A stretch of DNA of 64,000 nucleotides, from IMG/VR virus record IMGVR_UViG_3300025466_000012, positions 62,001 to 126,000 of that record; one strand, given 5' to 3'. Shown here one piece after another: positions 1 through 64,000 of the stretch. Position 1 is the first letter of the stretch; each line of letters opens with the position of its first letter. The notes beneath the pieces were generated by a model. It made no database searches. It saw nothing but the letters and a program-made list of their open reading frames with translations, and was not told the DNA's origin. The position numbers were made by a program, and so were the translations under genes. The stretch comes from a virus.

Positions 1-2
1 CC

Positions 3-1082
3 GATCTCCTGGAAAAAGGCGAGTACGATCCGGTAGAAAAACTGATCAAGGACGCGGTACAGATCAGTTTGACCAAGGACATGGGCACAGACTACTGGGC
101 CGATCCCAGAGCCAGGATTGATCGATACTTTAATTCAGGTGGACAAGTCAGCACAGGCTGGCCGCAGATGGATCGTATCTTGTACGGTGGATTCAGCAGA
201 GGTGAACTCAATATATTTGCTGGTGGATCGGGATCAGGCAAGAGTCTTGTCATGATGAACATAGCCTTGAGCTGGTTGCAGATGGGACTGAGTGGTGTGT
301 ATGTGAGTCTAGAATTGAGCGAAGAACTGTGTGCGCTCAGGACCGATGCCATGCTGGCTGGCATGAGCACCAAGGAGATCCGCAAGGACATTGACCAAAC
401 CGAACTCAAGGTCAAGCTGGTCAGTAAAAAAGCCGGACAGTATAGAATCAAGGCCTTGCCGGCACAGAGCAACATCAACGATATCCGCAGTTATATCAAA
501 GAAGTGCAGGTGCAGACTGGCATACGTGTGGACTTTGTCATGGTTGACTACCTGGATCTCTTGATGCCGGTCAGTGCCAAAGTCAGCCCCAATGACCTAT
601 TTGTCAAAGACAAGTATGTGAGTGAGGAATTGCGTAACCTGGCCAAGGAACTCAATGTGCTGTTTGTGACAGCAAGTCAGTTGAATAGATCGGCCGTGGA
701 AGAAGTGGAATTCGATCACAGTCATATATCGGGTGGTATCAGTAAAATCAACACAGCTGACAATGTGTTTGGTATCTTTACCAGTCGAGCCATGCGTGAA
801 CGTGGCAAGTATCAGATACAATGCATGAAATCTCGTAGCAGTACTGGTGTGGGCATGAAGATTGACCTAGACTACAACATTGAAACCATGCGTATCACAG
901 ACCCTGGCGAGGAAGAACAAAATAGTTTCAAACGTCCGGGTGGCAACCTCATGGACAGTATCCGTGCCAAGAGTACAGTGACTGCCGCAGATGTGCCGTT
1001 TGAACCAGACAGCGCAGTTGGCGCAGTGGATATACAAAGTGCCAAACTCAAACAATTACTGGGCAAGATCAAGACTGGTTGA
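3..1082 (+). CDS. 41: Replicative DNA helicase, T4 gp41/DnaB type (5' partial)
   Basis: RecA-fold motor of a DnaB-family hexameric helicase that unwinds the phage replication fork. The reading frame is open to the left edge (GAT at base 3), so the N-terminal domain lies outside the window; the TTG at 69 is only an internal codon. Visible motifs are the Walker A loop GGSGSGKS, a Walker B-like strand FVMVDYLDLL and the downstream ASQLNRSA region typical of DnaB/gp41 H3. The low-complexity C-terminal tail after about residue 280 of the visible part is phage-type. The family assignment is firm; calling it gp41 rather than another DnaB relative rests on the T4-like context. Confidence 0.88.
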   Translation, partial: DLLEKGEYDPVEKLIKDAVQISLTKDMGTDYWADPRARIDRYFNSGGQVSTGWPQMDRILYGGFSRGELNIFAGGSGSGKSLVMMNIALSWLQMGLSGVYVSLELSEELCALRTDAMLAGMSTKEIRKDIDQTELKVKLVSKKAGQYRIKALPAQSNINDIRSYIKEVQVQTGIRVDFVMVDYLDLLMPVSAKVSPNDLFVKDKYVSEELRNLAKELNVLFVTASQLNRSAVEEVEFDHSHISGGISKINTADNVFGIFTSRAMRERGKYQIQCMKSRSSTGVGMKIDLDYNIETMRITDPGEEEQNSFKRPGGNLMDSIRAKSTVTAADVPFEPDSAVGAVDIQSAKLKQLLGKIKTG

Positions 1083-1106
1083 TTGGGACTCGATTGATCA
1101 GTGATC

Positions 1107-1114
1107 CATAAATA
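1107..1114 (+). promoter_or_regulatory. T4-type late promoter octamer
   Basis: CATAAATA, one mismatch from the T4 late consensus TATAAATA, 22 bases before the ATG at 1137 in the only gap of this region. It would start the 1137-4193 operon. Confidence 0.5.
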
Positions 1115-1136
1115 ATAAAAAGATCCTGGACCCCAT

Positions 1137-1385
1137 ATGCAAAAGAAAACTCGTAGTATCCTGGAAGAACTAGAAAATCTCTATGCCGAGCGAGACAGCC
1201 GTCACGTGATCGAAAATCGTGCTGCCAACGTGATTGCCAGCGCCATACGCTTGCTGGAACAGATTGATTCCAGCTATACCAGCGAGCAGGCCGAAAATCT
1301 ACAACGCAAGTTGATCAATGCCATACGATTGAGAGATCCAGCCAAGTTCACCAGAACCGTGAGACGCACCGATGCAAATTCATGA
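1137..1385 (+). CDS. Conserved phage hypothetical protein, 82 aa
   Basis: No function recognised. The 82-residue product looks all-helical and charged (RSILEELENLY, AANVIASAIRLLEQI). It overlaps the next gene by 14 bases, so the two are probably translationally coupled. A late-type octamer lies just upstream. Confidence 0.7.
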   Translation: MQKKTRSILEELENLYAERDSRHVIENRAANVIASAIRLLEQIDSSYTSEQAENLQRKLINAIRLRDPAKFTRTVRRTDANS

Positions 1386-2220
1386 ACTGACTCTATCGCG
1401 CAAGCCGCAACTGAATGAAATCTTTGGCTTGGGCAAAAGCAAACAAGACAAAATAAATGCCCAGGCGGCCAAGTACGCCGGCAAATTACAAAAAAAAGTC
1501 AGCCAAAATGCAGGAACCACAGCACCATTGCAGACCGATGCCACACGCATGGCACAGGCCTCGGCCAAATTCCACGCCAATCCGGCTGCCCAACAATGGG
1601 TCAATAATGCTGTGGCCAAGTGGCCATCCGCAGCTGCAACTATAAAAGCCCAGGCACAACCCACAACAACCAACGCACCTGTGGCTTCGGCTTCCACTGC
1701 TGGCTCGGCTCCGGTCAGTATAGGTGGACAAACGCTGGATCCCAACAATCCGGCCCACGCACAGATACTGAGTCAGATGAAAAAACAGGGTATTTCAGAA
1801 GCCGCTGCCGGAGACAATTATGCCACACTGTTCCGCACCTGGGCCAATCAACAGCTCAGAACTGTCACACTGGATGCGCTAGAGCAGAATGCTGAGGTCA
1901 AAAACAAGCTAGAGTCGCTGATAACCCAGATCGAAGCCACGCAGAACAATTTGCCAGCCCAGACCAAATTGGTGGCTGAGTTTTTGAGTACGGCCGTGAT
2001 CGCCAACCATGTGGTTCAGGACCAGGCTCGTCAAGGACAATACAGTCCACAGACCCGTGCTGATGCCAACACCGAGTCTTCTATCAAACTGGATCCCATA
2101 CAACAACTCAATCTCAAACGACAGGCACGAGCCGCCGGAATTACCCAGGCCAGAACGACCGGCAATACCGACTTGGACGATTTCCTTCGACAAAACATGG
2201 GCATACGGATCACAGGATGA
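1372..2220 (+). CDS. Ala/Gln-rich phage protein with leader-like N terminus
   Basis: Function unknown. The 282-residue protein opens with MQIHELTLSRKPQLNEIFG, a short amphipathic leader resembling the starts of the products at 2217, 5867 and 6760. An Ala/Pro/Thr linker follows (about residues 85-115), then helical Gln-rich segments. The ATG at 1372 overlaps the upstream gene, and the stop overlaps the next ATG (ATGA). A virion-internal or scaffold-like role is conceivable from the composition and late promoter, but this is inference. Confidence 0.7.
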   Translation: MQIHELTLSRKPQLNEIFGLGKSKQDKINAQAAKYAGKLQKKVSQNAGTTAPLQTDATRMAQASAKFHANPAAQQWVNNAVAKWPSAAATIKAQAQPTTTNAPVASASTAGSAPVSIGGQTLDPNNPAHAQILSQMKKQGISEAAAGDNYATLFRTWANQQLRTVTLDALEQNAEVKNKLESLITQIEATQNNLPAQTKLVAEFLSTAVIANHVVQDQARQGQYSPQTRADANTESSIKLDPIQQLNLKRQARAAGITQARTTGNTDLDDFLRQNMGIRITG

Positions 2221-4193
2221 ATATATTCGAAGGTGGCAACGTATTCAAAGATGCAGACGGTCGTGCGCTCACACAGCGTATCAATCAGGCCGATGTTGAT
2301 CCGACAGTCAATTGGCTGGAGCAGTTGACTGGTCTTGATCTACACGGCGACTTGGATCCTGACACAGCCGATTCGCAACACCCCGAAGGATATCCAGAAA
2401 AATGGTTGGGCACCACTGGCAAAAAACCCACATCGGGCGACCTAGATCTTGATTCAAGTGACACAACCAAAGATGCCTTACAACAGCGATTGACCCAATG
2501 GTGTGTCAGTCACAACCTGAACCCTCAAGAGTATGTTAAAAAAACTGGCAGTATTGTGCATTTCAGGACTCCAATCACAGGACGCCCTGATCAGGGCTAT
2601 GTGCAAACAGATTTTACATTTTTACCAAAACCACCATGGGGCCGATTTGTGCTCAGCGGCGGATCAGGTAGCCAATACAAAGGTCGTGAACGCAACGTCA
2701 TGATGAATTCGATAGCCAAAAGCATGGGCTATAAACTGAATCAAAACGATGGCATTGCCGACCGTGCTACCAACCAATTGATTACCGACGATCCAGACAA
2801 GACAGCCAAGCTGTTGTTAAATCCGCGTGCTACCCGTAGTGATCTACGTAATGTAGAAACTATATTGAAAGCCTTGGAACGAGATCCCAAACGCGATGCC
2901 AAATTGGCCGACTTCCGCGAACACATGAAACGCGAAGGCATTCCGTTTATGGAAACGGCCAACTCCGACCCTTATATCGAATACAGTGATGTGAACTTTC
3001 TGGCACGTCTGCGAGATCGTATCGTGAATCAGGGCATGCAGATCATCATCGAAGCAGATGTACAAGGCGGTCGTGCCAAAGGAATTGAGCATCTGGAAGA
3101 TCTTGTGTTCCGCAACGGCAGTGCTGGCATCAAACGAGCCATGGATATCGTCAAACACACAGCCGCTGATACTGGACGCACAGCCACAGTCAAATGGGAT
3201 GGTCGACCAGCCCTGGTATTTGGTCGCGAACCCGATGGCACCTTTGTGCTGACCGATGTGGCCGGATTTACAGCCCGAGGCTACAACGGCCTGTTCACCA
3301 GTCCCAAGCAGGCCATCTCTTTGCTGGCACAACGTGATCAAGAAGCCCAGCGTCAAGGACGTCCGGCCGGACGTGTGGCCTATCTTGGTCCCATCTATGA
3401 AAAACTATGGCCCATGCTGAGTGCAAGTTTGCCCAAGGATTTCCGTGGCTATGTGCAAGGCGATCTATTGTATACCGATCGTCCTGACGAAGAGGCTGGT
3501 AATTTTGTGTTCACGCCCAATGCCATCACGTACCGTATACCCATCGCCAGCGACATTGGACAGCGTATAGCACAAAGTGAAGTGGGCATAGCCATGCACA
3601 CACGCTATGCCGAACCTGGTGCCCCCAAAGAACCCATTGGCTCGATTGATTTTAAACGTGTGCCCGGTTTGTTATTGCTGGAACCGGTATACGCCAAAGA
3701 AAATGTGCGTCCAAATCGCAATCTAGTGCAGGCTCTGCGTAACGTGTATTCAGCATCGGGCTCGGCCATAGATGGACTATTCAACCCAGCCGAACTTAGA
3801 GCACTACAGATCACAGACTTGCCCAGACTGTGCATTGACTATATCAACAGTAGAGTGGGTACCGATTTTGACGACTTGGTCAACGGATTTGGTCCATGGT
3901 TGCAACGCACACAGACTCCTAGAAAGTATGCCAACATAGTGGAATACCTGACCAGTCCCAGAAGCAATCTTGAAGGCATGGCTGCTGCATTTGAAGCCTG
4001 GGCCCTACTACACGACATCAAGATGGACATACTGCGCCAACTGGATCTGCAACATCCAGGACAAGAAGGCTGGGTCATGGCCACCACAGGTGGCATGGCC
4101 AAGGCCGTGAATCGACTGGCTGGTGGATTTACTGCTGCCAACCGAGCCATAAACAATCCTGGACAAACCCCGGATTTTTCCTCTCCGGCATAA
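2217..4193 (+). CDS. Large conserved phage protein with KWDG nucleotidyltransferase-like motifs (DUF6267-like)
   Basis: A 658-residue protein resembling a family common in T4-like cyanophages (I recall it as DUF6267; not checked). The C-terminal half carries IEHLEDLVF, then TATVKWDGRPALVFG (near residue 327) and FRGYVQGDLLYTD about 80 residues later. These look like motifs I (KxDG) and III of covalent nucleotidyltransferases such as ATP ligases and capping enzymes; I see no clear motif IV or V. The N-terminal third contains GYVQTDFTF and a Gly-rich GGSGSQYKG segment, which may be a second domain. It is the last gene of the operon. Enzymatic activity is a hypothesis. Confidence 0.72.
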   Translation: MNIFEGGNVFKDADGRALTQRINQADVDPTVNWLEQLTGLDLHGDLDPDTADSQHPEGYPEKWLGTTGKKPTSGDLDLDSSDTTKDALQQRLTQWCVSHNLNPQEYVKKTGSIVHFRTPITGRPDQGYVQTDFTFLPKPPWGRFVLSGGSGSQYKGRERNVMMNSIAKSMGYKLNQNDGIADRATNQLITDDPDKTAKLLLNPRATRSDLRNVETILKALERDPKRDAKLADFREHMKREGIPFMETANSDPYIEYSDVNFLARLRDRIVNQGMQIIIEADVQGGRAKGIEHLEDLVFRNGSAGIKRAMDIVKHTAADTGRTATVKWDGRPALVFGREPDGTFVLTDVAGFTARGYNGLFTSPKQAISLLAQRDQEAQRQGRPAGRVAYLGPIYEKLWPMLSASLPKDFRGYVQGDLLYTDRPDEEAGNFVFTPNAITYRIPIASDIGQRIAQSEVGIAMHTRYAEPGAPKEPIGSIDFKRVPGLLLLEPVYAKENVRPNRNLVQALRNVYSASGSAIDGLFNPAELRALQITDLPRLCIDYINSRVGTDFDDLVNGFGPWLQRTQTPRKYANIVEYLTSPRSNLEGMAAAFEAWALLHDIKMDILRQLDLQHPGQEGWVMATTGGMAKAVNRLAGGFTAANRAINNPGQTPDFSSPA

Positions 4194-4196
4194 ATA
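4189..4196 (+). promoter_or_regulatory. T4-type late promoter octamer
   Basis: CATAAATA overlapping the stop region of the upstream gene, 40 bases before the ATG at 4237. It feeds a single gene that ends in a strong terminator. Confidence 0.55.
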
Positions 4197-4236
4197 TTAG
4201 TAGGACCTCTGAGTCCATACACAAAGGAGAATCAAA

Positions 4237-4653
4237 ATGGCTTATATAACCGTAGTTTCCGGTGGCGCACAACCGGTATTCGCAACAGACGTATTAAATG
4301 GCTCTGTGGCTCAATCAGCAAACTTGGCTGCTCAACCAGTAACCAACTTCCAAGGTCCTAAATTAGACTTTTTTAGTTTGACAGCAAATGCCAATTTGTC
4401 TGTTGCAGGTGCAGGTAATGCAATGGGTTACGTTTCAAATGTATTGATGGCTATCCAGCAGATCAGCACAGTTGCAATGTACCAAGTCAGCCCAACTAAC
4501 CCACAAGTTTTAAACCTTGCAATTTTCCCAACTGGCGCTGCTAACACAGCTACATTGGTAGGTTTGGCTCAAACAGCCAATGCATCGGGTGGTTTAAACA
4601 TTGGTATTTCCACAGGCAATGTCAATACAACTGCTTCATTCGTAACACAGTAA
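4237..4653 (+). CDS. Putative abundant small virion protein, 138 aa
   Basis: No homologue recognised. The product has no Cys and is rich in Ala, Asn, Thr, Val and Gly with alternating beta-type patterning, as in small decoration or other virion proteins. A near-perfect ribosome site (AAAGGAG, 8 bases upstream), a dedicated late-type promoter and a strong terminator make it a monocistronic, probably highly expressed late gene. Its codon choice (GCA, GGT, GCT, TTG) is more uniform than that of its neighbours, which also fits high expression. The structural role is inferred from context only. Confidence 0.72.
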   Translation: MAYITVVSGGAQPVFATDVLNGSVAQSANLAAQPVTNFQGPKLDFFSLTANANLSVAGAGNAMGYVSNVLMAIQQISTVAMYQVSPTNPQVLNLAIFPTGAANTATLVGLAQTANASGGLNIGISTGNVNTTASFVTQ

Positions 4654-4670
4654 TCGACTTTCGTCGTTAG

Positions 4671-4702
4671 AAAGCCCCGGCGTAAAATCCCGGGGTTTTT
4701 CT
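4671..4702 (+). terminator. Rho-independent terminator
   Basis: Stem GCCCCGG/CCGGGGT around a 9-base loop, followed by TTTTTC; A-T pairs extend the stem base. It lies 18 bases after the stop of the preceding gene. Confidence 0.85.
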
Positions 4703-4736
4703 TTGGCCGCATTGTGCGTACATAACTATATGCTAC

Positions 4737-5162
4737 ATGAGATTCTCTTGCACCACCTTGTTTGACATCACAGTTACCGGTATCACTGGACACTACAAGC
4801 CCGCACGAGTGCCGTTCCTGGACAGGGCCAACAATCGGATAGAAGATCAAGCTGCTTGGACCCGTGCCAGGAATCAACAACGCAACTGGGAAACCATCAA
4901 TCAGATCATAGGCCTACGTACCCAGATCACAGACTCCACTCTGCCGTCGCGGTCCGGACTATCGTGGACGTTTGAATTTGAAACCGAGACTCCGGGTGTG
5001 TACGGAACTGATGATGACCCAGTCTCTATACTGCTCAGCGATGCCCAAGGCGTGCCCATGATCGTGGATCTAGACAATCGTTCTGATTTGCCGGCCATGA
5101 TGATAGTGTCTGGTCCGTCTCAAAATATCTGGTTTGCGCCTGCAGAGCTAAATATATCATGA
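4737..5162 (+). CDS. Conserved phage hypothetical protein, 141 aa
   Basis: No function recognised. Beta-rich N terminus (TLFDITVTGITGHYKP), a basic helical segment (RARNQQRNWETIN) and a second beta-rich half that ends in FAPAELNIS. The stop overlaps the next ATG (ATGA at 5159-5162), so it is coupled to the membrane protein gene downstream. Confidence 0.72.
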   Translation: MRFSCTTLFDITVTGITGHYKPARVPFLDRANNRIEDQAAWTRARNQQRNWETINQIIGLRTQITDSTLPSRSGLSWTFEFETETPGVYGTDDDPVSILLSDAQGVPMIVDLDNRSDLPAMMIVSGPSQNIWFAPAELNIS

Positions 5163-5422
5163 GCTCAACTACTGACATAGAGAAAAAAAGCCTCGAAGCA
5201 CATGTGGAACTGTGTGCCGAGCGATATAATGCACTGGAAACACGCATAGATAATGTGGACGAAAAGATCTCCACTCTCAGTCTCATGGTAGAAAAAGTAC
5301 ATGTAATGTTGCAAAAAATGTCAACCAAGCGCAACGATCAACTCATCACCTGGGGAGCAGGTCTGATTGGTGTATTGCTCAGCATCATTGGTTGGTTAAT
5401 CTCACACTACGCGGTAAAATGA
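5159..5422 (+). CDS. Small coiled-coil membrane protein, XhlA/holin-like
   Basis: 87 residues: a helical, coiled-coil-forming N-terminal two thirds (LETRIDNVDEKISTLSLMVEKV), a basic stretch, then one transmembrane helix (WGAGLIGVLLSIIGWLI) near the C terminus. This layout matches XhlA-type holin-associated proteins, so a lysis role is possible. No endolysin is adjacent. It overlaps both neighbours by ATGA. Confidence 0.7.
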   Translation: MSSTTDIEKKSLEAHVELCAERYNALETRIDNVDEKISTLSLMVEKVHVMLQKMSTKRNDQLITWGAGLIGVLLSIIGWLISHYAVK

Positions 5423-5922
5423 ACATAGATCAACAGATTGAACGGTCTCTTGCGACTGAATTTCCTAAATTATTAAAATTGTTTGTGTGTAAAACAGACA
5501 GCGGCGAATACGAAGCATTTGGCAAATACCGTATAGTGCCCGAAAAACCTGGCTATCGAGTATTTTGTTCGGCCACTGACGTGGGTGTGTTTGCCAACAC
5601 ACGCAATGCCATCAGTTGGTGTGTGGCCGACAAATATCGTTGCTACGATCTGGCACGTGATCTGCTGTGGTTGGATCAAAAACTCACAGCCATCACCGAT
5701 GATATCACGGTGCGTGCAGCAGTAGGCGATCGCAGTTCCGACCCGCAATTTCGAGAAGATATAACCATCAAGCTGGAAGGCAAGATCATCATGAAAAAAC
5801 AGCTGGAACTTCAATTGATCAATTGTGTCGAAAAGGCTAAATATTATCAACAACGAGGATTCGATAATGAAACTGCAAGAACTATCCGCAAGCCCAACAA
5901 AACAAGCCGCAAAGGTATTTGA
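5419..5922 (+). CDS. Conserved phage hypothetical protein, 167 aa
   Basis: Start chosen at the ATG of the ATGA overlap with the membrane gene (MNIDQQIERSLATEFP); an upstream in-frame start at 5392 would lie inside that gene. An internal segment (GYRVFCSATDVGVFANTRNAISWCVADKY) is a compact alpha/beta domain that I cannot assign. The C terminus overlaps the next gene by 56 bases. Confidence 0.68.
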   Translation: MNIDQQIERSLATEFPKLLKLFVCKTDSGEYEAFGKYRIVPEKPGYRVFCSATDVGVFANTRNAISWCVADKYRCYDLARDLLWLDQKLTAITDDITVRAAVGDRSSDPQFREDITIKLEGKIIMKKQLELQLINCVEKAKYYQQRGFDNETARTIRKPNKTSRKGI

Positions 5923-6760
5923 AAGCTATTTTGGTGGTCGCGTGCGACCCGGCAACATGACCAAGAGTCAGGCACGCAATCTGCTACAACGTGTGCGTGG
6001 TCTGGTGCAAGAACACCGTGCTACTCCAGATTTTCATCACAGCGAACGCGATCCGGCTTATCTCAAGTTGATCATGATGGAACAGGTATTGAGCTCGCGT
6101 CTCAAAGAAGACATGATGCCGCCTCCAACACAGACACAGACACAGAGCCCGGCACAAGCAGCAGCCATGGCTGCACAAAATCTTTCTCAGAAGAAAAAAG
6201 CCGACCAAGATCAGCTCAAACAGATCGATGACCAGATACGTGCATTGCAAGCACAACGTAGCCAGATACAACAGCAAATGAATTCGCCAACCATGGAAAA
6301 TCGTGGTAGACGCAATAGCCTGTATCGTCGCTTGAGCGAAAGCGAAATACAGCAGGCACAAGTGGTTTTGGCTGCGCAGGACATGGTAGATCGTGTACAA
6401 AAGATACTGGAAGACGTGACCAGCATGCAGTTCAAAGATTTGCCAGCTTTGGCAGATCAGATCAAGAACGAAGTTGGCGCACAACAGGCCGCACAGTTCA
6501 ACCAAGATGCCTCAGCTGCCTTGGGTGGCCTGGTACAAAACCTACAGGCCAGCAAACAGCAACTGGAACAGGCCCTGAGTGTGGTAACCGGACAAGATGC
6601 CGGCATGCCTCCGGCCATGGGTGCAGTGGACAGTGAACAGCCCGCGATGGGCGAACCTGAACCAGCACCTGATGCTGGCAACAGTGATCTAGAAGCCGAC
6701 ATGGATCTGGACTCCAATCTAGGCTCGCCTCCGGCTGCACTGGGTCGTGGTCGCAGATAA
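5867..6760 (+). CDS. Conserved phage protein, Gln/Ala-rich with coiled coil
   Basis: Starts at MKLQELSASPTKQ (AGGA 9 bases upstream) rather than at 5825, which has no ribosome site. The first ~90 residues form a conserved phage domain (FESYFGGRV, NLLQRVRGL, YLKLIMMEQVL). Then come a Gln-rich coiled coil, another helical region and an acidic Pro/Ala/Asp-rich tail. A similar N-terminal domain occurs, from memory, in cyanophage T4-like genomes. The layout would fit a scaffold or internal head protein, but I cannot show this. Confidence 0.7.
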   Translation: MKLQELSASPTKQAAKVFESYFGGRVRPGNMTKSQARNLLQRVRGLVQEHRATPDFHHSERDPAYLKLIMMEQVLSSRLKEDMMPPPTQTQTQSPAQAAAMAAQNLSQKKKADQDQLKQIDDQIRALQAQRSQIQQQMNSPTMENRGRRNSLYRRLSESEIQQAQVVLAAQDMVDRVQKILEDVTSMQFKDLPALADQIKNEVGAQQAAQFNQDASAALGGLVQNLQASKQQLEQALSVVTGQDAGMPPAMGAVDSEQPAMGEPEPAPDAGNSDLEADMDLDSNLGSPPAALGRGRR

Positions 6761-7107
6761 TGCGCATGAGAGAAATATTTGAGGGCAACGACGTCAGCTC
6801 TCAAAAACTACTGGCCTTGAGTCAGTTCTTGGCTGGTCGAGCCAACGATCAAAATGCCCAAAAACAGATCAGCACTGACGCTTTTATCCAGGCTGCCAAA
6901 AGTCTAGGAGTAGAACTCAATGCCAACAATCTTTCTGATTACCTGCAACAAGAACCGCTCAAGGACATACTTGAGCCCATGGATCCGGGGTCGGATGTGA
7001 TACGTTTTGTTGGCAACCCTGCCGGTGGAGATGTGGGCATGCCGGTAGACCAGGCCCGAGCCGTGGTAGACAAAAACGCCAAGGCAGCTCTAAAAAGACG
7101 CACCTAA
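6760..7107 (+). CDS. Conserved phage hypothetical protein, 115 aa
   Basis: Begins with MRMREIFEGNDVSSQKLLALSQFL. The alternative ATG at 6766 (MREIFEGN) would give the same leader-type start as other proteins in this block. A helical AFIQAAKSLGVELNANNLSDYL segment resembles a conserved module in other T4-like environmental phages. It overlaps the previous stop by one base and ends the operon before a promoter. Confidence 0.7.
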   Translation: MRMREIFEGNDVSSQKLLALSQFLAGRANDQNAQKQISTDAFIQAAKSLGVELNANNLSDYLQQEPLKDILEPMDPGSDVIRFVGNPAGGDVGMPVDQARAVVDKNAKAALKRRT

Positions 7108-7111
7108 ATGG

Positions 7112-7140
7112 TTGACAATCTGTTATAAGTATACTACACT
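7112..7140 (+). promoter_or_regulatory. Sigma70-type promoter for the exported-protein pair
   Basis: TTGACA (7112-7117), a 17-base spacer and TACACT (7135-7140), 19 bases before the ATG at 7160. Confidence 0.55.
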
Positions 7141-7159
7141 TATACACTAGGAGTTGACC

Positions 7160-7465
7160 ATGAAAAAACTTATTGCAACAGGTATTCTAACACTCGCTGT
7201 GACCAGTTCACTACCAGCTGAAGCACATTGGCGCAACGGTTGTTGCTATCGCGGTTACAGTGGCTGGGTGGCGCCGGCCTTGATTGGTGGTGTGATCGGT
7301 TACGAACTGTCGAGACCCTATTACTATGCTCCGCCGCCAGTGGTACTAGTTCAACCGCCGGTAGTGGTTCAACAACCGACTCCGGTTGATCCCCCAGGAT
7401 ATCATTGGCAACAGATGACAGATCCACAAACTGGCCAAAGCAAAATGGCCTTGATACCAAACTAA
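7160..7465 (+). CDS. Exported Pro/Tyr-rich small protein
   Basis: 101 residues starting at the ATG after AGGAGTTGACC (the TTG at 7154 is rejected). A classical signal peptide (MKKLIATGILTLAVTSSLPAEA) is followed by a Cys pair (NGCCYRG), a Gly-rich hydrophobic stretch (LIGGVIGYELSRPYYY) and Pro/Val repeats. It looks like a bacterial periplasmic or outer-membrane-associated small protein. It is co-transcribed with the OmpA-domain gene 8 bases downstream. Confidence 0.72.
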   Translation: MKKLIATGILTLAVTSSLPAEAHWRNGCCYRGYSGWVAPALIGGVIGYELSRPYYYAPPPVVLVQPPVVVQQPTPVDPPGYHWQQMTDPQTGQSKMALIPN

Positions 7466-7473
7466 AGGAAATT

Positions 7474-8061
7474 ATGAAATCGTTATTGTTAGCATTATTA
7501 GTAGTAACAGGGGCCGCACAAGCTTCTAACAACTGGACCGGACTAGCTGGTCCAGTGACCAATTCCACTGGATTATGCTGGAGAAACAGTGCATGGACAC
7601 CGGCCACAGCCGAAACCAACTGCGACGGAGCCACACAGCCAGCGATCACAAAATCTGCCGAGCCTGTTGTTGTGCCCAAAGTTGAAAAATCAGTCGCAAT
7701 CGTGCAATTGCCTCCAGTGACATATTTGGCACAGTCCTTGTTCGATTTTGACCGTGCCGTGATCAAACCACAAGGTCTTCACACTCTTGATCAATTGGTA
7801 AAACGGTTAAAATCGGTCCATGTTGACAGCGTGATCGTGGTGGGACACACCGACAGTGTGGGCACCGATGCTTACAACATGCGATTGGGGCAACGACGAG
7901 CTCGAGCAGTGGCTGATTATCTGATCGGGCAAGGCATAGAGGCCAATCGTGTGTTTGCTGACAGCAAAGGCGAACGCGAGCCAGCTAGCACCAACAGCAC
8001 AGCATATGGTCGTTCCATGAATCGACGAGTGGTTGTAGAAGTCTACGGAACAGCCGACTGA
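7474..8061 (+). CDS. Exported OmpA-domain protein
   Basis: 195 residues with a signal peptide (MKSLLLALLVVTGAAQA) and a C-terminal OmpA/MotB peptidoglycan-binding domain: LFDFDRAVIKPQG, the VVGHTDSVGTDAYN strand-loop, LGQRRARAVADYL and a final SMNRRVVVEV. The GHTDxxG loop and NRRV motif bind diaminopimelate in the family. The start is the ATG after AAAGGAAATT. The product should sit in the periplasm on the cell wall; a role in lysis or in shielding the envelope is inference. Its TGA overlaps the ATG of the iscU stump. Confidence 0.85.
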   Translation: MKSLLLALLVVTGAAQASNNWTGLAGPVTNSTGLCWRNSAWTPATAETNCDGATQPAITKSAEPVVVPKVEKSVAIVQLPPVTYLAQSLFDFDRAVIKPQGLHTLDQLVKRLKSVHVDSVIVVGHTDSVGTDAYNMRLGQRRARAVADYLIGQGIEANRVFADSKGEREPASTNSTAYGRSMNRRVVVEVYGTAD

Positions 8062-8150
8062 TGGCCTATTCAGAAAAGTTACTCGATCATTATGAGAATC
8101 CACGCAATGTGGGTTCTTTTGCCAAAGACGAGGAAGGCATAGGCACCTGA
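8061..8150 (+). pseudogene. iscU: Truncated iscU stump (29 codons)
   Basis: ATG overlapping the ompA-domain stop (TGATG) encodes a 29-residue peptide beginning MAYSEKLLDHYENPRNVGSF, which is the IscU N terminus, then stops after EEGIGT exactly where IscU would continue with the VGAPxCGD loop. It lacks all three ligand cysteines and cannot work. Its codons match the surrounding phage genes, while the complete copy at 8816 is AT-richer. This suggests the stump is the original phage iscU start, cut off by the incoming cassette. Confidence 0.85.
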
Positions 8151-8226
8151 ATTAAAAAACGTGTATAATCTTAATATAGGCATTTATAAATGACCACATA
8201 CAGGTACTCCAAGACTAAATACTTAT

Positions 8227-8826
8227 ATGAAAAGCAAGTATGGTTTAATTAAAAAATGTCTTCATTGTAACCAAGATTTTGAAACAAAACCTAGATACTT
8301 AGAGTATTGTTCAACTCCTTGTAAAAATCCAATCAATCGTCCTGGAAACACTGCTTGGAATAAAGGTATTAAACTTACTAACGAACAAAAGTCTAAATTA
8401 AATATCGAAGGTCTTAAAAAAGGACACGGTTGGAATAAAGGTTTACCAAACAAAAGACAGAGTCAAAAATGGAAAGAAAATAATCCTAATGCAGACGGCA
8501 AATTAAATAATCTAAGAACTAAAAAACCTTGTAACGATGCTCTCAAACTTTATCGAGGAAAAGTTCGTTATGCTACATATAGAACTATTAAAGAAATGAA
8601 AGTTAATAATGAGTGGGTTCCTGTGTTTGGCAAATATAAACATAGTTGGCAAATAGATCATATCATTCCTATAGTTCAAGGGTTTGAATTGGGAATAGAT
8701 CCCTATTTACTTGGTAGTAAAAAAAATATACAATTTATTAAAGGTGAAGAAAACAGATCCAAGTGGGATAGTTTTCAAACTAACGATGTAATAGAGTCAA
8801 TAACAGGAGAAACATATGGCTTATAG
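8227..8826 (+). CDS. HNH homing endonuclease with NUMOD3-like repeats
   Basis: 199 residues. The N-terminal zinc finger uses Cys11/Cys14 and Cys28/Cys32. Two NUMOD3-like DNA-binding motifs follow (AWNKGIKLTNEQKSKL and GWNKGLPNKRQSQKW). The C-terminal HNH motif is WQIDHIIPIV (Asp144-His145) with GSKKNIQFIKGEENRSKW. It is strongly AT-rich compared with the phage genes. Its last 11 bases overlap the start of the second iscU, so endonuclease and target gene are physically coupled. Probably a site-specific enzyme that spreads this iscU allele. Confidence 0.88.
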   Translation: MKSKYGLIKKCLHCNQDFETKPRYLEYCSTPCKNPINRPGNTAWNKGIKLTNEQKSKLNIEGLKKGHGWNKGLPNKRQSQKWKENNPNADGKLNNLRTKKPCNDALKLYRGKVRYATYRTIKEMKVNNEWVPVFGKYKHSWQIDHIIPIVQGFELGIDPYLLGSKKNIQFIKGEENRSKWDSFQTNDVIESITGETYGL

Positions 8827-10222
8827 TGATGCTGTTTTGGATCATTACGAAAATCCAAGAAATGTGGGATCGTTTAAGAAGGGTGACGAGGGTGTTGGAG
8901 TTGGACTTGTGGGGGCACCTAGTTGTGGAGATGTTTTACAGTTAAGTATAAAGGTAAATGATGTTGGAATTATTACAGACGCCCGGTTTAAAACTTACGG
9001 CTGTTTAACTAGTAATGCTCCTGTTAATACTCCAACCTGCATTAAAAAAATAAAAGATTTAAAAATCGGCGACGAGGTGTTGGCCTGGAACGGTGAAAAA
9101 ATTGTTAATCAAAAAATACAAAATATAATTAAACATTCGGTTGATGTTGATGAGTTGTTGATTATTACTTTTAAACGCGAGACGAGTAGAAAAAATACCA
9201 ATCCTGGCACCTTCTCATTAATTTGCACAAAAGAACATATATTTTGGAATGCCGATAATACACCAGTAGAAGCACAACAACTACAAGTAGGTCAAGAGTT
9301 GTATGAAATAACCGAACACGAGTTACGAATTCTTACAAATAATAGACATCGCACAGAACTCAAACAAAAAAATAGCAATAGAATGAAAGAATGGAATCAA
9401 ATTTTTGATCATTCAGTATTACCACAAAATCAATCCGGGTATGTGTGTAAAGATTTAGAAACCAAAAAGAAAAAATCTAGGATTGCTTCTTTAAAAAATT
9501 GGAAAGATTCTGATTATGTCAAAAAATGGCAACAGGGAATGGCACGAAGAGATTGGTCTAAACCTACTAGTATTGAACAAAAATATATTGATTTATTTGA
9601 AGAAAACAATGTAGCAATAAAATGGAGTGCTGGAAAGATATGGATTCAAACTGATGCAGGACCAGCAAGCCCAGATTTTATTGTTCCTGGTAAGAAAAAA
9701 TGCATAGAAGTGTATACAAAGCGTATGCCCAAATTCATGCAAGATAGGTCAGAAGAATCAAATTATGTAGTGAATCGTCGCAAACAGTTGGCCACAGCCG
9801 GCTACGATTCATTATTTTTAGCAATAGAAGATATTGATAAATCATTGTCAGAAGTGCAAAATTTCATTCATAACGGAATGAAAATTGTAGATGTTTCACC
9901 AATTACTCATTTAAATCAGTTACGCGGTTGTGAAAGAGATGGAAAATCAGTTGTGGTATATGATTTAAAATTAGAGGGTGGAGCTCATGTGTTTTTCTCT
10001 AACAGAGTTGGGTCACATAATTGTGGATCGGCTATTGCATCATCCAGTCTTATCACTGAATGGGTCAAAGGGAAAACACTGGACGAAGCAGGAAGCATTA
10101 AGAACAGCCAAATTGCTGAAGAGTTGGCGCTCCCGCCCGTCAAAATACATTGTAGCATATTGGCAGAATCCGCCATTACAGCGGCAATTGACGACTATAA
10201 GAAAAGACATAACCTAACATAG
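8816..10222 (+). CDS. iscU: Fe-S cluster scaffold IscU interrupted by an intein
   Basis: 468-residue precursor. Residues 1-62 and 403-468 join into a 128-residue IscU, the length of the E. coli protein. Mature IscU receives sulfur and iron and builds [2Fe-2S] clusters for apo-proteins. All active residues are present: Cys37 and Asp39 (SCGD), Cys63 (YG/CGS, the splice junction), the LPPVK chaperone motif and Cys106 (IHCS). The intein occupies residues 63-402. It is followed by a Vsr-like endonuclease gene and then iscA. The exteins use AT-rich codons unlike the local stump. Splicing activity is predicted from motifs, not shown. Confidence 0.93.
   Translation: MAYSDAVLDHYENPRNVGSFKKGDEGVGVGLVGAPSCGDVLQLSIKVNDVGIITDARFKTYGCLTSNAPVNTPTCIKKIKDLKIGDEVLAWNGEKIVNQKIQNIIKHSVDVDELLIITFKRETSRKNTNPGTFSLICTKEHIFWNADNTPVEAQQLQVGQELYEITEHELRILTNNRHRTELKQKNSNRMKEWNQIFDHSVLPQNQSGYVCKDLETKKKKSRIASLKNWKDSDYVKKWQQGMARRDWSKPTSIEQKYIDLFEENNVAIKWSAGKIWIQTDAGPASPDFIVPGKKKCIEVYTKRMPKFMQDRSEESNYVVNRRKQLATAGYDSLFLAIEDIDKSLSEVQNFIHNGMKIVDVSPITHLNQLRGCERDGKSVVVYDLKLEGGAHVFFSNRVGSHNCGSAIASSSLITEWVKGKTLDEAGSIKNSQIAEELALPPVKIHCSILAESAITAAIDDYKKRHNLT
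9002..10021 (+). mobile_element. Intein (340 aa) with Vsr-like endonuclease domain in IscU
   Basis: Begins at Cys63 (block A CLTSNAPVNTPT, then DLKIGDEVLAW) and has block B with Thr138 and His141 (LICTKEHIF). Block F is VVVYDLKLEGGAHVFFSN, and block G ends in His401-Asn402 before Cys403 as the +1 residue, so every class 1 splicing residue is in place. The middle lacks LAGLIDADG. It has the E...PDF...IEVY pattern (Glu254, Asp287, Glu298) of Vsr/EDxHD-type nucleases, preceded by a basic DNA-binding-like segment. Removal in frame restores a standard IscU. Confidence 0.9.
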
Positions 10223-10248
10223 AACAAATAACTTTGCTAAATAAAGTT

Positions 10249-10995
10249 ATGAATAGGTGTAAATGTGGTTGTGGAATATCACTTAGAAAAGATAATAGAA
10301 CTGGATACCAAAAAGGTCATAAACCATGCCCTATTTGCGGTACACTGATAAAGGGCTCAAGTATAGAGTGCTGTTCAAAATCTTGCTCTGCTAAACTACA
10401 CTGGCAAAGAAATCCAGATATGGCAGAATCTAGAACCTGGAATGCTGAACGATATGCTACTAGAGAACAGAATAGAGATACTTGGGTTAAAAACTTGTCA
10501 AATGCTTGCAAAGGTAGAACTCCTTGGAATAAAGATACGCAAGGATTACAAGTAGCGTGGAATAAAGGGTTACCTGGTAATTTTAAGGGAAAGAGGCACA
10601 GTTCTGATTATATTGAAAAAGTTAAAAAGACCAATCTTGAAAGATATGGTGTAGAAAATGTTGGACATTTTGCTAAAACTTCTCCTCGTAGTAAAAAAGA
10701 AAAATCTCTAGAAACAATTTTAATTGATTATGAGATCAATGTTAAAATTGGAAAATACAAACCAGATTATGTGAATGAATCAACTAAACACATAATAGAA
10801 ATTTATGGTGATTACTGGCATTGTAATCCAAAATTATTCAATAAAGATTTTTATCATCCTCAGCTGAAAAAGACAGCCGAAGAAAAATGGTTATTAGATT
10901 TAACTAGACAACAGTATTTTGAATCTTTAGGATACACAGTAGAAATAATATGGGAAAGCGAATTAGATGATTACCGTAACCGACACGGCCAGTAA
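10249..10995 (+). CDS. Vsr-like (EDxHD) homing endonuclease
   Basis: 248 residues from the ATG at 10249 (MNRCKCGCG); the TTG at 10234 is less likely. N-terminal Cys clusters (CKCGCG, CPICG, CCSKSC) look like zinc ribbons. NUMOD3-like repeats (TPWNKDTQG, AWNKGLPG) and the TNLERYGVENVG motif follow. The catalytic domain has Glu155, Asp173 (KPDY), EIYGDYWH (184-191) and LDLTRQQYFESLGY-VEIIWESEL, the Vsr-fold pattern. It is AT-rich and overlaps the iscA start by 29 bases. Together with the intein nuclease it brackets the C-extein of iscU. Confidence 0.85.
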   Translation: MNRCKCGCGISLRKDNRTGYQKGHKPCPICGTLIKGSSIECCSKSCSAKLHWQRNPDMAESRTWNAERYATREQNRDTWVKNLSNACKGRTPWNKDTQGLQVAWNKGLPGNFKGKRHSSDYIEKVKKTNLERYGVENVGHFAKTSPRSKKEKSLETILIDYEINVKIGKYKPDYVNESTKHIIEIYGDYWHCNPKLFNKDFYHPQLKKTAEEKWLLDLTRQQYFESLGYTVEIIWESELDDYRNRHGQ

Positions 10996-11293
10996 AAAGA
11001 TTGCGCAGAATCTCCAACGCCGCGGACACGGTGTGGGTATCCGAGTGGGTGTGCGCACCACTGGGTGTTCGGGCTTGGCCTATGTGTTGGAATATATAGA
11101 TGACATAACCAAGACTTCTGGGGCCATCGATCATGCTCATGACGATTTTGTCATAAGAATAGACCAACGTGATATTGCCTATCTCGAAGGCATGACCATA
11201 GACTATGTGCGTCAAGGACTCAACGAAGGATTTGAATTCGTGAATCCCAACGAACGGGATCGTTGCGGGTGTGGAGAAAGTTTTCGCGTATGA
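10967..11293 (+). CDS. iscA: A-type Fe-S carrier protein IscA
   Basis: 108 residues of the HesB/IscA family, which carries clusters or iron from IscU to target enzymes. The three ligand cysteines are Cys34 (TTGCSGLAY) and Cys100/Cys102 (DRCGCGESF). Codon use is ordinary for this phage, so it predates the cassette upstream. The adjacent iscU makes a minimal scaffold-plus-carrier pair without the desulfurase or chaperones, so the phage would rely on host IscS and HscAB. Its stop overlaps the next ATG. Confidence 0.93.
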   Translation: MITVTDTASKKIAQNLQRRGHGVGIRVGVRTTGCSGLAYVLEYIDDITKTSGAIDHAHDDFVIRIDQRDIAYLEGMTIDYVRQGLNEGFEFVNPNERDRCGCGESFRV

Positions 11294-11958
11294 AAATCTG
11301 CATAGTAGGATTTCCTAGATCTAGAAGTAGTCTTCTTTTAGAAGCTATCGGAAATCATCATGGAATACCTATTTTGGGTCAAGACTTGGAACAGATTGTT
11401 AGCTTACCTAACATAGCCCCACACTCTGAGCAGTACATGAAATTGCTGGCTGGAATACTAACCAAACCGGTTGGAGTAATAAGATTACATCCTGCTCAGC
11501 TTGCATACAAAAAAATCATCTGCGAATTTGACCTGTTTAATTTTGAACAGTACACCCACATCTATCTAACTGCTAGACGGTGTATAGCAGATGCAATCAG
11601 CAGCAATTTGGTAGCCCGCCATCTAAATATGTGGAACTACAATCAAGATAATCCGTCTCTCGAATTTGTGGAGCCTATCGAACTAACCGAGCAATATCAC
11701 AAAGATGTAAAACATTATGTGTATAGCGAGCATATTATGGCCGAATTACAATCGTATTTCTTGAATAAAAATATTAAATTCACACAGTTATACTATGAGG
11801 ATATTCCAGAATTTGTTAGAGACAATCTTGGAAATACCGATGTGTCTCATGTGAAGACCAATTATCAATACAGTACCATAATTAAAAACTACAATAGCAT
11901 AATGCAGTTATACCATATCTACAAAGAACAGTTACAACAGTTGACATTGACGCAGTGA
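11290..11958 (+). CDS. Sulfotransferase-like P-loop protein
   Basis: 222 residues. N-terminal CIVGFPRSRSSLL is the 5'-phosphosulfate-binding loop of sulfotransferases, and LTARRCIADAISSNLVARH resembles the 3'-phosphate-binding RxxxxxxxS segment. PAPS-dependent transfer of sulfate to a glycan or small molecule is the family activity; the substrate here is unknown. The gene is clearly more AT-rich than iscA and probably a recent acquisition. The start is the ATG of the ATGA overlap with iscA. Confidence 0.75.
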   Translation: MKICIVGFPRSRSSLLLEAIGNHHGIPILGQDLEQIVSLPNIAPHSEQYMKLLAGILTKPVGVIRLHPAQLAYKKIICEFDLFNFEQYTHIYLTARRCIADAISSNLVARHLNMWNYNQDNPSLEFVEPIELTEQYHKDVKHYVYSEHIMAELQSYFLNKNIKFTQLYYEDIPEFVRDNLGNTDVSHVKTNYQYSTIIKNYNSIMQLYHIYKEQLQQLTLTQ

Positions 11959-11970
11959 TAGTGTTATAAT
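11941..11970 (+). promoter_or_regulatory. Sigma70-type promoter
   Basis: TTGACA (11941-11946), 18-base spacer, TATAAT (11965-11970), inside the end of the sulfotransferase gene and 6 bases before the next ATG. A transcript from it would have almost no leader. Confidence 0.55.
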
Positions 11971-11976
11971 AACACA

Positions 11977-12693
11977 ATGTACAATCCTCGATTCAATTAC
12001 CAACCCATACCCAGAGAAACTGTGGATGGTCGACGCTTGTATGCCACACCCGATGGCGGTCGACTGCCCAGCGTGACTACCATACTGGAGGCCACCAAAC
12101 CTGAAGAGAAACGCCAGGCATTGCAAAACTGGCGCAATCGTGTGGGGCATACACAGGCACAGGCCATCACGACTGAAGCGGCCAATAGAGGCACCAGGAT
12201 GCACAAGTATCTGGAAGATTATACAAAAACAGGTGCCATTGCTGATCCTGGATCCAATCCTTATAGCCAACAAAGCCATACCATGGCACAGACTATTATA
12301 ACAAACGGTCTGTGCCACGTGAGCGAGGTCTGGGGCTATGAGGTTCCGCTGTATTTTCCTGGCATCTATGCCGGAACCACGGATGCCGCTGGTCTACATC
12401 TGTATCAACCGAGCATTCTGGATTACAAGCAGACCAACAAGCCCAAACGACGTGAGTGGATTGAGGACTATTTCTTGCAACTGTGTGCCTACGCCGAAGC
12501 GCACAATGCAGTACATGGCACCGACATACAAAAAGGTGTGGTACTCATGTGTGTCAAACCCGAGATGGATGACCAAGGTAACTTGATCACTCAGCCGCAA
12601 TATCAAGAATTTGTCATTGAGGGCGCCGAGTTTGAACTGTATCGCCAGCTATGGTGGCACAGGGTTGAACAGTACTATCTAGCGAATCACTGA
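11977..12693 (+). CDS. PD-(D/E)XK nuclease (MGME1/RecB-like exonuclease)
   Basis: 238 residues. Motifs in order: LPSVTTIL, RGTRMHKYLE, PGIYAGTTDAAG (metal-binding Asp), SILDYKQTN (catalytic Asp-x-Lys) and DYFLQLCAYAEA. This set is typical of the MGME1-like exonucleases found in T4-like environmental phages, which likely act in recombination or DNA processing. It is convergent with the short minus-strand gene, with a 7-base overlap. Confidence 0.82.
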   Translation: MYNPRFNYQPIPRETVDGRRLYATPDGGRLPSVTTILEATKPEEKRQALQNWRNRVGHTQAQAITTEAANRGTRMHKYLEDYTKTGAIADPGSNPYSQQSHTMAQTIITNGLCHVSEVWGYEVPLYFPGIYAGTTDAAGLHLYQPSILDYKQTNKPKRREWIEDYFLQLCAYAEAHNAVHGTDIQKGVVLMCVKPEMDDQGNLITQPQYQEFVIEGAEFELYRQLWWHRVEQYYLANH

Positions 12694-12887
12694 TTGACTG
12701 GGACACCGCCCAGCACTTCGTTGCCGTCAGCATCGATGTCATTGGGTATGTCGATCTGATTGCCGCCTCGGCTGGCCACGATTCCGGCACCTACCAGTTG
12801 TTGCATCAAAAAATGCACTTTCATTTCTAGAGTTCTCATCGCTGAATCTGGATCGATTCTTTCATCTCTTTCCCAATAGCCTGCCAT
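12687..12887 (-). CDS. Small phage protein, 66 aa
   Basis: Start chosen at MAGYWERDERID, which has AGGAGA 6 bases upstream on the minus strand; the longer frame from 12953 has none. A helical middle (RTLEMKVHFLMQQL) and an acidic tail are visible. No function recognised. A TAAATA element lies upstream on this strand (12911-12916), back to back with one for the plus-strand gene. Confidence 0.65.
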   Translation of the reverse strand: MAGYWERDERIDPDSAMRTLEMKVHFLMQQLVGAGIVASRGGNQIDIPNDIDADGNEVLGGVPVNQ

Positions 12888-12953
12888 ACTGTCTCCTGTT
12901 TTGTCAGGATATTTAGCCCAAACTAAATACATCATAGACACAGAGGACAACAA

Positions 12954-13508
12954 ATGGCCATAGTACAGATCAGTCAGATCACCAATCGAAAAGGTTTACA
13001 ATCAGAATTGCCGCAACTGGCTGGTGCCGAGTTTGGATGGAGCACGGACACACGTCAGCTGTTTATCGGAAACGGTACCTTGCAAGACGGTGCTCCGGTC
13101 ATTGGTAATACCGAGATCTTGACCGAATACAGCAACATAGGTGCTTTGTTTTCTTCCACACAGAGTCAGTTCACGCAAGGCAGTTACACCAGGATCAACG
13201 GTCAAACTGTGACCCTGTTGGACAACACTGGGTCCGCAACCACGTTGTTCACGATAGACACAGTGCGTACACCCACTTTCAGTTTCGATTATTCGATTGC
13301 TAGATCAGGAGCCTATCGCGTGGGGACTTGGCGAGCGGCCGCAGCCGGATCGGCCACGCTGGCAACTGTGGATTCGGGCACTGAGAACACCAGTACCGGA
13401 GTCACGCTTGCTATCACACAGAATCTCACCACCATAACAGTAAGCTACACTACCACCAGTACCGGCAACAACGCGATACTCAACTATTCTATCTACTACC
13501 TGGCCTGA
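12954..13508 (+). CDS. Tail-fibre/virion protein with phage fibre N-terminal domain
   Basis: 184 residues. The N terminus ITNRKGLQSELPQLAGAEFG-x-STDTRQLFIGNG followed by APVIGNTEILTEY is the recurrent fibre-attachment motif of tail-fibre proteins (major-tropism-determinant-like N terminus). The rest is beta-rich Ser/Thr sequence. It is followed with an exact overlap by a short conserved gene. A TAAATAC element lies about 25 bases upstream. Confidence 0.72.
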   Translation: MAIVQISQITNRKGLQSELPQLAGAEFGWSTDTRQLFIGNGTLQDGAPVIGNTEILTEYSNIGALFSSTQSQFTQGSYTRINGQTVTLLDNTGSATTLFTIDTVRTPTFSFDYSIARSGAYRVGTWRAAAAGSATLATVDSGTENTSTGVTLAITQNLTTITVSYTTTSTGNNAILNYSIYYLA

Positions 13509-13933
13509 TGTGGTCCACCAGCTTTCCTGAGCGTTTGGCCGGGTGGAAGAATCTCCGCATGACATGCCAAGATCTGGATGCTCGGACTGCACTAGAACAA
13601 ATCAATGCTTGGTGGTTTGGTACTCCGTGGCAACCGTATTATCTACACTGGGACGATGTAGAGACTTGGCCTGATCCGTGGGCTCTTTTGAGCGATGATG
13701 TGTATTGTGATCTTGCAAGAAGTCTTGGAATCATGTATACTATAAGCATGTTGGAACGTCAGGACCTTGCCGATGCCGAATTGATCATGTCACAAAATGG
13801 ACATAATTTAGTCTCGGTCGGTCAATCAAAATATATACTTAATTGGAGCCCGGACACAGTAGTAAATACTTCCTCCGATATACAGATACAACGAAGTCTC
13901 AAATTATCCGAGATCGCACAAAAATACGAATAG
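13508..13933 (+). CDS. Conserved phage hypothetical protein, 141 aa
   Basis: Trp-rich N-terminal half (AWWFGTPWQPYYLHWDDVETW, of which WDDVETWPDPW is the core), then an alpha-helical segment (DLARSLGIMYTISMLER) and a C-terminal domain with YILNWSPDTVV. Similar proteins, from memory, sit beside fibre genes in related phages. No biochemical function is assignable. Confidence 0.72.
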   Translation: MWSTSFPERLAGWKNLRMTCQDLDARTALEQINAWWFGTPWQPYYLHWDDVETWPDPWALLSDDVYCDLARSLGIMYTISMLERQDLADAELIMSQNGHNLVSVGQSKYILNWSPDTVVNTSSDIQIQRSLKLSEIAQKYE

Positions 13934-13940
13934 AACAACA

Positions 13941-16265
13941 ATGAACCAAATCACCGTAGTAAAACGCAGTGGCCGTCGCGAACCATTGGATCTAGTCAAA
14001 TGGCAGGCACAGATAGCCAAGGTATGCCAAGGCATCGCCGACGTCAGCCAAAGCATGATTGAAATCAAAAGCCAGTTGCATTTTTATGATGGAATCACCA
14101 CCACGGAAATAGATGGAATCACGCTAAGAAGCATCGTGGATCTGATCGACGTAGAAAGCAATCCGGACATAGGCAATGTGAACTATCAGTATGTGGCTGG
14201 CAAACAACGACTCAGCATGCTGAGGAAAGATGTATATGGCAGCTATGATCCTCCGCATCTTTACGAAATCGTCAAACGCAATGTTGCTGTAGGCCTGTAT
14301 TCGTCCGAACTGCTGTCATGGTACAGCGAGGACGATTGGAACCGAATGAACGACATGATCGACCACGACAAGGACGAACTGTACGGATATGCTGCTATCG
14401 AGCAAATGATTGAAAAATATCTAGTGCGTAACAGAGCAACAAAGGAAATTTATGAAACTCCACAAGTTAGATACATGGTCGCGGCCGCTACTGTGTTTCA
14501 TGCCGAAGAACCCAACAACGCACGCCTGCGCTACATCAAGGAGTACTACAACTGTGCCAGTGACGGACTGTTCACTCTTGCCACTCCTGTGCTTGCAGGG
14601 CTTGGAACTCCTACTAAACAGTTTAGTTCATGTGTGCTTATACGTGCAGATGATGATCTGGATAGTATTTTTGCATCGGGCGAGATGATGGCCAAATATG
14701 CCAGCAAGCGTGCTGGCATTGGTCTAGAAGTGGGACGTCTAAGACCGCTGGGCAGTCCTATTCGTGGTGGCGAAATCATGCACACAGGCATGATACCGTT
14801 CCTGAAAAAATGGTTTGGTGATCTACGCAGTTGTAGTCAAGGTGGTATTCGCAATGCCAGTGCCACGGTGTTTTATCCCATCTGGCATCTACAGTTTGAC
14901 GATCTTATCGTGCTCAAAAACAACCAAGGTACCGAAGAGACTCGTGTGAGACACATGGACTATGGTGTGGTACTCAGCGCATTTTTCTGGCGTAGATTCA
15001 AGAACCGAGAGAATATTACATTTTTTGATCCCAATCAAGTGCCCGACCTGTATGAAGCTTTCTACAAAGACACTGCACGATTTGAAGAACTGTATGTGCG
15101 TTATGAGAAGCGGCAGGATCTACGTACCAAGACCATGGCAGCCGAGGATGTGTTCAAGGGTGGCATACTCAAGGAAAGAACTGACACCGGTCGAATCTAT
15201 CTGGTGTTCATCGACAACGTGCAACGTCAAGGACCGTTTGATCCTGAATTCCATACCATTTATCAGAGTAACTTGTGTATGGAGATCCTGTTGCCTACCA
15301 AGAGCTTCAAACGCTTAGACGATGACGAAGGCAGAATTAGTTTATGCACTCTTGGGTCGCTAAACTGGGGAGCATTTCGTAATCCAGAAGATATGCGTAG
15401 AGCAAATAGAATTTTGTTGCGTTCACTGAATAACATACTTGACTATCAAGACTTCTTATCTATTCAGAGTAAGTTAAGCAACGACGAGATTCGCCCTATT
15501 GGCATTGGTATTACTAACTTGGCCTATTGGCACGCTAAACGTGGATTAAAATACGGAACCCCGGAAGCATTAGCCGAAGTTAAAACTTGGACCGAACACC
15601 AAGCGTATTACTTAACAGAAGCTACTGTGGAACTTGCTAAGGAGCGAGGAGCTTGTTTACATTCTGCTAAAACACGATACGGACAAGGAATATTCCCGTG
15701 GGAATTAAGAGCCGCCGGAGTAAACGAACTTACTAACTTTACGCCAGAACTTGACTGGGAAGCATTACGTGAACAAATGAAACAATATGGTGTTCGTAAT
15801 GCCACTGTTATGGCTGTGGCACCTGTAGAATCAAGCAGTGTAGTAATCAACTCAACCAACGGCATTGAAATGCCCATGAGCCTTATTACCGTTAAAGAAT
15901 CAAAAGCAGGATCGCTCATCCAGGTGGCTCCTGAATACAACAAGTTAAAATCAAAATATCAACTTATGTGGGATCAGAAGGACTGTATTGAATATCTTAA
16001 AACCGCAGCTGTTATTGCGGCATACACGGATCAAAGCCTGAGTTCAAATACTTTCTATAATCCTGCACACTATCCAGATAGAAAAGTTCCTACTACATTG
16101 ATTGCCAAGAACTTGATGTTGGCCCATAAGTTTGGCCTCAAAACTCTATACTACTCACTAATAAACAAACAAGGTAGTAAAGGCCAAGATGACGAGGAAG
16201 CAACTGAATTGGAAGTGATTGATTTTGACGAATCTGAGGAGGATTGTGTGGCCTGTAAACTATGA
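13941..16265 (+). CDS. nrdA: Ribonucleoside-diphosphate reductase alpha subunit (class Ia)
   Basis: 774 residues, close to E. coli NrdA (761). It reduces NDPs to dNDPs for phage DNA synthesis. An N-terminal ATP-cone is present (ITVVKRSGRREPLDLVKW). Active-site cysteines are in FSSCVLIRADDDLDSI and NLCMEILLP, the radical-transfer tyrosine pair in LKTLYYSL, and the C-terminal redox pair in DCVACKL. The first 1.35 kb uses the normal phage codons, while the sequence from about 15330 is AT-richer, continuing through the HNH remnant into nrdB. Confidence 0.95.
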   Translation: MNQITVVKRSGRREPLDLVKWQAQIAKVCQGIADVSQSMIEIKSQLHFYDGITTTEIDGITLRSIVDLIDVESNPDIGNVNYQYVAGKQRLSMLRKDVYGSYDPPHLYEIVKRNVAVGLYSSELLSWYSEDDWNRMNDMIDHDKDELYGYAAIEQMIEKYLVRNRATKEIYETPQVRYMVAAATVFHAEEPNNARLRYIKEYYNCASDGLFTLATPVLAGLGTPTKQFSSCVLIRADDDLDSIFASGEMMAKYASKRAGIGLEVGRLRPLGSPIRGGEIMHTGMIPFLKKWFGDLRSCSQGGIRNASATVFYPIWHLQFDDLIVLKNNQGTEETRVRHMDYGVVLSAFFWRRFKNRENITFFDPNQVPDLYEAFYKDTARFEELYVRYEKRQDLRTKTMAAEDVFKGGILKERTDTGRIYLVFIDNVQRQGPFDPEFHTIYQSNLCMEILLPTKSFKRLDDDEGRISLCTLGSLNWGAFRNPEDMRRANRILLRSLNNILDYQDFLSIQSKLSNDEIRPIGIGITNLAYWHAKRGLKYGTPEALAEVKTWTEHQAYYLTEATVELAKERGACLHSAKTRYGQGIFPWELRAAGVNELTNFTPELDWEALREQMKQYGVRNATVMAVAPVESSSVVINSTNGIEMPMSLITVKESKAGSLIQVAPEYNKLKSKYQLMWDQKDCIEYLKTAAVIAAYTDQSLSSNTFYNPAHYPDRKVPTTLIAKNLMLAHKFGLKTLYYSLINKQGSKGQDDEEATELEVIDFDESEEDCVACKL

Positions 16266-16790
16266 ACTATCAACAGATTTACACTAATCTAATAATAAGT
16301 AAAGCACAACGGGCTAATGGCGGTAATGGACCTGCTAAACACAAAGAAGAATCAAAAAACAAAACTAAAGCATCAATGAAATTAAAGCCGCGAGCTAATA
16401 AAGTATGTCCGCATTGTAAAAAAGAAGGCGGATTCTTATCAATGAGTCGTTGGCACTTTGACAACTGTAAGGAAAAATATGTCACGAGCGCAATATGATT
16501 TATCAACAAAAACAGATTATACACGCAGGAAAATGTTCCTCGATCCTGCTGGACCTGTCACAATACAACGGTTTGAAGAAATTAAATATCAAAAACTTGG
16601 TAAGTTTGAGCAGGAACAAAGAGGGTTCTTTTGGGTACCTGAAGAAGTATCGTTAACCAAAGATGCTAACGACTTTAAAGAGGCAAGTGACACAGTTCGT
16701 CATATCTTTACAAGTAATTTATTGCGACAGACTGCTTTAGATAGTTTGCAAGGTCGTGGTCCAGTGCAAGTGTTCAGTCCTGTATGTTCC
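15330..16790. other. AT-rich putative co-conversion tract around an HNH remnant
   Basis: The last ~930 bases of nrdA, the small HNH-derived gene and the first ~310 bases of nrdB share AT-rich codon choice, with phage-typical codons on both sides. Symmetrical flanks around an endonuclease remnant are what homing repair from a donor would leave. Limits are estimated by eye. Confidence 0.5.
16262..16498 (+). CDS. Internally deleted HNH homing endonuclease remnant
   Basis: 78 residues. The start MNYQQIYTNLIISKAQ and the ending CPHCKKEGGFLSMSRWHFDNCK match the two ends of free-standing phage HNH enzymes, but the central EKHHIIP-type catalytic domain is missing. What remains is a basic linker and a zinc-ribbon tail. 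It sits between nrdA and nrdB, a known site for homing endonucleases in T4-like phages (mobE). It overlaps nrdA by ATGA and nrdB by 20 bases. It may persist for coupling or DNA binding, or simply be decaying. Confidence 0.75.
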   Translation: MNYQQIYTNLIISKAQRANGGNGPAKHKEESKNKTKASMKLKPRANKVCPHCKKEGGFLSMSRWHFDNCKEKYVTSAI

Positions 16791-17579
16791 ATTCCTGAAC
16801 TCGAAGCACTGGTGATGGTGTGGTCGTTTATGGAAACAAACATTCACAGTCGCAGCTACAGTCATATCATTCGCAACATCTACAATGTGCCCAAGGACGA
16901 GTTCAATAGAATACACGACATCGAAGAGATAGTGGGCATGGCATCCAACATCGGAACTTACTATGATCGCTTGCACCGACTGAACAGCAACAAAGAAATA
17001 GAGCTCGACGTAGACGAACAGGAACACATCCGTGCTATCTGGTTGGCACTCAATGCCAGTTACGGGCTGGAAGCATTCAGATTCATGGTTAGCTTTGCTA
17101 CCAGCTTGGCCATGGTGGAGAATCGCATCTTTATTGGCAACGGCAACATCATCAGCTTGATCCTACAGGATGAGATCCTGCACAAGGACTGGACAGCTTG
17201 GATCATCAACCAAGTGGTCAAAGAAGATCCCAGATTTGCACAAGCACGCATCGACTGCGAGGAAGAAGTTTATGCCATGTACGCAGACGTGATACGAGAA
17301 GAAAAGGCCTGGGCCGACTATCTGTTCCAGAAAGGACCAGTAATTGGTCTCAATGCCAACATACTGAAAGATTTTGTAGATTTCATTGCTGTGGGTGCGC
17401 TAAAAGAAATTGGTATCAAGTATCGCTCACCGGCACCGCGTACTACGCCGGTGCCATGGTTCAACAAGCATGTGAACACATCAAACAAACAGACAGCGTT
17501 GCAAGAGTCAGAAAGCACCAACTATGTGATCGGAGTCATGAGTGATGTTCTAGATTACGACGCATTACCTGCGCTATAA
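16479..17579 (+). CDS. nrdB: Ribonucleoside-diphosphate reductase beta subunit (class Ia)
   Basis: 366 residues from the ATG at 16479 (AAGGAAAAAT before it). It houses the diiron-tyrosyl radical that NrdA needs. Ligand motifs: Asp in QTALDSLQG, Glu and His in METNIHSRSYSHII (with the radical Tyr), Glu in EAFRFMVSF, and Glu/His in LQDEILHKDW. The first ~310 bases belong to the AT-rich tract and the rest is phage-typical. Glutaredoxin follows after 20 bases. Confidence 0.95.
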   Translation: MSRAQYDLSTKTDYTRRKMFLDPAGPVTIQRFEEIKYQKLGKFEQEQRGFFWVPEEVSLTKDANDFKEASDTVRHIFTSNLLRQTALDSLQGRGPVQVFSPVCSIPELEALVMVWSFMETNIHSRSYSHIIRNIYNVPKDEFNRIHDIEEIVGMASNIGTYYDRLHRLNSNKEIELDVDEQEHIRAIWLALNASYGLEAFRFMVSFATSLAMVENRIFIGNGNIISLILQDEILHKDWTAWIINQVVKEDPRFAQARIDCEEEVYAMYADVIREEKAWADYLFQKGPVIGLNANILKDFVDFIAVGALKEIGIKYRSPAPRTTPVPWFNKHVNTSNKQTALQESESTNYVIGVMSDVLDYDALPAL

Positions 17580-17599
17580 TAACTCAAAGGAGAACAAAA

Positions 17600-17824
17600 A
17601 TGAAAGCCATCGTATGGTCAAAGAATCACTGCCCCTATTGTGATCAGGCCAAAAACTTGCTGAAACTCAAAGGTATCGAATACGAAGAAAGAAACATCAA
17701 CCAAGGATGGGACCGCGAGGACCTCATGGCTGCTGTGCCCTCTGCCAGAACTGTGCCACAGATTTTTCTAGACGATAAATTAGTAGGTGGATTTAACGAA
17801 CTTCGACAACTTTTACAAGGATAG
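17600..17824 (+). CDS. grx: Glutaredoxin
   Basis: 74 residues of thioredoxin fold with redox pair Cys11-Pro-Tyr-Cys14, the cis-Pro motif RTVPQIF and the C-terminal VGGFNEL. It supplies electrons to the RNR just upstream, as T4 NrdC does. A strong ribosome site (AAAGGAG) precedes it. It is the last member of the nrd operon before the small gene at 17826. Confidence 0.93.
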   Translation: MKAIVWSKNHCPYCDQAKNLLKLKGIEYEERNINQGWDREDLMAAVPSARTVPQIFLDDKLVGGFNELRQLLQG

Positions 17825-17825
17825 C

Positions 17826-18122
17826 ATGCTTACTCTAGATCAAGTTTACACCATCAAGATAGCCAACGGTGACGAAATAGTGGCCAAGGTGGTCGCTGAA
17901 GATGTGGACACGTACACCGTGATCAGACCGCTCACGGTAATTCCCGGACGTGAAGGAATCAACATGGTCAACAGTTTATTCACAGTCGGCCCCGACGAAC
18001 CAGTCACTATAAATAAATCACAGGTGGCACTGTATGCTGTGGCCAGGCAAGAAGTATGCGACAGCTATCTAGAAGCCACCACTGGCATCAAGCCAGTGCG
18101 CAACAAGATCTTGATGGGATAA
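17826..18122 (+). CDS. Conserved phage protein with Sm-like beta-barrel pattern
   Basis: 98 residues from the ATG after AAGGATAGC, 1 base past the glutaredoxin stop. The pattern TIKIANGDEIVAKVVAED then YTVIRPLTVIPG is that of Sm/LSm-like five-stranded barrels, though I cannot confirm RNA binding. Such short proteins recur near structural genes in T4-like environmental phages. Confidence 0.65.
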   Translation: MLTLDQVYTIKIANGDEIVAKVVAEDVDTYTVIRPLTVIPGREGINMVNSLFTVGPDEPVTINKSQVALYAVARQEVCDSYLEATTGIKPVRNKILMG

Positions 18123-18123
18123 C

Positions 18124-18414
18124 ATGCCAGGCTTTGTACAACGTGTGGGTGATGCTGATGTGGGCGGAGGAGTGATTCTAACCGGCGAGCCCACTGTGTT
18201 GGTCAATTTTAGGCCCATAGCCACTGTGGGCAGTTTGGTCAGTCCACATCCTCCTTGCGGCCACCCGGGCGGTGCACTGCACTGTGCAGCCGTGACCACT
18301 ACCAACAGTCCTACCATCTTGGCCGGATTCCGTCCCATAACCACAGCTGGCACTATTGACACCTGCGGCCATCCGCGTGTGACTGGGGCCTTCACCGTCA
18401 TAGCAGGATTGTAA
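18124..18414 (+). CDS. PAAR-repeat tail spike tip
   Basis: 96 residues made of PAAR-type repeats: VGDADVGGGVILTG, VNFRPIATVGS, SPHPPCGHPGGALHCAA, AGFRPITTAG and CGHPRVTGAF. The Cys and His positions would coordinate the iron or zinc at the cone tip. The protein caps the gp5-type spike on the baseplate (T4 gp5.4). Two virion-type genes follow directly, so this is a baseplate or tail-tip operon. Confidence 0.88.
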   Translation: MPGFVQRVGDADVGGGVILTGEPTVLVNFRPIATVGSLVSPHPPCGHPGGALHCAAVTTTNSPTILAGFRPITTAGTIDTCGHPRVTGAFTVIAGL

Positions 18415-18415
18415 A

Positions 18416-19378
18416 TTGACTGTCACTTACCTGACTGCACTGCAACTGGATGCCGCAGCCGGTCTGTTGCAAAACACAGGCCTTGCAGCCAATGCGGCCC
18501 TGACCACGGCCATTGGCACCTACAACAGCACCGATCCAATCGGCAATCTGCTGAGTACCTTGGCCAATTCGACCTTGGCCAATCTTTCCAATGTGACCAT
18601 ACAAAGTCTCGAGAGCCTGGCCAGCAACACCTGTCCGGCCTTGGCTGACAGCTTGCCCACCGGCTACACCACTCTGACCGTGGATACCACCTTGTTTACT
18701 GGACTGCTGAGCAACACAGCTACATTGTACATGGGTCAAGGGGATCTTACCAAATTTGCACAGGCCCTGAGCCAGGCACAAAGCTATGTGGATCTGACTG
18801 CGATCTTTGTCAATTCGGCCATCAATAGCCAGACCTATCTGGGCAACACATTTACCAGCATGAACAATACCATCACGGGTGATATCACCACAGTGAACTT
18901 GGCCACTCAGGCTTTTGGTCAGGATCTGGCCAATCTGGGAGACTTGATTAACTTGAACGATCTGGGCAATTTTGGCAGTCCGCTGGGTCTGATACAACAG
19001 ATATACAGTGTGACTGGCGCCATACCCAGTGTCAGTATCATGTTTGTGGCAGTGGGTATACCAGTCAACGTGGTACTTGGTCTTGTTGACCCCACAATCA
19101 GTGTCACTGACAGCATACAACGCCTCATGTACACTGCCATGCAACAGATCACCGGCAACGACCTAGCACAGATACTGAGTGTGTTAAAAGTGACCACTTT
19201 GGGTATCACGACCATGGCTGATCTACTGAATCCGATCAAGTTGTTCCCCAACAGCTATGCCAGTCTCACTGTCCCGGCCAAGGGCCAGCCACGACCCATC
19301 TATGTCAACAGCACTGCCAGCGTGGATCGGGCCCTGATCAACGAATTGCCATCCTACATAATAAACAGCCTCGCATGA
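18416..19378 (+). CDS. Putative tail/baseplate structural protein I
   Basis: 320 residues. The only suitable start is TTG at 18416, with AGCAGGA 8 bases upstream and 1 base after the PAAR stop. The product is Ala/Leu/Thr/Asn-rich with long predicted helices and few charges. It has a conserved-looking DLLNPIKLFPNSYASLTV segment and a C-terminal NELPSYIINSLA. Coupling to the PAAR gene and to the next gene (ATGA) argues for a tail-tip component. No precise T4 equivalent is recognised. Confidence 0.62.
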   Translation: MTVTYLTALQLDAAAGLLQNTGLAANAALTTAIGTYNSTDPIGNLLSTLANSTLANLSNVTIQSLESLASNTCPALADSLPTGYTTLTVDTTLFTGLLSNTATLYMGQGDLTKFAQALSQAQSYVDLTAIFVNSAINSQTYLGNTFTSMNNTITGDITTVNLATQAFGQDLANLGDLINLNDLGNFGSPLGLIQQIYSVTGAIPSVSIMFVAVGIPVNVVLGLVDPTISVTDSIQRLMYTAMQQITGNDLAQILSVLKVTTLGITTMADLLNPIKLFPNSYASLTVPAKGQPRPIYVNSTASVDRALINELPSYIINSLA

Positions 19379-20325
19379 TACCCTACGATAGACTCAGCCA
19401 GATAGTACCAGCCGACCAGGCTCTGGCCTGCAAGGCCATCAGTGTGAGTCTGAACCAGATCGCCGGCATCACGACCATGACCTTGCCCAGCTTGGCCACT
19501 GTGGTCAGCGGCCAAGAGACCACTCGAGACTTGCCGTTAATTTCGGCCCTGACTGTGGCAGTACCGCCTGCGGTGGCCAATTATTTTACCAGCAACGTGG
19601 CTGTTGGAACAGGAACAGGAAACAGTATCGTGATCTGTGATGTTCTGGGCACCGCCAGCGGATTTGTCAGTGCCCCGGCTCTGGGCAATACCATATCTAG
19701 ATTCTCGACCATGGATCTTGCCAGTCTGACCACGATCTATTATACCATGGCGCAGGTGGCATCGGGCATTTGGACCACATTCGAACCGTTGAGTCCAACC
19801 GTCACGACCACCACTATCCCGGCAGGCTATCCGGCTGCCGGAACCTATGCCAGCCAAGACTTGGCCATACAGGCTCTGATACCCTTGGCCCAGGCCGAGA
19901 TTGCTGACCTGATCGTGCGATATCCCACGCAGACTTCGGCCATGAATACCGACTGGAACAACATGGCTACTCAGTTGACCTTGGAAAAACAGTTGCAGGC
20001 GCAAGCCGGACTGAATTTTGCCAATCTGGTGCCCAACAGTACCAGTTCCATGTACAGCTTTGTGTTCAACATGAACTCGTATGGAAATGATACACAGGTG
20101 GGTGGTCAAGCACAGCTGATCGAAGGTGTGGGCGATCTGACCACATTTACCGGTCAAGCCGTGATAGCTGCCATGCGAGAAGGTCGCAATCAGATTGGTT
20201 TGCAATCAGTGGGAATCACCACCAATGGTCCAATTCCGGCAGATCCAAATCCGCCTCCACTACAGGCCAATCTTATACCCAGCACCTACACAGCTCAACA
20301 AGCCGCAAATATAGTCGTTGTATAA
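19375..20325 (+). CDS. Putative tail/baseplate structural protein II
   Basis: 316 residues. The N terminus IPYDRLSQIVPADQALACKAI leads into Ser/Thr/Ala-rich helical sequence. A C-terminal EGVGDLTTFTGQAVIAAMREGRNQ segment and a Pro-rich tail follow. It overlaps the previous gene by ATGA and has the same composition, so the two may be halves of one larger structural protein in relatives. The function is unknown beyond the structural context. Confidence 0.62.
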   Translation: MIPYDRLSQIVPADQALACKAISVSLNQIAGITTMTLPSLATVVSGQETTRDLPLISALTVAVPPAVANYFTSNVAVGTGTGNSIVICDVLGTASGFVSAPALGNTISRFSTMDLASLTTIYYTMAQVASGIWTTFEPLSPTVTTTTIPAGYPAAGTYASQDLAIQALIPLAQAEIADLIVRYPTQTSAMNTDWNNMATQLTLEKQLQAQAGLNFANLVPNSTSSMYSFVFNMNSYGNDTQVGGQAQLIEGVGDLTTFTGQAVIAAMREGRNQIGLQSVGITTNGPIPADPNPPPLQANLIPSTYTAQQAANIVVV

Positions 20326-20367
20326 AAACAACACTTTTCAAGCCCTGTTCGACGGGGTCAATTTTGG

Positions 20368-20396
20368 TTGACCAAAAACGCCCGTTCGGTTATAAT
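20368..20396 (+). promoter_or_regulatory. Repeated phage early promoter (copy 1)
   Basis: TTGACC (20368-20373), 17 bases, TATAAT (20391-20396) followed by AGTAGTATAGT. Same core as the copies at 20644, 20932, 46509 and 48610. Confidence 0.85.
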
Positions 20397-20425
20397 AGTA
20401 GTATAGTAAACGAACGGAGTCAAAC

Positions 20426-20647
20426 ATGGACCAAATGACTAAACAAATTGAAGGTTGGGGCGAAGTGGGTATAGACTCAGAAGCCAGCCCAGGCAATGGT
20501 CGATACTATGTCAAGTGCTATGTCAACGGCCACGACACAGTGGGATTTGACACTGAAGAGGAAGCTCTACTAGAGTTAGAGTTTATAATTCAAGGCCTTA
20601 AAGCATACTCCGATCCGGGCAGGCATACCCAATTACGTTTTGGTTGA
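20426..20647 (+). CDS. Small early-type protein, 73 aa
   Basis: No homology recognised. Acidic, with a central beta-hairpin-like GRYYVKCYVNGHDTVGFDTEEEALLELEFI that may be a small alpha/beta domain. It is monocistronic between two copies of the repeated promoter; the next promoter starts within its last codons. Probable early takeover gene by position. Confidence 0.68.
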   Translation: MDQMTKQIEGWGEVGIDSEASPGNGRYYVKCYVNGHDTVGFDTEEEALLELEFIIQGLKAYSDPGRHTQLRFG

Positions 20648-20672
20648 CCAAAAATGCCATTTCGGTTATAAT
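20644..20672 (+). promoter_or_regulatory. Repeated phage early promoter (copy 2)
   Basis: TTGACC (20644-20649), 17 bases, TATAAT (20667-20672), then AGTAGTATAGT. It overlaps the previous stop codon. Confidence 0.85.
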
Positions 20673-20703
20673 AGTAGTATAGTTAAATTTTTAAGGAGCC
20701 CAA

Positions 20704-20925
20704 ATGTTTAATGCAAAACAAACCCAATTGATGAATACCTTGGGTATTGTAAGCGACGCAGATCGCGAGCGCATGTACGAAAATTACTGCGAAATCAAGT
20801 TCGAATTACAGGCCAACGGTATGAGATCATACAGTTCTTTCACCAGTTTCCTTGAGAAAAAAGTGCAATTTGCCCTGATGCGTGCCCGTGAAAATGCCGA
20901 TAAAACCCTGGCACAGCTGGCCTAA
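20704..20925 (+). CDS. Small early-type helical protein, 73 aa
   Basis: Almost wholly alpha-helical (DADRERMYENYCEIKFEL, FLEKKVQFALMRAREN). Good ribosome site (AAGGAG). Single gene between promoter copies 2 and 3. No function recognised. Confidence 0.68.
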   Translation: MFNAKQTQLMNTLGIVSDADRERMYENYCEIKFELQANGMRSYSSFTSFLEKKVQFALMRARENADKTLAQLA

Positions 20926-20931
20926 AAACGG

Positions 20932-20960
20932 TTGACCCAAAATGACCCGTTTGTTATAAT
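20932..20960 (+). promoter_or_regulatory. Repeated phage early promoter (copy 3)
   Basis: TTGACC (20932-20937), 17 bases, TATAAT (20955-20960), then AGTAGTATAGT. It starts the run of small genes to 22259 and probably beyond. Confidence 0.85.
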
Positions 20961-20989
20961 AGTAGTATAGTCGATAACAAGGAGCTGAA

Positions 20990-21220
20990 ATGACAACAGT
21001 ACAATACAAAGTGGGCGATGATGTTAGCCACGGTATCGGTGGCGATCGCTATTACGATGGTAAAATTACTCGTATGACCAAGCGATTTATTTTCACCGAT
21101 TCCGGTCGTCGATACACTCGCAAAGAGGACAAAAATGGTCGTGTTTATTACACGCAGACCGGTTGCAAGTACTGTTATTTGATTCCGGGCAAACACGACT
21201 ACATGGACCCACATTTCTAA
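20990..21220 (+). CDS. Small conserved phage protein, 76 aa
   Basis: Beta-rich, basic product (GGDRYYDGKITRMTKRFIFT, GRRYTRKEDKNGRVYYTQ) with a Cys pair (CKYCYL) near the end. The pattern is like a small SH3-type barrel. First gene after promoter copy 3. Function unknown. Confidence 0.68.
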   Translation: MTTVQYKVGDDVSHGIGGDRYYDGKITRMTKRFIFTDSGRRYTRKEDKNGRVYYTQTGCKYCYLIPGKHDYMDPHF

Positions 21221-21232
21221 TAGGAGAACAAC

Positions 21233-21649
21233 ATGGGAACAAGATCACTTACTTTTGTGTATGAAGAAGCATTTAATCCCGGCGACGAACCACAGCCGAT
21301 CATAAATCTTTATCGTCAGTATGACGGTTATCCTACAGGACACGGCGCAGAGCTGGCTGAATTCTTATCAACGGTCAAGAGCAATGGTATGTCGTGTTTG
21401 GCAGCTCAGTTGGTAGCTAACTTTAAAGACGGACCAGGTCAGTTCTATCTTTATCCAGTTACTGCCAAAGACTGCGGACAGGACTATGAGTATCACATCT
21501 ACCAGCAACAAGATACATTCCGCGTAGTGGTGGGAAATAAAGGCTGTAATATGTTTGGGCTCATCATGAGCGACAAGAACGACTATATCTTTGACGGCAA
21601 TGTCAAAGAATTTGTAAATTTCTGTACAAAGAAAGAGGAGATTGAATAA
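21233..21649 (+). CDS. Conserved phage hypothetical protein, 138 aa
   Basis: Begins MGTRSLTFVYEE and contains NLYRQYDGYPTGHGAELAEFL, a motif set I associate with a widespread phage/bacterial family of unknown function. The C-terminal half is beta-rich. Ribosome site AGGAG 6 bases upstream; stop overlaps the next ATG. Confidence 0.75.
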   Translation: MGTRSLTFVYEEAFNPGDEPQPIINLYRQYDGYPTGHGAELAEFLSTVKSNGMSCLAAQLVANFKDGPGQFYLYPVTAKDCGQDYEYHIYQQQDTFRVVVGNKGCNMFGLIMSDKNDYIFDGNVKEFVNFCTKKEEIE

Positions 21650-21831
21650 TGGAATTCAATAAACGAATCAACTTGGTCAAGTACACTTTGACCCCAGATC
21701 AGATCATGTCGTGGGTAGGTGGGTTACATGACATACAAGCCGACATGATCGAAGAGGCCCTGGAGGACAAAGGCTTCCTGGGCTACCCAGAAGCAAACCA
21801 AATTATCAATCACATACGAGGACTGAAATAA
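21649..21831 (+). CDS. Small phage protein, 60 aa
   Basis: Helical 60-residue protein (TPDQIMSWVGGLHDIQADMIEEAL). Coupled by single-base stop/start overlaps (TAATG) to both neighbours. Function unknown. Confidence 0.65.
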   Translation: MEFNKRINLVKYTLTPDQIMSWVGGLHDIQADMIEEALEDKGFLGYPEANQIINHIRGLK

Positions 21832-22259
21832 TGGGATTAGACATGTATGCTTACAGTTCCGCTCGTGCTGGGCAATACACAGAATTTTGGCAGTCAGCCG
21901 AATTGCAGGATGATAAAGAGTTTACCAGTACAGTGGTATCTCAACCTGTAGAAATAGCCTACTGGCGCAAGCATCCTAATCTACATGGCTGGATGGAACG
22001 GCTTTGGTATCACCGCTGTCGAGAATCCGGGCAGAATATTGATGAGGACAGCTTCAATGGTATTGAACTGGAACTGACCAGAGAAGACCTTGACAATCTG
22101 GAGCATGATGTAACCAACAATCTGCTACCTGGCACCACTGGATTCTTTTTTGGCAGTGACAGTGACGATTACTATCGTGAAAAAGATCTAGCGTTCGTAC
22201 GGCGTGCCCGTGCCGACTTGTTTTTAGGTCTGCGTGTATTTTACAACTCCAGCTGGTAG
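21831..22259 (+). CDS. Conserved phage protein (MGLDMY family), 142 aa
   Basis: The start MGLDMYAYSS and the IAYWRKHPNLHGWMERLW segment mark a family common in tailed phages, often misannotated as phosphoglycerate kinase. It continues with a Gly-Phe-rich FFFGSDSDDYY loop. The biochemical role is unknown. Followed 7 bases later by DNA ligase. Confidence 0.8.
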   Translation: MGLDMYAYSSARAGQYTEFWQSAELQDDKEFTSTVVSQPVEIAYWRKHPNLHGWMERLWYHRCRESGQNIDEDSFNGIELELTREDLDNLEHDVTNNLLPGTTGFFFGSDSDDYYREKDLAFVRRARADLFLGLRVFYNSSW

Positions 22260-22266
22260 TAAATAT

Positions 22267-23649
22267 ATGACAACTATAGATTATGGATCAGAACAATTCA
22301 ACAGGATCAAAGTGGCCGCAGACTGGATCAGAGACCTAGAAGACAACGACAGCCGCAAGCACAAAGAGCTTGTGATTGAACGGGCCCTGGTAGCTGCTCA
22401 GTTGGGCTCGGCCAATGCCCAATGTTTCTTGTTCAACTGCTATCAGGCCTACAATCCCTACTATGTGTTTGGTGTCAAGAAAGTTCTAGAAACCAAAGGC
22501 TTAGAAAACAGACCCAATCCTTGGCCCAAGTTCTGGGCCATGCTAGAAGGTTTACGCACTCGTAGTCTTACCGGACACAATGCCAAGACCGCTATCGAAT
22601 CGATGAGTGAACAGTTTGACAGCATAGAATGGAACAACCTATGCCGTAGGGTCATCATCAAGGACCTGCGCTGTGGTATCACAGAAAAGACCTTGAACAA
22701 GGTGTTGGGTAATACGGAATGGAAAATTCCTACATTTACTTGTCAACTGGCAACAGATTCAAACGATCATCAAAGCAAAATGACCGGCACCAAGCGAATT
22801 GAATGCAAGCTAGATGGTGTGCGTGTGTTGGCAGTGATAACCAAAAACACCATAAATCTCTACAGCCGCAATGGCAAAAGATTTGACAATTTTCCACAGA
22901 TTGAAGCTGAACTTGAAAGTATCAGACCACAGCTGAACATACATCTGGGCAAGCTGGATGGCAGTGGTATAGTGTTGGATGGTGAAATTGTGGGCGAAAG
23001 TTTCCAGGCCTTGATGAAACAGGCACAACGTAAAACCAATGTGGAAACCAAGGACATGACCTACTATGTGTTTGACTGGATTCCTATCGCTGATTTTGAA
23101 CGTGGTTATTGGAACGCTCAACAACACAAACGCACCAATCTGTTAGAATCAAAAAAAGAAATATTCGAATCTACCCGGTCGGTCCGAATCATGCCTGGTA
23201 TGGATGTGGATTTAGACACAGCCGAAGGACACGATGTCATGCGCAGGTTTGCTACAGACGCTGTTGCGGCCGGTTATGAAGGTATCATGATCAAAGATGT
23301 CAATGCTCCATATGAATGCAAGCGGTCGACATTCTGGATGAAATGGAAACCGGTCATGACAGTGGATTTGAATATAGTGGGTTTTGAAGAAGGTACCGGT
23401 CGCAATCGTGGACGCCTGGGTGCTATAATATGTGAAGGAGTAGATGATGATCGTAATATTCGTGTCAATGTGGGCAGTGGTCTTTCCGACGCTGATCGCG
23501 ATCAATATTGGACCGCCCGAGATGACCTGCTTGGTCGAGTGGTTGAAGTGGCAGCAGATGCCGTCACCCAAAATCAAGATGGCTCTTACAGTTTGAGATT
23601 TCCTCGATTTGTGAGATTCAGAGGATTTGAAGCCGGAGAGAAATTGTGA
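22267..23649 (+). CDS. 30: ATP-dependent DNA ligase (T4 gp30 type)
   Basis: 460 residues from the ATG at 22267. It seals nicks at replication and repair by a lysyl-AMP intermediate. Motif I is IECKLDGVRVLA with Lys181 as the adenylated residue; motif III is VLDGEIVGES, motif IV YEGIMIKD and motif V FWMKWKPVMTVDL. A C-terminal OB domain ends in FPRFVRFRGFE. The N-terminal ~170 residues form a helical DNA-binding domain. A TAAATA element sits right before the start, and the last codons overlap the next gene. Confidence 0.93.
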   Translation: MTTIDYGSEQFNRIKVAADWIRDLEDNDSRKHKELVIERALVAAQLGSANAQCFLFNCYQAYNPYYVFGVKKVLETKGLENRPNPWPKFWAMLEGLRTRSLTGHNAKTAIESMSEQFDSIEWNNLCRRVIIKDLRCGITEKTLNKVLGNTEWKIPTFTCQLATDSNDHQSKMTGTKRIECKLDGVRVLAVITKNTINLYSRNGKRFDNFPQIEAELESIRPQLNIHLGKLDGSGIVLDGEIVGESFQALMKQAQRKTNVETKDMTYYVFDWIPIADFERGYWNAQQHKRTNLLESKKEIFESTRSVRIMPGMDVDLDTAEGHDVMRRFATDAVAAGYEGIMIKDVNAPYECKRSTFWMKWKPVMTVDLNIVGFEEGTGRNRGRLGAIICEGVDDDRNIRVNVGSGLSDADRDQYWTARDDLLGRVVEVAADAVTQNQDGSYSLRFPRFVRFRGFEAGEKL

Positions 23650-23837
23650 ACTTTGGGGATCGAGATGGATTTGATGAATATACAGTGACATTCGTTTGCG
23701 GCGGAGACGAGATGCTCCGAATCACTCGAACAGGTTTTTATGTACGTGGACAAAGGCTCGAACAGGATGACTGTGAAGCTGAACAAGTGTATAATAGTTT
23801 TACGCAATGGCTGGCGTGGCAACAACTTCAACGATAG
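23646..23837 (+). CDS. Small phage protein, 63 aa (GTG start)
   Basis: GTG start overlapping the ligase stop (GTGA). Contains TVTFVCGGDEMLRITRTGFYVRG, a beta-hairpin-like core, and a Trp-rich tail (QWLAWQQL). Function unknown; similar mini-proteins with a GFYVRG motif are frequent in environmental phages, from memory. Confidence 0.65.
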   Translation: MNFGDRDGFDEYTVTFVCGGDEMLRITRTGFYVRGQRLEQDDCEAEQVYNSFTQWLAWQQLQR

Positions 23838-23849
23838 GAGAATCAAATG
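23832..23849 (+). repeat. 18-bp direct repeat flanking the methyltransferase gene (left)
   Basis: CGATAGGAGAATCAAATG, ribosome site plus start codon, repeated exactly at 24716-24733. The repeats bracket the 23847-24596 gene and its trailing non-coding DNA. Confidence 0.8.
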
Positions 23850-24596
23850 AAAACTCAAACACAGAATCTTGCGTGGTTGCCGGATAAAAAATATTATGAG
23901 TATGCCTATCATAAGTTTTTTAATCCTGAAGTCAGCTATGCCGATTGGACGCCCTGGAACGAGTGGAATTATCCTGATAGAGATCTATTGAGATTTGATC
24001 ATATCATAGGACAGCAAATTGCTCACATACATAACAAGCGTGTGTTGGATGTGGCCTGCCATTTGGGATATTTGAGTTTGTTTTGTTTGCACAACGGTGC
24101 CGCGCAGGTGACTGGTACAAACATAAGAGACAGAGAACTGTCGATTGCAAGAGAAATAGTCCAGTTGGCCGGTTATACCAATTGTGAATTCGTAAACTCA
24201 AATATCTACAACATTGAAGAATTTTACAAATTGTGCGATGCACATGATACCATATTACTAAGTGGTATATTATATCATGTAAACAATCATTACCAACTGT
24301 TGAAAACCATAGCAGACTCATCAGCACAGACCTTGATATTAGAATCCAGTATCGAGCATGCGATCGATATTGCAGAGTATCCAATCGTCAACTGGCGCAT
24401 GGAAAATACTGACAGTCCAACTTCTGGTTTTGAAGACACCCAATCAACTACCTTTGTTGGAATACCAAATCACAAATGGATTGAACAGAGTTTGAAACAG
24501 CTTGGTTTCAAACTGACTTACAATGAAATAATTGAATTCAATACTCCAGTTGGCAGGCGTACCAAACGATGTATCTTGGTTGGTCAAAAAATTTAA
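23847..24596 (+). CDS. SAM-dependent methyltransferase (class I)
   Basis: 249 residues. Motif I is VLDVACHLGYLSLFC, an acidic-type position follows after TGTNIRD, and LLSGILYHVNNHYQLLK matches the post-motif region of UbiG/CmoB-like enzymes. The C-terminal part (ENTDSPTSGFEDTQSTTF) may bind substrate. The target is unknown. The gene is AT-rich and lies between exact 18-bp repeats, so it looks like a late insertion. Confidence 0.8.
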   Translation: MKTQTQNLAWLPDKKYYEYAYHKFFNPEVSYADWTPWNEWNYPDRDLLRFDHIIGQQIAHIHNKRVLDVACHLGYLSLFCLHNGAAQVTGTNIRDRELSIAREIVQLAGYTNCEFVNSNIYNIEEFYKLCDAHDTILLSGILYHVNNHYQLLKTIADSSAQTLILESSIEHAIDIAEYPIVNWRMENTDSPTSGFEDTQSTTFVGIPNHKWIEQSLKQLGFKLTYNEIIEFNTPVGRRTKRCILVGQKI

Positions 24597-24715
24597 CTTA
24601 TACGAAAGTGAGCATGTGACATAACAAAAGTAGAGGAAAAACAACAATTGATCGAAACACTAAAATTTACTACACTTACAAAATATCAATGTGGGCGTGG
24701 TAGCAACACCTTAAC

Positions 24716-24733
24716 CGATAGGAGAATCAAATG
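24716..24733 (+). repeat. 18-bp direct repeat flanking the methyltransferase gene (right)
   Basis: Exact copy of 23832-23849, here serving the 64-residue gene at 24731. The DNA between 24597 and 24715 (about 120 bases) holds no gene that I can see. Confidence 0.8.
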
Positions 24734-24925
24734 GCATCAACGTTAACAAAATTGACCAAGGTAAATGAATCAATTACCCTCAATCGCTATGACAACGGCT
24801 TCATGGTCGAAATCGGCGGCCGAGACAAGAAAGAAGATTGGAAAACTGCCAAGATCATGTGTAGCACCGAAGAAGAAATGATCGCTGTGATCCGAGAGTG
24901 GAATTCAATGGACGTGGACAATTAA
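24731..24925 (+). CDS. Small phage protein, 64 aa
   Basis: Begins MASTLTKLTKVNESITLNRYD. A compact beta-beta-alpha pattern (GFMVEIGGRD, TAKIMCSTEEEMIAVI) recurs in small phage proteins, but no function is assignable. Ribosome site AGGAG is part of the 18-bp repeat. Confidence 0.68.
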   Translation: MASTLTKLTKVNESITLNRYDNGFMVEIGGRDKKEDWKTAKIMCSTEEEMIAVIREWNSMDVDN

Positions 24926-24927
24926 TC

Positions 24928-25437
24928 ATGGCCACATGGACTATCAAAACCTATCATAAAAAAAACTGCCAAGAAGTTGAACACTGGAGTCAAGACAACG
25001 GAGATGGTCGGATCACAGTCACCAACGGTTATCGTTACGGTGAGTGGACTGTGGAAACCACTGATGACAATCCTCCAGAATTCGAATTTACAGAAGTACC
25101 CGGCGGCAATGGCAAACGAGACAGCATCGACATGTACAACTGCCAAGGCTCCAACATAGAAAGCGTAGATCTTGTCGAAATGTTCGACGGTGGATGTTGG
25201 TATGACGTGGAAATCGAAGGGCTGGATGACGAGGCCGAAGAAGAAATCCAGGAATTCCTTGATGAAAACAGTACCTGGGATCTCGAAGATCGCGAACAAG
25301 ATCCTTGGCACCATAGCGACACTGAATGCTGGGTCTGGGGCCCGATCGAGATCTCTAACACAGTGTCTGGTGAACGTGTACGCATTATTTGTGCTGATGC
25401 GGATGGCAACGTGGTAGATTTCAAAGAGGAAGATTGA
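24928..25437 (+). CDS. Acidic conserved phage protein, 169 aa
   Basis: Start at MATWTIKTY, 2 bases after the upstream stop. The second half is strongly acidic (EIEGLDDEAEEEIQEFLDEN, then DLEDREQD) and ends in beta strands (CWVWGPIEI). Such charge could fit DNA mimicry or calcium binding, but nothing specific supports either. Function unknown. Confidence 0.7.
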   Translation: MATWTIKTYHKKNCQEVEHWSQDNGDGRITVTNGYRYGEWTVETTDDNPPEFEFTEVPGGNGKRDSIDMYNCQGSNIESVDLVEMFDGGCWYDVEIEGLDDEAEEEIQEFLDENSTWDLEDREQDPWHHSDTECWVWGPIEISNTVSGERVRIICADADGNVVDFKEED

Positions 25438-25438
25438 T

Positions 25439-26086
25439 TTGGTTAAAAAAAATGCATTTTGGACCTGGTTTGAACAAGAAGCCGAGCCCAACCTGGCGCA
25501 TCGAGCCAGCACATTTAGGCAGATGTTTGAATATCTGGATCAGCAATCGGGTCCGATTTGTATTATAGAAACCGGGTGTGCCAGAGCAGCCGGTAATTGG
25601 GCCGGTGATGGACAAAGCACTGTGTTGTTTGATAGATACGTGACCGAACGTGGTACAGACAGCCAAGTGATCACTGTGGACCTGAGCGAACAATCGGTAG
25701 TGGCCTGTAGGCTTTTGGTAGGTGATCAAACCACAGTGGCACAGGCCGACAGCGTGCGTTATCTGGACCACCTGGTGCGTACTGCCGATGGCCTCCACCC
25801 CAATTTGGTCTATCTTGACAGCTACGATCTAGATTGGGATTACTGGTTCCCCAGTGCTGCACACTGTCTCAAGGAATTCTCGGCCATACATCCTTTGCTC
25901 AAACCCAACACACTGACAGTGACAGACGACAGTCCTGCAGTCACGCACATCATGGAATCCGGAGAACGCACAATAATATCCGGCGCCAAGCCAGCCGGCA
26001 AAGGTCGCTTGTTGGCCGAGTATGCACAACAGGTTGGTATTGAACCCTTGTTTGCACAGTATCAAATAGGATGGATCGGACTTTGA
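25439..26086 (+). CDS. Class I methyltransferase-like protein
   Basis: 215 residues. The only good start is TTG at 25439 (AGAGGAAG upstream). The motif CIIETGCARAAGNWAGDGQST with VITVDLSEQSVVACR is a Rossmann-type SAM-binding pattern seen in a phage family often placed beside glycan genes. LVYLDSYDLDW is the Asp-rich post-strand. SAM binding is likely; substrate unknown. The end overlaps the next gene by 16 bases. Confidence 0.72.
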   Translation: MVKKNAFWTWFEQEAEPNLAHRASTFRQMFEYLDQQSGPICIIETGCARAAGNWAGDGQSTVLFDRYVTERGTDSQVITVDLSEQSVVACRLLVGDQTTVAQADSVRYLDHLVRTADGLHPNLVYLDSYDLDWDYWFPSAAHCLKEFSAIHPLLKPNTLTVTDDSPAVTHIMESGERTIISGAKPAGKGRLLAEYAQQVGIEPLFAQYQIGWIGL

Positions 26087-26625
26087 ACCAGTGCTCGGTC
26101 TGCAACTGTGACTACACCGATGATGAAGGTGGCATAGACGGCCACTTTGGCATGTTGCCAGTGAGTTTCTGCCCTACCTGCTTCAGTTGCATGTGCGACA
26201 TGGCCGGCCAGTTTATGGATCAAGAACATCCTGAACACGATGAACTGATCGAACATCTCAAAGGTGTACGCTACATTGTGATAAATGGAAATTATGGAGG
26301 GTTTGGTCTCAGCCGAGCCGCCGAACTGGCCTATCTAGATCGCACCGGAACAGTTTACACATTAGTAGATCGTGAAGATCGTGCTTCAACCATTCAACAA
26401 GGGCAACGTATCATGATCAACGGACGATATTGGAGCAGTCAAGCTATTGAAGCTATTGAACGCGATGATCCGGTACTAGTCAGCGTGGTGCGTGAAATGG
26501 GACCAGCGGCCAATGGCGAACATGCAGATTTGGCCATAGTACAAATTCCGGCCAACATTGAGTGGCAGATACAAGAATACGATGGTCGCGAATGGGTGGC
26601 TGAAAAACATCGCATCTGGAAATAA
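26071..26625 (+). CDS. Zinc-finger-containing conserved phage protein
   Basis: 184 residues. The N-terminal CSVCNCDY, then FCPTCFSCMC, gives up to seven cysteines for one or two zinc sites. Next comes YIVINGNYGGFGLSRAAEL, a core shared by many phage proteins of unknown function, then a C-terminal EWQIQEYDGREWVAE. No enzymatic motif is recognised. Confidence 0.75.
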   Translation: MDRTLNQCSVCNCDYTDDEGGIDGHFGMLPVSFCPTCFSCMCDMAGQFMDQEHPEHDELIEHLKGVRYIVINGNYGGFGLSRAAELAYLDRTGTVYTLVDREDRASTIQQGQRIMINGRYWSSQAIEAIERDDPVLVSVVREMGPAANGEHADLAIVQIPANIEWQIQEYDGREWVAEKHRIWK

Positions 26626-26643
26626 AAAAAGGTTAAATACACC

Positions 26644-28176
26644 ATGATATTTGGATCTGTTATTCTCGCCACCGCATTGTTGCTCAGTACTGTGGCTGCT
26701 TACTACTCAATCATGGGACTCACGGCCATATTTGCTGCGGCCGTGCTACCGGTCATGATCATGGGTGCCATCCTGGAACTGGGCAAGGTCGTGACCACAG
26801 TATGGTTGCACAACAACTGGTCTAGAGCCAGTTGGGTATTCAAGACCTACATGATTCCGGCTGTGTTCTTTTTGATGCTGTTGACCAGCATGGGCATTTT
26901 TGGACTACTGTCAAAAGCTCATTCGGATCAAAGCCTAGTATCAGGTGACGTCGCAGCCAAGATTGCCATATACGATGAAAAAATTCAAACTGAAAAGGAC
27001 AACATAGATGCAGATCGCAAGGCTCTCAAGCAAATGGATGAGGCTGTGGACCAAGTTATGGCACGCTCAACTTCGGAAGAAGGGGCAAGTAGATCCGGTG
27101 CAATTCGCCGAGGCCAGCAGAAAGAACGTGCTCGCCTCGCTCAGGACATTACAGCGAGTCAGCAGAGGATCGCCTCTCTCAACGAGGAGCGGGCACCTAT
27201 TGCCGCAGAAGTTAGGAAAGTGGAAGCGGAGGTCGGACCGATAAAGTATATAGCGGCCCTGCTGTACGGTGATAATCCTGACAGCAATGTGCTGGAACGT
27301 GCAGTGCGCTGGGTGATCATTTTGATCGTGTTGGTTTTTGATCCCTTGGCCCTGTGCCTGATCTTGGCCGCCAACAAGCAGTTTGAATGGGCTCGACAAG
27401 GCACAGGAGGATTCGTCCACGACACATCCGCCTATCCACCCAACGATGGACCCCTCACAGACAAACAGATCGAACAGCTACGACAACACAGCAAACAACA
27501 ACAGCCCACTGGCCCGGTCCGAGCCAAACAAACCCTATTTCAAGATTTTGAAGCAGTTCGAGAACCCAACAGCGACTGGATACAGACTGGTCCAGTCTTT
27601 GAGTACCATGATGACCATCCCGAATATGAATGGGATGATACACTCGATACCGATGTGGGTGAAAAGCCAACAGAGGAAGAAAAAGCCGCATACGAACAGT
27701 TTGTAGAGACCCGGAACGCTGGCAAATATCCAGAATCAGATTTACCAGAACCAGTGCAGGCTGAAGTGGCCTCGGCCGGTGGCGAGTACGTGGAAGTCAA
27801 CGGCAAACGGATGCACCACAAGGCCTTTGACCCGGCCAGTATCGATGCTGGCCATGCAGTGGAACGACAGCGTGCAGCCCGCCTACAAGCTGACAACGAG
27901 CCCGTCACACAGGCCACACAGGCCGGGTTTGGTACAGACTTTCCGTCTGATCCCAGCAAAGGTGATACCTTTGTGCGAGTAGATCGATTGCCCAGTACTT
28001 TGTACAAGTACAACGGTCGTGAATGGATCAACGTGGACAAAGAAACCAGCAACAGCTACCTTTACCAAGACAACTACCTGGACTATCTGATAGCTCGTAT
28101 CGATTCGGGCGAGTATGATCCTGAACTTTTGAGCGACACCGAGCGTGAAGCCATAGCAAGACGACTAGATATCTGA
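26644..28176 (+). CDS. Membrane protein with coiled coil, conserved in T4-like phages
   Basis: 510 residues. Three hydrophobic helices lie in the first ~95 residues (IFGSVILATALLLSTVAAYY, IFAAAVLPVMIMGAILELG, MIPAVFFLMLLTSMGIFGLL). A coiled coil follows (about 100-190), then a fourth membrane helix (WVIILIVLVFDPLALCLILA). A long acidic Pro-rich cytoplasmic tail ends in a small domain (DTFVRVDRLPSTLYKYNGREW). Relatives occur in cyanophages; the function is unknown. A TAAATAC element precedes the ATG by 6 bases. Confidence 0.75.
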   Translation: MIFGSVILATALLLSTVAAYYSIMGLTAIFAAAVLPVMIMGAILELGKVVTTVWLHNNWSRASWVFKTYMIPAVFFLMLLTSMGIFGLLSKAHSDQSLVSGDVAAKIAIYDEKIQTEKDNIDADRKALKQMDEAVDQVMARSTSEEGASRSGAIRRGQQKERARLAQDITASQQRIASLNEERAPIAAEVRKVEAEVGPIKYIAALLYGDNPDSNVLERAVRWVIILIVLVFDPLALCLILAANKQFEWARQGTGGFVHDTSAYPPNDGPLTDKQIEQLRQHSKQQQPTGPVRAKQTLFQDFEAVREPNSDWIQTGPVFEYHDDHPEYEWDDTLDTDVGEKPTEEEKAAYEQFVETRNAGKYPESDLPEPVQAEVASAGGEYVEVNGKRMHHKAFDPASIDAGHAVERQRAARLQADNEPVTQATQAGFGTDFPSDPSKGDTFVRVDRLPSTLYKYNGREWINVDKETSNSYLYQDNYLDYLIARIDSGEYDPELLSDTEREAIARRLDI

Positions 28177-28180
28177 CTGT

Positions 28181-29377
28181 ATGGCCACACCAGACAAGTG
28201 CAGCTTCTGCATCAAGCACAAGGATCAGGTGGTAAAACTGATCGTGGTTGATGATGCAGCCATCTGCAACGAATGTGTGGACCTGTGCAGTGGACTGCTG
28301 ACTGATCCCAAGAAAAACACACGCAAGCGTGATCGCAAATTTCGTATACCGGACCCAAAAGAGCTGTATGAATACCTGGATCAGTTCGTGATTGGTCAAG
28401 AAACAGCCAAGCGTGCCTTGAGCGTGGCCATCGTGAACCATTACAAAAGAATCAGTTATGACGGTCTAGACCTGGAACTGCAAAAAAACAACATCATGCT
28501 GTTGGGTCCGACCGGGGTAGGCAAGACCCTTATGGCCCGAGTGGTGGCCAAGTATCTCAACGTGCCGTTCGTGATTGCCGACGCCACAACCTTGACCGAA
28601 GCCGGTTACGTGGGTGATGATGTAGATGTGTTGATCAGTCGACTGTATGTTGCTGCGGACGGTGATGTTGATCAATGTCAACGTGGTATCGTGTTCCTGG
28701 ATGAAGTAGACAAGATAGCACGCAAAAGCGAAAGCAACACCGTCAGCAAAGATGTATCAGGCGAAGGCGTACAACAGGCCCTGCTCAAACTGATAGAAGG
28801 CACTCGATGCCGCATCAATCCAGCAGGGAATCGGCGCAATCAGTCCAGTGATTCGGTTGAGATAGACACTCGAAATATCCTGTTTGTGGCCAGCGGGGCT
28901 TTTGTTGGTCTGTCGGAAATAATAAAAAAACGCACAGCTGGCACCACTATGGGGTTTGGCGCCAACACTGCCATAGTCTCAACCGATCTTGCACCCATGC
29001 CCGACGATCTGGTACGCTACGGACTCATACCTGAATTTGTTGGAAGGTTTTCTGGCACTGTGGTCCTGCAAGAGCTCGATCTCGATCAACTGCGAGCCAT
29101 ATTGATCACTATAAAAAACAATCTGGTAGATCAGTATCGTTGGTTGTTCCAGCAGGACGGAGTAGATCTGGTATTTGATTCAGACAGTCTGGCACTCATT
29201 GCCGGTCGCGCACTCAAGTCCGGCACCGGCGCACGTGGTCTACAGGCCGAAATCGAACGTGTGTTGTTGCCACACATGTACGATCTGCCACGCTACAGTC
29301 GCAACAACATACTTCACGTGGTCATCAACAAAGATCTGGTAAATACTCCCATGACTCTGTTACAGGAAAACACATGA
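28181..29377 (+). CDS. clpX: ATP-dependent unfoldase ClpX
   Basis: 398 residues (E. coli 424). The N-terminal zinc domain has Cys7, Cys10, Cys29 and Cys32. The AAA+ module has Walker A GPTGVGKT (109-116), Walker [10 protein letters not shown], the pore loop AGYVGDD, sensor 1 and sensor 2 GARGL. The ClpP-docking loop is Met257-Gly-Phe (E. coli IGF), so docking is possible. The ssrA-reading RKH loop is replaced by Asn217-Arg-Arg-Asn, suggesting altered substrate choice. It sits 4 bases after the membrane protein gene and overlaps rpsU. Phage-encoded ClpP (42354) and ClpS (31171) lie in the same window. Confidence 0.94.
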
Positions 29378-29595
29378 AATTATATGGTCGATCAGTCTTG
29401 GTCAAGGACGACAATGTAGAAAAGGCCTTGCGCAAGTTCAAGAAAAAGATAGCCGATAGCGGTCTCTTGAACGAACTGCGCGACCGCGAAACCTATACCA
29501 AACCAACCACTGCCCGTAAAAAGAAAAAAGCCGCAGCGCAAAATCGGTGGCGCAAGCAGTTGCAGGCACAACAACTTCCAAAAAAATTATACTGA
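29374..29595 (+). CDS. rpsU: Ribosomal protein bS21
   Basis: 73 residues with the bS21 pattern: [32 protein letters not shown], then a Lys/Arg-rich helix ([15 protein letters not shown]). In bacteria bS21 sits near the anti-Shine-Dalgarno end of 16S rRNA. Phage copies are known in environmental phages and are thought to replace the host protein on ribosomes. It overlaps clpX by ATGA. Confidence 0.92.
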
Positions 29596-29598
29596 TCC

Positions 29599-30594
29599 AT
29601 GGCCTATTGCAGGATAGTCAATCCCGGAGTGCTACGCTACAGTTGTAGCCAATATTCTCGACAGGCACTACAACACAGCTCGGCACTGGTTCTGTCAGAT
29701 CTGTCTAAAAATTCATTGACTGTGCATGATTTGACCAGCAATCTGTTGCTGATAGATTTCCTGGCCGAAGGACATGACCCCGACGTGATCGACCCCTTGA
29801 TCAAGTATCTCAGCACCATGATCGACGTTGCCCAGATACGGGTGTTGTTCAATGCCGCGGTCGACACCGACTCATTGCCCTACCGCGCCAGGTCATTTGT
29901 GACCCATTTTGCCAGTTGGGATGGAAGATTTGTCAATGACGGAGATCAAGCCAATGTGGTATTGGAACAAAAATTCCTGTGTCCGGTACGCAGGCCAAGT
30001 CTGGGACGGGCCTTGTTTGTCAGTCAATTGTTGTCCGCAGTGCCCAATGTGCGTGCCAGTTTTGGCAGCGGTTTTCCTACACACAGCCGCGATTTTCAAA
30101 AACATTTCCCCGATCATGTGTTGCCCATACTGTTCGATGGCGATGCTCAACAATACCAACACAATTTGGCGTCGGACCTGTTCCGCACCTGCCTGTTCAA
30201 CATCGTGGTCGAAACCAGCAATCAGATCGATACTGAAGGATGGACCAGCATTTTTATAACAGAAAAAACATTCAAGGCGTTTGATCTGTATCAGATACCT
30301 GTATGGTTCGCGGTTCCAGGTCTGGTCAATCAGGTGCGTCGGCTGGGATTTGATCTGTTTGATGATCTGGTTGATCACAGCTATGATTCTGAACCGGATC
30401 CCAAAATTCGATCCAGTCGGGTGATAGCTCAGATACAACAGCTGGACGCTGATCACAGTCTAGCAGATTGTCAACAGTTGCGCACACAAGTATGGCCACG
30501 GCTGTTGGCCAACCGAGACCGGCTGGACCAACTGACTGCTCAATACAATCACACCCAGGATCAGTTGATAGCCGAATTGATTGACACGCAGTGA
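29599..30594 (+). CDS. Glycosyltransferase-like protein (GT10/fucosyltransferase-type C terminus)
   Basis: 331 residues. The C-terminal half has FNIVVETSNQ, FITEKTFKAFDLYQIPVWF and LGFDLFDDLVDHSYD. This matches the pattern of GT10-like transferases, where xTEKxxxPF binds the sugar nucleotide. The N-terminal half is unassigned. A second, longer relative is encoded at 32636-33949. The donor and acceptor are unknown; glycan or virion modification is possible. Confidence 0.65.
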   Translation: MAYCRIVNPGVLRYSCSQYSRQALQHSSALVLSDLSKNSLTVHDLTSNLLLIDFLAEGHDPDVIDPLIKYLSTMIDVAQIRVLFNAAVDTDSLPYRARSFVTHFASWDGRFVNDGDQANVVLEQKFLCPVRRPSLGRALFVSQLLSAVPNVRASFGSGFPTHSRDFQKHFPDHVLPILFDGDAQQYQHNLASDLFRTCLFNIVVETSNQIDTEGWTSIFITEKTFKAFDLYQIPVWFAVPGLVNQVRRLGFDLFDDLVDHSYDSEPDPKIRSSRVIAQIQQLDADHSLADCQQLRTQVWPRLLANRDRLDQLTAQYNHTQDQLIAELIDTQ

Positions 30595-30611
30595 AAAAAC
30601 TGTTATAAATA
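30581..30611 (+). promoter_or_regulatory. Overlapping sigma70 promoter and perfect late octamer for hsp20
   Basis: TTGACA (30581-30586), 17 bases, TATAAA (30604-30609). The -10 is also the start of TATAAATA (30604-30611), identical to the T4 late consensus. The gene could therefore be read both early and late. Confidence 0.7.
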
Positions 30612-30616
30612 AACAT

Positions 30617-30665
30617 GTAGATGCCGATGGTCGGGTCTACACAGTCATCTTGCTTAATAAAGGAG
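30617..30665 (+). ncRNA. ROSE-like RNA thermometer candidate in the hsp20 leader
   Basis: Two hairpins in the 5' leader. The first (30617-30640) pairs GTAGA with TCTAC and CCGA with TCGG. The second pairs TTGCTT (30650-30655) with the ribosome site AAGGAG (30660-30665) around an AATA loop, leaving one G-G opposition. TTGCT against the Shine-Dalgarno with a G-G pair is the hallmark of ROSE elements in front of bacterial small heat-shock genes. Confidence 0.5.
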
Positions 30666-30671
30666 AAAAAT

Positions 30672-31103
30672 ATGACAAACACTTTAACCTTACGGTCTCT
30701 TGACCTTCCTTCGATACACAAATTTGGTATCGGATTTGATTCCATGTTTGATGAACTCAATCGAATACAGAATCAACAAACCAACTATCCGCCGTACAAT
30801 ATAGTGAAAATTTCAGAAGACAACTTCCTGATTGAAATCGCTGTGGCCGGATTTGCTCGAGATGAAATCGATATCCAGTTGGAAAATCGTGTGTTGACTG
30901 TGCGAGGAACCAAGACAGCATCAGCACATGACTATCTACACAAAGGTATCAGTGATCGTGATTTCGTAAGAAATTTCACCTTGGCCGAGCATGTGGAAGT
31001 GAATCATGCAGTGCAAAAAGATGGCATCTTGACTATCAATCTGGAACGTATCATTCCAGAGGAAAAGAAGCCAAAGACCATTGCTATCACTTACTCAAAG
31101 TAG
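30672..31103 (+). CDS. hsp20: Small heat-shock protein Hsp20/IbpA-type
   Basis: 143 residues from the ATG after AAAGGAGAAAAAT. It holds unfolding proteins for refolding or degradation. Alpha-crystallin domain: NIVKISEDNFLIEIAVAGF, IDIQLENRVLTVRGTK, FVRNFTLAEHVEV and KDGILTINLERIIPE. The N-terminal DSMFDELNRIQ is of IbpA type. It has its own promoters and a thermometer-like leader, and is followed by clpS. T4-like cyanophages also carry Hsp20. Confidence 0.92.
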   Translation: MTNTLTLRSLDLPSIHKFGIGFDSMFDELNRIQNQQTNYPPYNIVKISEDNFLIEIAVAGFARDEIDIQLENRVLTVRGTKTASAHDYLHKGISDRDFVRNFTLAEHVEVNHAVQKDGILTINLERIIPEEKKPKTIAITYSK

Positions 31104-31119
31104 TAAACTAGTGTAAATA

Positions 31120-31142
31120 CAGTGGGCGAGTCTCGCCCACTG
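31120..31142 (+). terminator. Perfect inverted repeat between hsp20 and clpS
   Basis: CAGTGGGCGAG T CTCGCCCACTG: 11-bp arms around one base, with no T-run after it. It may be an attenuating hairpin, an mRNA 3' end stabiliser or a protein-binding palindrome. Confidence 0.6.
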
Positions 31143-31170
31143 CTATACAACCAAGGTAAAAGGAACCAGC

Positions 31171-31479
31171 ATGTCACAATCAGACGCCATAACAAAAATA
31201 AAAATCAATCACGAGTTGGCAGAACCACCCATGTTCAAGGTCATATACCTCAATGATAGCCTGACCACCATGGAGTTCGTGATTGAAACCTTGATGAGTT
31301 TTTTTAATTATACCACCGAAACTGCTGTCAAGATCACCGAAGATATACATACTCTAGGTGCAGCCACTGTGGCAGTGTTGCCATATGAAATAGCCGAGCA
31401 AAAGGGTATCGAAGTCACAGTACATGCTCGCACACAAAATTTCCCGCTACAGATCAAGCTAGAACCCGAAGTGCCATAA
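31171..31479 (+). CDS. clpS: Clp protease adaptor ClpS
   Basis: 102 residues. The N-degron pocket motif is VIYLNDSLTTMEFVIETL (E. coli ILVNDDYTPMEFVIDVL), with the helix IHTLGAATVAVLPYEIAEQKG carrying the conserved pocket His. ClpS normally delivers N-end-rule substrates to ClpAP. Here only ClpX is phage-encoded, so it may act on host ClpA or on the phage ClpX. A TAAATAC element (31114) and the palindrome lie upstream. Confidence 0.92.
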   Translation: MSQSDAITKIKINHELAEPPMFKVIYLNDSLTTMEFVIETLMSFFNYTTETAVKITEDIHTLGAATVAVLPYEIAEQKGIEVTVHARTQNFPLQIKLEPEVP

Positions 31480-31518
31480 AACTAGTACAGCATAACACCC
31501 GGGCGGACAACTCTCAAT

Positions 31519-32307
31519 CTAGAACTTTATTTCAATGCGTTTGGGATGGTACACCGACTGTTTCCATTCGGTGTTGCCACGTCCGCGACAGTTGTTCACA
31601 TAACGGACTCCTTGGCTGATACGATCCACTGATTTGTGATAGTGCCCAAAGCACCAGGTGTCAATCTTGTGTTCGGTATCGCGAGTGAGCACAGTGCTCA
31701 TGAGACTGTTGCCCATGGTGTTGAACCTGTACTCACCACGCAGGTCCAGATCGTGTTCGATAAGCCAGCTGGCTGGCACAGTATGAGTGACCAACACAAT
31801 GCGTCGCACTTCTTGATGTGTTTGCAATCTTTTGACACTGTTGATCAGATACATGGCATCCTGGTATGCCCTGAGTTCGATTTCGTTACTGACCGGTGCA
31901 GGAAAACCATAGCGATCCTGCGTCCAGACTCGGGTTTCTTCAAGATCTATGTCGGCATCAAAATCGTAACTCCACCAACCGTTGGCAGCCAAGATGGCCA
32001 CACCATTGATTATGACCACATCGCTGTGCAAATAAACCACACCGGGTATGGATTTCAGGGTTTGTTCTACAGCTTGATAACTGCCGTTGAGGTCATCCAG
32101 TTGATGTCTATGTTCGTCGTTGCCATCTATATAAAACACAGCCTGGTAGCAACAAGCCAGGTGCCCGAGTGCATCTTCCATGGCTGCTGGATCTCGGCCA
32201 ACATCGCCGGCTACCACACAATAGGGACTGGTGGCTTGCCCGGTCCAGTCAAACTGCGGCCAGGTATCAACGTGTAGATCAGAAATTAAATCAAAGGCAA
32301 ATGTCAT
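31519..32307 (-). CDS. Calcineurin-like metallophosphoesterase I
   Basis: 262 residues. Motifs in order: ISDLHVD (DxH), VAGDVGRD (GDxxx), YIDGNDEHRH (GNxE/H variant), LVTHTVP and CFGHYHKS (GHxH). These ligate two metals for phosphoester hydrolysis. The substrate is unknown. A second family member is encoded at 60249-61172 with a more standard GNHEH. It converges on clpS; a TAAATA element lies just upstream on the minus strand. Confidence 0.85.
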   Translation of the reverse strand: MTFAFDLISDLHVDTWPQFDWTGQATSPYCVVAGDVGRDPAAMEDALGHLACCYQAVFYIDGNDEHRHQLDDLNGSYQAVEQTLKSIPGVVYLHSDVVIINGVAILAANGWWSYDFDADIDLEETRVWTQDRYGFPAPVSNEIELRAYQDAMYLINSVKRLQTHQEVRRIVLVTHTVPASWLIEHDLDLRGEYRFNTMGNSLMSTVLTRDTEHKIDTWCFGHYHKSVDRISQGVRYVNNCRGRGNTEWKQSVYHPKRIEIKF

Positions 32308-32331
32308 GATACATATTTAAAAGGAAATGCA

Positions 32332-32688
32332 ATGAACATAATATTTGGAACCGACCTAGTCGAAGGCATAGCGCAAAAACACACCCTGTTGGAATTGGAT
32401 ACCATACGTGTGATATCCACCGGCCAACTGAGCACAGCCTATTGTGTGGTAGAGAAGATACCAGTCGACGAGCTGACACGATTGGAAGAAATGAAAAATC
32501 TTCACGATGCCATGTTACAGGATTACAAGACCCGTGCCTGGAACGAGTGTGAAAAGAAGTTGCAACAACTCATGCACGCCTGGGGTACCGAGCTGGACAG
32601 TTTCTATGAGATCATGTTGGCCCGTGTCACGGAATTCAAGATCCAGGATCCAGGTCCATCATGGACAGCGGTCGTTGATCGAGACTAA
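32332..32688 (+). CDS. Conserved phage hypothetical protein, 118 aa
   Basis: N-terminal beta segment (TDLVEGIAQKHTLLELDTI, AYCVVEKIP) followed by two long helices (LTRLEEMKNLHDAMLQDY, CEKKLQQLMHAWGTELD). Similar proteins occur in T4-like environmental phages, from memory. It overlaps the convergent glycosyltransferase-like gene by 53 bases. Function unknown. Confidence 0.7.
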   Translation: MNIIFGTDLVEGIAQKHTLLELDTIRVISTGQLSTAYCVVEKIPVDELTRLEEMKNLHDAMLQDYKTRAWNECEKKLQQLMHAWGTELDSFYEIMLARVTEFKIQDPGPSWTAVVDRD

Positions 32689-33949
32689 GGCATATCTTGT
32701 CAGGATCTTGGGTTTGTGCAGACATTATTTTTTTTATACGATTGATATCTGCAATGTTAGGAAGGAGAATGCTAGTTTCATCAATCAACGCCTGCAGTTT
32801 GATAGGATCAGCTGTCTGATCATTCCAAAAATTTAAAAATCCCTGATAATCTTTAGATTGTGATACTTGTTGTATAGCAGTGTCTAGATTGGTTTTGAGT
32901 TCGGTTACTACCTGATCAAAAAATTCTGTGCTAAAAAAATGTTTGCGATTATGATCAGCTATGATCTGAGCTTGTGCAACACGTTCTTGGCGTATTTTAG
33001 GATCCCAGTTTTCTATATCTCGCATAAGACTGGTAATCTGTTTCAGTCTTGAATCAGAATCGGTTTCAAGGTCGTACTGCTCGGGCCAGATCTCGTCAAA
33101 AGTCCTAAATCCATAGTCGCGTAAATATTCCAGACTTCCATAAGTACCGGCCAATATGAATGGTTTGCCTAAAGCAATGGGTCGTAATATTTTTTCTGTC
33201 AGGTGCAAGCGCCCGTCGTCAAACAAGGTTTCCAATACCACTTCGATGTCGAACGTATTATAATCGTCAAGATCAAAGTCTGCGCTACTGTTACTGTCGG
33301 CGTCGGTTGGATGGAAATATTTTTCAAGATTGTGAATTGGTTTCCATTTTGGGTTATCAAATTGATGTTGTTGAAAGTGTGCTTGACAACCAGGATCTAC
33401 AGGATTGAACCAAGTACGACAACTATTAACCAAATCGTGGTCTATCAGGTAATCCAAAAATTTCAACCGGTATTCTCTGGTGCCGCCCCAAGATCTGTTG
33501 TACGCTAGAAATGTTTTTTGTGGGCAAGGATGTAGTACTACGTGCCGAGCATACCTAAACCAGTCTAGGGCAATAACAGCATGACTCCACCAATAACTTG
33601 GTACATAATTATCTTGTGTATATTGTTCTAGATTTGTGCTTCTTTTTTCGCTATGCAACAACACCGACTGTTGACGCATACTAGGGTATTTAAAATGCTT
33701 AAATTTTCCAAATAATGAGTCATATCTCACCATATTTTTATAAAAATCATAAGCGAGAGGTTCCTGATCGTGACAGTATATGTGTGGATGCATCACCTCA
33801 AGGTAAAAGTCTATAAGCCTTGTTGTAGTCAAATCTAGTAGATTTTTTGACCCGTGCGGGTAAAAACGATAAATTATAACACGATCTTTGAAAATGGATT
33901 GTGCAGTATCTTCAATGTACTGATACAGGCGATCTAATGGTATACTCAT
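32636..33949 (-). CDS. Glycosyltransferase-like protein (GT10-type C terminus)
   Basis: 437 residues, AT-rich. The C-terminal half has VVLETLFDDGRLHLTEKILR, PIALGKPFILAGTYGSLEYL and YGFRTFDEIWPEQYD, the xTEKxxxP-type sugar-nucleotide site also seen in the product at 29599. The N-terminal half contains VIIYRFYPHG and YCHDQEPLAYDF. Probable transferase for a host or virion glycan; substrate unknown. A TAAATACC element lies 8 bases before the start on this strand. Confidence 0.68.
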   Translation of the reverse strand: MSIPLDRLYQYIEDTAQSIFKDRVIIYRFYPHGSKNLLDLTTTRLIDFYLEVMHPHIYCHDQEPLAYDFYKNMVRYDSLFGKFKHFKYPSMRQQSVLLHSEKRSTNLEQYTQDNYVPSYWWSHAVIALDWFRYARHVVLHPCPQKTFLAYNRSWGGTREYRLKFLDYLIDHDLVNSCRTWFNPVDPGCQAHFQQHQFDNPKWKPIHNLEKYFHPTDADSNSSADFDLDDYNTFDIEVVLETLFDDGRLHLTEKILRPIALGKPFILAGTYGSLEYLRDYGFRTFDEIWPEQYDLETDSDSRLKQITSLMRDIENWDPKIRQERVAQAQIIADHNRKHFFSTEFFDQVVTELKTNLDTAIQQVSQSKDYQGFLNFWNDQTADPIKLQALIDETSILLPNIADINRIKKIMSAQTQDPDKICLSLDQRPLSMMDLDPGS

Positions 33950-33987
33950 GACTGGTATTTACAACAGATTTTAACTACATAAAAAAA

Positions 33988-34494
33988 ATGATACTATATC
34001 ACAAAATCCAAGTTGTTTGGGACGACGAATTCAAGACTCTTGATTATGTGCAAGAACGATTCAATGATCCTGATAAAATAGCGGAATGGAAACAGCTAGG
34101 CTATCAAAATGTAGCCACCGGTTTCATGTGCGATATGCGCAGTCCACAACCCAGCTGGAACGATCAGATCGTGCAACAGTTTGTTGACCGTGGTTGGAAC
34201 GATGTGGGAACCAGTTATTATCGCATGGGGTCAGGAGTCATCTTGCCCACACACCGCGATCTCTACAAAAAATATATCGAACTGTTTGATCTGCAAGGAC
34301 AGGAATCACGCATCAGACGTGCGTTGATTTTTTTAGAGGACTGGCAACCCGGGCACTATGCCGAGTACGAGGATCATCCATTTGTGAGCTGGCATGCTGG
34401 GGACGTGGTTGAATGGGTTTACGATGCTCCGCACATGGCAGCCAATCTGGGTCTGACTCCCAGGTATACTCTGCAGATCACAGGTTGGGTATGA
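33988..34494 (+). CDS. 2OG-Fe(II) oxygenase-like protein
   Basis: 168 residues of double-stranded beta-helix type. YYRMGSGVILPTHRDLYKKY carries the HxD metal pair. The distal His is in VEWVYDAPHMAANLG, and the following TPRYTLQITGW supplies the Arg expected to bind 2-oxoglutarate. RALIFLEDWQPGHYAEYEDH is a core strand pair. Similar enzymes are common in T4-like cyanophages. The substrate is unknown; the amidinotransferase gene overlaps its stop. Confidence 0.72.
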   Translation: MILYHKIQVVWDDEFKTLDYVQERFNDPDKIAEWKQLGYQNVATGFMCDMRSPQPSWNDQIVQQFVDRGWNDVGTSYYRMGSGVILPTHRDLYKKYIELFDLQGQESRIRRALIFLEDWQPGHYAEYEDHPFVSWHAGDVVEWVYDAPHMAANLGLTPRYTLQITGWV

Positions 34495-35405
34495 TCAATT
34501 CTGTCAACGAATGGAGCACACTGAAGCAGGTTGTGGTAGGATCGGCCACTCATGCCAATTGGCCCACAAACGATCCGGTATTTGCCCAGGAGTCTCGCAA
34601 GACCACTTGGCATACTTCACCGGTACCGTCCGGTCCGGTAGCACAACGAATCATAGACGAAGCCAATGAAGATCTTGACTGTTTGGCAACTACCTTGACC
34701 ACATTGGGTGTGGAAGTCTTGAGACCACAGACGTTTGACTTCCAACAAGCAGGGGGCATGTACAACTATTGCCCTAGAGATCGACTTTTGATCTATGGTG
34801 ACATCGTGATTGACTGTGCCATGATGTACCCGGGTAGAGATATGGAAATACAACAACTGGATTGTGTGATCGAACAGGCTGGTCGAGTGATACACATGCC
34901 GAGAGACCAAGGCTTGGTCTTGGATGCAGCCAATGTGTTGCGTCTAGGCGACAGCATGCTGTTTTTGGAATCAGCATCGGGCAATCGCAAGGCCTATGAA
35001 TGGTTGTGTTTGCAGTTTCCTGAGGTATCAATTGAACTGTGCAACTTTTATTCGGGTGTGCATATTGACAGCACCATAGTGCCGTTGCGTGAAGGCCTGG
35101 TACTGTTGAATGGTAGTCGAGTGACCTGGGATAACTGTCCCAGAGTGTTCCAAAACTGGCACAAGATTTATGTACACGATGTGATAGCGCAAGATTTTTA
35201 TCAGTATCCGTATGCATCCAAATGGATAGCCATGAACATGTTGGTGGTTGACCCACACACAGTCATAGTGGATCGTCATCAGACTGATCTGATCAAGAGT
35301 TTGGAAAATTGGCATTTTACAGTGATACCACTGGAACTGAGACACAGTCGCACTTTGGGAGGTGGATTCCATTGTGTGACCCTGGACACTAGGAGACAAA
35401 CATGA
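34491..35405 (+). CDS. Amidinotransferase (glycine/inosamine type)
   Basis: 304 residues from the ATG overlapping the previous stop. The N terminus VNEWSTLKQVVVGSAT is typical. Catalytic triad by family comparison: Asp145 (LDAANVLRLGD), His191 (GVHIDST) and Cys295 (GGGFHCVTLD). These enzymes move the amidino group of arginine to an amine through a Cys-amidino intermediate, or act as arginine hydrolases. The acceptor is unknown. It is followed by an overlapping conserved gene. Confidence 0.88.
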   Translation: MINSVNEWSTLKQVVVGSATHANWPTNDPVFAQESRKTTWHTSPVPSGPVAQRIIDEANEDLDCLATTLTTLGVEVLRPQTFDFQQAGGMYNYCPRDRLLIYGDIVIDCAMMYPGRDMEIQQLDCVIEQAGRVIHMPRDQGLVLDAANVLRLGDSMLFLESASGNRKAYEWLCLQFPEVSIELCNFYSGVHIDSTIVPLREGLVLLNGSRVTWDNCPRVFQNWHKIYVHDVIAQDFYQYPYASKWIAMNMLVVDPHTVIVDRHQTDLIKSLENWHFTVIPLELRHSRTLGGGFHCVTLDTRRQT

Positions 35406-35959
35406 ATATCAGCTGGGTATTGGCCGACGCGGCCACTATAGATCCCACACAGGAATTGGAAATTCTCAAACACATTGGACCATTCTGGGGCAGCTGGCGC
35501 ACCTGGCGTGCCTATCTGACCGACAACGTGATCTGTCATGATCTGGCCCGTGCTGACGAATTGCTCCGGCGCGAATTCCAACGCAGTTGTAATCTTTACA
35601 TACCCGAATCGATCTATACCGGTCTAGCTCGACCTGATGGTGTACAAGTCTACCAAGGTGATTTTGTTCACGACGTGATCCGTAAAGAAGAAATAGTGGC
35701 CATGCACCTGTCGGCCTCGACCAGCGACATCGTGCTGTTGATCGGATTTGACTGGAGCACGCACGAAAAAAATTCCAATAGACTGACAGAACACCAAGCT
35801 CAACACTACCTGGGGTTAACTGCCCAGGTCATACGTGATAACCCTGGCACACAATGGGTCTTGATTGATCATGTTGCCGAACTGCACCCAAATTTCTCCA
35901 AATTGGAGAATCTGACCCAGGACACTATGGCCGGTGTGCTTGGGCTACTAGCTGGTTGA
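35402..35959 (+). CDS. Conserved phage hypothetical protein, 185 aa
   Basis: Starts MNISWVLADAATID and has IGPFWGSWRTWRAYLTDNVICHD, DIVLLIGFDWS and NPGTQWVLIDHVAEL, an alpha/beta fold with Rossmann-like strands. Such proteins recur in environmental T4-like phages next to fibre or glycan genes. No function assigned. It is coupled to the amidinotransferase gene by ATGA. Confidence 0.72.
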   Translation: MNISWVLADAATIDPTQELEILKHIGPFWGSWRTWRAYLTDNVICHDLARADELLRREFQRSCNLYIPESIYTGLARPDGVQVYQGDFVHDVIRKEEIVAMHLSASTSDIVLLIGFDWSTHEKNSNRLTEHQAQHYLGLTAQVIRDNPGTQWVLIDHVAELHPNFSKLENLTQDTMAGVLGLLAG

Positions 35960-35985
35960 CTCAATAAACAATCTCAGCATATAAT
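35956..35985 (+). promoter_or_regulatory. Sigma70-type promoter for the UV endonuclease gene
   Basis: TTGACT (35956-35961), 18 bases, TATAAT (35980-35985), 7 bases before the ATG at 35993. The -35 overlaps the stop of the upstream gene. Confidence 0.6.
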
Positions 35986-35992
35986 ATATGCT

Positions 35993-37012
35993 ATGGATAC
36001 TCTAAAACGAATTGGTTTCTGTTGCAAATGGCTCAACGATCCCAGCGAATGCGGCGGCATGAAAGTGAACGCCGTGGATAGGGAATTGAATGGTCGTAGT
36101 ACAACCATGCGTTGGTTGCGTGAACATCCCGAGGAAGCCGAACAGCGCCAGTGGGACATCATGAATCACAACACCACGGCCGCTGTGAAAATGATTGAAC
36201 GTGTGGCCACCTTGCCTGCCGAACGCAGAATGGTTAGACTGGGGTCGGAGATGCTACAGGGCTATACCGAGAAAGACTGGAAAGCGTGGTGGCAACAGAT
36301 CGATGTGCAAAATCACCTTGAGAGAATATTTGCTTCCATCGGTGAAACGGCCAGACGACTGGACGTGCGACTCAGTTTCCATCCCGGACAGTTCTGTTGT
36401 ATAGTCAGCAATAATCCTGGTATTGTGGAAAGATCATTAGAAGAATTAGAATATCATGCTGACATGGCTCGCTGGATGGGCTACGGTAAATCCAAGTTGG
36501 ATTTCAAGATCAATGTGCATCTGAGCGGCAAATTAGGTGTTGCTGGATTTGATACAGCTTGGCAAAAAATGAGCCCGGAACTACGAAATTGTCTTACATT
36601 AGAAAATGACGAATATCAAGCCGGTCTTGATGTCCTGTTACCATTAGGCAAGCGTGTTGGCATAGTGCTAGACATACATCATCATTTTATCAATACCGGG
36701 GAATACATTAACTCGCAAGATCATCGTATTTCTCAAGTAATTGACAGTTGGCAAGGCGTTAGACCAGCAATACATTACAGTCAATCAAGAGAAGAACACA
36801 TTGCCGAATTTATTGATATCATGCCGTCGCTGGAACAACTGTTAACAATCACCAACAAAGCCAAATTGAGATCCCACAGTGATTTTTACAACAATAAACA
36901 ACTCAATGCATGGGCGTTGACACATCTAGAGTGGGCAGATATACAAACAGAAAGCAAGGGAAAAAATCTGGCTGCCGGGCAGCTGTTTAATCAGTGGCAG
37001 GAATCCATCTAA
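35993..37012 (+). CDS. uvdE: UV damage endonuclease (UVDE/UvsE type)
   Basis: 339 residues of TIM-barrel fold. It nicks DNA 5' of UV photoproducts and some abasic sites. Motifs: GFCCKWLND start, LSFHPGQFC, KINVHLSG, LTLENDE and VLDIHHHF, giving the His/Glu/Asp metal ligands. T4 uses DenV for UV repair; here UVDE takes that place. The 3' part (from roughly 36430) becomes AT-richer toward the GIY-YIG gene that overlaps its last 26 bases from the other strand. Confidence 0.9.
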   Translation: MDTLKRIGFCCKWLNDPSECGGMKVNAVDRELNGRSTTMRWLREHPEEAEQRQWDIMNHNTTAAVKMIERVATLPAERRMVRLGSEMLQGYTEKDWKAWWQQIDVQNHLERIFASIGETARRLDVRLSFHPGQFCCIVSNNPGIVERSLEELEYHADMARWMGYGKSKLDFKINVHLSGKLGVAGFDTAWQKMSPELRNCLTLENDEYQAGLDVLLPLGKRVGIVLDIHHHFINTGEYINSQDHRISQVIDSWQGVRPAIHYSQSREEHIAEFIDIMPSLEQLLTITNKAKLRSHSDFYNNKQLNAWALTHLEWADIQTESKGKNLAAGQLFNQWQESI

Positions 37013-37676
37013 ATCTTTTTTTTCCGGTCTCGTCGGTATAAGATTTTCTTTTGAGTCCTGCATATTTTATTTTCTTAGTTTCGCAACCGGCAAGTGTTCT
37101 GGCTGATCGTTGTGCCGGGGTCATTTTTGCATTTCGTTGAGTCGCTGATTTTTTATAAGACTCTATTGCTGCTAAACTGCGTTTTTCGCCTTTGCGAGAT
37201 TTGAGAGCATTTATTTGATTTTCTCTCAATTTGGGATCCTGCCATCGTGCTTGCATTGATTTTGAAATGGATTCCGCGCCAGCCCTTGTTTTATTATTCT
37301 TTCCTCTATTAGCATCACCACATTTTTTCTTGTTAGCGTCAGTATGAGTCTTGCCGTGGAATCCATTTTGTTCACCAAATAATATTGGAGGATTAGCGTT
37401 TTTGCAAATGTTGGTTAAATTTTCAATACCAATATCTTCTATCAACTGTTCTTCAAATTGTATAGATTGTTGTTTGGTTAAGTTGGTTTCGACCAATTCG
37501 ACTCCGACTTCAAGACCCATTGATTGTATTTTTCTAATAACTCGATCTTTGTGCGGATTATTACACCCACTGGTAAATTTCAAGTGCGACCAAGCCCGTT
37601 GTTCTTTGCCTTCGCCCACATAAAACGTCTTTCCGTTTCTTGGATCAATCAGTCGATATACATAATAATTGTTCAT
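36987..37676 (-). CDS. GIY-YIG homing endonuclease with NUMOD3 region
   Basis: 229 residues. The N-terminal GIY-YIG module is YYVYRLIDPRNGKTFYVGEG, then RAWSHLKF with the catalytic-type Arg. Glu in the QFEEQLIEDIG helix is in the position of the metal-binding acid. The remainder is basic NUMOD3-like DNA-binding sequence (FGEQNGFHGKTHTDANKKK, ARWQDPKLRENQINALK). AT-rich and convergent with uvdE. A TAAATACT element lies just upstream on the minus strand. Confidence 0.87.
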   Translation of the reverse strand: MNNYYVYRLIDPRNGKTFYVGEGKEQRAWSHLKFTSGCNNPHKDRVIRKIQSMGLEVGVELVETNLTKQQSIQFEEQLIEDIGIENLTNICKNANPPILFGEQNGFHGKTHTDANKKKCGDANRGKNNKTRAGAESISKSMQARWQDPKLRENQINALKSRKGEKRSLAAIESYKKSATQRNAKMTPAQRSARTLAGCETKKIKYAGLKRKSYTDETGKKRFRWIPATD

Positions 37677-37704
37677 AATAGTATTTAGTGTATTGGCGTC
37701 AGAC

Positions 37705-37733
37705 TTGATATTTAGTATATTTTATGCTACAAT
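37705..37733 (+). promoter_or_regulatory. Sigma70-type promoter
   Basis: TTGATA (37705-37710), 17 bases, TACAAT (37728-37733), 5 bases before the ATG at 37739. Confidence 0.5.
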
Positions 37734-37738
37734 AAACA

Positions 37739-37969
37739 ATGGATCAATTTCAAGCATGGCCACCACCTAACAATTGGACCCAGGTAGTGATACCATGGAG
37801 TACCATGTTGGCCCATGCGAACCACAGCCCGCATGAGATTATTGAATGGGTTGAATGTCAACCTGGTGGGCAGTATCATCTGCACGGTTATCGGTCTGTG
37901 GAAGGATTTGCTTTTAGATTTGAAAATCCCCAAGATGCTGTATTTTTTAAATTACGATGGGAAATATGA
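37739..37969 (+). CDS. Small conserved phage protein, 76 aa
   Basis: Trp/Pro-rich start (AWPPPNNWTQVVIPWSTM) and a C-terminal GFAFRFENPQDAVFFKLRW, which is a recurrent ending in small phage proteins (compare FYFDSERDYLAFVLKW at 63542). Function unknown. Confidence 0.68.
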   Translation: MDQFQAWPPPNNWTQVVIPWSTMLAHANHSPHEIIEWVECQPGGQYHLHGYRSVEGFAFRFENPQDAVFFKLRWEI

Positions 37970-38256
37970 AACAGACTATGTTGGGTATGATTGCGTATGT
38001 ACGCAACGATTATCAAGCCAATCGAACTAGATTTTTTGCCGAGCTGTTTGCCTGGTTATGTAGCGTGACCTCGGCAGTGACCTTTGCGGCCACTGTGCCT
38101 GATATTCCTTTGATACCACTGTACATGGTGTTTATCAGCGGCTGTGTTGCAGCCGCTTGGGCCTGCTGGACTCGTAGGAGTTTTGGACTGCTGTCTAACT
38201 ATGTGTTCATGATCGTGATTGACTGTGTAGGTCTCACACGCCTACTGCTTCACTGA
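37966..38256 (+). CDS. Small membrane protein, 96 aa
   Basis: Start at the ATG of the ATGA overlap. Three predicted transmembrane helices (FFAELFAWLCSVTSAVTFAA, PLIPLYMVFISGCVAAAWAC, LSNYVFMIVIDCVGLTRLLL) after a basic N terminus. A conserved phage membrane protein of unknown role. Convergent with the next gene, 7-base overlap. Confidence 0.7.
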   Translation: MKQTMLGMIAYVRNDYQANRTRFFAELFAWLCSVTSAVTFAATVPDIPLIPLYMVFISGCVAAAWACWTRRSFGLLSNYVFMIVIDCVGLTRLLLH

Positions 38257-38564
38257 GATTTTTTGGCTCTGGGCTTGCGCGGTTTGCGTTTGGCAGTGGT
38301 CGCAGTATCGGTCGCAGCTGGTTTGGCCACTGGTTTTTTGACCGGTTTGCGTTTGACAGGCGCTGTGTCGGCTGGCTCAGGTGTTGTTTCGGGCTTGGCA
38401 ATAATACCACCAAAGGTTAAATTGCCCTTTGCAGGCGTTGTGTCGGCTGGCTCAGGTGTTGGTTCAACATCGGCTGGCTGACTCTTGGGTGTAGGCCATG
38501 GCCAATGTCCAGCAGGATCCACTTTTGGTTTGATACCGAACAACTTCTTTAAAAATGATTGCAT
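38250..38564 (-). CDS. Basic Lys/Pro/Ala-rich protein with internal repeats
   Basis: 104 residues. The N-terminal helix MQSFLKKLFGIKPK leads into low-complexity sequence with a repeated EPTPEPADTTPAKG / ETTPEPADTAPVKRK unit and a very basic tail (AKRKPRKPRAKKSQ), reminiscent of histone-H1-like DNA-binding tails. AAGGAG precedes the ATG, and CTAAATATC lies upstream, so it may be a late DNA-binding protein. This is inference. Confidence 0.62.
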   Translation of the reverse strand: MQSFLKKLFGIKPKVDPAGHWPWPTPKSQPADVEPTPEPADTTPAKGNLTFGGIIAKPETTPEPADTAPVKRKPVKKPVAKPAATDTATTAKRKPRKPRAKKSQ

Positions 38565-38630
38565 ACTGATCTCCTTGTGTCTGATATTTAGTTCAATTTT
38601 GCCGAACCTCGAAAACTTATATTATATTTG

Positions 38631-38659
38631 TTGTGTTGCGTGGTAAATATCAGTACAAT
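38631..38659 (+). promoter_or_regulatory. Possible sigma70-type promoter
   Basis: TTGTGT (38631-38636), 17 bases, TACAAT (38654-38659), in the divergent gap before the 54-residue gene. Confidence 0.4.
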
Positions 38660-38705
38660 TACTATTAGTGAAAACCACTATAGTCCAACTCAAGGAAAAC
38701 ACACA

Positions 38706-38870
38706 ATGTTAAAACTTATCAAATCACTTGCCCGCTTGTTGACCACAACCGGTTCTATCAGTACCGGACTGGATGACTACATCAACAGCAAACGACCAAC
38801 CAGTGTGGCCGAAATTGAAAATCTTACTAGACAATATCTAGCAAGAGGCGTTTGCGGTCGAATCATATGA
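38706..38870 (+). CDS. Small protein, 54 aa, DUF3563-like pattern
   Basis: Start at MLKLIKSLARLL (AAGGAA upstream). The sequence LDDYINSKRPTSVAEIENLTRQY has the YL(A)xSxDxxxLExRxR-type arrangement of DUF3563 small proteins. Coupled to the acetyltransferase gene by ATGA. Confidence 0.6.
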   Translation: MLKLIKSLARLLTTTGSISTGLDDYINSKRPTSVAEIENLTRQYLARGVCGRII

Positions 38871-39394
38871 TAACTACCCGATTTCTGCCATCGGCAAATT
38901 TTGATCAATACGGTGAATGGATCAAACGGCAGGATCAGGAAACACGCAATTTGTATTTTGGTATGGCCACGTCTGACGCTGTGATCGACAGCCTCATGGA
39001 CCGTGTACACAACAATTTGCATGACCACCGGATTCTGGTAGCTCAGGACGGAAATCAATGGGTGGGAACATTGCACATGGCCATGTCCGGACGTACCGTA
39101 GAATTTGGTCTCATAGTACGATCTGATTGTAGGGGCCAAGGCATTGCATCCGTCATGCTGGAACAGGCCTTGACCTGGGTCAAGAATCGCGGCTATCAAG
39201 AGCTGTTCATGCATTGCCTGGGGCACAACCGTCCGATACAGCATCTGTGTGCCAAGCACGGATTACCGGCACGCAACATGCACGGTGACAGCCAAGTACA
39301 TCTAAGATTGAGTCCGCCCACTTGGTTGACCATGATCAGCGAAATAAACACCAACTATAAGAATATCTGGTACAGCTGGTTGCAAAAAAGCTGA
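38867..39394 (+). CDS. GNAT-family acetyltransferase
   Basis: 175 residues from the ATGA overlap. Acetyl-CoA site motif A is VEFGLIVRSDCRGQGIASVM, followed by LEQALTWVKNRGYQELFMHCL and NRPIQHLCAKHGL. The C-terminal ~35 residues are an extra tail. Substrate unknown. Confidence 0.85.
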   Translation: MITTRFLPSANFDQYGEWIKRQDQETRNLYFGMATSDAVIDSLMDRVHNNLHDHRILVAQDGNQWVGTLHMAMSGRTVEFGLIVRSDCRGQGIASVMLEQALTWVKNRGYQELFMHCLGHNRPIQHLCAKHGLPARNMHGDSQVHLRLSPPTWLTMISEINTNYKNIWYSWLQKS

Positions 39395-39428
39395 ATAATA
39401 TTTCAAGAGATATCAGACTAAGTACTAG

Positions 39429-40133
39429 ATGAACACAATCATCGCTACCCTGGTCATGACACACATAACCATAATATGTGTGACACTATACTTACACCGC
39501 AGCCAAGCACATCGCGGAGTCGAATTCCATCCTGTGGTGGCACATGCCATGCGTGCATGGTTATGGTTGACCACGGGCATGATCACACGACAATGGGTGG
39601 CCATACACAGAAAACATCACAGATTCAGTGACCAACCAGGAGATCCGCACAGCCCGCATGTGCATGGTATCTGGAACATTGTGACACGTGGAGTCTGGTA
39701 CTATGTGACCGAAGGACGTAACACTCAAACCATGATGGCCTATGGTCGCGGTACTCCAACTGATTGGATCGAACGGCACCTGTACACCAGATACAACTGG
39801 TTGGGCGTGGCTGTGATGGCAACCATTGATATGGCCGTGTTTGGTTGGACAGGAATGCTGGTTTGGGCGGTGCAAATAGCCTGGATTCCATTCTGGGCCG
39901 CAGGTGTGGTCAACGGCATTGGACACTGGGTTGGCTATAGAAATGGCCAAACACGTGACCAAAGCAGAAATGTTGTGCCCATCGACCTTGTTGTTGGTGG
40001 TGAGCTATTGCACAACAACCACCATCTTGATCCTGCCAATCCACGCTTGAGTCGACGCTGGTGGGAATTTGATATTGGTTGGATGTATATACAGATACTG
40101 CGTGGACTGGGACTGGCCACACTGCGAACATGA
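39429..40133 (+). CDS. Fatty-acid (acyl-CoA type) desaturase
   Basis: 234 residues, membrane-bound diiron enzyme that introduces a double bond into acyl chains. The three histidine boxes are H23RSQAH28, H60RKHH64 and H195NNHH199. Hydrophobic helices flank them (IIATLVMTHITIICVTLYL, WTGMLVWAVQIAWIPFWAAG). It is shorter than bacterial delta-9 desaturases but has every box. Altering membrane fluidity during infection is the likely outcome. Confidence 0.9.
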   Translation: MNTIIATLVMTHITIICVTLYLHRSQAHRGVEFHPVVAHAMRAWLWLTTGMITRQWVAIHRKHHRFSDQPGDPHSPHVHGIWNIVTRGVWYYVTEGRNTQTMMAYGRGTPTDWIERHLYTRYNWLGVAVMATIDMAVFGWTGMLVWAVQIAWIPFWAAGVVNGIGHWVGYRNGQTRDQSRNVVPIDLVVGGELLHNNHHLDPANPRLSRRWWEFDIGWMYIQILRGLGLATLRT

Positions 40134-40155
40134 ATTTAACCGGATCCGTAGGAAA

Positions 40156-40194
40156 ATGTTGCAGTACAGCATATAATACATAAATATGTTGCAG
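40156..40194 (+). promoter_or_regulatory. Phasin promoter with two direct repeats and a late octamer
   Basis: ATGTTGCAG at 40156-40164 and again at 40186-40194, exactly 30 bases apart (three helical turns), each continuing into a partly palindromic TTGCAGYACAR. TATAAT (40172-40177) and CATAAATA (40179-40186) lie between them. TGC/GCA-type repeats recall PhaR sites before phasin genes; this is inference. Confidence 0.5.
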
Positions 40195-40226
40195 CACAAC
40201 AAAACATTTAACCCAAGGAGAAAACA

Positions 40227-40517
40227 ATGTTCGATGTAGAAAAGTTCATAGATGCAGTACAAGATGGAAAAAAACAAATCACCGAAACTGCTCTCAAGCA
40301 GACCGGTTTGGTAGACCCAATCAACCAGATCATCGATGCCCAAACCACATACACCAAAACCATGGTCAACGGCATGTCCAAAATGGTCAAAAATCTAGCT
40401 GAGAGTGCCAGCCAGACATCAAGTTCCATGCAGGCTGGCTTGACCGATATCAACGATCAATGGTCCAAATTTATCAATTCAATTGGTTGGACCACTGGCT
40501 CTGCCAAAAACAAGTAA
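40227..40517 (+). CDS. Phasin-like protein
   Basis: 96 residues with no Cys. The arrangement FIDAVQDGKKQITETALKQT, then INQIIDAQTTYTKTMVNGMS, is that of the phasin family (PhaP), amphipathic helical proteins that coat polyhydroxyalkanoate granules. A Ser/Thr-rich tail follows. The ribosome site is AAGGAG. Transcription appears separate from the neighbours. Possible roles are binding host PHA granules or a chaperone-like activity. Confidence 0.72.
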   Translation: MFDVEKFIDAVQDGKKQITETALKQTGLVDPINQIIDAQTTYTKTMVNGMSKMVKNLAESASQTSSSMQAGLTDINDQWSKFINSIGWTTGSAKNK

Positions 40518-40527
40518 TCCAACTCGA

Positions 40528-40556
40528 TTGACCTTTTAATCCAGCTCGTGCATAAT
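40528..40556 (+). promoter_or_regulatory. Sigma70-type promoter for the lipoprotein pair
   Basis: TTGACC (40528-40533), 17 bases, CATAAT (40551-40556), 44 bases before the ATG at 40600. Confidence 0.6.
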
Positions 40557-40599
40557 ATGTGCATAAGCTGGATTTTTCATATCTAAACAAAGGACAATC

Positions 40600-41280
40600 A
40601 TGAAAAAACATATCTTGGCCCTGACCGCACTTGCGCTGTTGTCGGCCTGTAGTTCAACCAAATCCTCCAACACCACAGCAGGCATCAATCCTGGCACCAC
40701 AGCTACCACGGCCATCAGTGAACAGCGTGCCACCAGCGATTTCAAGCGCCAGGGCATCCGTGTGCATTATACCTTGACCGGCAATTTGGAGGCCATCGAA
40801 GCCACTGGTTATGCGCCAGTTTGGGGCAACAGCGAAAATGCCTTGCGCGAATCTTACCGTGTGGCTGAGCTGGAAGCCAAGAAACGCATGAACGACTTTA
40901 TCCACAAGGAAACCATTACCAGTGCAGTATCGGTCAAAATGATCAGCCAGAATCTAGAACAGGCCAAGGATCAAAAAAGCAATCAATTCACGTCCAATCG
41001 AACAGGTTCGAACGAGCTGATTGCCACCGATGACATCGATGATGTGGCCAATAAATCAGCCACTGTGGCTGACAACAACACAGCCGCACGTACAGATGCC
41101 TTGAAAATTTCCAGCACAGTCAATACCACTATCACCAATAACAATCAAGGTATCCTGGGCGGACTGTATCTCAAAGAAGGCGAAGTGATCAACAATGGTC
41201 GAGCTGTACAAGTGGTCATGCGCTGGGATGCCCGTCATCAAGACATCCGTTTGCAAGTTCGTGGCATGATGATGCAATAA
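40600..41280 (+). CDS. Lipoprotein, possibly LPP20/FlgP-like
   Basis: 226 residues with a clear lipobox (LALTALALLSACSS; Cys17). The core LEAIEATGYAPVW, then LRESYRVAELEAKKRMNDFI, resembles the LPP20/FlgP domain, with a long polar insertion before VVMRWDARHQDIRLQ. It should be anchored to a membrane facing the periplasm. Co-directional with the exported protein 1 base downstream. The family call is tentative. Confidence 0.7.
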   Translation: MKKHILALTALALLSACSSTKSSNTTAGINPGTTATTAISEQRATSDFKRQGIRVHYTLTGNLEAIEATGYAPVWGNSENALRESYRVAELEAKKRMNDFIHKETITSAVSVKMISQNLEQAKDQKSNQFTSNRTGSNELIATDDIDDVANKSATVADNNTAARTDALKISSTVNTTITNNNQGILGGLYLKEGEVINNGRAVQVVMRWDARHQDIRLQVRGMMMQ

Positions 41281-41281
41281 C

Positions 41282-42298
41282 ATGCGCAGATTGATACTGG
41301 CGTTGACTACCACAGCTATGATGTGCTCGGCGCAAGCACAATGGTCTGCCTTGGCTCCTACACCGTTTGGCATAGTCATGACTGTGGGGCAATGGATCTT
41401 GTTGGACAGCAAACGATTGTACTATATCGAAGTAGAAGGACAAGGTGTCGATGCCCAAGAAGCCAGGCTCAACGGATTTAGACTGGCCGTTGAGCAGGCG
41501 TTGGGCACAGTGATAGCCTCTGAGACCCAATCGGTCAACAGTCATATCCGGCGCGATGAAGTGATTTCGTATGCAGCCGGATTTGTGGATCATTACAAAA
41601 TAATGGACACTGTGCCAGGCACTCCGGGATATCGTGTACGCATGCAGGTATGGATACAACGAACCAATCTGGCTGAACGCTTGTTGGCACAGGATCGGAC
41701 AGCAGGACAGATCGACGGCAATCGGGCATCGGTGTCAATTGACACAGCCGAATATTCAAGATCGCAAGGCGACCGAGTCCTGGGCACAGTGTTGAACGAC
41801 TTTCCGCGTCGCAGTTTTGATATCGAGCTCAAGACCACCCGTACCGAGATCACTCAATCGCGTGTGCCCGAATTGGTCATACCTTTTGAACTGCGATGGA
41901 ACCGTCGCTATGTGGACAGCTATACCACGGCATTAAAAACAGTGAGCACTTGCGGTTGGAACGGATGTGAAACTGATCGGCTCACCCAGGATTTATTATA
42001 TGAGCATTTGGTGCAGAGCCAGCCGCGGGTGCTAGTGACCATACAGAGCCAGACCGGCCACGTGGTGTACCAGGACTGCCTGGATTACGTGGCCTTGACT
42101 CACAGCAACTCCAATCTTGCGCACTACTTTGTGGAACTGCCAACAACTGGTGTGTGGTTAAATCCTGGCATGCGATTGCGCAGTGAAATAACTCTGCCAG
42201 TACAAGGACTGACTGTGAGTGATCTGGGACGAGTAGAGCTACAGGTAGTTAGATTGACAGAATGTTCAAAACCCATGCTATATGGTCGTAATCAGTAG
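41282..42298 (+). CDS. Exported protein with FlgT/LPP20-like N-terminal domain
   Basis: 338 residues with a signal peptide (MRRLILALTTTAMMCSAQA). YYIEVEGQGVDAQEARLNGF and RLAVEQALGTVIASETQ, followed by YRVRMQVWI, resemble the N-terminal domain of FlgT-type flagellar H-ring proteins. A Cys pair (CGWNGCE) and a beta-rich C-terminal half follow. It is paired with the lipoprotein gene just upstream, as flgP and flgT are neighbours in Vibrio. The role in infection is unknown. Confidence 0.65.
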   Translation: MRRLILALTTTAMMCSAQAQWSALAPTPFGIVMTVGQWILLDSKRLYYIEVEGQGVDAQEARLNGFRLAVEQALGTVIASETQSVNSHIRRDEVISYAAGFVDHYKIMDTVPGTPGYRVRMQVWIQRTNLAERLLAQDRTAGQIDGNRASVSIDTAEYSRSQGDRVLGTVLNDFPRRSFDIELKTTRTEITQSRVPELVIPFELRWNRRYVDSYTTALKTVSTCGWNGCETDRLTQDLLYEHLVQSQPRVLVTIQSQTGHVVYQDCLDYVALTHSNSNLAHYFVELPTTGVWLNPGMRLRSEITLPVQGLTVSDLGRVELQVVRLTECSKPMLYGRNQ

Positions 42299-42353
42299 CA
42301 AATAGTTTAAAAATCCATTATAATATATGGATACACTACCATCAGGAGATCAC

Positions 42354-42929
42354 ATGCCCGCTTCAAACGAACTAGACAGCATCAAAGATGCTAGCCAACA
42401 GTTGCAAGATGTTGGCATGTACATATTCATGGGCGATGTTTCAGCTGAAACTGTCAAGCCCATAGCCGAATGGATCTTGGTCGAAAATCATGCAGTCAAG
42501 AAAAAGAAAAAAGAACTGTTGCTCATGATATGCAGTCCAGGAGGCGAAATGGAACCAGCGTTTGCCCTGATCGATATCATGCAGTCCAGCAAGATTCCAG
42601 TCAAGACAGTGGGTCTGGGTCAGATAGCCAGTTGTGGACTCATGATATTTCTGGCAGGTACTCGGGGTCGACGGGTGCTTACACCCAACACATCAATCTT
42701 GAGTCATCAGTATAGTTGGGGAACTGAAGGCAAACATCATGAACTGTTTTCCATGACCAAGGAATTTGACTTATGCCAGACTCGCATGATTGAACTGTAC
42801 AAAGCAACCACGGGACTGGATGACAGTGTGATACGGGAACGACTGTTGCCGGCCACAGATGTATGGCTCAGTGCCAACGAAGCACTGGCACTGGGTATCT
42901 GCGATTATGTGTCGGATCTGGGCAAGTAG
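42354..42929 (+). CDS. clpP: ClpP-type serine protease
   Basis: 191 residues from the ATG after CAGGAGATCAC (42327 is an alternative start without a ribosome site). The catalytic triad is Ser93 (GQIASCGLM), His118 (LSHQYSWG) and Asp169 (ATDVWLSANEA), with the oxyanion segment CSPGGEMEPA. The length matches bacterial ClpP (193 mature). It is not next to clpX (28181), but both are present with clpS in this window. A TATAAT (42319) sits upstream without a good -35. Confidence 0.9.
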   Translation: MPASNELDSIKDASQQLQDVGMYIFMGDVSAETVKPIAEWILVENHAVKKKKKELLLMICSPGGEMEPAFALIDIMQSSKIPVKTVGLGQIASCGLMIFLAGTRGRRVLTPNTSILSHQYSWGTEGKHHELFSMTKEFDLCQTRMIELYKATTGLDDSVIRERLLPATDVWLSANEALALGICDYVSDLGK

Positions 42930-42930
42930 A

Positions 42931-44484
42931 TCAACGTTGGCGCTTGCGTCCCAGAGACTTTTCAGTACCCAAACGTCCGTTATCGCCTGTGGCCTTAACT
43001 GAGCTTCTGGGCGGAATATAATCAACCAGCTCGCCGGCTTTATCAGCACTACCTGTAGTGGCAGAGTCTTCTTTGTTAGGTACAGCCTTGGGTTCCTTGT
43101 TGATATTGAATACCAGTTTGCCGCCCGAACTGGCAGTTGAGCTGTAACTCTTGGATGCCTCAAGGGTAACTTCGGTAAACAGCTTGCTGGGCCATACTGT
43201 GTTGAATCCCTGGATCACAAACTCGTCTCGACCTTTTTTGGCTTCGGTATACATCTGCACAAAGGCTGAATTGTTCAAGATATCAGCAGCAGCCTCACTG
43301 AAATTGGTCTTGGTATTGATCTCGTTGCAGACTTTGTAGGCAATACTGGACACCATGTGATTGATTGGTATGATCTTGCTGGCATCGTCAGCGGTGCGGT
43401 CGTGATAGATTTTTTTGAGATTGACACTTAGCCCCGGTACTTGATCAATATCAAAGTTTGGGTCCCCGCTGTATTTTGTCAAGTCCATGACTTGTTTGGC
43501 TTCTGCCTGGGTGATCATGCCTAAATCTATGGCCAGCTCTAATGGACCAGTGTTGTGATCCCCTCGATCTATAGTTTCCAAAATGTCTATGGTATCAGCA
43601 TACTGTTCTCTAAATTGTGTCATACCGGCTGCTTCAAGTTCGCGCACACTTTTTAATAGATTTACGCTGGATGCCATGGCACCCTTGGCCCCTTTTGAGC
43701 TCAACTTGATCTGCTTGCCAGCAGGATTGATCAAGAGACTGTCGTAGAGATTTCCTGAAACCGATTGATTGAAACTGACCACACAATCTGCAAATGACCC
43801 ATCCATGAATACCTCGGCAGCCTTGGCAGCGTTTCCTCGTACCGGAATACCACGTATCAGTACTATAGGTTGTAGCATTTCGCAAAAGTAATCTCTGAAG
43901 CCGGCAAAATCCATGTTACCGGCTGGCACTGTGACTGGAAAACTGTCGGCGCTAGAAACTATTTCAGCGGCACGATATTCTGCGCTGTCCAATCCAAACC
44001 TATCTCCAATCTGTACCAGGATGGATTCGGGAGTTTGGCTCTTGAATTCGGTCAAAACATCGCTGGGCTTGTAACCTGCTTTTTCTTTGCTGCCACGAGC
44101 ATCACCTTGGCTGAATCCGCCTGGTATGTCATCGGTTTGGAAGAATTTGTTTTGATCGTGGACAGGTTTGATGGTTTGTGCGAATTTGGCCAGATAGCGT
44201 GTGCCAACCGCGGTATCAAATGTTGCAATGGCAAATGCTCGATTGCTGTTGCTAGGTTGATTGACCTGCTCAATGGGATGACCGATCTCTGCTTGGACCT
44301 GATCAAAAACACTTTCTGTTTCTTCTCGAGTGGCATAATTGCCTACTTTGGGATAGAATGTGAGATTTTGGAAAACGATTTGGTCATCTGGATTATCTCC
44401 TCGCTTGTACACAGCACCAGGTTTACGGCCACTGAGTCCGCGGCTTTCGGCCAGATTATCGAGTAAGTTTAAAAGATCGCGCAT
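42931..44484 (-). CDS. Large conserved phage protein, 517 aa
   Basis: No known domain recognised. The leader-like start MRDLLNLLDNLAESRGLSGR precedes an alpha/beta body. Notable segments are NMDFAGFRDYFCEMLQPIV, IKLSSKGAKGAMASSVNLL and IETIDRGDHNTGPLELA-like sequence, and the Ser/Lys-rich basic tail ends GTEKSLGRKRQR. Similar large proteins occur in marine T4-like phages, from memory. It is the only minus-strand gene in this stretch, convergent with clpP. Confidence 0.72.
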   Translation of the reverse strand: MRDLLNLLDNLAESRGLSGRKPGAVYKRGDNPDDQIVFQNLTFYPKVGNYATREETESVFDQVQAEIGHPIEQVNQPSNSNRAFAIATFDTAVGTRYLAKFAQTIKPVHDQNKFFQTDDIPGGFSQGDARGSKEKAGYKPSDVLTEFKSQTPESILVQIGDRFGLDSAEYRAAEIVSSADSFPVTVPAGNMDFAGFRDYFCEMLQPIVLIRGIPVRGNAAKAAEVFMDGSFADCVVSFNQSVSGNLYDSLLINPAGKQIKLSSKGAKGAMASSVNLLKSVRELEAAGMTQFREQYADTIDILETIDRGDHNTGPLELAIDLGMITQAEAKQVMDLTKYSGDPNFDIDQVPGLSVNLKKIYHDRTADDASKIIPINHMVSSIAYKVCNEINTKTNFSEAAADILNNSAFVQMYTEAKKGRDEFVIQGFNTVWPSKLFTEVTLEASKSYSSTASSGGKLVFNINKEPKAVPNKEDSATTGSADKAGELVDYIPPRSSVKATGDNGRLGTEKSLGRKRQR

Positions 44485-44563
44485 TTGATTTTTTCAATTA
44501 AGTATAATATACTTATGGAAGATCAACTATATACTAGTTCAAATTCACCACCAACTACTACAC

Positions 44564-45886
44564 ATGCCCAATCAATCTATATTTTGCAACTCTCCATGGT
44601 ACGAACTCCATGTCTATTGGGATGGTAGTCTAGGAATCTGTTGCCAAGAATCTCACAAACTGTATTCGCCAGATCAGACACAATACAATATCAAACACAT
44701 GACCATCATGGAATGGTTCAACAGCGAGCCAGTACGAAATTTTCGCAACAGCATTTTAGGATCAAGCAAGGTTTCTCAGTGCAGTCGTTGTTATAGTGAG
44801 GAGGATCATGGCGGTAACAGCCGGCGTTTCAAAAGCAATCAAAAGAGCGTAATCTTTACTCGTACTGCGTTTAATGACAGTTTTCCACAAAGTCCTGGTT
44901 ACAAACATTTTTCTTACAGTGCCGACCATGACGGTTATTCTACCAGGCATCCAATAGATTTGCATATTGATCTAGGAAATTTTTGCAATTTGGCTTGTAA
45001 AATGTGCGGACCCGAAGCCAGTAGCACCATTGCCAGTCAGCAGGTCAAGTGGGGCATAGAATCCAGTAGATCATATCTGGGCACTGACTGGACCAAGGAC
45101 CAGTCAGTCTGGAACGATTTCAAACAGCAGTTGTTGGAAATACCACAACTGACCAACCTGCATTTTATGGGTGGTGAGACCTTGTTGACTCCGAGAATGG
45201 AGGATCTGGTAGATACCATGATCGAGCATGAAAAATTTGATCTGTGTTTCAGTTTTGTTTCCAATGGCACTGTGTTCAAGCCTGATTTGTTAAACAAACT
45301 GAAACAATTCCGTCGCGTGGGCATTGAGGTCAGTATAGAAACTCTGGACGCTCGTAATTCGTACACTCGTCAAGGCACAGATACTGCACAAGTTTTGGAG
45401 AACATTCAACTTTATCTTGATTATTGCAACAACAGCTCGATCACACTGACGTTGAGACCGGCAATAAGTCTGCTGACTATTGGGTCCTATGTTGGACTGT
45501 TACAGTATGCTCTGGATCGCGAATTGATTGTAAAAGGCCTGATCTGTCAGACGCCTAGATTTTTGAGTGTGGAGATATTGCCTTCTGAGATAAAACAACT
45601 GTATCGACCGCAGTTTGAAACATTCCTGGAATCGATTGAAGATGTGGAAATTGGTGGTGATTACAATGCCAGTGATCCGCACAACTACAAAAAAATAATC
45701 AAGGAACAGGCCAAACTGTGTTTGAATCTACTGAAAACCGCGACACCGCCCGACAGTGATCAGCAGTTGGAATTGATGACTCGCCATTGCGAACGTTGGG
45801 ATCGTGTGTACGGGCACGACGCCATGCTCCTGTTTCCTGAATTACAAAACATACTGTCGCAACACACCTATGACATATCCAGTTAA
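44564..45886 (+). CDS. Radical SAM protein with N-terminal twitch/SPASM-like cluster
   Basis: 440 residues. The radical-SAM [4Fe-4S] motif is Cys141-x3-Cys145-x2-Cys148 (FCNLACKMCG), with the SAM-binding GGETLL and SIETLDA strands. Before it, Cys8, Cys26/27 and the Cys73-x2-Cys76 pair form a likely second cluster site like a SPASM/twitch module, unusually at the N terminus. Peptide or small-molecule modification is likely; substrate unknown. It needs Fe-S clusters, which links it to the phage iscU/iscA. Confidence 0.85.
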   Translation: MPNQSIFCNSPWYELHVYWDGSLGICCQESHKLYSPDQTQYNIKHMTIMEWFNSEPVRNFRNSILGSSKVSQCSRCYSEEDHGGNSRRFKSNQKSVIFTRTAFNDSFPQSPGYKHFSYSADHDGYSTRHPIDLHIDLGNFCNLACKMCGPEASSTIASQQVKWGIESSRSYLGTDWTKDQSVWNDFKQQLLEIPQLTNLHFMGGETLLTPRMEDLVDTMIEHEKFDLCFSFVSNGTVFKPDLLNKLKQFRRVGIEVSIETLDARNSYTRQGTDTAQVLENIQLYLDYCNNSSITLTLRPAISLLTIGSYVGLLQYALDRELIVKGLICQTPRFLSVEILPSEIKQLYRPQFETFLESIEDVEIGGDYNASDPHNYKKIIKEQAKLCLNLLKTATPPDSDQQLELMTRHCERWDRVYGHDAMLLFPELQNILSQHTYDISS

Positions 45887-46334
45887 ACTGTCGGTGGTAT
45901 TACGACCCATCTGGCACGCCGAACCGCCGCAGATACGGGTAGGTATTGAACCCGATCTGACCAAAATTTGGTTGACAGAAACTACCAAATTTGATTTTGA
46001 GTTTGAAACTGATCAGCCAGTCTGTCTAAGCGTGGAATTTTTAAACAAGACTGATCAAGATTGTATTCCAGATCAAATTTTGGACAAAGCCGTGGTCATA
46101 GAATCTGTGAGTTTTTTTGATATCACAGATCCTAAATTTGCGTGGGCTGGCATCTATGAGCCTGTATATCCCGAACCATGGGCAACCCAACAACGCAATC
46201 AAGGTGTTGTACTAGAGCAACAGCTTAGTCTGAATACCTATTTGGGGTGGAATGGCAAGTGGACGCTGACATTTGGTGTACCTGTTTTCAGCTGGATACA
46301 CCATGTGCAAAATCTGGGTTGGATTTATGATTGA
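45870..46334 (+). CDS. Conserved phage hypothetical protein, 154 aa
   Basis: Start at MTYPVKLSVVLRP, which overlaps the radical-SAM gene by 17 bases. Beta-rich (IRVGIEPDLTKIWLTETTKF, FEFETDQPVCLSVEFLNK), resembling an immunoglobulin-like sandwich. Coupling suggests it might be a partner or substrate of the radical-SAM enzyme, but nothing shows it. Confidence 0.68.
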   Translation: MTYPVKLSVVLRPIWHAEPPQIRVGIEPDLTKIWLTETTKFDFEFETDQPVCLSVEFLNKTDQDCIPDQILDKAVVIESVSFFDITDPKFAWAGIYEPVYPEPWATQQRNQGVVLEQQLSLNTYLGWNGKWTLTFGVPVFSWIHHVQNLGWIYD

Positions 46335-46359
46335 CTCAAAATGGCTATTATAATATACT
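46331..46359 (+). promoter_or_regulatory. Sigma70-type promoter
   Basis: TTGACT (46331-46336), 17 bases, TATACT (46354-46359); a second TATAAT sits at 46349-46354. It serves the 48-residue gene at 46366. Confidence 0.55.
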
Positions 46360-46365
46360 AATATT

Positions 46366-46512
46366 ATGATAAAAATCCAGCAAAAACCACGTCGAACCCG
46401 GGCACACATGGTGTTGTTTATTCGCAACACTCCATTCCGCCCCCAGCGTGTGGAGCCCAAAAACCTATATCGTCGCCAAGAAAAACACAAGAATCGTGTG
46501 GATTTTGGTTGA
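46366..46512 (+). CDS. Small basic protein, 48 aa
   Basis: A short frame below usual length cut-offs: MIKIQQKPRRTRAHMVLF, then NTPFRPQRVEPKNLYRRQ and EKHKNRVDFG. Fourteen Lys/Arg residues suggest nucleic-acid contact. It has a promoter just upstream and ends inside the next promoter's -35 (TTGACC). The VLFxxxxPFxPxxV pattern resembles small proteins in other environmental phages. No clear Shine-Dalgarno, so a leaderless or weak start. Confidence 0.6.
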   Translation: MIKIQQKPRRTRAHMVLFIRNTPFRPQRVEPKNLYRRQEKHKNRVDFG

Positions 46513-46537
46513 CCCAAAACGGCATTTCGGTTATAAT
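46509..46537 (+). promoter_or_regulatory. Repeated phage early promoter (copy 4)
   Basis: TTGACC (46509-46514), 17 bases, TATAAT (46532-46537), then AGTAGTATATT. The spacer GGCATTTCGG is close to that of copy 2. Confidence 0.85.
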
Positions 46538-46565
46538 AGTAGTATATTAACAATAAGGAGTAGAT

Positions 46566-47000
46566 ATGACAACAGTTCAATTTGCAGGTTTTAGTCGTTT
46601 GAATGGTGAGTTAAAATTCCGTACTGCCAACGACGTCAAACGTATCGATCAGTTGCGTAAACTGGGCGACACTGATGTGGTTATCCTTGCATTGCCTACA
46701 GAAATGACCAAGAATGATGCTGCTCGGTTTGTGCTCACTAACTTGGCTGTCAGTTATCCAGATTTCAATAATGTTGAAGCAACGGCTTTATTGGAAGGGT
46801 TGATACAAGATAAGAACCCGTCAGCCAAGCCACAAGCTCAAAAAAAGCCACGCAATCCGGTCAAAGTAACAGTACCAAACATGGCCAAGGTCAAGTTGAC
46901 TGGTGCCACGGTCAAGTTTGAAAAACTCACAGCCAAACAGGCTGCTGAGATCCGTGCCGAATTCAACGAACAGGTGCGAGTCGCATTCGAAGCCAACTGA
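46566..47000 (+). CDS. Phage early-type protein, 144 aa
   Basis: N-terminal alpha/beta part (FAGFSRLNGELKFRT, DVVILALPTEMTKNDAARFV), then a Lys/Pro-rich linker (SAKPQAQKKPRNPVKV) and a C-terminal helix. Basic overall. It starts MTTVQF like the gene at 20990 (MTTVQY), both right after the repeated promoter with an AAGGAG site. Function unknown. Confidence 0.7.
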   Translation: MTTVQFAGFSRLNGELKFRTANDVKRIDQLRKLGDTDVVILALPTEMTKNDAARFVLTNLAVSYPDFNNVEATALLEGLIQDKNPSAKPQAQKKPRNPVKVTVPNMAKVKLTGATVKFEKLTAKQAAEIRAEFNEQVRVAFEAN

Positions 47001-47040
47001 CATGTACACAATCACAATCTTGCTGGATCTAGAATAGCTC

Positions 47041-48111
47041 ATGCGAATAAATCTAATTGGACAACGCAACAGTTCGGGCATTGGCAATCATTTTGCAGCC
47101 TTTGCAGATGCCATACAGGCACTGGACACTGTGGGTAGCTGTGTGCAGGAACTGGATTTCCAGAATACCGATGCCATAGTGTCGGCAGCACGTGCCAGTA
47201 CCGAACAGGATGTGACCATCAGCTTTGTGGGCATGAACATACACGATCTGTTCCGAGGCACCCGGATACAGTGGATAGTTTTTGAAAGCACTCGTATTCC
47301 AGTCGATGTGTTACGGTCGGCTGAACAGGCCGATCTGGTATGGGTACCTACCAAGTGGGGACGGGATGTCTTGATCGCCAACGGCATCGACAGTGACAAG
47401 ATAGACATAGTGCCCGAAGGTGTCAATCATACCTTGTTCCATCCCCACGCTAGATCCCAGCAACCGCGTCCTTTTAGATTCCTGATCGTGGGCAAGTATG
47501 AAGTACGCAAGAGCTATGCCGAGCTGTTTGAAGCGTTTGGTCGCACATTTGGCAATGATCCGGGCGTGGAACTGGTCATGAAAAGCGACTACTTCCGCAA
47601 CGGTGATGCCAAGGCCCAGCAGATGATTGCTGCGATCAAGAGTTACGGATTTGACAACTGGCGACTCAACTGGGGTTATGCGGATCTCACAAGCATAGCC
47701 GAAATGTATCGCACCGCAGATGTGTTCTTGAGCGCACCCAGAGGCGAAGCCTGGGGCTTGCCCATCATAGAAGCAGCTGCCAGTGGCTTGCCCATTATCA
47801 GCACCATGTACTCGGGTCATGCTGAATTTCTCAAACCCATACGCACCAGTGTGCTGGACGTGGCCTGGAATCTGCGTCCTGTGGACTGTGACGAATACAA
47901 AAGTTACTATCCATTTCCGGATGGCGACTGGGGACAATGGGCGGTGCCTAGGATAGCCAGCATCCAACAGGCCTTGCAAACGGCACGTGACAATCATGCA
48001 GACTTGAGCGCAAAGGCACGGGCCAACAGCACAATCATACGGTCTCGATTTACCTGGTCAGCCAGCGCCGATCAAGCAGTGGCCAGCCTAGAACTGCGAG
48101 GACTGATCTAG
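47041..48111 (+). CDS. GT4-family glycosyltransferase
   Basis: 356 residues of GT-B fold. LIGQRNSSGIGNHFAAF is the N-terminal Gly-loop, PEGVNHTLFHP the interdomain segment and FLIVGKYEVRKSYAELFEAF the start of the donor domain. FLSAPRGEAWGLPIIEAAASG is the E-x7-E nucleotide-sugar site. It transfers a sugar, probably to a host or virion surface glycan. The last base of the stop region is shared with the GTG of the next gene. Confidence 0.88.
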   Translation: MRINLIGQRNSSGIGNHFAAFADAIQALDTVGSCVQELDFQNTDAIVSAARASTEQDVTISFVGMNIHDLFRGTRIQWIVFESTRIPVDVLRSAEQADLVWVPTKWGRDVLIANGIDSDKIDIVPEGVNHTLFHPHARSQQPRPFRFLIVGKYEVRKSYAELFEAFGRTFGNDPGVELVMKSDYFRNGDAKAQQMIAAIKSYGFDNWRLNWGYADLTSIAEMYRTADVFLSAPRGEAWGLPIIEAAASGLPIISTMYSGHAEFLKPIRTSVLDVAWNLRPVDCDEYKSYYPFPDGDWGQWAVPRIASIQQALQTARDNHADLSAKARANSTIIRSRFTWSASADQAVASLELRGLI

Positions 48112-48395
48112 TGTACACTTATCATGCCCAAAACACCTGTGTGCCCAGATCAGATCTCAGAGCCCGGTTGTTCATGATCGGTCATGTTGACTTGTACGAT
48201 TTGGTCAATCACAATCCTGATCTCAGAATGGTACCCATACAATATCTGGAACCCATGAGATCTGCTCTCAAGCAGTTGGGTTATCGAGCCCGGATCCGCT
48301 ACCGAGGACCGCACAAACAGCAACAAGACACGCACAAACATCTTGCCAGAGCTTTTACCGTTTACTTTAAGGAACCGTTGACATGTATGCTTTGA
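48111..48395 (+). CDS. Small phage protein, 94 aa (GTG start)
   Basis: GTG start overlapping the glycosyltransferase stop (TAGTG). Basic, with LYDLVNHNPDLRMVPIQYLE and a C-terminal RGPHKQQQDTHKHLARAFTVY rich in His/Arg. Function unknown. Confidence 0.6.
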   Translation: MYTYHAQNTCVPRSDLRARLFMIGHVDLYDLVNHNPDLRMVPIQYLEPMRSALKQLGYRARIRYRGPHKQQQDTHKHLARAFTVYFKEPLTCML

Positions 48396-48601
48396 TTTTC
48401 CTAGCTGTCACAGCCGGCACTAGTCCGGCCATTTTGGGCACCTATCACACACAAAACGCCTGTCAGCGAGTTCTGCGTGCAGTTTGGCAAGCCAGAATGT
48501 TTCCGCCCGGTGTTGCAAACACGCCACAGACACAGCAAGCGGTTGACATAAAATTGCAATATCAGAGAGATTTCCTGTGCATTCCTGTTGATCCAGATTG
48601 A
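48383..48601 (+). CDS. Small exported or membrane protein, 72 aa
   Basis: N-terminal hydrophobic segment (MYALIFLAVTAGTSPA) that may be a signal, followed by ACQRVLRAVWQARMF and a Cys near the end (FLCIPVD). Similar to short phage secreted proteins with two spaced cysteines. Overlaps the previous gene by 13 bases. Confidence 0.6.
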   Translation: MYALIFLAVTAGTSPAILGTYHTQNACQRVLRAVWQARMFPPGVANTPQTQQAVDIKLQYQRDFLCIPVDPD

Positions 48602-48609
48602 CCAAACGG

Positions 48610-48638
48610 TTGACCCAAAATGACAGATCGGTTATAAT
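48610..48638 (+). promoter_or_regulatory. Repeated phage early promoter (copy 5)
   Basis: TTGACC (48610-48615), 17 bases, TATAAT (48633-48638), then AGTAGTATAGT. Starts the 48669-49749 set of small genes. Confidence 0.85.
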
Positions 48639-48668
48639 AGTAGTATAGTAAACAACAAGGAGCATTAA

Positions 48669-48899
48669 ATGACTGAATTCGAACGTAATTGTTATGGTAT
48701 CTCAGAAGCACAAATCCGCAGAGATTATTTACAAGGCATCAGTGCCAAACTCAGCGGTCTTGAAATGACAGCCATGGGTGTTTTGAGTGATGCTCAAGAA
48801 ATGTTGACAGGTGGCGCCAGCAAAGATGCTGTGCGTAAACAGATCAACATTGCCAAGTTTATCCTGTGTGAGATACTTGAATCCAAACAAACAGCCTAA
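48669..48899 (+). CDS. Small helical early-type protein, 76 aa
   Basis: Alpha-helical throughout (LQGISAKLSGLEMTAMGVLSD, DAVRKQINIAKFILCEIL). First gene after promoter copy 5, ribosome site AAGGAG. Resembles short helical proteins of many phages; function unknown. Confidence 0.68.
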   Translation: MTEFERNCYGISEAQIRRDYLQGISAKLSGLEMTAMGVLSDAQEMLTGGASKDAVRKQINIAKFILCEILESKQTA

Positions 48900-48907
48900 G
48901 AACCACT

Positions 48908-49132
48908 ATGGGTTATGTAGTCTACGAAAAAGAATATGGTGGTGCCCAACACTACTACAAAAAAGAGTCTGTAGCGAAAGCCCAGGTCACTAGACTGAAC
49001 AAACAGCTCTATGCCGGGTATGGTAGAGAAGTAGCTTACTGTAGTTGGGCCGATTATGAACTCATGTTGCAAGGTATGGATCCAGCCCAGATTAGATTTT
49101 ATAGATTTGTCTCGCACCCCCTAAACACCTAA
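48908..49132 (+). CDS. Small conserved phage protein, 74 aa
   Basis: MGYVVYEKEYGG, then HYYKKESVAKAQVTRLNKQ and EVAYCSWADYE: a compact beta-alpha-beta layout shared with small phage proteins. No Shine-Dalgarno of note; translation may follow from the preceding gene 8 bases upstream. Function unknown. Confidence 0.66.
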   Translation: MGYVVYEKEYGGAQHYYKKESVAKAQVTRLNKQLYAGYGREVAYCSWADYELMLQGMDPAQIRFYRFVSHPLNT

Positions 49133-49141
49133 GGAGCAGAT

Positions 49142-49369
49142 ATGTACAAAAGTGACGTTACCGAATATGACACCCGACATGGTGGACCTTGGGACCGTGG
49201 AAGTGCAGATTCCTGGTACGATAGACCGTTTGATCCGCACTACTATCAGGCCGGTACTGGTGTCAGCGAACGAGTAGAATTGGCCGACATGACCGCAGAA
49301 GAGATTGTTGCATACTCGGCCGGTTACAACTGGAATGAAACCCACGGTAGCAAAAAGGATTGGGCGTAA
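49142..49369 (+). CDS. Small conserved phage protein (RHGGPxDRGSAD family)
   Basis: 75 residues with the recurring motif DTRHGGPWDRGSADSWYDR and EEIVAYSAGYNWNE, a small protein widespread in T4-like and other phages, without assigned function. Ribosome site AAGGAG; the stop overlaps the next ATG (TAATG). Confidence 0.75.
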   Translation: MYKSDVTEYDTRHGGPWDRGSADSWYDRPFDPHYYQAGTGVSERVELADMTAEEIVAYSAGYNWNETHGSKKDWA

Positions 49370-49749
49370 TGAAGATACTTGAAGAAATCACAGTATGGGA
49401 TCAAGAATATGATGTACCCAATCATGTGTACTTTGTGAACGACAGCAAGGACAAGATGTTTGCTTATGTGGCATCGGGCTCGGTCCGGGTGCAAGAGTTC
49501 AAGCAACCCATCCGATTCAGCACCAGCCGTCGCAAGTTCAAGGAAGTTGAAAATCGTTGGAACTTTATGCTTGAGGAAGAGAAACCAGTAGAGTCCACGG
49601 GCAAAGAGTATCGTGTGCCCGGATCACAAGGTGCTGTTTATACTGTGACTGACGATCGGGGTAGCTGGACCTGCACCTGCCCAGTTGCGAAATGGCAACG
49701 GAGAGAGTGCAAACATATCGTTCAATTAAAAGCCGTATCGACCCTTTAA
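49369..49749 (+). CDS. SWIM zinc-finger protein
   Basis: 126 residues. The C terminus GSWTCTCPVAKWQRRECKHIVQLK is a SWIM zinc finger (CxC...CxH), which usually mediates DNA or protein binding. The N-terminal ~80 residues (HVYFVNDSKDKMFAYVASGS) form an unassigned domain. The start is the ATG of the TAATG overlap. Convergent with the last fibre gene, 24-base overlap. Confidence 0.78.
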   Translation: MKILEEITVWDQEYDVPNHVYFVNDSKDKMFAYVASGSVRVQEFKQPIRFSTSRRKFKEVENRWNFMLEEEKPVESTGKEYRVPGSQGAVYTVTDDRGSWTCTCPVAKWQRRECKHIVQLKAVSTL

Positions 49750-50442
49750 GGAATTGTAGTCTTGTTGTATTTGGTCTGCTGTTAGGGCACGACCATACAC
49801 GGCTACAACGGGAATGTCACCATACCAGTAGTTGTCGCCATAGGCCACATTTTCGTTGCCATTGCTGACCCATTGACTAAATGCTATTGAGTTGGTTCCT
49901 ACAGGTTGACCGTTAAGGTAATAAGTTACCAAACCACCGGTAGTCTGTGTAACTGCGGCAACGAACCATTGATTGGTAGTGATAGACAAGTTGTTGCTGA
50001 ATCCACCACCGCCTCCAGCACTCCAATGTATTTGATAAACACCTGCGCTAGGACTGTAAATATAGGTATTAAAGTTTCTAGTTCCTGCGGCTGTGCCAAA
50101 CATACAGCGGAAAGTGCCGGCGGTAATAGCAGTTAGTCTGGCCACAATGAATACAGTTTTACCTGTGTAGGTTTGATTGTATTTGGCTGTGGGCGTTCCA
50201 GCATATTGAGTGCCAGCACCATTGAAAGAGAAGTAGCTGTTTGCACCACTGCTGACGAATGTAGGACTGCCTACCAAGGTAGCATTGTTGGTATTGGTAG
50301 ACAAGTCAGTCCAAGTAGTTCCCGAACCAGAATAACTAGCGGCCTGCCCAGCATCTAGATATAGCAAGGCACCGTTGCTATTAAACGATGAGTCATAAAC
50401 CGTAAATCCTTGTATGTTGGTGCCTTGAATAATTGTTGTCAT
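49726..50442 (-). CDS. LamG/concanavalin-like virion protein I
   Basis: 238 residues. ALLYLDAGQAASYSGSGTTW and TDLSTNTNNATLVG open a laminin-G/concanavalin-A-type jelly roll. FSFNGAGTQYAG and YYLNGQPVGTN are family strands, and it ends in TADQIQQDYNSLKGRYGF. These domains bind glycans in fibre proteins. It is a paralogue of the gene just upstream (same N- and C-terminal patterns), the last of the fibre operon. Confidence 0.78.
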   Translation of the reverse strand: MTTIIQGTNIQGFTVYDSSFNSNGALLYLDAGQAASYSGSGTTWTDLSTNTNNATLVGSPTFVSSGANSYFSFNGAGTQYAGTPTAKYNQTYTGKTVFIVARLTAITAGTFRCMFGTAAGTRNFNTYIYSPSAGVYQIHWSAGGGGGFSNNLSITTNQWFVAAVTQTTGGLVTYYLNGQPVGTNSIAFSQWVSNGNENVAYGDNYWYGDIPVVAVYGRALTADQIQQDYNSLKGRYGF

Positions 50443-51158
50443 ACCCCAAACCGTCCCTTCAACCCATAGTAGTTTTGTTGAATTTGTTCTAAGGTAAGTT
50501 TAGTATTATACAACTCTAAATTGGCCACATAGCCCCAGGGTTGATCTGCGGAACCTTGTATGTTGCCCCAGGCATAGTGATACTGCCCTGATACCGATTT
50601 AAATACCGGTTGACCAACCAGTTGACCATTGATGTAGAATACTTGTCCTGCGGCATCGCCTATTGTGGCAAACTGTGCCCAAACATCACCATAGGCTGAC
50701 ATGTTGTAGGTTGAGCTGTTGAACCCGGTGAGTGTGGCGTTGTCCCACATGCCCAAGATATTGGTCCCGGTGTTGACAATAATAGCATGTCCACCGTTGG
50801 GTCGGCTGCCGTTGGCTTGATAACCTCTTAAAAGAGTTCTGTAACCAGTTGTGGTGGATCTTACACGCACCCAACTGATGTAGGTAAATGCTGTGGGTAT
50901 CTGTATGTCGACTGAATTGGCGGTAATAACTTGTCCAGTAGCAGAGCAGTTGAAACATTTAACACCACTCAACACAGTGTAGAGGTTGCTGTTGCTGAGA
51001 GTATGAGTGTAGCCATTGCCCGACAGGTCATTGAGCGTGGTGCCTGTGCCTGAATAACTTGAACTATTGTTAGCATCAAGATACAGCACTAAACCAGTGG
51101 GCATGACCCCACCATCTACAACTCTTGTTCCTCGGAGTGTTACGCCTTGAACAATCAT
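50439..51158 (-). CDS. LamG/concanavalin-like virion protein II
   Basis: 239 residues with the same architecture as its neighbour: LVLYLDANNSSSYSGTGTTL, NDLSGNGYTHTLSN, VFYINGQLVGQPVF and LTLEQIQQNYYGLKGRFGV. It starts MIVQGVTLRGTRVVDGG, comparable with MTTIIQGTNIQGFTVYD next door, so the pair arose by duplication and then diverged strongly. Probable receptor-binding or virion surface decoration. Confidence 0.78.
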   Translation of the reverse strand: MIVQGVTLRGTRVVDGGVMPTGLVLYLDANNSSSYSGTGTTLNDLSGNGYTHTLSNSNLYTVLSGVKCFNCSATGQVITANSVDIQIPTAFTYISWVRVRSTTTGYRTLLRGYQANGSRPNGGHAIIVNTGTNILGMWDNATLTGFNSSTYNMSAYGDVWAQFATIGDAAGQVFYINGQLVGQPVFKSVSGQYHYAWGNIQGSADQPWGYVANLELYNTKLTLEQIQQNYYGLKGRFGV

Positions 51159-51159
51159 A

Positions 51160-52404
51160 TTAACCTAGGAACGCCACTGACCAGTTGTCGTTGCCATCAA
51201 AAATAAGTGAACCAACAGTTACTTTAAGTGTAAGTGTGTCTCCTGCCGCCAGTTTTGATACCGTGCCAACACCAAAATGATTAATACTAGGGTTGGCACC
51301 TGATTCCCACATGACTTGATTTACATTACCTGACCCATAGTTTTTGATAACAATGGCCTGTGCGCTTGGTGAAGTATTATTTGCCACACGGCAAACAAGA
51401 TTTAATTGATATAGACCAGCCACGGGTGCGGTAAACACCCCTGTTGACGAATTCAAGTAACCGCCTTGATTGTAATCCACTGCCCAGTTGTTGCCGTTTA
51501 GAATGCCTGTGCCGTTGGTTGTAGTGCTCCAGATTGATGAACTATTGCCATACACACGGAATGCTGGCAAGTTTGGAATTTTGACGCCGCCCGAGCCAGA
51601 TACAGTAACATTGCCGGCAACACTTACTGTATTGCCAAACTGTGCCGGAGTGATGTTTGTAACTATCAACTGTCCGGTGCCGTTTGGATCAACGGTAATA
51701 TTACCATTTGTGACGCTGGTCATTGTGGTGTTGGCACTGAACACCAAATCCCCGTTTGTGGGCAGGGTTACGTTGCCGGTGTTGTCAAAAGTCCAAGTAT
51801 ATGATCCAGCAACTATGCCTACGTTGGCCTGTGCTCCAACCACGTTGCCAGCAATTGAAATGTTTCCAATTAGGTTACCGGCTGTAATATTACCACTAGT
51901 AGAAATAGTATTGCTACCGTATGCAGCCAAGAAAGTAGCCACGTTTGAGTTGCCGTATGTTGCTGGTAGGCCAGTTAACTGACTACCGTTACCAAAGATA
52001 TAAGCACCTGTGATATTGCCGGCAGAACTGATTACGGATTGTGAGTTGGCCAATAGAATATCGCCACCAGTTGGAACGGTCAAGTTACCAGTGTTGTCAA
52101 AGGTCCAGGTATAGCTACCGGCTACTAGTTGAACATTTGGACTTGTTCCTGTTACGTTACCTGTGATGCTAATATTACCAATCAAGTTACCGGCTGTAAT
52201 ATTACCACTAGTAGAAATAGTATTGCTACCGTATGCGGCCAAGAAAGTAGCCACGTTTGCGTTGCCATAGCTTGCGGCAATACCGGTCAGTTGCGATCCG
52301 TTACCCAGTATGTAATTGCCTGAAACGTTGCCAGTGGTAGAAACCACCGTGTTACTAATTACATTGTTAGCCTTGATGTTTATGTACGAACTTAGATCAG
52401 CCAT
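51160..52404 (-). CDS. Modular tail-fibre protein with C1q-like C terminus
   Basis: 414 residues. The N-terminal ~250 residues are two near-identical 104-residue repeats (ATFLAAYGSNTISTSGNITA, GSYTWTFDNTGN). The C-terminal domain (PAFRVYGNSS, GGYLNSSTGVFTAPVAGLYQ, LAAGDTLTLKVTVGS) has the pattern of a C1q/TNF-like trimeric head, a common receptor-binding fold in fibres. It shares the ILGNGSQLTGI module with the two larger fibre genes upstream. Confidence 0.8.
   Translation of the reverse strand: MADLSSYINIKANNVISNTVVSTTGNVSGNYILGNGSQLTGIAASYGNANVATFLAAYGSNTISTSGNITAGNLIGNISITGNVTGTSPNVQLVAGSYTWTFDNTGNLTVPTGGDILLANSQSVISSAGNITGAYIFGNGSQLTGLPATYGNSNVATFLAAYGSNTISTSGNITAGNLIGNISIAGNVVGAQANVGIVAGSYTWTFDNTGNVTLPTNGDLVFSANTTMTSVTNGNITVDPNGTGQLIVTNITPAQFGNTVSVAGNVTVSGSGGVKIPNLPAFRVYGNSSSIWSTTTNGTGILNGNNWAVDYNQGGYLNSSTGVFTAPVAGLYQLNLVCRVANNTSPSAQAIVIKNYGSGNVNQVMWESGANPSINHFGVGTVSKLAAGDTLTLKVTVGSLIFDGNDNWSVAFLG
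51874..52236 (-). repeat. 312-bp direct repeat inside the fibre gene
   Basis: A 51-base stretch at 51874-51924 recurs exactly at 52186-52236, and similarity extends well beyond on both sides. The 312-base period equals 104 codons, so unequal recombination would add or remove whole modules in frame. Confidence 0.8.
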
Positions 52405-52416
52405 TTGTTTTCCTCG

Positions 52417-54984
52417 TTACCCTGCGTTGTATGTGCGCCATGTTGAGCCATTATAGAACAGGCCAAAGCTCTGGTTGTTTGTGCTGACTGTCATGTTACC
52501 GGTTGCACCCATTATGGTGCGACCATTTGGATTGACAACCAAGTTGTTTGTGGCAAAGGCGCCGCCTGCATCGGCAAAGAATATGGCACCACCGGTTGCT
52601 GGGCTGGCCGGTAGTGTGGCTGTGACCGAGTTGCTCACAGTGTTGACTCCGTATCTATTGCCGGTTGTGGCTGCAAAATTGTTGCTTTGTATAGTAAATG
52701 CGGCTTCACCGGCACTGGCCTGTATGCCAGTCAACTGACTACCGTTACCCAAGATATAGTTACCGGTGATGTTTCCAACTGCACTGATACCAGTCTTGGA
52801 AAATTCTGCCACAATATTGGCTGTGTTGCTACCATCGGCTATGATCCGCACCACACCGTTGGCTTCGTTGGTACCAATCACCAAGTTACCGGTCTGACCA
52901 TTTCCGGTGCCTTGTACATACATATAGCCATCATTGGAGTTTAACGAACTGCCAAGACTGTTGTATGATCCAGGAACATAGCTGCCACCTGCAATACCCA
53001 TGTCAATAAAGTGAATGGTGTCTGACCCGTTGTCGGCTGTGGCAATATAGTCCGTGGTTGACGCGATCCCAGGATCGATATTTTGGAAATTGATCTGGCT
53101 GTAACTGTTGGCATTGCCAGAAAACTGTGCGACCACGTTGCTTGGCAAATGTGTGAACAATTGGATACCAGCATACAAAGCATTGTCGCCGCTCTGGGCA
53201 TTACCAGTCAATGAAGCCACACCAGTCAGGAATCCGCTGGCTGTTATATTGCCTGCGGCCGACACATTGCCAGGCAAAGTGGTATTACCATCAAATCCAA
53301 AGATCCAGTTGCTACCATCTACTTCGAGTCCGGTCCCCACAGTGCCAAATGCTGTGCTGAACCGATAGCTCTGTCCGGCCTGGAAGACTCCACCAGTAAT
53401 AACAATGGTGCTGGTTCCTTGATCTTGCGAAGCCACCGTAGCATTGACTACACCGGGTCCGTTGACCTTGTAACCAACCAGGTTGATGTTGTAGTTGAGA
53501 TACGGGAAAGTGCCAGTAGAACTGTTGACTCCGGATGTGTTTGTGTCGGTTTGTGTGATAGCGGCATCACCAAAGTTCGAACTGTTTGGCAGTGTCAAGT
53601 TACCGCTGGTGCCAAAAGTCCAGGTCGGTCCGTTAGTGTTGATCACGATGTTACCGCTTGGAGATGTCACATTGGCCCAGCTGAATCCGTTTATGATGTA
53701 GCTGGAATTGCCACCGCTACCGCCTCCTGGTCCAGCTACAGCCAAGAATCTGATCTGTACCACGTCACCATTGTAAGGCGCTGTGCTAAAGGTTATACTG
53801 TTGCCGGCAACATCATAGTCAACGTCGGGAGTTTGTGTAATACCGTTTATGGTCACCAACACAGTATTGGCCGTGGCCGATTGCAACAAAGTAAATGTGT
53901 TGGCAACATTGTTGCCTTCTACAGTTTGATTGATTATGCTGGTAGGTGGAATGATACCAGTCAAGTAATAGCCGTTACCATAGTAATATCCAGCAGAGAT
54001 GTTGCCGGTGGTGCTAATGGTGTTGGAGCCGAAATCAGACAAGAAAGCAGCCACATCTGAATTGCCATAGTTTCCGCCCAAGGACACCTGTGTACCGTTG
54101 GCATAATACACATCAAAAGTGTTGCCTGATAGATTCAAGTTGCCGGCCAATGACAAATTACCATCAGTGCCAAAACTCCATTCATTACCGGCGATACCAA
54201 TGACCAAATTGCCATCGGTTGTGGCTATGTTGGCATAGCTGTTGCCGTTGAAAATCTTGTTTGAACTGGCATTGATACCGGTCAACTGTGATCCATTACC
54301 AAAATAGTAATTGGCGGCAACATTGCCGGTCACATTGACCACCCCGGTGCCGTTGGCAGTGAGAGTGACATTGCCGTTGGCCAATGTGCTTGTGATGGTA
54401 TTGCCGTTGATTTTTAAATTGCCAATGACAGTATTGCCCGGCAGGTTGGTGACACCTTTGAGTCCAATGTATCTGTAGCCCGAGACATAAATCACATTAC
54501 CTGAGGTAAGACTAGCCGGTATGGTATTGCCAATAAAGTTTAACAGTCCGGCTTGGTTGTCAAAAAAGTATTCACCAGTGCCGCCGGATCCAGCAGCAAA
54601 CAATTGAGTACCAGTGGACTGTATATTGGCCGCACCAGGTGGCCCGGCATAGACCTTGACCAACCAGGTGCTTCCAAATTCAGACGGAATCCAATCGGTC
54701 AATCCGGTCAACCAGGTAGGATTCACTCCACCAATCAGGCCCACTGTAGGGTCGGCTGTACACTGTACACTGCTTCCGCCCAGATAACTTTGTGTGATAC
54801 CACTCACAGTCTGAGCTGTAGCTGGAATTTGATCACTCTGTGTCCATACTATGTCACCGGCCAACAAGGGTGGGCTGGCTATGCTTTCGTTGCTGGGTGC
54901 CTTGGGCGGATTGGTGTCGGTCTTGGCCACACCAAATAATTTTTTAACTAATAGATCAATGTATTGTGCTTGTGATATTGCCAT
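52417..54984 (-). CDS. Large modular tail-fibre protein, 855 aa
   Basis: N-terminal attachment domain (QAQYIDLLVKKLFGVAKTDT, PPLLAGDIVWTQSDQIPAT) followed by repeated fibre modules such as YFGNGSQLTGINASSNKIF, WSFGTDGNLSLAGNLNLSGN and YILGNGSQLTGIQAS. The end is FGLFYNGSTWRTYNAG. Gly/Asn/Thr-rich beta-structure without Cys in the shaft suits a long trimeric fibre. Modules are shared with both neighbours. Confidence 0.82.
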   Translation of the reverse strand: MAISQAQYIDLLVKKLFGVAKTDTNPPKAPSNESIASPPLLAGDIVWTQSDQIPATAQTVSGITQSYLGGSSVQCTADPTVGLIGGVNPTWLTGLTDWIPSEFGSTWLVKVYAGPPGAANIQSTGTQLFAAGSGGTGEYFFDNQAGLLNFIGNTIPASLTSGNVIYVSGYRYIGLKGVTNLPGNTVIGNLKINGNTITSTLANGNVTLTANGTGVVNVTGNVAANYYFGNGSQLTGINASSNKIFNGNSYANIATTDGNLVIGIAGNEWSFGTDGNLSLAGNLNLSGNTFDVYYANGTQVSLGGNYGNSDVAAFLSDFGSNTISTTGNISAGYYYGNGYYLTGIIPPTSIINQTVEGNNVANTFTLLQSATANTVLVTINGITQTPDVDYDVAGNSITFSTAPYNGDVVQIRFLAVAGPGGGSGGNSSYIINGFSWANVTSPSGNIVINTNGPTWTFGTSGNLTLPNSSNFGDAAITQTDTNTSGVNSSTGTFPYLNYNINLVGYKVNGPGVVNATVASQDQGTSTIVITGGVFQAGQSYRFSTAFGTVGTGLEVDGSNWIFGFDGNTTLPGNVSAAGNITASGFLTGVASLTGNAQSGDNALYAGIQLFTHLPSNVVAQFSGNANSYSQINFQNIDPGIASTTDYIATADNGSDTIHFIDMGIAGGSYVPGSYNSLGSSLNSNDGYMYVQGTGNGQTGNLVIGTNEANGVVRIIADGSNTANIVAEFSKTGISAVGNITGNYILGNGSQLTGIQASAGEAAFTIQSNNFAATTGNRYGVNTVSNSVTATLPASPATGGAIFFADAGGAFATNNLVVNPNGRTIMGATGNMTVSTNNQSFGLFYNGSTWRTYNAG

Positions 54985-54985
54985 A

Positions 54986-57900
54986 TTATGGAGCCGCCTG
55001 TATATTTAATGCAGTTACTGACTGCCCAGATGTGAGTAAGATCCTTACATAAATTTCGTTGTTGGTAGCACTGCTGCTACTGACTGTACCAAAGGTACAA
55101 GTATATATTTTGCTCACGTTGCTTTGAGCTGTATTGGGCACAACTGCTCCGCCCGACGCACAACCATTTGAACCATTGCCACCGGCTCCTATGTTGGCAC
55201 CCGGAACACCTGCTCCGGCATAGTTCTGTGTCATGTCCAACCATCCGTTTAGTGTGCTGGTGCTGTCAATTTGGCTACCTGGCAGGGCCACCCACATGCC
55301 GGCCACTGTGCCCAGATATCTGATGGCAAACTGGCTGACCGGTGTCCGGGTGAACTTGAATGTAAAGTATTGGTTGGCCCCTTGGCTGCTGAGATTTGGA
55401 CCTGCTGGCAAATATCCTGACGAATAGTTGGTGGTGTCATATTTGAGCACACCGGCCGAACCTGATCCAACTACCACAGCATCATAGGTCTGTAATGGGC
55501 CTGTTTGGCTGTTGAACTGTGCTTCGCTACCGGTATAGGTCGGAGTGTTCGTGCTTCCAGGGTTTACAATACGATAGCCCACTGCCGAACCTGAGCCGGT
55601 AGTATTGGCCGCGATCACGATGTTGCCTTCGTCAATGGCTGTGACATTGCCGGTCTTGTACAGTACTGTACCGCTTGGTGTAAATGTATTGGTCGTAGCG
55701 TTGTAACTGTTGGTCACTGTGACAGTAGGTCCTGAAGCACTGCTACCAAATCCGGAAATTATGGCCGCTGTGGTGTTGGCAGTGGCGTTACCAGAACTGA
55801 CCAGATAATTTTGTGACAGCGGTGTGGTTATGTTGGCAGCCGCATAAGTGACCGTGGCCGGAGCCGCAAACGCACCGCCGGCTGTGGTAGCACTGGTAAG
55901 ATTGTTGCTGTCCGGATACATGTTGGCACTGAGACGATTGACCTGAAATCCAATGTTGAAGTTGGTACCGTTGTTGTAGTGTGGTATAGTGCTAGAATAG
56001 GTCAGGCTAGGGCTAGCACAGGCCACAAACGTGGTCGAACTGAACTGTGGTGCTGCCGCAGTACTTGCGTCATAGTACCAGTAAGGCGTATTGGTATTGC
56101 CGGCCACATTGTCGCTCAAATAAACTTCGTTCCAGCCCGATGGAGCACCGTTGCCGCTGATGGCCGAACTAAACACATACCAGAAACCGGCCGTGATTGA
56201 TGAATTGGCAGAATGATAATCGTAATTGTTGGTGACTACCAGATTTCCTCCGTAAGTGCCATTGGCACTTGGCGAAGCACTGGTGTAAAATGAAGCATTG
56301 CCTACCGCGGCTCCGTTGCGATACGCAGTGAGCGTGCCCGAATCACCAGGGCCAGTATTGCCGATGGTGTTGGTTGTGTAAATGGAATTTCTTACAGCAG
56401 ACACAGTGGTTCCGGCCGATACAGCCTTGTTGCCGGTGGCGGTGTTGTCGGGTTGAGTAAATCCTGAACACATGCGAGCCGGTGTGGTTGACATGGTCAA
56501 GGTCAAGCTATTTCCACCTGGGAAGTTGGGTGGTGATGCTGGTACCAGTTTGCCCAACACATAGTTCAATTCGGCTATGCCATTGGTGACACTGGTGTCG
56601 GTTGTCAAAGTGACAGCGTTGCTGACCAAGTTGCCGGCTGTGGGTGTGCCCATCTGTATGCCGGTGGCTCCACCATTGGTGTTGGCCAATATAACCAAGC
56701 CTGTACCAGGCGGTTGCAAATAGATGTTGGCATTGGCCACGTTGCTGCTGATTGTAGTGTTGCTGAAAGTGATATTGCCAGTGTTGCCGCTGACAATACC
56801 GGTCAACTGACTGCCGTTACCTAAAATATAGTTGCCTGATATGTTGCCTACTGCACTCACAAACGAAACATTGCTGATTGAAAAGCCTTGACCATCAAGA
56901 TTGGCTGTCAAGTTGCCATCAAAATAACCGGTAGTACCCTGGATGCCTTGCACGCCGGTAGTGCCCTGTACTCCTTGGATACCTGTGGCGCCTTGTACGC
57001 CTTGTGTGCCTTGAGCTCCATCCACGCCTTGTATGCCTTGAGCACCTGTGGCACCTTGAGCACCTGTGGTTCCTTGAGCACCATCATTACCGGTAGTGCC
57101 TTGAGCACCTGTGGTTCCTTGAGTACCAGTAGCGCCTTGTAGTCCAGTGGTTCCTTGTGCACCTGTGGCGCCCTGTGTGCCTGTTGTGCCCTGAGGTCCT
57201 TGTATTTGTCCGACATTGGTCCAGAGACCTCCTTCGTAGACCCATAAATTTCCAGTGTCTCGTGCTATGACTCCATCGCCGGCTACTGCACCTGGGAATG
57301 CCGCATTCAATGTGGCCTGTGGATCAACTCCTACTGTAGGCACACTGCCGATAATAGCAACACTGGTACCATTGGTACCTTGGACACCTTGTGTACCGGT
57401 AGTGCCCTGTGCACCTGTGGTTCCTTGAGCTCCTGTAGTGCCTTGTATGCCCTGTGCTCCATCAACTCCTTGAATACCTGTCGTGCCTTGTGCTCCATCG
57501 TTCCCGGTAACACCCTGGATGCCTTGCGTGCCGGTAGCGCCTTGTACGCCTTGAATGCCGGTAGCGCCTTGCACGCCGTCAACTCCCTGTGCACCGGTAG
57601 CACCTTGTATGCCTTGTGTGCCTGTGGTGCCTTGAGCTCCGTTGTTGCCAGTGGCACCTTGAGACCCGTCTACACCCTGGATGCCGGTGGTGCCTTGTAT
57701 GCCTGTTGTGCCTTGTGTGCCAGTAGCACCTTGGATTCCGCTGTTGTATGGTGATCCGTTAGCATAGTTGATTGATACTTCTGAGTTTCCAGGCAGTACC
57801 AAATTGCCTGCCGAATTAAACACCCAACTGTGGCTGTTGATATTGATTTCTAAATTGCTATTTGGGTCAGCTATGTTGGCATAACTGGCGCCATTGAAAA

Positions 57901-58819
57901 TCTTGTTTGAACTGGCGTTGATTCCGGTCAACTGACTGCCGTTACCGAGCAGATACAAAGCAGAAATATTGCCAGTGGCACTGATATTGGCCGAGCTGTT
58001 TATATCTCCGGGTGCAGTCAAATTACCACTAGTATCAAAATTCCAAACAGCAGAATTTCCTGCGTTTACATACACATTGCCATTGGCTACCGGTATTGAT
58101 ACATTACTGGCACCATTGCTGATCGAGTTAGTGTTTACATTTAGTCCAGTCAATAGACTGCCATTACCTATGAAGTAATCACCGGTGACATTGCCCACAG
58201 CACTGATGTATCCGCCAGCTTGGATATTACCAGAAACGCTGATATTGTTGACACTGATGTTGCCGCCTTTGTAGTCGATATACTGAGCATAAACAGTGGC
58301 CCAGCGTCGAGTGGGACTGCCCAGATTACGAACATTGGAGATATCGGGCAAGATGTTCACGTTGCTGACCACATTGCCGATACCATTGGGTGCCAGCACC
58401 AGATTGCCATTGGTATTCAAGGTGCGAATGGTATTGTCGGCTATCTGAATGTTTGAACCAACCGGACCGGCTGCGTAGATCTGATCAAAGTTGTGATTGA
58501 CCTTGGTAAAGGCCACGTCCAAGGGATCGCCAGGCGGCACTGTGTTGATGATATACTGCCCGGCACTGTCAAACGTCACGGTCATCGTGCCCGAACCGTT
58601 GGCCAGGGGATAAATGGCTCCACCCGGCAAGCTGGTGATCTGTATCTGGTTGCTGCTGATGGTATTGCCGATATAGTAGGTAGCGTTGGCCGTGATGTTT
58701 CCAAATGTGTTACCAGTAAAAACTATGGGCAGGCCCACCACCATGTTGGCGATATTGGCCATGACCACGCTGTTGGTGTTGGCGTAGGTGTTTGAAGCGG
58801 TTGTAGAATACGAACTCAT
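54986..58819 (-). CDS. Very large tail-fibre protein with collagen-like repeats, 1277 aa
   Basis: Largest gene of the window. The N-terminal ~370 residues contain fibre modules (YFIGNGSLLTGLNVNTNSIS, YLLGNGSQLTGINASSNKIF). Then two Gly-X-Y collagen-like blocks (built from GIQGATGTQG / GAQGTTG units) flank a short globular insert (NLWVYEGGLWTNVGQ, resembling a carbohydrate-binding strand pair). More modules and a ~550-residue Ser/Thr/Asn-rich receptor-type region follow. It starts the five-gene minus-strand fibre operon, with a late octamer 26 bases upstream and AAGGAACCC before the ATG. Confidence 0.85.
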   Translation of the reverse strand: MSSYSTTASNTYANTNSVVMANIANMVVGLPIVFTGNTFGNITANATYYIGNTISSNQIQITSLPGGAIYPLANGSGTMTVTFDSAGQYIINTVPPGDPLDVAFTKVNHNFDQIYAAGPVGSNIQIADNTIRTLNTNGNLVLAPNGIGNVVSNVNILPDISNVRNLGSPTRRWATVYAQYIDYKGGNISVNNISVSGNIQAGGYISAVGNVTGDYFIGNGSLLTGLNVNTNSISNGASNVSIPVANGNVYVNAGNSAVWNFDTSGNLTAPGDINSSANISATGNISALYLLGNGSQLTGINASSNKIFNGASYANIADPNSNLEININSHSWVFNSAGNLVLPGNSEVSINYANGSPYNSGIQGATGTQGTTGIQGTTGIQGVDGSQGATGNNGAQGTTGTQGIQGATGAQGVDGVQGATGIQGVQGATGTQGIQGVTGNDGAQGTTGIQGVDGAQGIQGTTGAQGTTGAQGTTGTQGVQGTNGTSVAIIGSVPTVGVDPQATLNAAFPGAVAGDGVIARDTGNLWVYEGGLWTNVGQIQGPQGTTGTQGATGAQGTTGLQGATGTQGTTGAQGTTGNDGAQGTTGAQGATGAQGIQGVDGAQGTQGVQGATGIQGVQGTTGVQGIQGTTGYFDGNLTANLDGQGFSISNVSFVSAVGNISGNYILGNGSQLTGIVSGNTGNITFSNTTISSNVANANIYLQPPGTGLVILANTNGGATGIQMGTPTAGNLVSNAVTLTTDTSVTNGIAELNYVLGKLVPASPPNFPGGNSLTLTMSTTPARMCSGFTQPDNTATGNKAVSAGTTVSAVRNSIYTTNTIGNTGPGDSGTLTAYRNGAAVGNASFYTSASPSANGTYGGNLVVTNNYDYHSANSSITAGFWYVFSSAISGNGAPSGWNEVYLSDNVAGNTNTPYWYYDASTAAAPQFSSTTFVACASPSLTYSSTIPHYNNGTNFNIGFQVNRLSANMYPDSNNLTSATTAGGAFAAPATVTYAAANITTPLSQNYLVSSGNATANTTAAIISGFGSSASGPTVTVTNSYNATTNTFTPSGTVLYKTGNVTAIDEGNIVIAANTTGSGSAVGYRIVNPGSTNTPTYTGSEAQFNSQTGPLQTYDAVVVGSGSAGVLKYDTTNYSSGYLPAGPNLSSQGANQYFTFKFTRTPVSQFAIRYLGTVAGMWVALPGSQIDSTSTLNGWLDMTQNYAGAGVPGANIGAGGNGSNGCASGGAVVPNTAQSNVSKIYTCTFGTVSSSSATNNEIYVRILLTSGQSVTALNIQAAP
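56935..57740 (-). repeat. Collagen-like Gly-X-Y coding repeats (two blocks)
   Basis: On the minus strand the bases encode GxQGxxG triplets with many GTQG, ATG and TTG units. The two blocks are about 57373-57740 and 56935-57203, separated by about 170 bases of non-repeat sequence. The high similarity of the units makes length change by slippage likely. Confidence 0.85.
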
Positions 58820-58844
58820 TGGGTTCCTTGTTAGCCTTTTTAGT

Positions 58845-58852
58845 TATTTATG
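58845..58852 (-). promoter_or_regulatory. T4-type late promoter octamer for the fibre operon
   Basis: CATAAATA on the minus strand, 25 bases before the ATG of the 1277-residue fibre gene; the only such element before the whole 9-kb operon. Confidence 0.6.
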
Positions 58853-58874
58853 GCTAACTTGTAATCCAAAACAG

Positions 58875-58903
58875 TTGTTTTGTCACACACAATTTGCTAT
58901 ACT
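58875..58903 (+). promoter_or_regulatory. Sigma70-type promoter for the HTH gene
   Basis: TTGTTT (58875-58880), 17 bases, TATACT (58898-58903), divergent from the fibre operon's late octamer. Confidence 0.55.
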
Positions 58904-58947
58904 AGTATCATGCTGTGGACACACAGCTTTTTAGAGAAAGGCATCAA

Positions 58948-59220
58948 ATGAAACATTTCAATCCTGAAACAAAGACTTTCAAGGTCTTACAAGCACTACA
59001 AAGTGGCAAGGCGTTGACAGCTAGCCAGGCTGGTAAAATGGGTGTAAAAAACTTGTCAGCCGAAGTAAGCCGTATTAGAAGCAACGGTTTTGCCATTTAC
59101 ACAAACAGCCGCGTTGCTGGCAATGGTGTCAAGGTAACTGAATACGTACTTGGCAAACCCTCGAGAAAATTAGTGGCTTTAGGTTACAAAGCACAGGCTT
59201 TGGGAATCACCTTAGACTAA
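58948..59220 (+). CDS. Winged-helix/HTH-type small DNA-binding protein
   Basis: 90 residues from MKHFNPETKTFKVLQAL (GAAAGG 6 bases upstream; the in-frame GTG at 58915 is less likely). Helical GKALTASQAGKMGVKNLSAE is the HTH, then SRIRSNGFAIYTNSR and VTEYVLGKPSRKL give a wing. Similar proteins are common in phages and may regulate transcription. It is monocistronic with its own promoter and terminator, between the late fibre operon and an early-type cluster. Confidence 0.78.
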   Translation: MKHFNPETKTFKVLQALQSGKALTASQAGKMGVKNLSAEVSRIRSNGFAIYTNSRVAGNGVKVTEYVLGKPSRKLVALGYKAQALGITLD

Positions 59221-59253
59221 GTCTTATCCTAATACCCCGTTCGGTGGTATTCC

Positions 59254-59284
59254 AAAAAGCCCGGTTTCGCCGGGCTTTTTTCTT
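59254..59284 (+). terminator. Rho-independent terminator
   Basis: Stem AAAGCCCGG/CCGGGCTTT with a TTTCG loop, continuing into TTTTC. Ends the HTH gene and insulates the promoter at 59290. Confidence 0.92.
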
Positions 59285-59289
59285 TGCGG

Positions 59290-59318
59290 TTGACCAAAAA
59301 ATGCCCTTTTGCTATAAT
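59290..59318 (+). promoter_or_regulatory. Repeated phage early promoter (copy 6, diverged)
   Basis: TTGACC (59290-59295), 17 bases, TATAAT (59313-59318), then ATATGTATAGT. Same -35, spacing and A-run as the other copies. It drives the 59346-63778 gene train. Confidence 0.82.
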
Positions 59319-59345
59319 ATATGTATAGTTAAATAAAGGATAAAC

Positions 59346-59939
59346 ATGCCAAATTATTGCTCAAATTCCGTTGTATTAAGACACGAAGATCCTGCCCAAA
59401 TTGCCCGGGCTGTAGGAGCATTCAAGCGTGGTGAACTTTTGGCCGAACTGGTGCCAAATCCTGCCGGTGCTTGGGACTACGATTGGTCGGTTGCAAATTG
59501 GGGTGTCAAATGGGACGTGGACGGTGATATTGATCCAGTGGTTGCCGACGACGGACTATCAGCCCAGTTCGCCTTTAGTTCGGCCTGGAGTCCGCCGATC
59601 ACGGCCTATGAACACATGACTGAACAGGGATTTAGAATAGACGCCATGTACTACGAATCTGGCATGGCATTTGCCGGAACATGGGACAGTGAATTTGGTG
59701 AGGATCACTACGATTTATCCGGAATGGATTCTGGTGATGTGGCCCAGCAGTTGCCCCAGGATTTAGACGAAACATTTGGCATCAGTGCAACCATGGCCGA
59801 ATACGAAGATGAAGAACCCTTGACCGAATGGTATAAAGATGGTGTTGAACAATGCAAGCTAGATCCGCATGATGAAATGCCACATGAGTTTGCCACGCCA
59901 GGACAGTTTGTCTTCGAAGAAGGATTAAAAAATGAATGA
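59346..59939 (+). CDS. YubB/DUF1281-like protein (ferredoxin-like fold)
   Basis: 197 residues. MPNYCSNSVVLRHED, then NWGVKWDVDGD and FSSAWSPPITAYEHM, are the marks of the DUF1281/YubB family of phage and plasmid proteins. An acidic C-terminal half follows. The biological role is unknown. First gene of a long early-type operon; the stop overlaps the next ATG. Confidence 0.85.
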   Translation: MPNYCSNSVVLRHEDPAQIARAVGAFKRGELLAELVPNPAGAWDYDWSVANWGVKWDVDGDIDPVVADDGLSAQFAFSSAWSPPITAYEHMTEQGFRIDAMYYESGMAFAGTWDSEFGEDHYDLSGMDSGDVAQQLPQDLDETFGISATMAEYEDEEPLTEWYKDGVEQCKLDPHDEMPHEFATPGQFVFEEGLKNE

Positions 59940-60252
59940 TTTTGTAAGAGAATTTGGTGGGTTTCTGGTACAGGCCGTGATATCATACGCCCTGATACGG
60001 TTGTTGTTGATCTTGATAAGTGTCCGTATCGTACGGGTCTCGGTCGATGTGCCGGCCCGGGCAATACCAATCACGGTCGAAGCCATAGGTGATCAGTTCT
60101 ACTGCTACGACAAGAACAAAAACTCGTTCCTGGCACAAGGACGTGATCGCGACGAGATAGTGGAGTTGCTGACAAAACAGTATCCCAATCATACCATCTA
60201 TGTGGATGGTGGAGATCCGGCAGATATAAAAAGATTTTTGGAGAACAAATGA
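59932..60252 (+). CDS. Small membrane-anchored protein, 106 aa
   Basis: One N-terminal transmembrane helix (LVQAVISYALIRLLLILISV), then a soluble domain (IGDQFYCYDKNKNSFLAQG, YPNHTIYVDGGDP). Similar membrane-tethered small proteins occur in other phages. Overlaps both neighbours. Confidence 0.7.
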   Translation: MNDFVREFGGFLVQAVISYALIRLLLILISVRIVRVSVDVPARAIPITVEAIGDQFYCYDKNKNSFLAQGRDRDEIVELLTKQYPNHTIYVDGGDPADIKRFLENK

Positions 60253-61172
60253 AAATAGCACTGGCCAGTGATCTACATTTAGAATTTGGACCGATCACGC
60301 TTGACAACAACGAGCATGCCGATGTACTGATCCTGGCTGGAGATATCTGTGTGGCCCATCATTTTGTGGATGGCAAGCCCACTTATCAACAGCGCATGGC
60401 CAAAGAGTATCGGGCATTTTTCCAACATGTGTGTGAACAATTTCCGCATGTGGTCTACATCATGGGCAATCACGAGCACTATTCGGGTGATGTGGCCCAT
60501 ACTCTGCGCATCTTGCGCGAGAACCTGGTTTATGCTAATCTGCACATACTGGAAAAAGAAACCTGGTGCCATCAGGATTGGACCTTTGTTGGTGGCACGC
60601 TGTGGACTGACATGAACCGAGAAGATCCACTGACCCTGTTGCATACCAGAGACAGCATGAACGACTTCCGAGAAGTCAAAAACAGCAATAGATATGTGAG
60701 TCGTCGGGTCCCTGTCTATGAAAAGAATCCAGACTGGACCGAAGATGGCCGCATGGGTGAGAAATATCAGCTGGACGACGCAGGCGCCATGGTCCGTGTG
60801 GGCTACAAGCACAAGGAAGAGCCTGCTCGTTGGAGCCCAGAAGATTCGGTACAGGATCATCAACGCATGCTGGATTACATAAAACTGGTGACGCAGAATC
60901 CGGGTCGATACATCGTGGTCGGGCATCATGCGCCCAGCGGTGCCAGCGTGGCTGATCGCTACCGGCGAGATCGTCTGATGAATGGTGCATTCCGTAGCGA
61001 GCTGGGCGAGTTCATACAGGATCGGCCCCAGATACGACTATGGTTGCACGGACACATGCACAACAATTCCGATTACTGTATTGGCGAAACACAGATCGTA
61101 TGCAATCCCAGAGGTTATGTGGGGCACGAAGATTCGGCCAACTGGTTCAAACTACAATATATAGAGGTATAG
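60249..61172 (+). CDS. Calcineurin-like metallophosphoesterase II
   Basis: 307 residues with all motifs: LASDLHLEFG (DxH), LILAGDICV (GDxx), YIMGNHEHYSG (GNHE), VVGHHAPSG (H) and LHGHMHN (GHxH). Two-metal phosphoesterase acting on nucleotides or phosphoproteins; substrate unknown. Longer than the paralogue at 31519, with an insert of about 60 residues (NSNRYVSRRVPVYEKNPDW region). Confidence 0.88.
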   Translation: MKIALASDLHLEFGPITLDNNEHADVLILAGDICVAHHFVDGKPTYQQRMAKEYRAFFQHVCEQFPHVVYIMGNHEHYSGDVAHTLRILRENLVYANLHILEKETWCHQDWTFVGGTLWTDMNREDPLTLLHTRDSMNDFREVKNSNRYVSRRVPVYEKNPDWTEDGRMGEKYQLDDAGAMVRVGYKHKEEPARWSPEDSVQDHQRMLDYIKLVTQNPGRYIVVGHHAPSGASVADRYRRDRLMNGAFRSELGEFIQDRPQIRLWLHGHMHNNSDYCIGETQIVCNPRGYVGHEDSANWFKLQYIEV

Positions 61173-61173
61173 C

Positions 61174-61359
61174 ATGATCAATTGGTTGCGTCACAGTGGT
61201 ATCACTGTTATAATAATTGCAAATCCCATGCAGTGGAGTTGGCGTCCATATGCGCGAGATTTTGACGTCAACGAATGGCGTGGACCCAACGAGCGTGCAT
61301 GGGTTGCTGCATGGTTGTTTTTACGGATCAATCTGTTTGTGGATGACGGGAGCTGGTAA
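61174..61359 (+). CDS. Small conserved phage protein, 61 aa
   Basis: SGITVIIIANPMQWSWRPY, DFDVNEWRGPNERAWVAAWLF and the ending LFVDDGSW are a recurrent short protein in environmental phages. Hydrophobic, with Trp-rich patches; possibly membrane-associated. Function unknown. Confidence 0.7.
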   Translation: MINWLRHSGITVIIIANPMQWSWRPYARDFDVNEWRGPNERAWVAAWLFLRINLFVDDGSW

Positions 61360-61761
61360 ATGGGCATGTATGACAATTTACAGTATCTGGGGCACGAGTA
61401 TCAGACCAAGGATACTCCAGCACAGCGTCTGGACCTGTACAAGATTGAGATAAATCAGGACAACGGGCATTGGTATCTTTGGCACCAAGAATATGATGCA
61501 AAATGGGTGGATGATCCCATGGGGTTGTCCTGTGGATACCTGGACCAGAAAAACAAGAGATGGAGATTGTGTCAGGATTTTGATGGCCTGATCAGATTCT
61601 ATCGCGAAGACGATGAGCGAGGTGGGTACAAATCTGATGCCTGGATCGAGTACCAAGCCTTGTTCATGAATGGACAGATGCTCAAGCTGACACAGACACA
61701 AGGCGAGCCGCTGACACAGTGGTTGCTGGGTGGTATAAAACAAAAGGAAAAAACAAAATGA
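61360..61761 (+). CDS. Conserved phage protein (MGMYDNL family), 133 aa
   Basis: MGMYDNLQYLGHEYQTKDT, followed by LDLYKIEINQDNGHWYLW, marks a family found in many tailed phages. It starts immediately after the previous stop (TAAATG). Function unknown. Confidence 0.78.
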   Translation: MGMYDNLQYLGHEYQTKDTPAQRLDLYKIEINQDNGHWYLWHQEYDAKWVDDPMGLSCGYLDQKNKRWRLCQDFDGLIRFYREDDERGGYKSDAWIEYQALFMNGQMLKLTQTQGEPLTQWLLGGIKQKEKTK

Positions 61762-62411
61762 AGATTTACATGAACGGGTATCCTGACCACTGGTTGAGTC
61801 CGCATACAATTATTGATCATGCTTTTTTCTGGACAGCATGGTCCAAGTGTAGTCGTGATCCAGGCATCGTCGAAGATGCGGATTTCGTTGACAGACCTGC
61901 ATGGGCGGACAAATGGGCTGACCGTTTGGATCCTATCTGTCGGGTTATCAAACGTGTTCGCCAAGTGATCCATCCTGAAATTCGTTATGTAAAGATTGAC
62001 AGATACGATACATGGTCGATGGACCATACTTTAGCTCATATCATACACCCCATGTTGATCCAGCTCAAAAACACCAAACACGGTGCTCCATTCACCGATG
62101 ATGAAGATGTACCCGAAGAATTGAGCAGTTGGAAGGCAGAACCAAAAGAGAATGAATGGGATACCGATTCTAACCATTTCAAGCGTTGGGACTGGATCCT
62201 GGATCAAATGATCTGGTCTTTTGCTCAGGAACTTGAAGATGATGATGTAAGTCAGTTTTACGATCATTCAGAAAGTTTTGAGCAAGGTGGTGATTTTAAC
62301 GAACGTTTGAAAAATATAAAAGTAGACCGAGAAGGGCTCAAAGCACACCAGGATCGCAAGGCCAACGGATTTAGACTGTTTGGCAAGTATTATCAGAATC
62401 TGTGGGATTGA
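61758..62411 (+). CDS. Conserved phage hypothetical protein, 217 aa
   Basis: Starts at MKIYMNGYPDHWLSPHTI in the ATGA overlap. DRYDTWSMDHTLAHIIHPMLIQLK and HFKRWDWILDQMIWSFAQE are the conserved helical cores of a phage family I recognise from environmental T4-like genomes. The acidic middle contains the predicted helix FTDDEDVPEELSSW. No activity known. Confidence 0.78.
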   Translation: MKIYMNGYPDHWLSPHTIIDHAFFWTAWSKCSRDPGIVEDADFVDRPAWADKWADRLDPICRVIKRVRQVIHPEIRYVKIDRYDTWSMDHTLAHIIHPMLIQLKNTKHGAPFTDDEDVPEELSSWKAEPKENEWDTDSNHFKRWDWILDQMIWSFAQELEDDDVSQFYDHSESFEQGGDFNERLKNIKVDREGLKAHQDRKANGFRLFGKYYQNLWD

Positions 62412-62893
62412 TGAGCAATCAGGCCGACGGACGCAACAGCCGTGACATGATCAACGGCAATGTGTTGGTTGAATTTATCAACCGAAACGTGACTGCTTAC
62501 CCAACCGAGGTCAGCGGTCCGTCATTTGATCTGGTTCCTGTGGCTCAGCAGAAGGACATCATGATCAATGTGGCCAGAATGCACGCCCGACAGGAATACA
62601 ATCGCATCATGGAACTGGTGGCTGTGCTACAGCGACAGGCCACCGAAGTGTACAAAAGATTGGACATAACTGATCTGGTACATGCCGCACACTACGAGTT
62701 CCAGATCTATCATGGTCAGTGCTACTGGCTGGCACGAGATCTTGCGCACGGTGGTACCTTGCTGACTCAGACCGGTCCAGACGAATGGACCACGTCCAAA
62801 CCTGCCAATTGGGAATATGTGTGTAGAGTAAAATGGCTGGGTGACTACACCTGGATTGAAGTTGACACCAATGGCGAAAGTGTGTTAAAATAA
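62411..62893 (+). CDS. DUF2452-like conserved protein
   Basis: 160 residues from the TGATG overlap. MHARQEYNRIMELVAVLQRQA and the C-terminal CYWLARDLAHGGTLLTQTGPDEW resemble DUF2452 proteins of phages and bacteria. Function unknown. Confidence 0.72.
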   Translation: MSNQADGRNSRDMINGNVLVEFINRNVTAYPTEVSGPSFDLVPVAQQKDIMINVARMHARQEYNRIMELVAVLQRQATEVYKRLDITDLVHAAHYEFQIYHGQCYWLARDLAHGGTLLTQTGPDEWTTSKPANWEYVCRVKWLGDYTWIEVDTNGESVLK

Positions 62894-62896
62894 CTT

Positions 62897-63148
62897 ATGA
62901 CCGGACACAATACATTTGAACAGCTGGTGGCATTTGCAGACCCTGTTTCGGGCACGACACGCCCACCCATCACTCGGTCCCAATACGATGAATGGAAACG
63001 ACAGTTTTCGTTTGATGCCTTGGCTGGTTTGCGGTACGGACAGAGTTTTTGCAACAGATTTGGTATAACCGATAACATCCTGTATTATACCATGCATGTG
63101 CCGGCCGATTGCGATCGATATATAGAAACGCGGTACCTAGAAAAATGA
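62897..63148 (+). CDS. Small conserved phage protein, 83 aa
   Basis: TRSQYDEWKRQFSFDALAGL, RYGQSFCNRFGITDNIL and YIETRYLEK: a recurring short phage protein without assigned function. The stop overlaps the GGCT-like gene start by ATGA. Confidence 0.72.
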   Translation: MTGHNTFEQLVAFADPVSGTTRPPITRSQYDEWKRQFSFDALAGLRYGQSFCNRFGITDNILYYTMHVPADCDRYIETRYLEK

Positions 63149-63555
63149 TAGATTCTGCCACGTTATATTTTGCTTACGGAGCCAACATGGATGTGGATGC
63201 CATGTCATGGCGTTGTCCAGATGCACGGCCCAGAGGTGTGTTCCTGCTGAACAATTGGCAACTGAACTTCTACTGCCATGCCACCATACAACCATGCAAG
63301 GGTTCGGCCGTGGCCGGAGTGCTGTGGGCTCTCACACCCGACTGTGAAGCCCGGCTGGATCGATTTGAAGGTTATCCTGACTATTATACCAAGCGCACCT
63401 GGCATCAGGACGGACAATGGATCATGTTCTACGAAATGACTGATCCCAAAACTGGTCGACCCAGTACCGGCTATGTCGACAACATAGCTCAAAGCTATCG
63501 CAACTGGCGCTTGCCCATGGATCGATTACAGGTGGCCTTGCATGACCTTGCTTGA
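63145..63555 (+). CDS. Gamma-glutamylcyclotransferase-like protein
   Basis: 136 residues starting MIDSATLYFAYGANMD, whose FAYGANM is the YGxN/S substrate loop of the GGCT/AIG2 fold. AGVLWALTPDCEARLDRFEGY contains the conserved Glu and the DxxEGxP core. Family members release 5-oxoproline from gamma-glutamyl amines or peptides; the substrate here is unknown. Confidence 0.85.
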   Translation: MIDSATLYFAYGANMDVDAMSWRCPDARPRGVFLLNNWQLNFYCHATIQPCKGSAVAGVLWALTPDCEARLDRFEGYPDYYTKRTWHQDGQWIMFYEMTDPKTGRPSTGYVDNIAQSYRNWRLPMDRLQVALHDLA

Positions 63556-63778
63556 CCCAGTCCACATGATCGGCGACGCCGATGGCTTTGCTCATGCACA
63601 GGAAATAGTCAAACCCCGTGGTCAACTTGAAATCATACTGGAATGGGCCAAACAGAATCTGGAAAAAGAATGGCGTTGGCAGTTGATCGAAACCAGCAGC
63701 AACCATCGCCCTGGCCGATATATTTTCTATTTTGATTCAGAACGCGACTATTTGGCATTTGTGCTCAAATGGAGTTGA
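63542..63778 (+). CDS. Small conserved phage protein, 78 aa
   Basis: Helical LEIILEWAKQNLEKEW followed by strands ending YIFYFDSERDYLAFVLKWS, the same ending type as the 76-residue protein at 37739. Overlaps the GGCT-like gene by 14 bases and ends just before a promoter copy. Confidence 0.68.
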   Translation: MTLLDPVHMIGDADGFAHAQEIVKPRGQLEIILEWAKQNLEKEWRWQLIETSSNHRPGRYIFYFDSERDYLAFVLKWS

Positions 63779-63803
63779 CCTCAAATGCCAGATAGCTTAT
63801 AAT
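63775..63803 (+). promoter_or_regulatory. Repeated phage early promoter (copy 7, diverged)
   Basis: TTGACC (63775-63780), 17 bases, TATAAT (63798-63803), followed by ATACATATATT. Overlaps the stop of the upstream gene and precedes an AAGGAA site. Confidence 0.8.
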
Positions 63804-63825
63804 ATACATATATTAAGGAATCGTT

Positions 63826-64000
63826 ATGTCAGACAACGAAATTGAATTATTGGGTCAACGCATAGAAACAGCACATCGCCAGTTGCAACAGGGTGCCACT
63901 GAGTGGGCCAGAAACTACTGGAGCCAAGTGATCGATCAGCTGACACGTCAATGGCGTGCCAGTTCGGCCAACAATCAAGGCCAGGCCTTGGGCCCCGGCA
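63826..64000 (+). CDS. Early-type phage protein (3' partial)
   Basis: ATG after AAGGAATCGTT opens a frame that runs off the right edge (58 codons visible: MSDNEIELLGQRIETAHRQ, then a Trp-containing helix WARNYWSQVIDQL and a Gln/Gly-rich part). No function recognised. Confidence 0.65.
   Translation, partial: MSDNEIELLGQRIETAHRQLQQGATEWARNYWSQVIDQLTRQWRASSANNQGQALGPG

What the first reader, a model, noticed from the sequence alone, without database searches (positions are those of the whole stretch)
8061..8150. Original iscU reduced to a 29-codon stump beside the invading copy
The stump encodes the IscU N terminus in phage-typical codons and stops before the first ligand loop. The full copy 666 bases later encodes the same region in AT-rich codons. 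This is a snapshot of allele replacement by a homing cassette, with the left breakpoint visible near 8148 and the right near 10966.
Basis: seen in the sequence. Interest (0 to 1): 0.8.

Follow-up and report, generated by a model that had tools for sequence, protein, structure and literature searches.

The report
Homing-endonuclease scar in phage iscU
The 29-codon fragment is the leftover start of a phage's own iron-sulfur scaffold gene (iscU), whose front half was replaced by a selfish DNA-cutting gene plus a cut-resistant version of the same gene; in dozens of related phages the cut-resistant version contains a stop codon and a 3-7 base gap that the ribosome apparently has to jump over.

Summary
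Observation confirmed. 8061-8150 is the first 29 codons of a native iscU. It matches HNH-free relatives (84% to syntenic L004). It is followed by an HNH endonuclease gene (HNH1) and a complete iscU. Codons 1-62 of that copy are foreign, closest to other HNH1 phages. Intein and HEG2 (3' of iscU) are separate modules.

HNH1 sits directly 5' of iscU in all distinct loci with enough flank. Six of 50 carry 5' iscU stumps (29, 12, 11, 8, 6, ~4 codons). The presumed HNH1 target, GAPACGDV, is intact in 113/117 HNH1-free iscU but altered in essentially every HNH1-linked one (P=1e-13). The window allele reads GAPSCGDV.

Outside the window, most HNH1 alleles are interrupted at that target: GGN, immediate stop, 3-7 nt gap, GGN GAY GTN (77 genes, all three frame offsets), preceded by AGGAG and a covarying hairpin (480/480 lower-stem pairs), with purifying selection downstream. 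A second such site exists near codon 101. Best reading: a homing cassette protected by short ribosomal hops, like T4 mobA/gene 60. Nothing was tested experimentally.

The parts
7474..8061 (+). OmpA-domain gene directly upstream of the resident iscU; stop overlaps stump start (TGATG)
   Evidence: Pfam OmpA E=5e-21; L122 has an uninterrupted ompA-iscU order
8061..8150 (+). Stump: codons 1-29 of the resident iscU, then TGA
   Evidence: 84% nt identity to L004 and 82% to L008, HNH-free phages; PHROG 8429
8148..8202 (+). Non-iscU AT-rich link at the left junction, with TATAAATG (8185-8192), a T4-late-promoter-like motif also seen at this place in L307/L308
   Evidence: sequence
8203..8221 (+). Conserved left edge of the HNH1 cassette: GGTACTCCAAG, resembling the iscU GAPS codons, followed by TAAATA; possible operator plus late promoter
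   Evidence: GGNGCNCCNAG with at most 2 mismatches in 51/51 left edges against 5.5% of shuffled ones
8227..8826 (+). HNH1, free-standing HNH-type homing endonuclease gene; its 3' end overlaps the iscU start
   Evidence: always immediately 5' of iscU; HNH motif DHIIP..N..N; weak Pfam HNH in 6/11 family members
8816..9001 (+). Foreign N-terminal half of iscU (codons 1-62)
   Evidence: GC3 0.28-0.30; nearest relatives L244, L281/282 and L289, all HNH1 carriers
8912..8935 (+). Presumed HNH1 target, recoded GAPSCGDV (ancestral GAPACGDV)
   Evidence: altered in 13/14 ungapped HNH1+ alleles against 4/117 HNH1- alleles, P=1e-13
9002..10021 (+). Intein inserted before IscU Cys63 (KTYG/C..HN/CGSA)
   Evidence: Hint matches; 39 loci, in iscU wherever the flank is present
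10022..10222 (+). Native C-terminal half of iscU (codons 63-128)
   Evidence: nearest L120 (84-85%) and L004 (79-81%); GC3 0.42
10249..10995 (+). HEG2, Vsr-like homing endonuclease gene, a separate module between iscU and iscA
   Evidence: TIGR00632 vsr E=1e-5; PHROG 3339 homing endonuclease E=7e-4; same place in other phages without HNH1
10967..11293 (+). iscA, overlapping the HEG2 3' end
   Evidence: Pfam Fe-S_biosyn E=7e-15

Best explanation
The stump is the vestige of the phage's resident iscU. An HNH homing endonuclease gene (HNH1), whose target is most likely the iscU stretch coding GAPACGDV (codons 33-40, the Cys37 ligand loop), entered together with a cut-resistant iscU N-terminal half. 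On the right the incoming tract joined the resident gene by homology inside iscU (at or before codon 62/63), restoring a full IscU. Shown: stump identity, the foreign/native chimera, fixed linkage of HNH1 to iscU, recurrent stumps, and an altered target in essentially every HNH1 carrier. Inferred: cleavage by HNH1, its exact cut site, and the joining mechanism. In most relatives the resistant allele is an interruption at the target: GGN, stop, 3-7 nt gap, GGN, preceded by a Shine-Dalgarno-like motif and a conserved hairpin. The ribosome must cross it to make IscU, most simply by a short hop from one glycine codon to the next (inferred). The window's own allele is the substitution type (GAPS) and needs no hop.
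For: Stump nearest to HNH-free phages (L004 84%, L008 82%) but 60-69% to HNH1 carriers; full-copy codons 1-37 nearest to HNH1 carriers (73-77%) but 60-68% to L004/L008; codons 63-128 nearest to L120/L004. HNH1 abuts iscU at near-fixed spacing in about 50 distinct loci; 5' stumps in 6/50, all ending before the target. Target GAPACGDV kept in 113/117 HNH1- alleles, altered in 13/14 ungapped HNH1+ alleles, P=1e-13. 77 distinct gapped genes, stop directly after GGN, gaps of 3-7 nt covering all three frame offsets; landing codons GGN GAY GTN vary only at third positions in 73/73 genes found with a pattern that did not require them. Hairpin 480/480 lower-stem cells paired with 33 both-side changes (0/500 shuffles); ungapped control 58.5% and no covariation. 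AGGAG-like motif 48/48 against 8/126. Downstream dN/dS 0.08-0.14, like the control 0.09. 16 gapped loci with at least 900 bp upstream have no HNH1, so the gapped gene outlives the nuclease. Gapped iscU is the only iscU found in seven phage contigs of 24-354 kb.
Against: No cleavage, recombination or translation data exist. HNH1 matches Pfam HNH only weakly (E=0.013-0.08) and its AlphaFold model is poor (pLDDT 47). Take-off and landing glycine codons are identical in only 29/77, about what codon frequencies predict (my estimate 25). Six related contigs have the gap TGTT without an immediate stop. G002 (524 kb) carries a second, intact iscU. 44 of 50 HNH1 loci have no detectable stump. The stump junction could be a later deletion rather than the primary join.
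Confidence: 0.8

Rival explanations
1. In the relatives the gapped iscU is a split gene: ribosomes stop after codon 38 and a second polypeptide starts downstream by reinitiation; the two pieces assemble.
For: An in-frame ATG/GTG/TTG lies within ten codons of the landing site in 61/73 genes. Split but functional phage genes made by homing endonucleases are known (NrdA in Aeh1, PMC2988022).
Against: 12/73 lack any such start. The codons GGN GAY GTN between stop and candidate start keep codon-type constraint in 73/73. The hairpin and AGGAG motif 5' of the stop have no role in this model. The cut would fall inside the Cys37-Gly-Asp39 ligand loop.
Confidence: 0.17
2. One continuous donor tract from 8148 to about 10966: HNH1, iscU, intein and HEG2 arrived together.
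For: All lie in an AT-rich stretch.
Against: iscU codons 63-128 are native in codon usage and similarity and share 27 identical nt with L004. Intein, HNH1 and HEG2 occur separately in other phages.
Confidence: 0.08
3. The stump is a functional leader peptide or 5' exon (intron or trans-splicing).
For: It is translationally coupled to ompA (TGATG) and HNH genes often sit in group I introns.
Against: No Rfam intron in the window. Stumps in other phages have other lengths and most HNH1 loci have none. The full copy has its own start and complete N terminus.
Confidence: 0.03
4. Stump or gaps are sequencing or assembly artefacts.
For: All data are metagenomic contigs.
Against: Stump region identical in four other assemblies. 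77 distinct gapped genes share a structured upstream hairpin and purifying selection.
Confidence: 0.02

Closest known systems
T4 mobA / gene 60 cassette (HNH homing endonuclease plus 50-nt translational bypass)
   Same: Free-standing HNH endonuclease beside its interrupted target gene; glycine take-off codon followed at once by a stop, glycine landing codon, 5' stem-loop, Shine-Dalgarno-like element; the interruption thought to protect the gene from the nuclease (PMC5009743, PMC11194080; recalled from memory: Bonocora et al. 2011 PNAS).
   Different: Gene is iscU, gap is 3-7 nt instead of 50, element is a family of at least 77 genes with variable gap, the hairpin pairs through the take-off codon's first G, a nascent-peptide signal was not looked for, and no experiment exists. 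In the window itself the protection is a codon change, not a gap.
Intronless homing by free-standing endonucleases of T-even phages (SegF, SegG, MobE)
   Same: Nuclease gene next to its target gene, resistant neighbouring allele, co-conversion of neighbouring sequence (PMC2988022).
   Different: The T4 cut sites lie hundreds to thousands of bp from the nuclease gene (PMC2988022); here the presumed target is about 90 bp from the 3' end of HNH1, and the left junction leaves a duplicated 5' stump.
Synthetic 'stop-hops' (matched codons flanking a stop)
   Same: Peptidyl-tRNA leaves one codon at a stop and re-pairs a few nt downstream; PMC5009743 says short natural counterparts of gene 60 were long presumed.
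   Different: Natural, conserved, and tied to a nuclease cassette; codons matched only at two of three bases in most cases.
I-TevI operator/autorepression
   Same: Homing-site-like sequence at a late promoter upstream of the nuclease gene (PMC2988022).
   Different: Only a sequence resemblance here (GGNGCNCCNAG next to TAAATA); no binding data.

Membership tests
HNH free-standing homing endonuclease (HNH1) | HNH catalytic motif | tested here: inconclusive
   DH(I/V)(I/V)P...N...N conserved in A1; Pfam HNH sub-threshold in 6/11 members, best E=0.013; no PDB match; poor model
HNH free-standing homing endonuclease (HNH1) | Fixed genomic place beside one target gene in otherwise different phages | tested here: met
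   immediately 5' of iscU in about 50 distinct loci
HNH free-standing homing endonuclease (HNH1) | Carrier genomes have a resistant (altered) target | tested here: met
   GAPACGDV altered or gapped in essentially all carriers, 113/117 intact in non-carriers; resistance itself untested
HNH free-standing homing endonuclease (HNH1) | DNA cleavage and super-Mendelian transfer | not testable with these tools
   needs purified protein and mixed infection
T4 gene 60-type translational bypass (relatives, site 1) | Take-off codon followed by stop, landing codon of same amino acid, downstream ORF in any frame | tested here: met
   77 genes, Gly to Gly, gaps of 3-7 nt
T4 gene 60-type translational bypass (relatives, site 1) | Identical take-off and landing codons | tested here: not met
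   identical in 29/77, the rest differ at the wobble base
T4 gene 60-type translational bypass (relatives, site 1) | 5' mRNA structure acting on take-off | tested here: met
   covarying hairpin ending in the take-off codon; structure only, its action is untested
T4 gene 60-type translational bypass (relatives, site 1) | Full-length product across the gap | not testable with these tools
   needs reporter or mass spectrometry
T4 gene 60-type translational bypass (window allele) | Interruption present | tested here: not met
   window iscU reads GAPSCGDV without gap
Intein (9002-10021) | Cys1, C-terminal HN, Cys+1, Hint domain, in-frame ORF | tested here: met
   sequence; Hint E=8e-5, below Pfam cutoff
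Vsr-like endonuclease (HEG2) | Vsr family signature | tested here: inconclusive
   TIGR00632 E=1.1e-5, below curated cutoff
Group I intron with HNH ORF | Intron RNA structure between exons | tested here: not met
   no Rfam match in the window; full copy repeats the 5' exon

The most novel reading that the evidence does not exclude
Phage iscU genes targeted by homing endonucleases carry a family of natural 'stop-hops': a Shine-Dalgarno-like motif, a hairpin, a take-off codon, an immediate stop, a 2-7 nt gap and a landing codon, at one site per nuclease. Site 1 (Gly38, HNH1) is in at least 77 genes; site 2 (Pro before VKIHC, with HEG2-like nucleases downstream in most) is in about 16. The gap destroys the nuclease site while the ribosome hop keeps the protein. 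T4 gene 60 would then be one case of a widespread strategy with much shorter gaps. The stumped window iscU is the substitution-type sibling of this system.
Probability: 0.62. Interest if true: 0.95.

Novelty: new variant of a known kind. Interest (0 to 1): 0.86.

Why it matters
It turns a single odd gene fragment into a record of how a selfish nuclease captures a conserved gene: it replaces the target with a resistant copy and leaves the old start behind. The relatives supply what reviews of recoding describe as long presumed but scarcely known: natural short counterparts of T4 gene 60 bypassing (PMC5009743), here in dozens of genes with variable gap length, two independent sites, alleles with and without the nuclease, and ungapped controls. 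That makes the origin and the minimal requirements of ribosomal bypassing directly testable.

Tried and rejected
Intron or leader peptide: rejected (no Rfam hit; stumps vary). Single tract to 10966: rejected (C half native). AlphaFold of HNH1: pLDDT 47, not used. PDB sequence searches with the HNH1 family and the intein: nothing useful. HEG2 close homologues: searched for a recoded target at codons 95-113; no consistent change found with nine HEG2+ sequences, so the HEG2 target is unknown. Left edge GGNGCNCCNAG first read as an iscU remnant or microhomology pad; its conservation in all cassettes fits an operator better, but this is undecided. Matched take-off/landing codons: not enriched. First two pair counts failed on string length. 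Site-1 genome scan: no match in the 84,980-species genome collection. Literature: no paper found linking iscU, homing endonucleases and bypassing; the library lacks most subscription papers.

Full report
Setting. The window is bases 62001-126000 of a 199,683-bp IMG/VR virus contig. Around the finding the order is: ompA-like gene 7474-8061, iscU stump 8061-8150, HNH1 8227-8826, full iscU 8816-10222 with an intein at 9002-10021, HEG2 10249-10995, iscA 10967-11293.

The stump is real and native. Its best relatives at the DNA level are iscU genes of phages without any endonuclease there: L004 (84%) and L008 (82%). L004 is also the closest syntenic relative found (two neighbouring proteins 85-87% identical). 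Native iscU continues GTGMVGAPACGDV where the stump stops. The same junction is found with no mismatch in four other assemblies, most likely the same phage. L122 shows an uninterrupted ompA-iscU order.

The full copy is a chimera. Codons 1-37 are closest to L244, L281/L282 and L289, all of which carry HNH1 and the allele GAPSCGDVLxLSI; codons 38-62 are closest to L289 and L282. Codons 63-128 are closest to L120 and L004 and have native GC3 (0.42 against 0.28-0.30). L004 and the window share 27 identical bases over ALPPVKIHC. So the foreign tract ends at or before the intein insertion point.

Three independent mobile modules meet in this gene. A related intein was found in 39 loci, in iscU wherever the flank is present; HNH1 lies directly 5' of iscU; HEG2 lies about 29 bp 3' of iscU. 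They occur in different combinations in different phages. Eighty iscU loci were fetched without regard to them and most have none.

Stumps recur. Of 50 distinct HNH1 loci, six have a truncated iscU start just 5' of the cassette: window 29 codons, L289 12, L144 11, L128 8, L141 6, L137 about 4. All are shorter than the distance to the presumed target at codons 33-40. This fits a break at the target followed by trimming and a left join without long homology; the join itself is inferred. 44 loci have no stump, so it is usually lost.

The target. Among ungapped iscU genes without HNH1, 113 of 117 encode GAPACGDV; among 14 ungapped ones with HNH1, 13 are changed (GAPS 7, GSPA 3, GDL 2, one TGTT-gap form); the remaining one is most likely L114, whose HNH1 match is broken into two pieces (Fisher P=1e-13). 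The other HNH1 carriers have an interruption at exactly this place. The window belongs to the substitution type.

The interruption in relatives. At codon 38 the sequence reads GGN, then a stop codon at once, within a gap of 3-7 nt, then GGN GAY GTN, and the iscU reading frame goes on. 77 distinct genes were collected: gaps of 3 (2), 4 (38), 5 (21), 6 (13) and 7 (3) nt; stops TGA 40, TAG 23, TAA 14. A scan with a pattern that did not include the gap or the landing site gave 73 interrupted places, all with GGN GAY GTN after the gap and variation only at third positions. All three frame offsets occur, so no single frameshift or read-through can repair every gene; a hop between glycine codons can.

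Structure. Immediately 5' of the take-off codon is a hairpin; in 48 distinct sequences the ten lower-stem pairs form in 480 of 480 cells, with 33 both-side changes (0 of 500 shuffles as high). The same columns in 48 ungapped iscU genes pair in 58.5% without covariation. The register puts wobble positions opposite wobble positions. A Gln/His change (CAA/CAC/CAT) follows the Ala codon (GCT/GCG/GCA) opposite it. An AGGAG/GGAGG motif precedes the hairpin in 48/48 gapped and 8/126 ungapped genes.

Function. The downstream part is under the same purifying selection as ungapped iscU (median dN/dS 0.14 with HNH1, 0.08 without, control 0.09). Gapped genes without HNH1 occur in 16 loci with at least 900 bp of upstream sequence. 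In seven contigs of 24-354 kb the gapped gene is the only iscU found (the contigs may be incomplete). No exact match to the site-1 pattern plus stop exists in the 84,980-species prokaryote genome collection.

A second site. In phages mostly with HEG2-like nucleases downstream, iscU is interrupted again after ..ELALPP: CCN, stop, 2-7 nt, GTN AAR ATH CAY TGY. There are about 16 distinct loci, with an AGGAGG motif and a hairpin whose stem covaries (GGGGAGA/UCUCCCU against GGGCAAA/UUUGCCC; 97.9% paired, 9 both-side changes, 0/500 shuffles). Here the landing codon rarely matches the take-off codon.

Reading. The closest precedent is T4 gene 60 with mobA: a homing endonuclease and a bypassed insert that protects the gene (PMC5009743; mechanism PMC11194080). 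This system works like it, but with much shorter gaps and in another gene. Membership is partial: codons are often not matched and translation is untested. The left edge of the HNH1 cassette, GGNGCNCCNAG next to TAAATA, looks like the target and may be an operator, as for I-TevI (PMC2988022).

Limits. All evidence is comparative. The short N segments (87-111 nt) carry limited phylogenetic signal, though stump, N half and C half point in consistent directions.

Noticed in passing
L176, L181, L183-L188, L190, L203, L322, L328, L347, L402, L428, L433 (iscU codon ~101): Second stop-and-gap site in iscU (CCN, stop, 2-7 nt, VKIHC) with its own AGGAGG motif and covarying hairpin, in phages mostly carrying HEG2-like nucleases downstream.
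   Followed up: partly
L295, L296, L316, L342, L357, L371; L412: Variants of site 1 in which the gap (TGTT) has no immediate stop, or the landing codon is GAC; they do not fit the stop-hop rule.
   Followed up: no
window 9002-10021: Intein at IscU Cys63, found in 39 viral loci; the paper search gave no obvious description of an IscU intein.
   Followed up: partly
window 8203-8221: Target-like sequence plus late-promoter-like TAAATA directly upstream of the HNH1 genes; possible autorepressor operator and near-leaderless transcript.
   Followed up: partly
window 11290-11958: AT-rich P-loop/sulfotransferase-like ORF (by eye; no Pfam support) between iscA and the next gene; absent at this place in the closest syntenic relative L004.
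   Followed up: no
L116:4190-4210: Apparent one-base deletion in an A-run of iscU near VK/IHC breaks the frame; could be error or slippage.
   Followed up: no
G002 (L292 contig, 524 kb): Carries both an intact and a gapped iscU, about 271 kb apart.
   Followed up: no

Follow-up and report, generated by a model that had tools for sequence, protein, structure and literature searches.

Inteins and homing endonucleases are known from several systems that bear on the phage gene described here. The closest known intein of an Fe-S scaffold protein is that of SufB from M. tuberculosis, which has a Gly before Cys1, a His-Asn end and a Cys at position +1 (PMC8891592). Mycobacteriophage inteins are inserted at functional motifs and spread between phages; in the accessible part of that report, their hosts include terminase, RecB-like and nucleotide-metabolism proteins, and no Fe-S scaffold is mentioned (PMC5050341). 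An E...PD...E active-site pattern is found in the EDxHD/Vsr-like and PD-(D/E)XK homing endonucleases (PMC3943268). In T4 gene 60, which has a homing endonuclease neighbour, a stop codon follows the GGA take-off codon, and bypass involves a take-off stem-loop and a matched landing codon; the insert may protect the gene against the nuclease (PMC5009743). According to the same 2016 review, natural in-frame stop hopping had no known occurrence, and short-range counterparts of T4 gene 60 have long been presumed to exist. Marine viral genomes are known to carry iscU itself as an auxiliary gene (PMC5332604).

Here we analyze a phage iscU gene that carries a predicted intein at the codon of its ligand Cys63, together with related genes, whose stop-insertion alleles are the most surprising result. 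The intein shares with that of SufB an Fe-S scaffold host, the preceding Gly, the His-Asn end and the +1 Cys. It differs in that the scaffold is IscU and not SufB and that its +1 Cys is the IscU ligand Cys63, whereas the SufB intein is chromosomal, with no phage copies or sequence relation shown. A literature search found no published report of an IscU or NifU intein, most subscription papers being outside its reach, and the IscU intein is apparently unreported before.

Structure of the iscU locus

The window is a stretch of 64,000 nucleotides from a 199,683-base record of a virus of bacteria. The neighbouring genes, which include a DnaB-like helicase, ribonucleotide reductase, DNA ligase and tail fibres, fit a T4-like tailed phage. 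Its ribonucleotide reductase DNA is ~67% identical, over short stretches, to the closest counterpart in named phages. The features of the locus are as follows.

8061–8150, + strand: relic of the native iscU start, ~30 codons (MAYSEKLLDHYENPRNVGSFAKDEEGIGT, then TGA); its ATG overlaps the stop of an OmpA-like gene
8227–8826, + strand: HNH-type homing endonuclease gene, overlapping the iscU ATG; motif HSWQIDHIIP...N read from the sequence
8816–9001, + strand: IscU N-extein, residues 1–62, with divergent codon usage
9002–10021, + strand: predicted class-1 intein, 340 residues, Cys1...His339-Asn340 (family alignment, AlphaFold model, PDB matches)
9002–9301, + strand: N-terminal part of the Hint domain with blocks A and B (Cys63, Thr138-x-x-His141)
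9557–9856, + strand: putative Vsr/PD-(D/E)XK-like endonuclease domain (Glu254, Pro286-Asp287-Phe288, Glu298-Val-Tyr300; invariant residues, weak profile match)
9869–10021, + strand: C-terminal part of the splicing domain with blocks F and G (Asp383, His401-Asn402)
10022–10222, + strand: IscU C-extein, whose first residue is the +1 Cys403 (Cys63 of spliced IscU)
10234–10995, + strand: gene for a free-standing Vsr-like endonuclease, located between iscU and iscA and overlapping the iscA start at its end
10967–11293, + strand: IscA/HesB-type Fe-S carrier gene (TIGR00049 above cut-off; TIGR02011 1e-36, below cut-off)

The ORF at 8816–10222 is a single open frame of 468 amino acids. It matches the NCBIfam IscU model TIGR01999 (196.1 bits against a cut-off of 192.4) and Pfam NifU_N (1.9e-46), each in two stretches. 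Between the NifU_N stretches, Pfam Hint matches weakly (8e-05, below the Pfam cut-off), and the NCBIfam intein models give no match to the protein. The intein corresponds to precursor residues 63–402, and its removal would leave a 128-residue IscU with the three ligand cysteines Cys37, Cys63 and Cys106, as the earlier note had deduced. A class-1 intein is expected to have Cys, Ser or Ala at position 1, Thr-x-x-His in block B, a His-Asn end and Cys, Ser or Thr at +1, all of which are present (C63, T138-x-x-H141, H401-N402, C403). The complete motif set recognized in that note is borne out by the family alignment, in which Cys63, His141, His401 and Asn402 are invariant and Thr138 is nearly so. 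The AlphaFold model of the intein has a pLDDT of 82.7 and a pTM of only 0.55, and its best PDB matches are inteins (gp41-1, E 3.6e-05), so that the expectation of a Hint fold is met by the predicted structure. The proposal that the splice cysteine is also the cluster ligand holds for the +1 residue Cys403; it fails for Cys63 of the precursor, which leaves with the intein.

Outside the window, at ~51260–54053 of G000:C1 (L386:261-3054), a UvsW-like helicase gene lies in two ORFs, fractured by a split intein with the junctions VIVDE/CFAGDS... and ...VVSN/CHMAKA and a separate endonuclease ORF in between.

Distribution and mobility of the intein

A search of viral sets for IscU inteins had been suggested in the earlier note. 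Scanning IMG/VR with the C-junction pattern HN/CGSAIA retrieved 41 contig stretches, all 41 of which are IscU inteins at the Cys63 codon. They comprise 29 distinct full-length sequences that belong to one family; the bacterial members raise this number to 32, including one unrelated sequence. The family is invariant at Cys1, His79 (block B), Asp321, His339 and Asn340 (intein numbering). In one relative (L086/L006), the iscU C-extein contains an in-frame TGA at a position where its relatives have Trp (SSSLVTE-stop-VKGK).

When 84,980 species genomes were scanned with this pattern, 30 stretches were retrieved, five of which are IscU or NifU-like inteins:

L274, Candidatus Achromatium palustre: relative of the phage intein
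L295, Thiotrichaceae MAG: relative of the phage intein
L286, alphaproteobacterial MAG: relative of the phage intein
L287, Myxococcales MAG: relative of the phage intein
L283:6425-7999, Sungiibacteriota MAG: unrelated LAGLIDADG-type intein in a NifU-like protein, at the same Cys63 position and apparently with Ser as first residue

The upstream gene in the Achromatium and Thiotrichaceae contigs has an IscS-like end, which identifies both as isc operons. No homologous intein was found in 369 genomes drawn from the class of Achromatium beyond the two seed genomes. The novelty supposed earlier thus survives as far as published reports go but does not extend to a restriction to phages, as bacterial contigs carry homologous inteins at the same site. 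CAKLQH020000011.1 (L388), named Acinetobacter phage MD-2021a, is among the top IscU matches in the phage collection; it was discarded as a phage iscU, as its iscR-iscS-iscU-iscA-hscB-hscA operon looks like bacterial DNA.

The endonuclease domain of the intein has an invariant signature (Glu192, Pro224-Asp225-Phe226 and Glu236-Val-Tyr238, intein numbering), a pattern similar to that of the enzymes in PMC3943268; the same type is found free-standing beside iscU. Pfam detects no endonuclease in this domain, and hhalign relates it only weakly to the free-standing Vsr-like family (P 2.2e-4, probability 45%). The domain looks Vsr/PD-(D/E)XK-like by motif pattern and this weak profile match alone, and it differs from the published enzymes in being embedded in an intein. 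The dN/dS values of 0.13 for the splicing domain and 0.14 for the endonuclease domain demonstrate that both are under purifying selection.

Near-identical inteins occur in dissimilar backgrounds. The intein DNA of L005 is 99.7–99.8% identical to that of L114 and L102, whereas identity outside the intein is 68% in the N-extein, 88–91% in the C-extein and 30–62% in the flanks. L004 and L104 are 100% identical in the intein, the C-extein and downstream, but only 55% in the N-extein, and their upstream sequences are unrelated. This is the pattern of recent horizontal transfer; the cleavage itself is inferred.

It could be argued that the window ORF is an assembly chimera or a degraded insertion that breaks iscU, as its N-extein, intein and C-extein differ in base composition and one relative has the in-frame TGA in its C-extein. 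However, the relic, the HNH gene, the iscU-intein ORF, the Vsr-like gene and iscA recur identically in four further contigs (IMGVR 3300025773_000005, 3300025781_000014, 3300004684_000595 and 3300004095_000149), which settles the question of a chimera that the earlier note had raised. The frame is also open throughout, the same codon is occupied by the 29 distinct viral inteins, and the dN/dS values are low. We regard a chimera or degraded insertion as practically ruled out, and we are highly confident that 9002–10021 is a mobile class-1 intein in a phage IscU and that iscU is a homing hotspot, with splicing and cleavage inferred from sequence.

The precursor would splice itself by an N-S shift at Cys63, transfer to Cys403 and cyclization of Asn402, which would yield the 128-residue IscU in which Cys403 serves as the Cys63 ligand. 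The Vsr-like domain would cut an intein-less iscU at the Cys63 codon, and repair would copy the intein in. In a more speculative reading, the intein is splicing-dead or regulatory, and slow or redox- or metal-conditional splicing, the latter suggested in the earlier note, switches IscU on in some states. The dual role of the +1 nucleophile as a cluster ligand is compatible with such a switch, as are the dependence of SufB precursor splicing in M. tuberculosis on extein residues (PMC8891592) and, as far as the accessible parts of the sources show, the conditional splicing reported for other inteins (PMC7360933, PMC6195587). On the other hand, neither an additional conserved cysteine nor an extein feature pointing to a switch was found, and a sporadic distribution with recent transfer between backgrounds is what a plain mobile element would be expected to show, which leaves a regulatory role improbable. 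As a mobile intein, the element adds IscU, the central Fe-S scaffold, to the intein-bearing proteins, with a splicing +1 cysteine that doubles as a cluster ligand; it has spread among phages and is present in bacterial isc operons.

Composite insertion around iscU

The relic upstream of the HNH gene shares 70% amino acid identity with IscU residues 1–30 and 90% DNA identity over 72 nt with the iscU of L008, whereas the N-extein in use has at most 73% DNA identity to any iscU compared. GC content changes stepwise: the relic has 44%, the HNH gene 31%, the N-extein 41%, the intein 33% and the C-extein 45%, and GC3 is 29% in the N-extein versus 42% in the C-extein. Because of the relic, these steps and the divergent N-extein, we read the locus as a composite insertion: the HNH gene, bringing its own re-coded iscU start, would have taken the place of the native start and 5´ half, with the intein arriving with or after them and the relic left behind. 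The native 3´ end is retained as the C-extein, and the Vsr-like gene follows iscU. Neither the surrounding insertion nor the interrupted relatives described below had been recognized in the earlier note.

All 32 relatives of the HNH gene found in IMG/VR immediately precede an iscU start, with an overlap or a gap of a few bases. The window Vsr-like protein matches the vsr model (1.1e-05, below cut-off) and the homing endonuclease family phrog_3339 (8.7e-04), and close relatives of its gene lie directly downstream of iscU. Other endonuclease-like ORFs, not of the window HNH type, are found directly upstream of iscU in L168, L173, L265, L271, L221 and L104. Most of these loci also have a stop insertion at Gly38; in L104 the iscU start is intact and divergent.

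Stop insertions at Gly38 and Pro101 in related iscU genes

The window iscU has intact Gly38 and Pro101 codons and no stop insertion. In relatives, the gene is interrupted at Gly38 in the pattern ...Cys37-GGN-(TAA/TAG/TGA)-0 to 4 nt-GGN-Asp39.... The inserts are 6, 7, 8 or 10 nt long, so that the coding sequence resumes in all frames. Carriers include L127, L129, L131, L137, L143, L151, L204 and L237, and an HNH-type gene usually overlaps or touches the iscU start. Take-off and landing are always GGN to GGN, and in about half of the cases the two triplets are identical.

A scan of IMG/VR for a stop after Gly38 found at least 63 interrupted loci, some on contigs already seen, and 43 of the 63 matches listed have a detectable HNH gene. 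The scan covered TAA and TGA only and does not allow prevalence to be estimated; as it required a stop, it is silent on how universal the stop is. The loci retrieved through HNH, IscU, intein or Vsr searches do bear on this, and their interrupted alleles likewise have the stop immediately after GGN. When the iscU genes preceded by HNH and with a readable N-half are considered, 15 of 31 are interrupted at Gly38 (L129, with an in-frame insert, was scored intact yet has the Gly38 stop). Only two of the 80 best IscU loci, chosen without regard to HNH, have an interruption, and an HNH gene is detectable in one of these two. The intein and an interruption coexist in some loci (L102, L114 and L107).

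The second pattern, ...Pro100-CCN-TAA-C(T/C)N-Val102-Lys-Ile-His-Cys106, occurs in L329, L331, L333, L335, L336, L338 and L339, which are followed by a divergent Vsr-type gene, and also in L193 and L194, which carry both interruptions. Inserts of other sizes are found in L332 (5 nt), L334 (7 nt) and L351 (2 nt). The landing triplet is usually CTN, not CCN. The closer relatives of the window Vsr-like gene flank iscU genes that are mostly intact at Pro101.

Evidence for a proposed ribosomal bypass of the stop insertions

Interrupted alleles have a hairpin that ends on the last sense codon. At Gly38, its mean z by group is −3.4 to −6.2, compared with ~0 in intact alleles without HNH; at Pro101 it is about −4.7, compared with about 0 in intact alleles. 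Covariation analysis finds 99.1% of cells paired at Gly38, with 18 double-changed cells versus 5.2 in shuffles, and 97.2% paired at Pro101, with 8 versus 2.4. A Shine-Dalgarno (SD)-like motif precedes the hairpin in 23 of 23 interrupted and in 12 of 110 intact alleles, and its distance to the landing site with the hairpin folded is 9–14 nt. The alleles are related, so that these counts are not independent; the two sites agree nonetheless.

A stop codon in mid-gene, usually with a change of frame, could mean that the interrupted genes are dead. Yet the sequence after the Gly38 stop has a dN/dS of 0.088, the same as in intact genes (0.090), and the tails after Pro101 have 0.13; the hairpins covary, and no second iscU copy was found in 10 records of up to 367 kb. 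Death of these genes is hence very hard to sustain. With a stop, downstream coding selection and structured RNA, the Gly38 and Pro101 alleles fit programmed ribosomal bypass, in which the mechanism and the single polypeptide are inferred.

Termination and reinitiation, which would give two IscU fragments that assemble, could also explain the stops. In many Gly38 alleles codon 41 is an in-frame ATG, closely preceded by GGAG in some of them, and reinitiation could conceivably make use of the hairpin and the SD-like motif. However, L151 and L237 lack any ATG, GTG or TTG in the 40 codons past the stop, and several other alleles have no start within 33 codons. After Pro101, the tail of only 26–31 residues opens with a GTN codon and has no nearby start. 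A split gene is therefore unlikely, though less so than a dead one. Against bypass, take-off and landing codons do not match in every case; at Pro101, where most inserts are in frame, simple readthrough is possible.

Several other explanations were rejected. A single programmed frameshift cannot account for inserts of 6, 7, 8 and 10 nt and of 2, 5, 6 and 7 nt, which need all three frames. Stop codon reassignment is inconsistent with the occurrence of TAA, TAG and TGA and the usual change of frame. The hairpin is not a mere product of the iscU coding sequence, given the z near 0 of intact alleles. Rfam does not point to a group I intron or another known RNA element behind the relic or the interruptions: there is no match at E ≤ 1 in window positions 7000–12000, and six related loci have none of this kind. 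The same architecture beyond iscU, sought in 3.1 Mb of collected loci, gave only 22 matches, most of which look like frames without a recognizable protein.

Proposed endonuclease targeting and stop hopping

The Cys63 intein, the HNH-type neighbours with Gly38 interruptions and the Vsr-type neighbours with Pro101 interruptions together make the regions around the ligand cysteines 37, 63 and 106 endonuclease-associated. We lean, with reservations, towards the view that homing endonucleases target these regions of phage iscU and that natural stop-hopping elements protect the gene while ribosomes cross them to make uninterrupted IscU. The HNH and Vsr-like proteins would cut near codons 37–38 and 101–106, which is inferred from association only, and a site interrupted by the intein or by an apparently bypassed stop insert would be both occupied and immunized. 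The putative stop-hopping element consists, in order, of an SD-like AGGAG, a hairpin ending on the last sense codon, the stop codon and 0–4 further bases. Bypass at Gly38 would give exactly wild-type IscU, and the Cys63 intein would be the protein-level version of the same trick.

Like T4 gene 60, the interrupted iscU genes have an endonuclease-linked insert, a stop immediately following the take-off codon, a stem-loop that involves this codon, and out-of-frame resumption. Unlike T4 gene 60, the gap is 3–7 nt instead of 50, the hairpin lies 5´ and ends on the take-off codon with an SD-like motif before it, two sites occur in one gene, and the landing codon is not always matched. If bypass holds, the alleles form a family of short programmed bypasses, which would have arisen at two sites within a single gene. 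Different homing endonucleases apparently attack the small iscU near each ligand cysteine, and the gene copes with interruption in two ways, through protein splicing and through apparent ribosome hopping. Its interrupted alleles provide dozens of compact, directly testable candidates for stop hopping.

Two further alleles deviate from these patterns. Beside a Vsr-like gene, the iscU of L118 has a frameshift at about codon 103 near VKIHC, an apparent 1-nt deletion without a stop, which is either a sequencing error or a third type of interruption. L120:3166-4575 combines HNH and intein with a retained Gly38 hairpin and no stop insertion, like a revertant.
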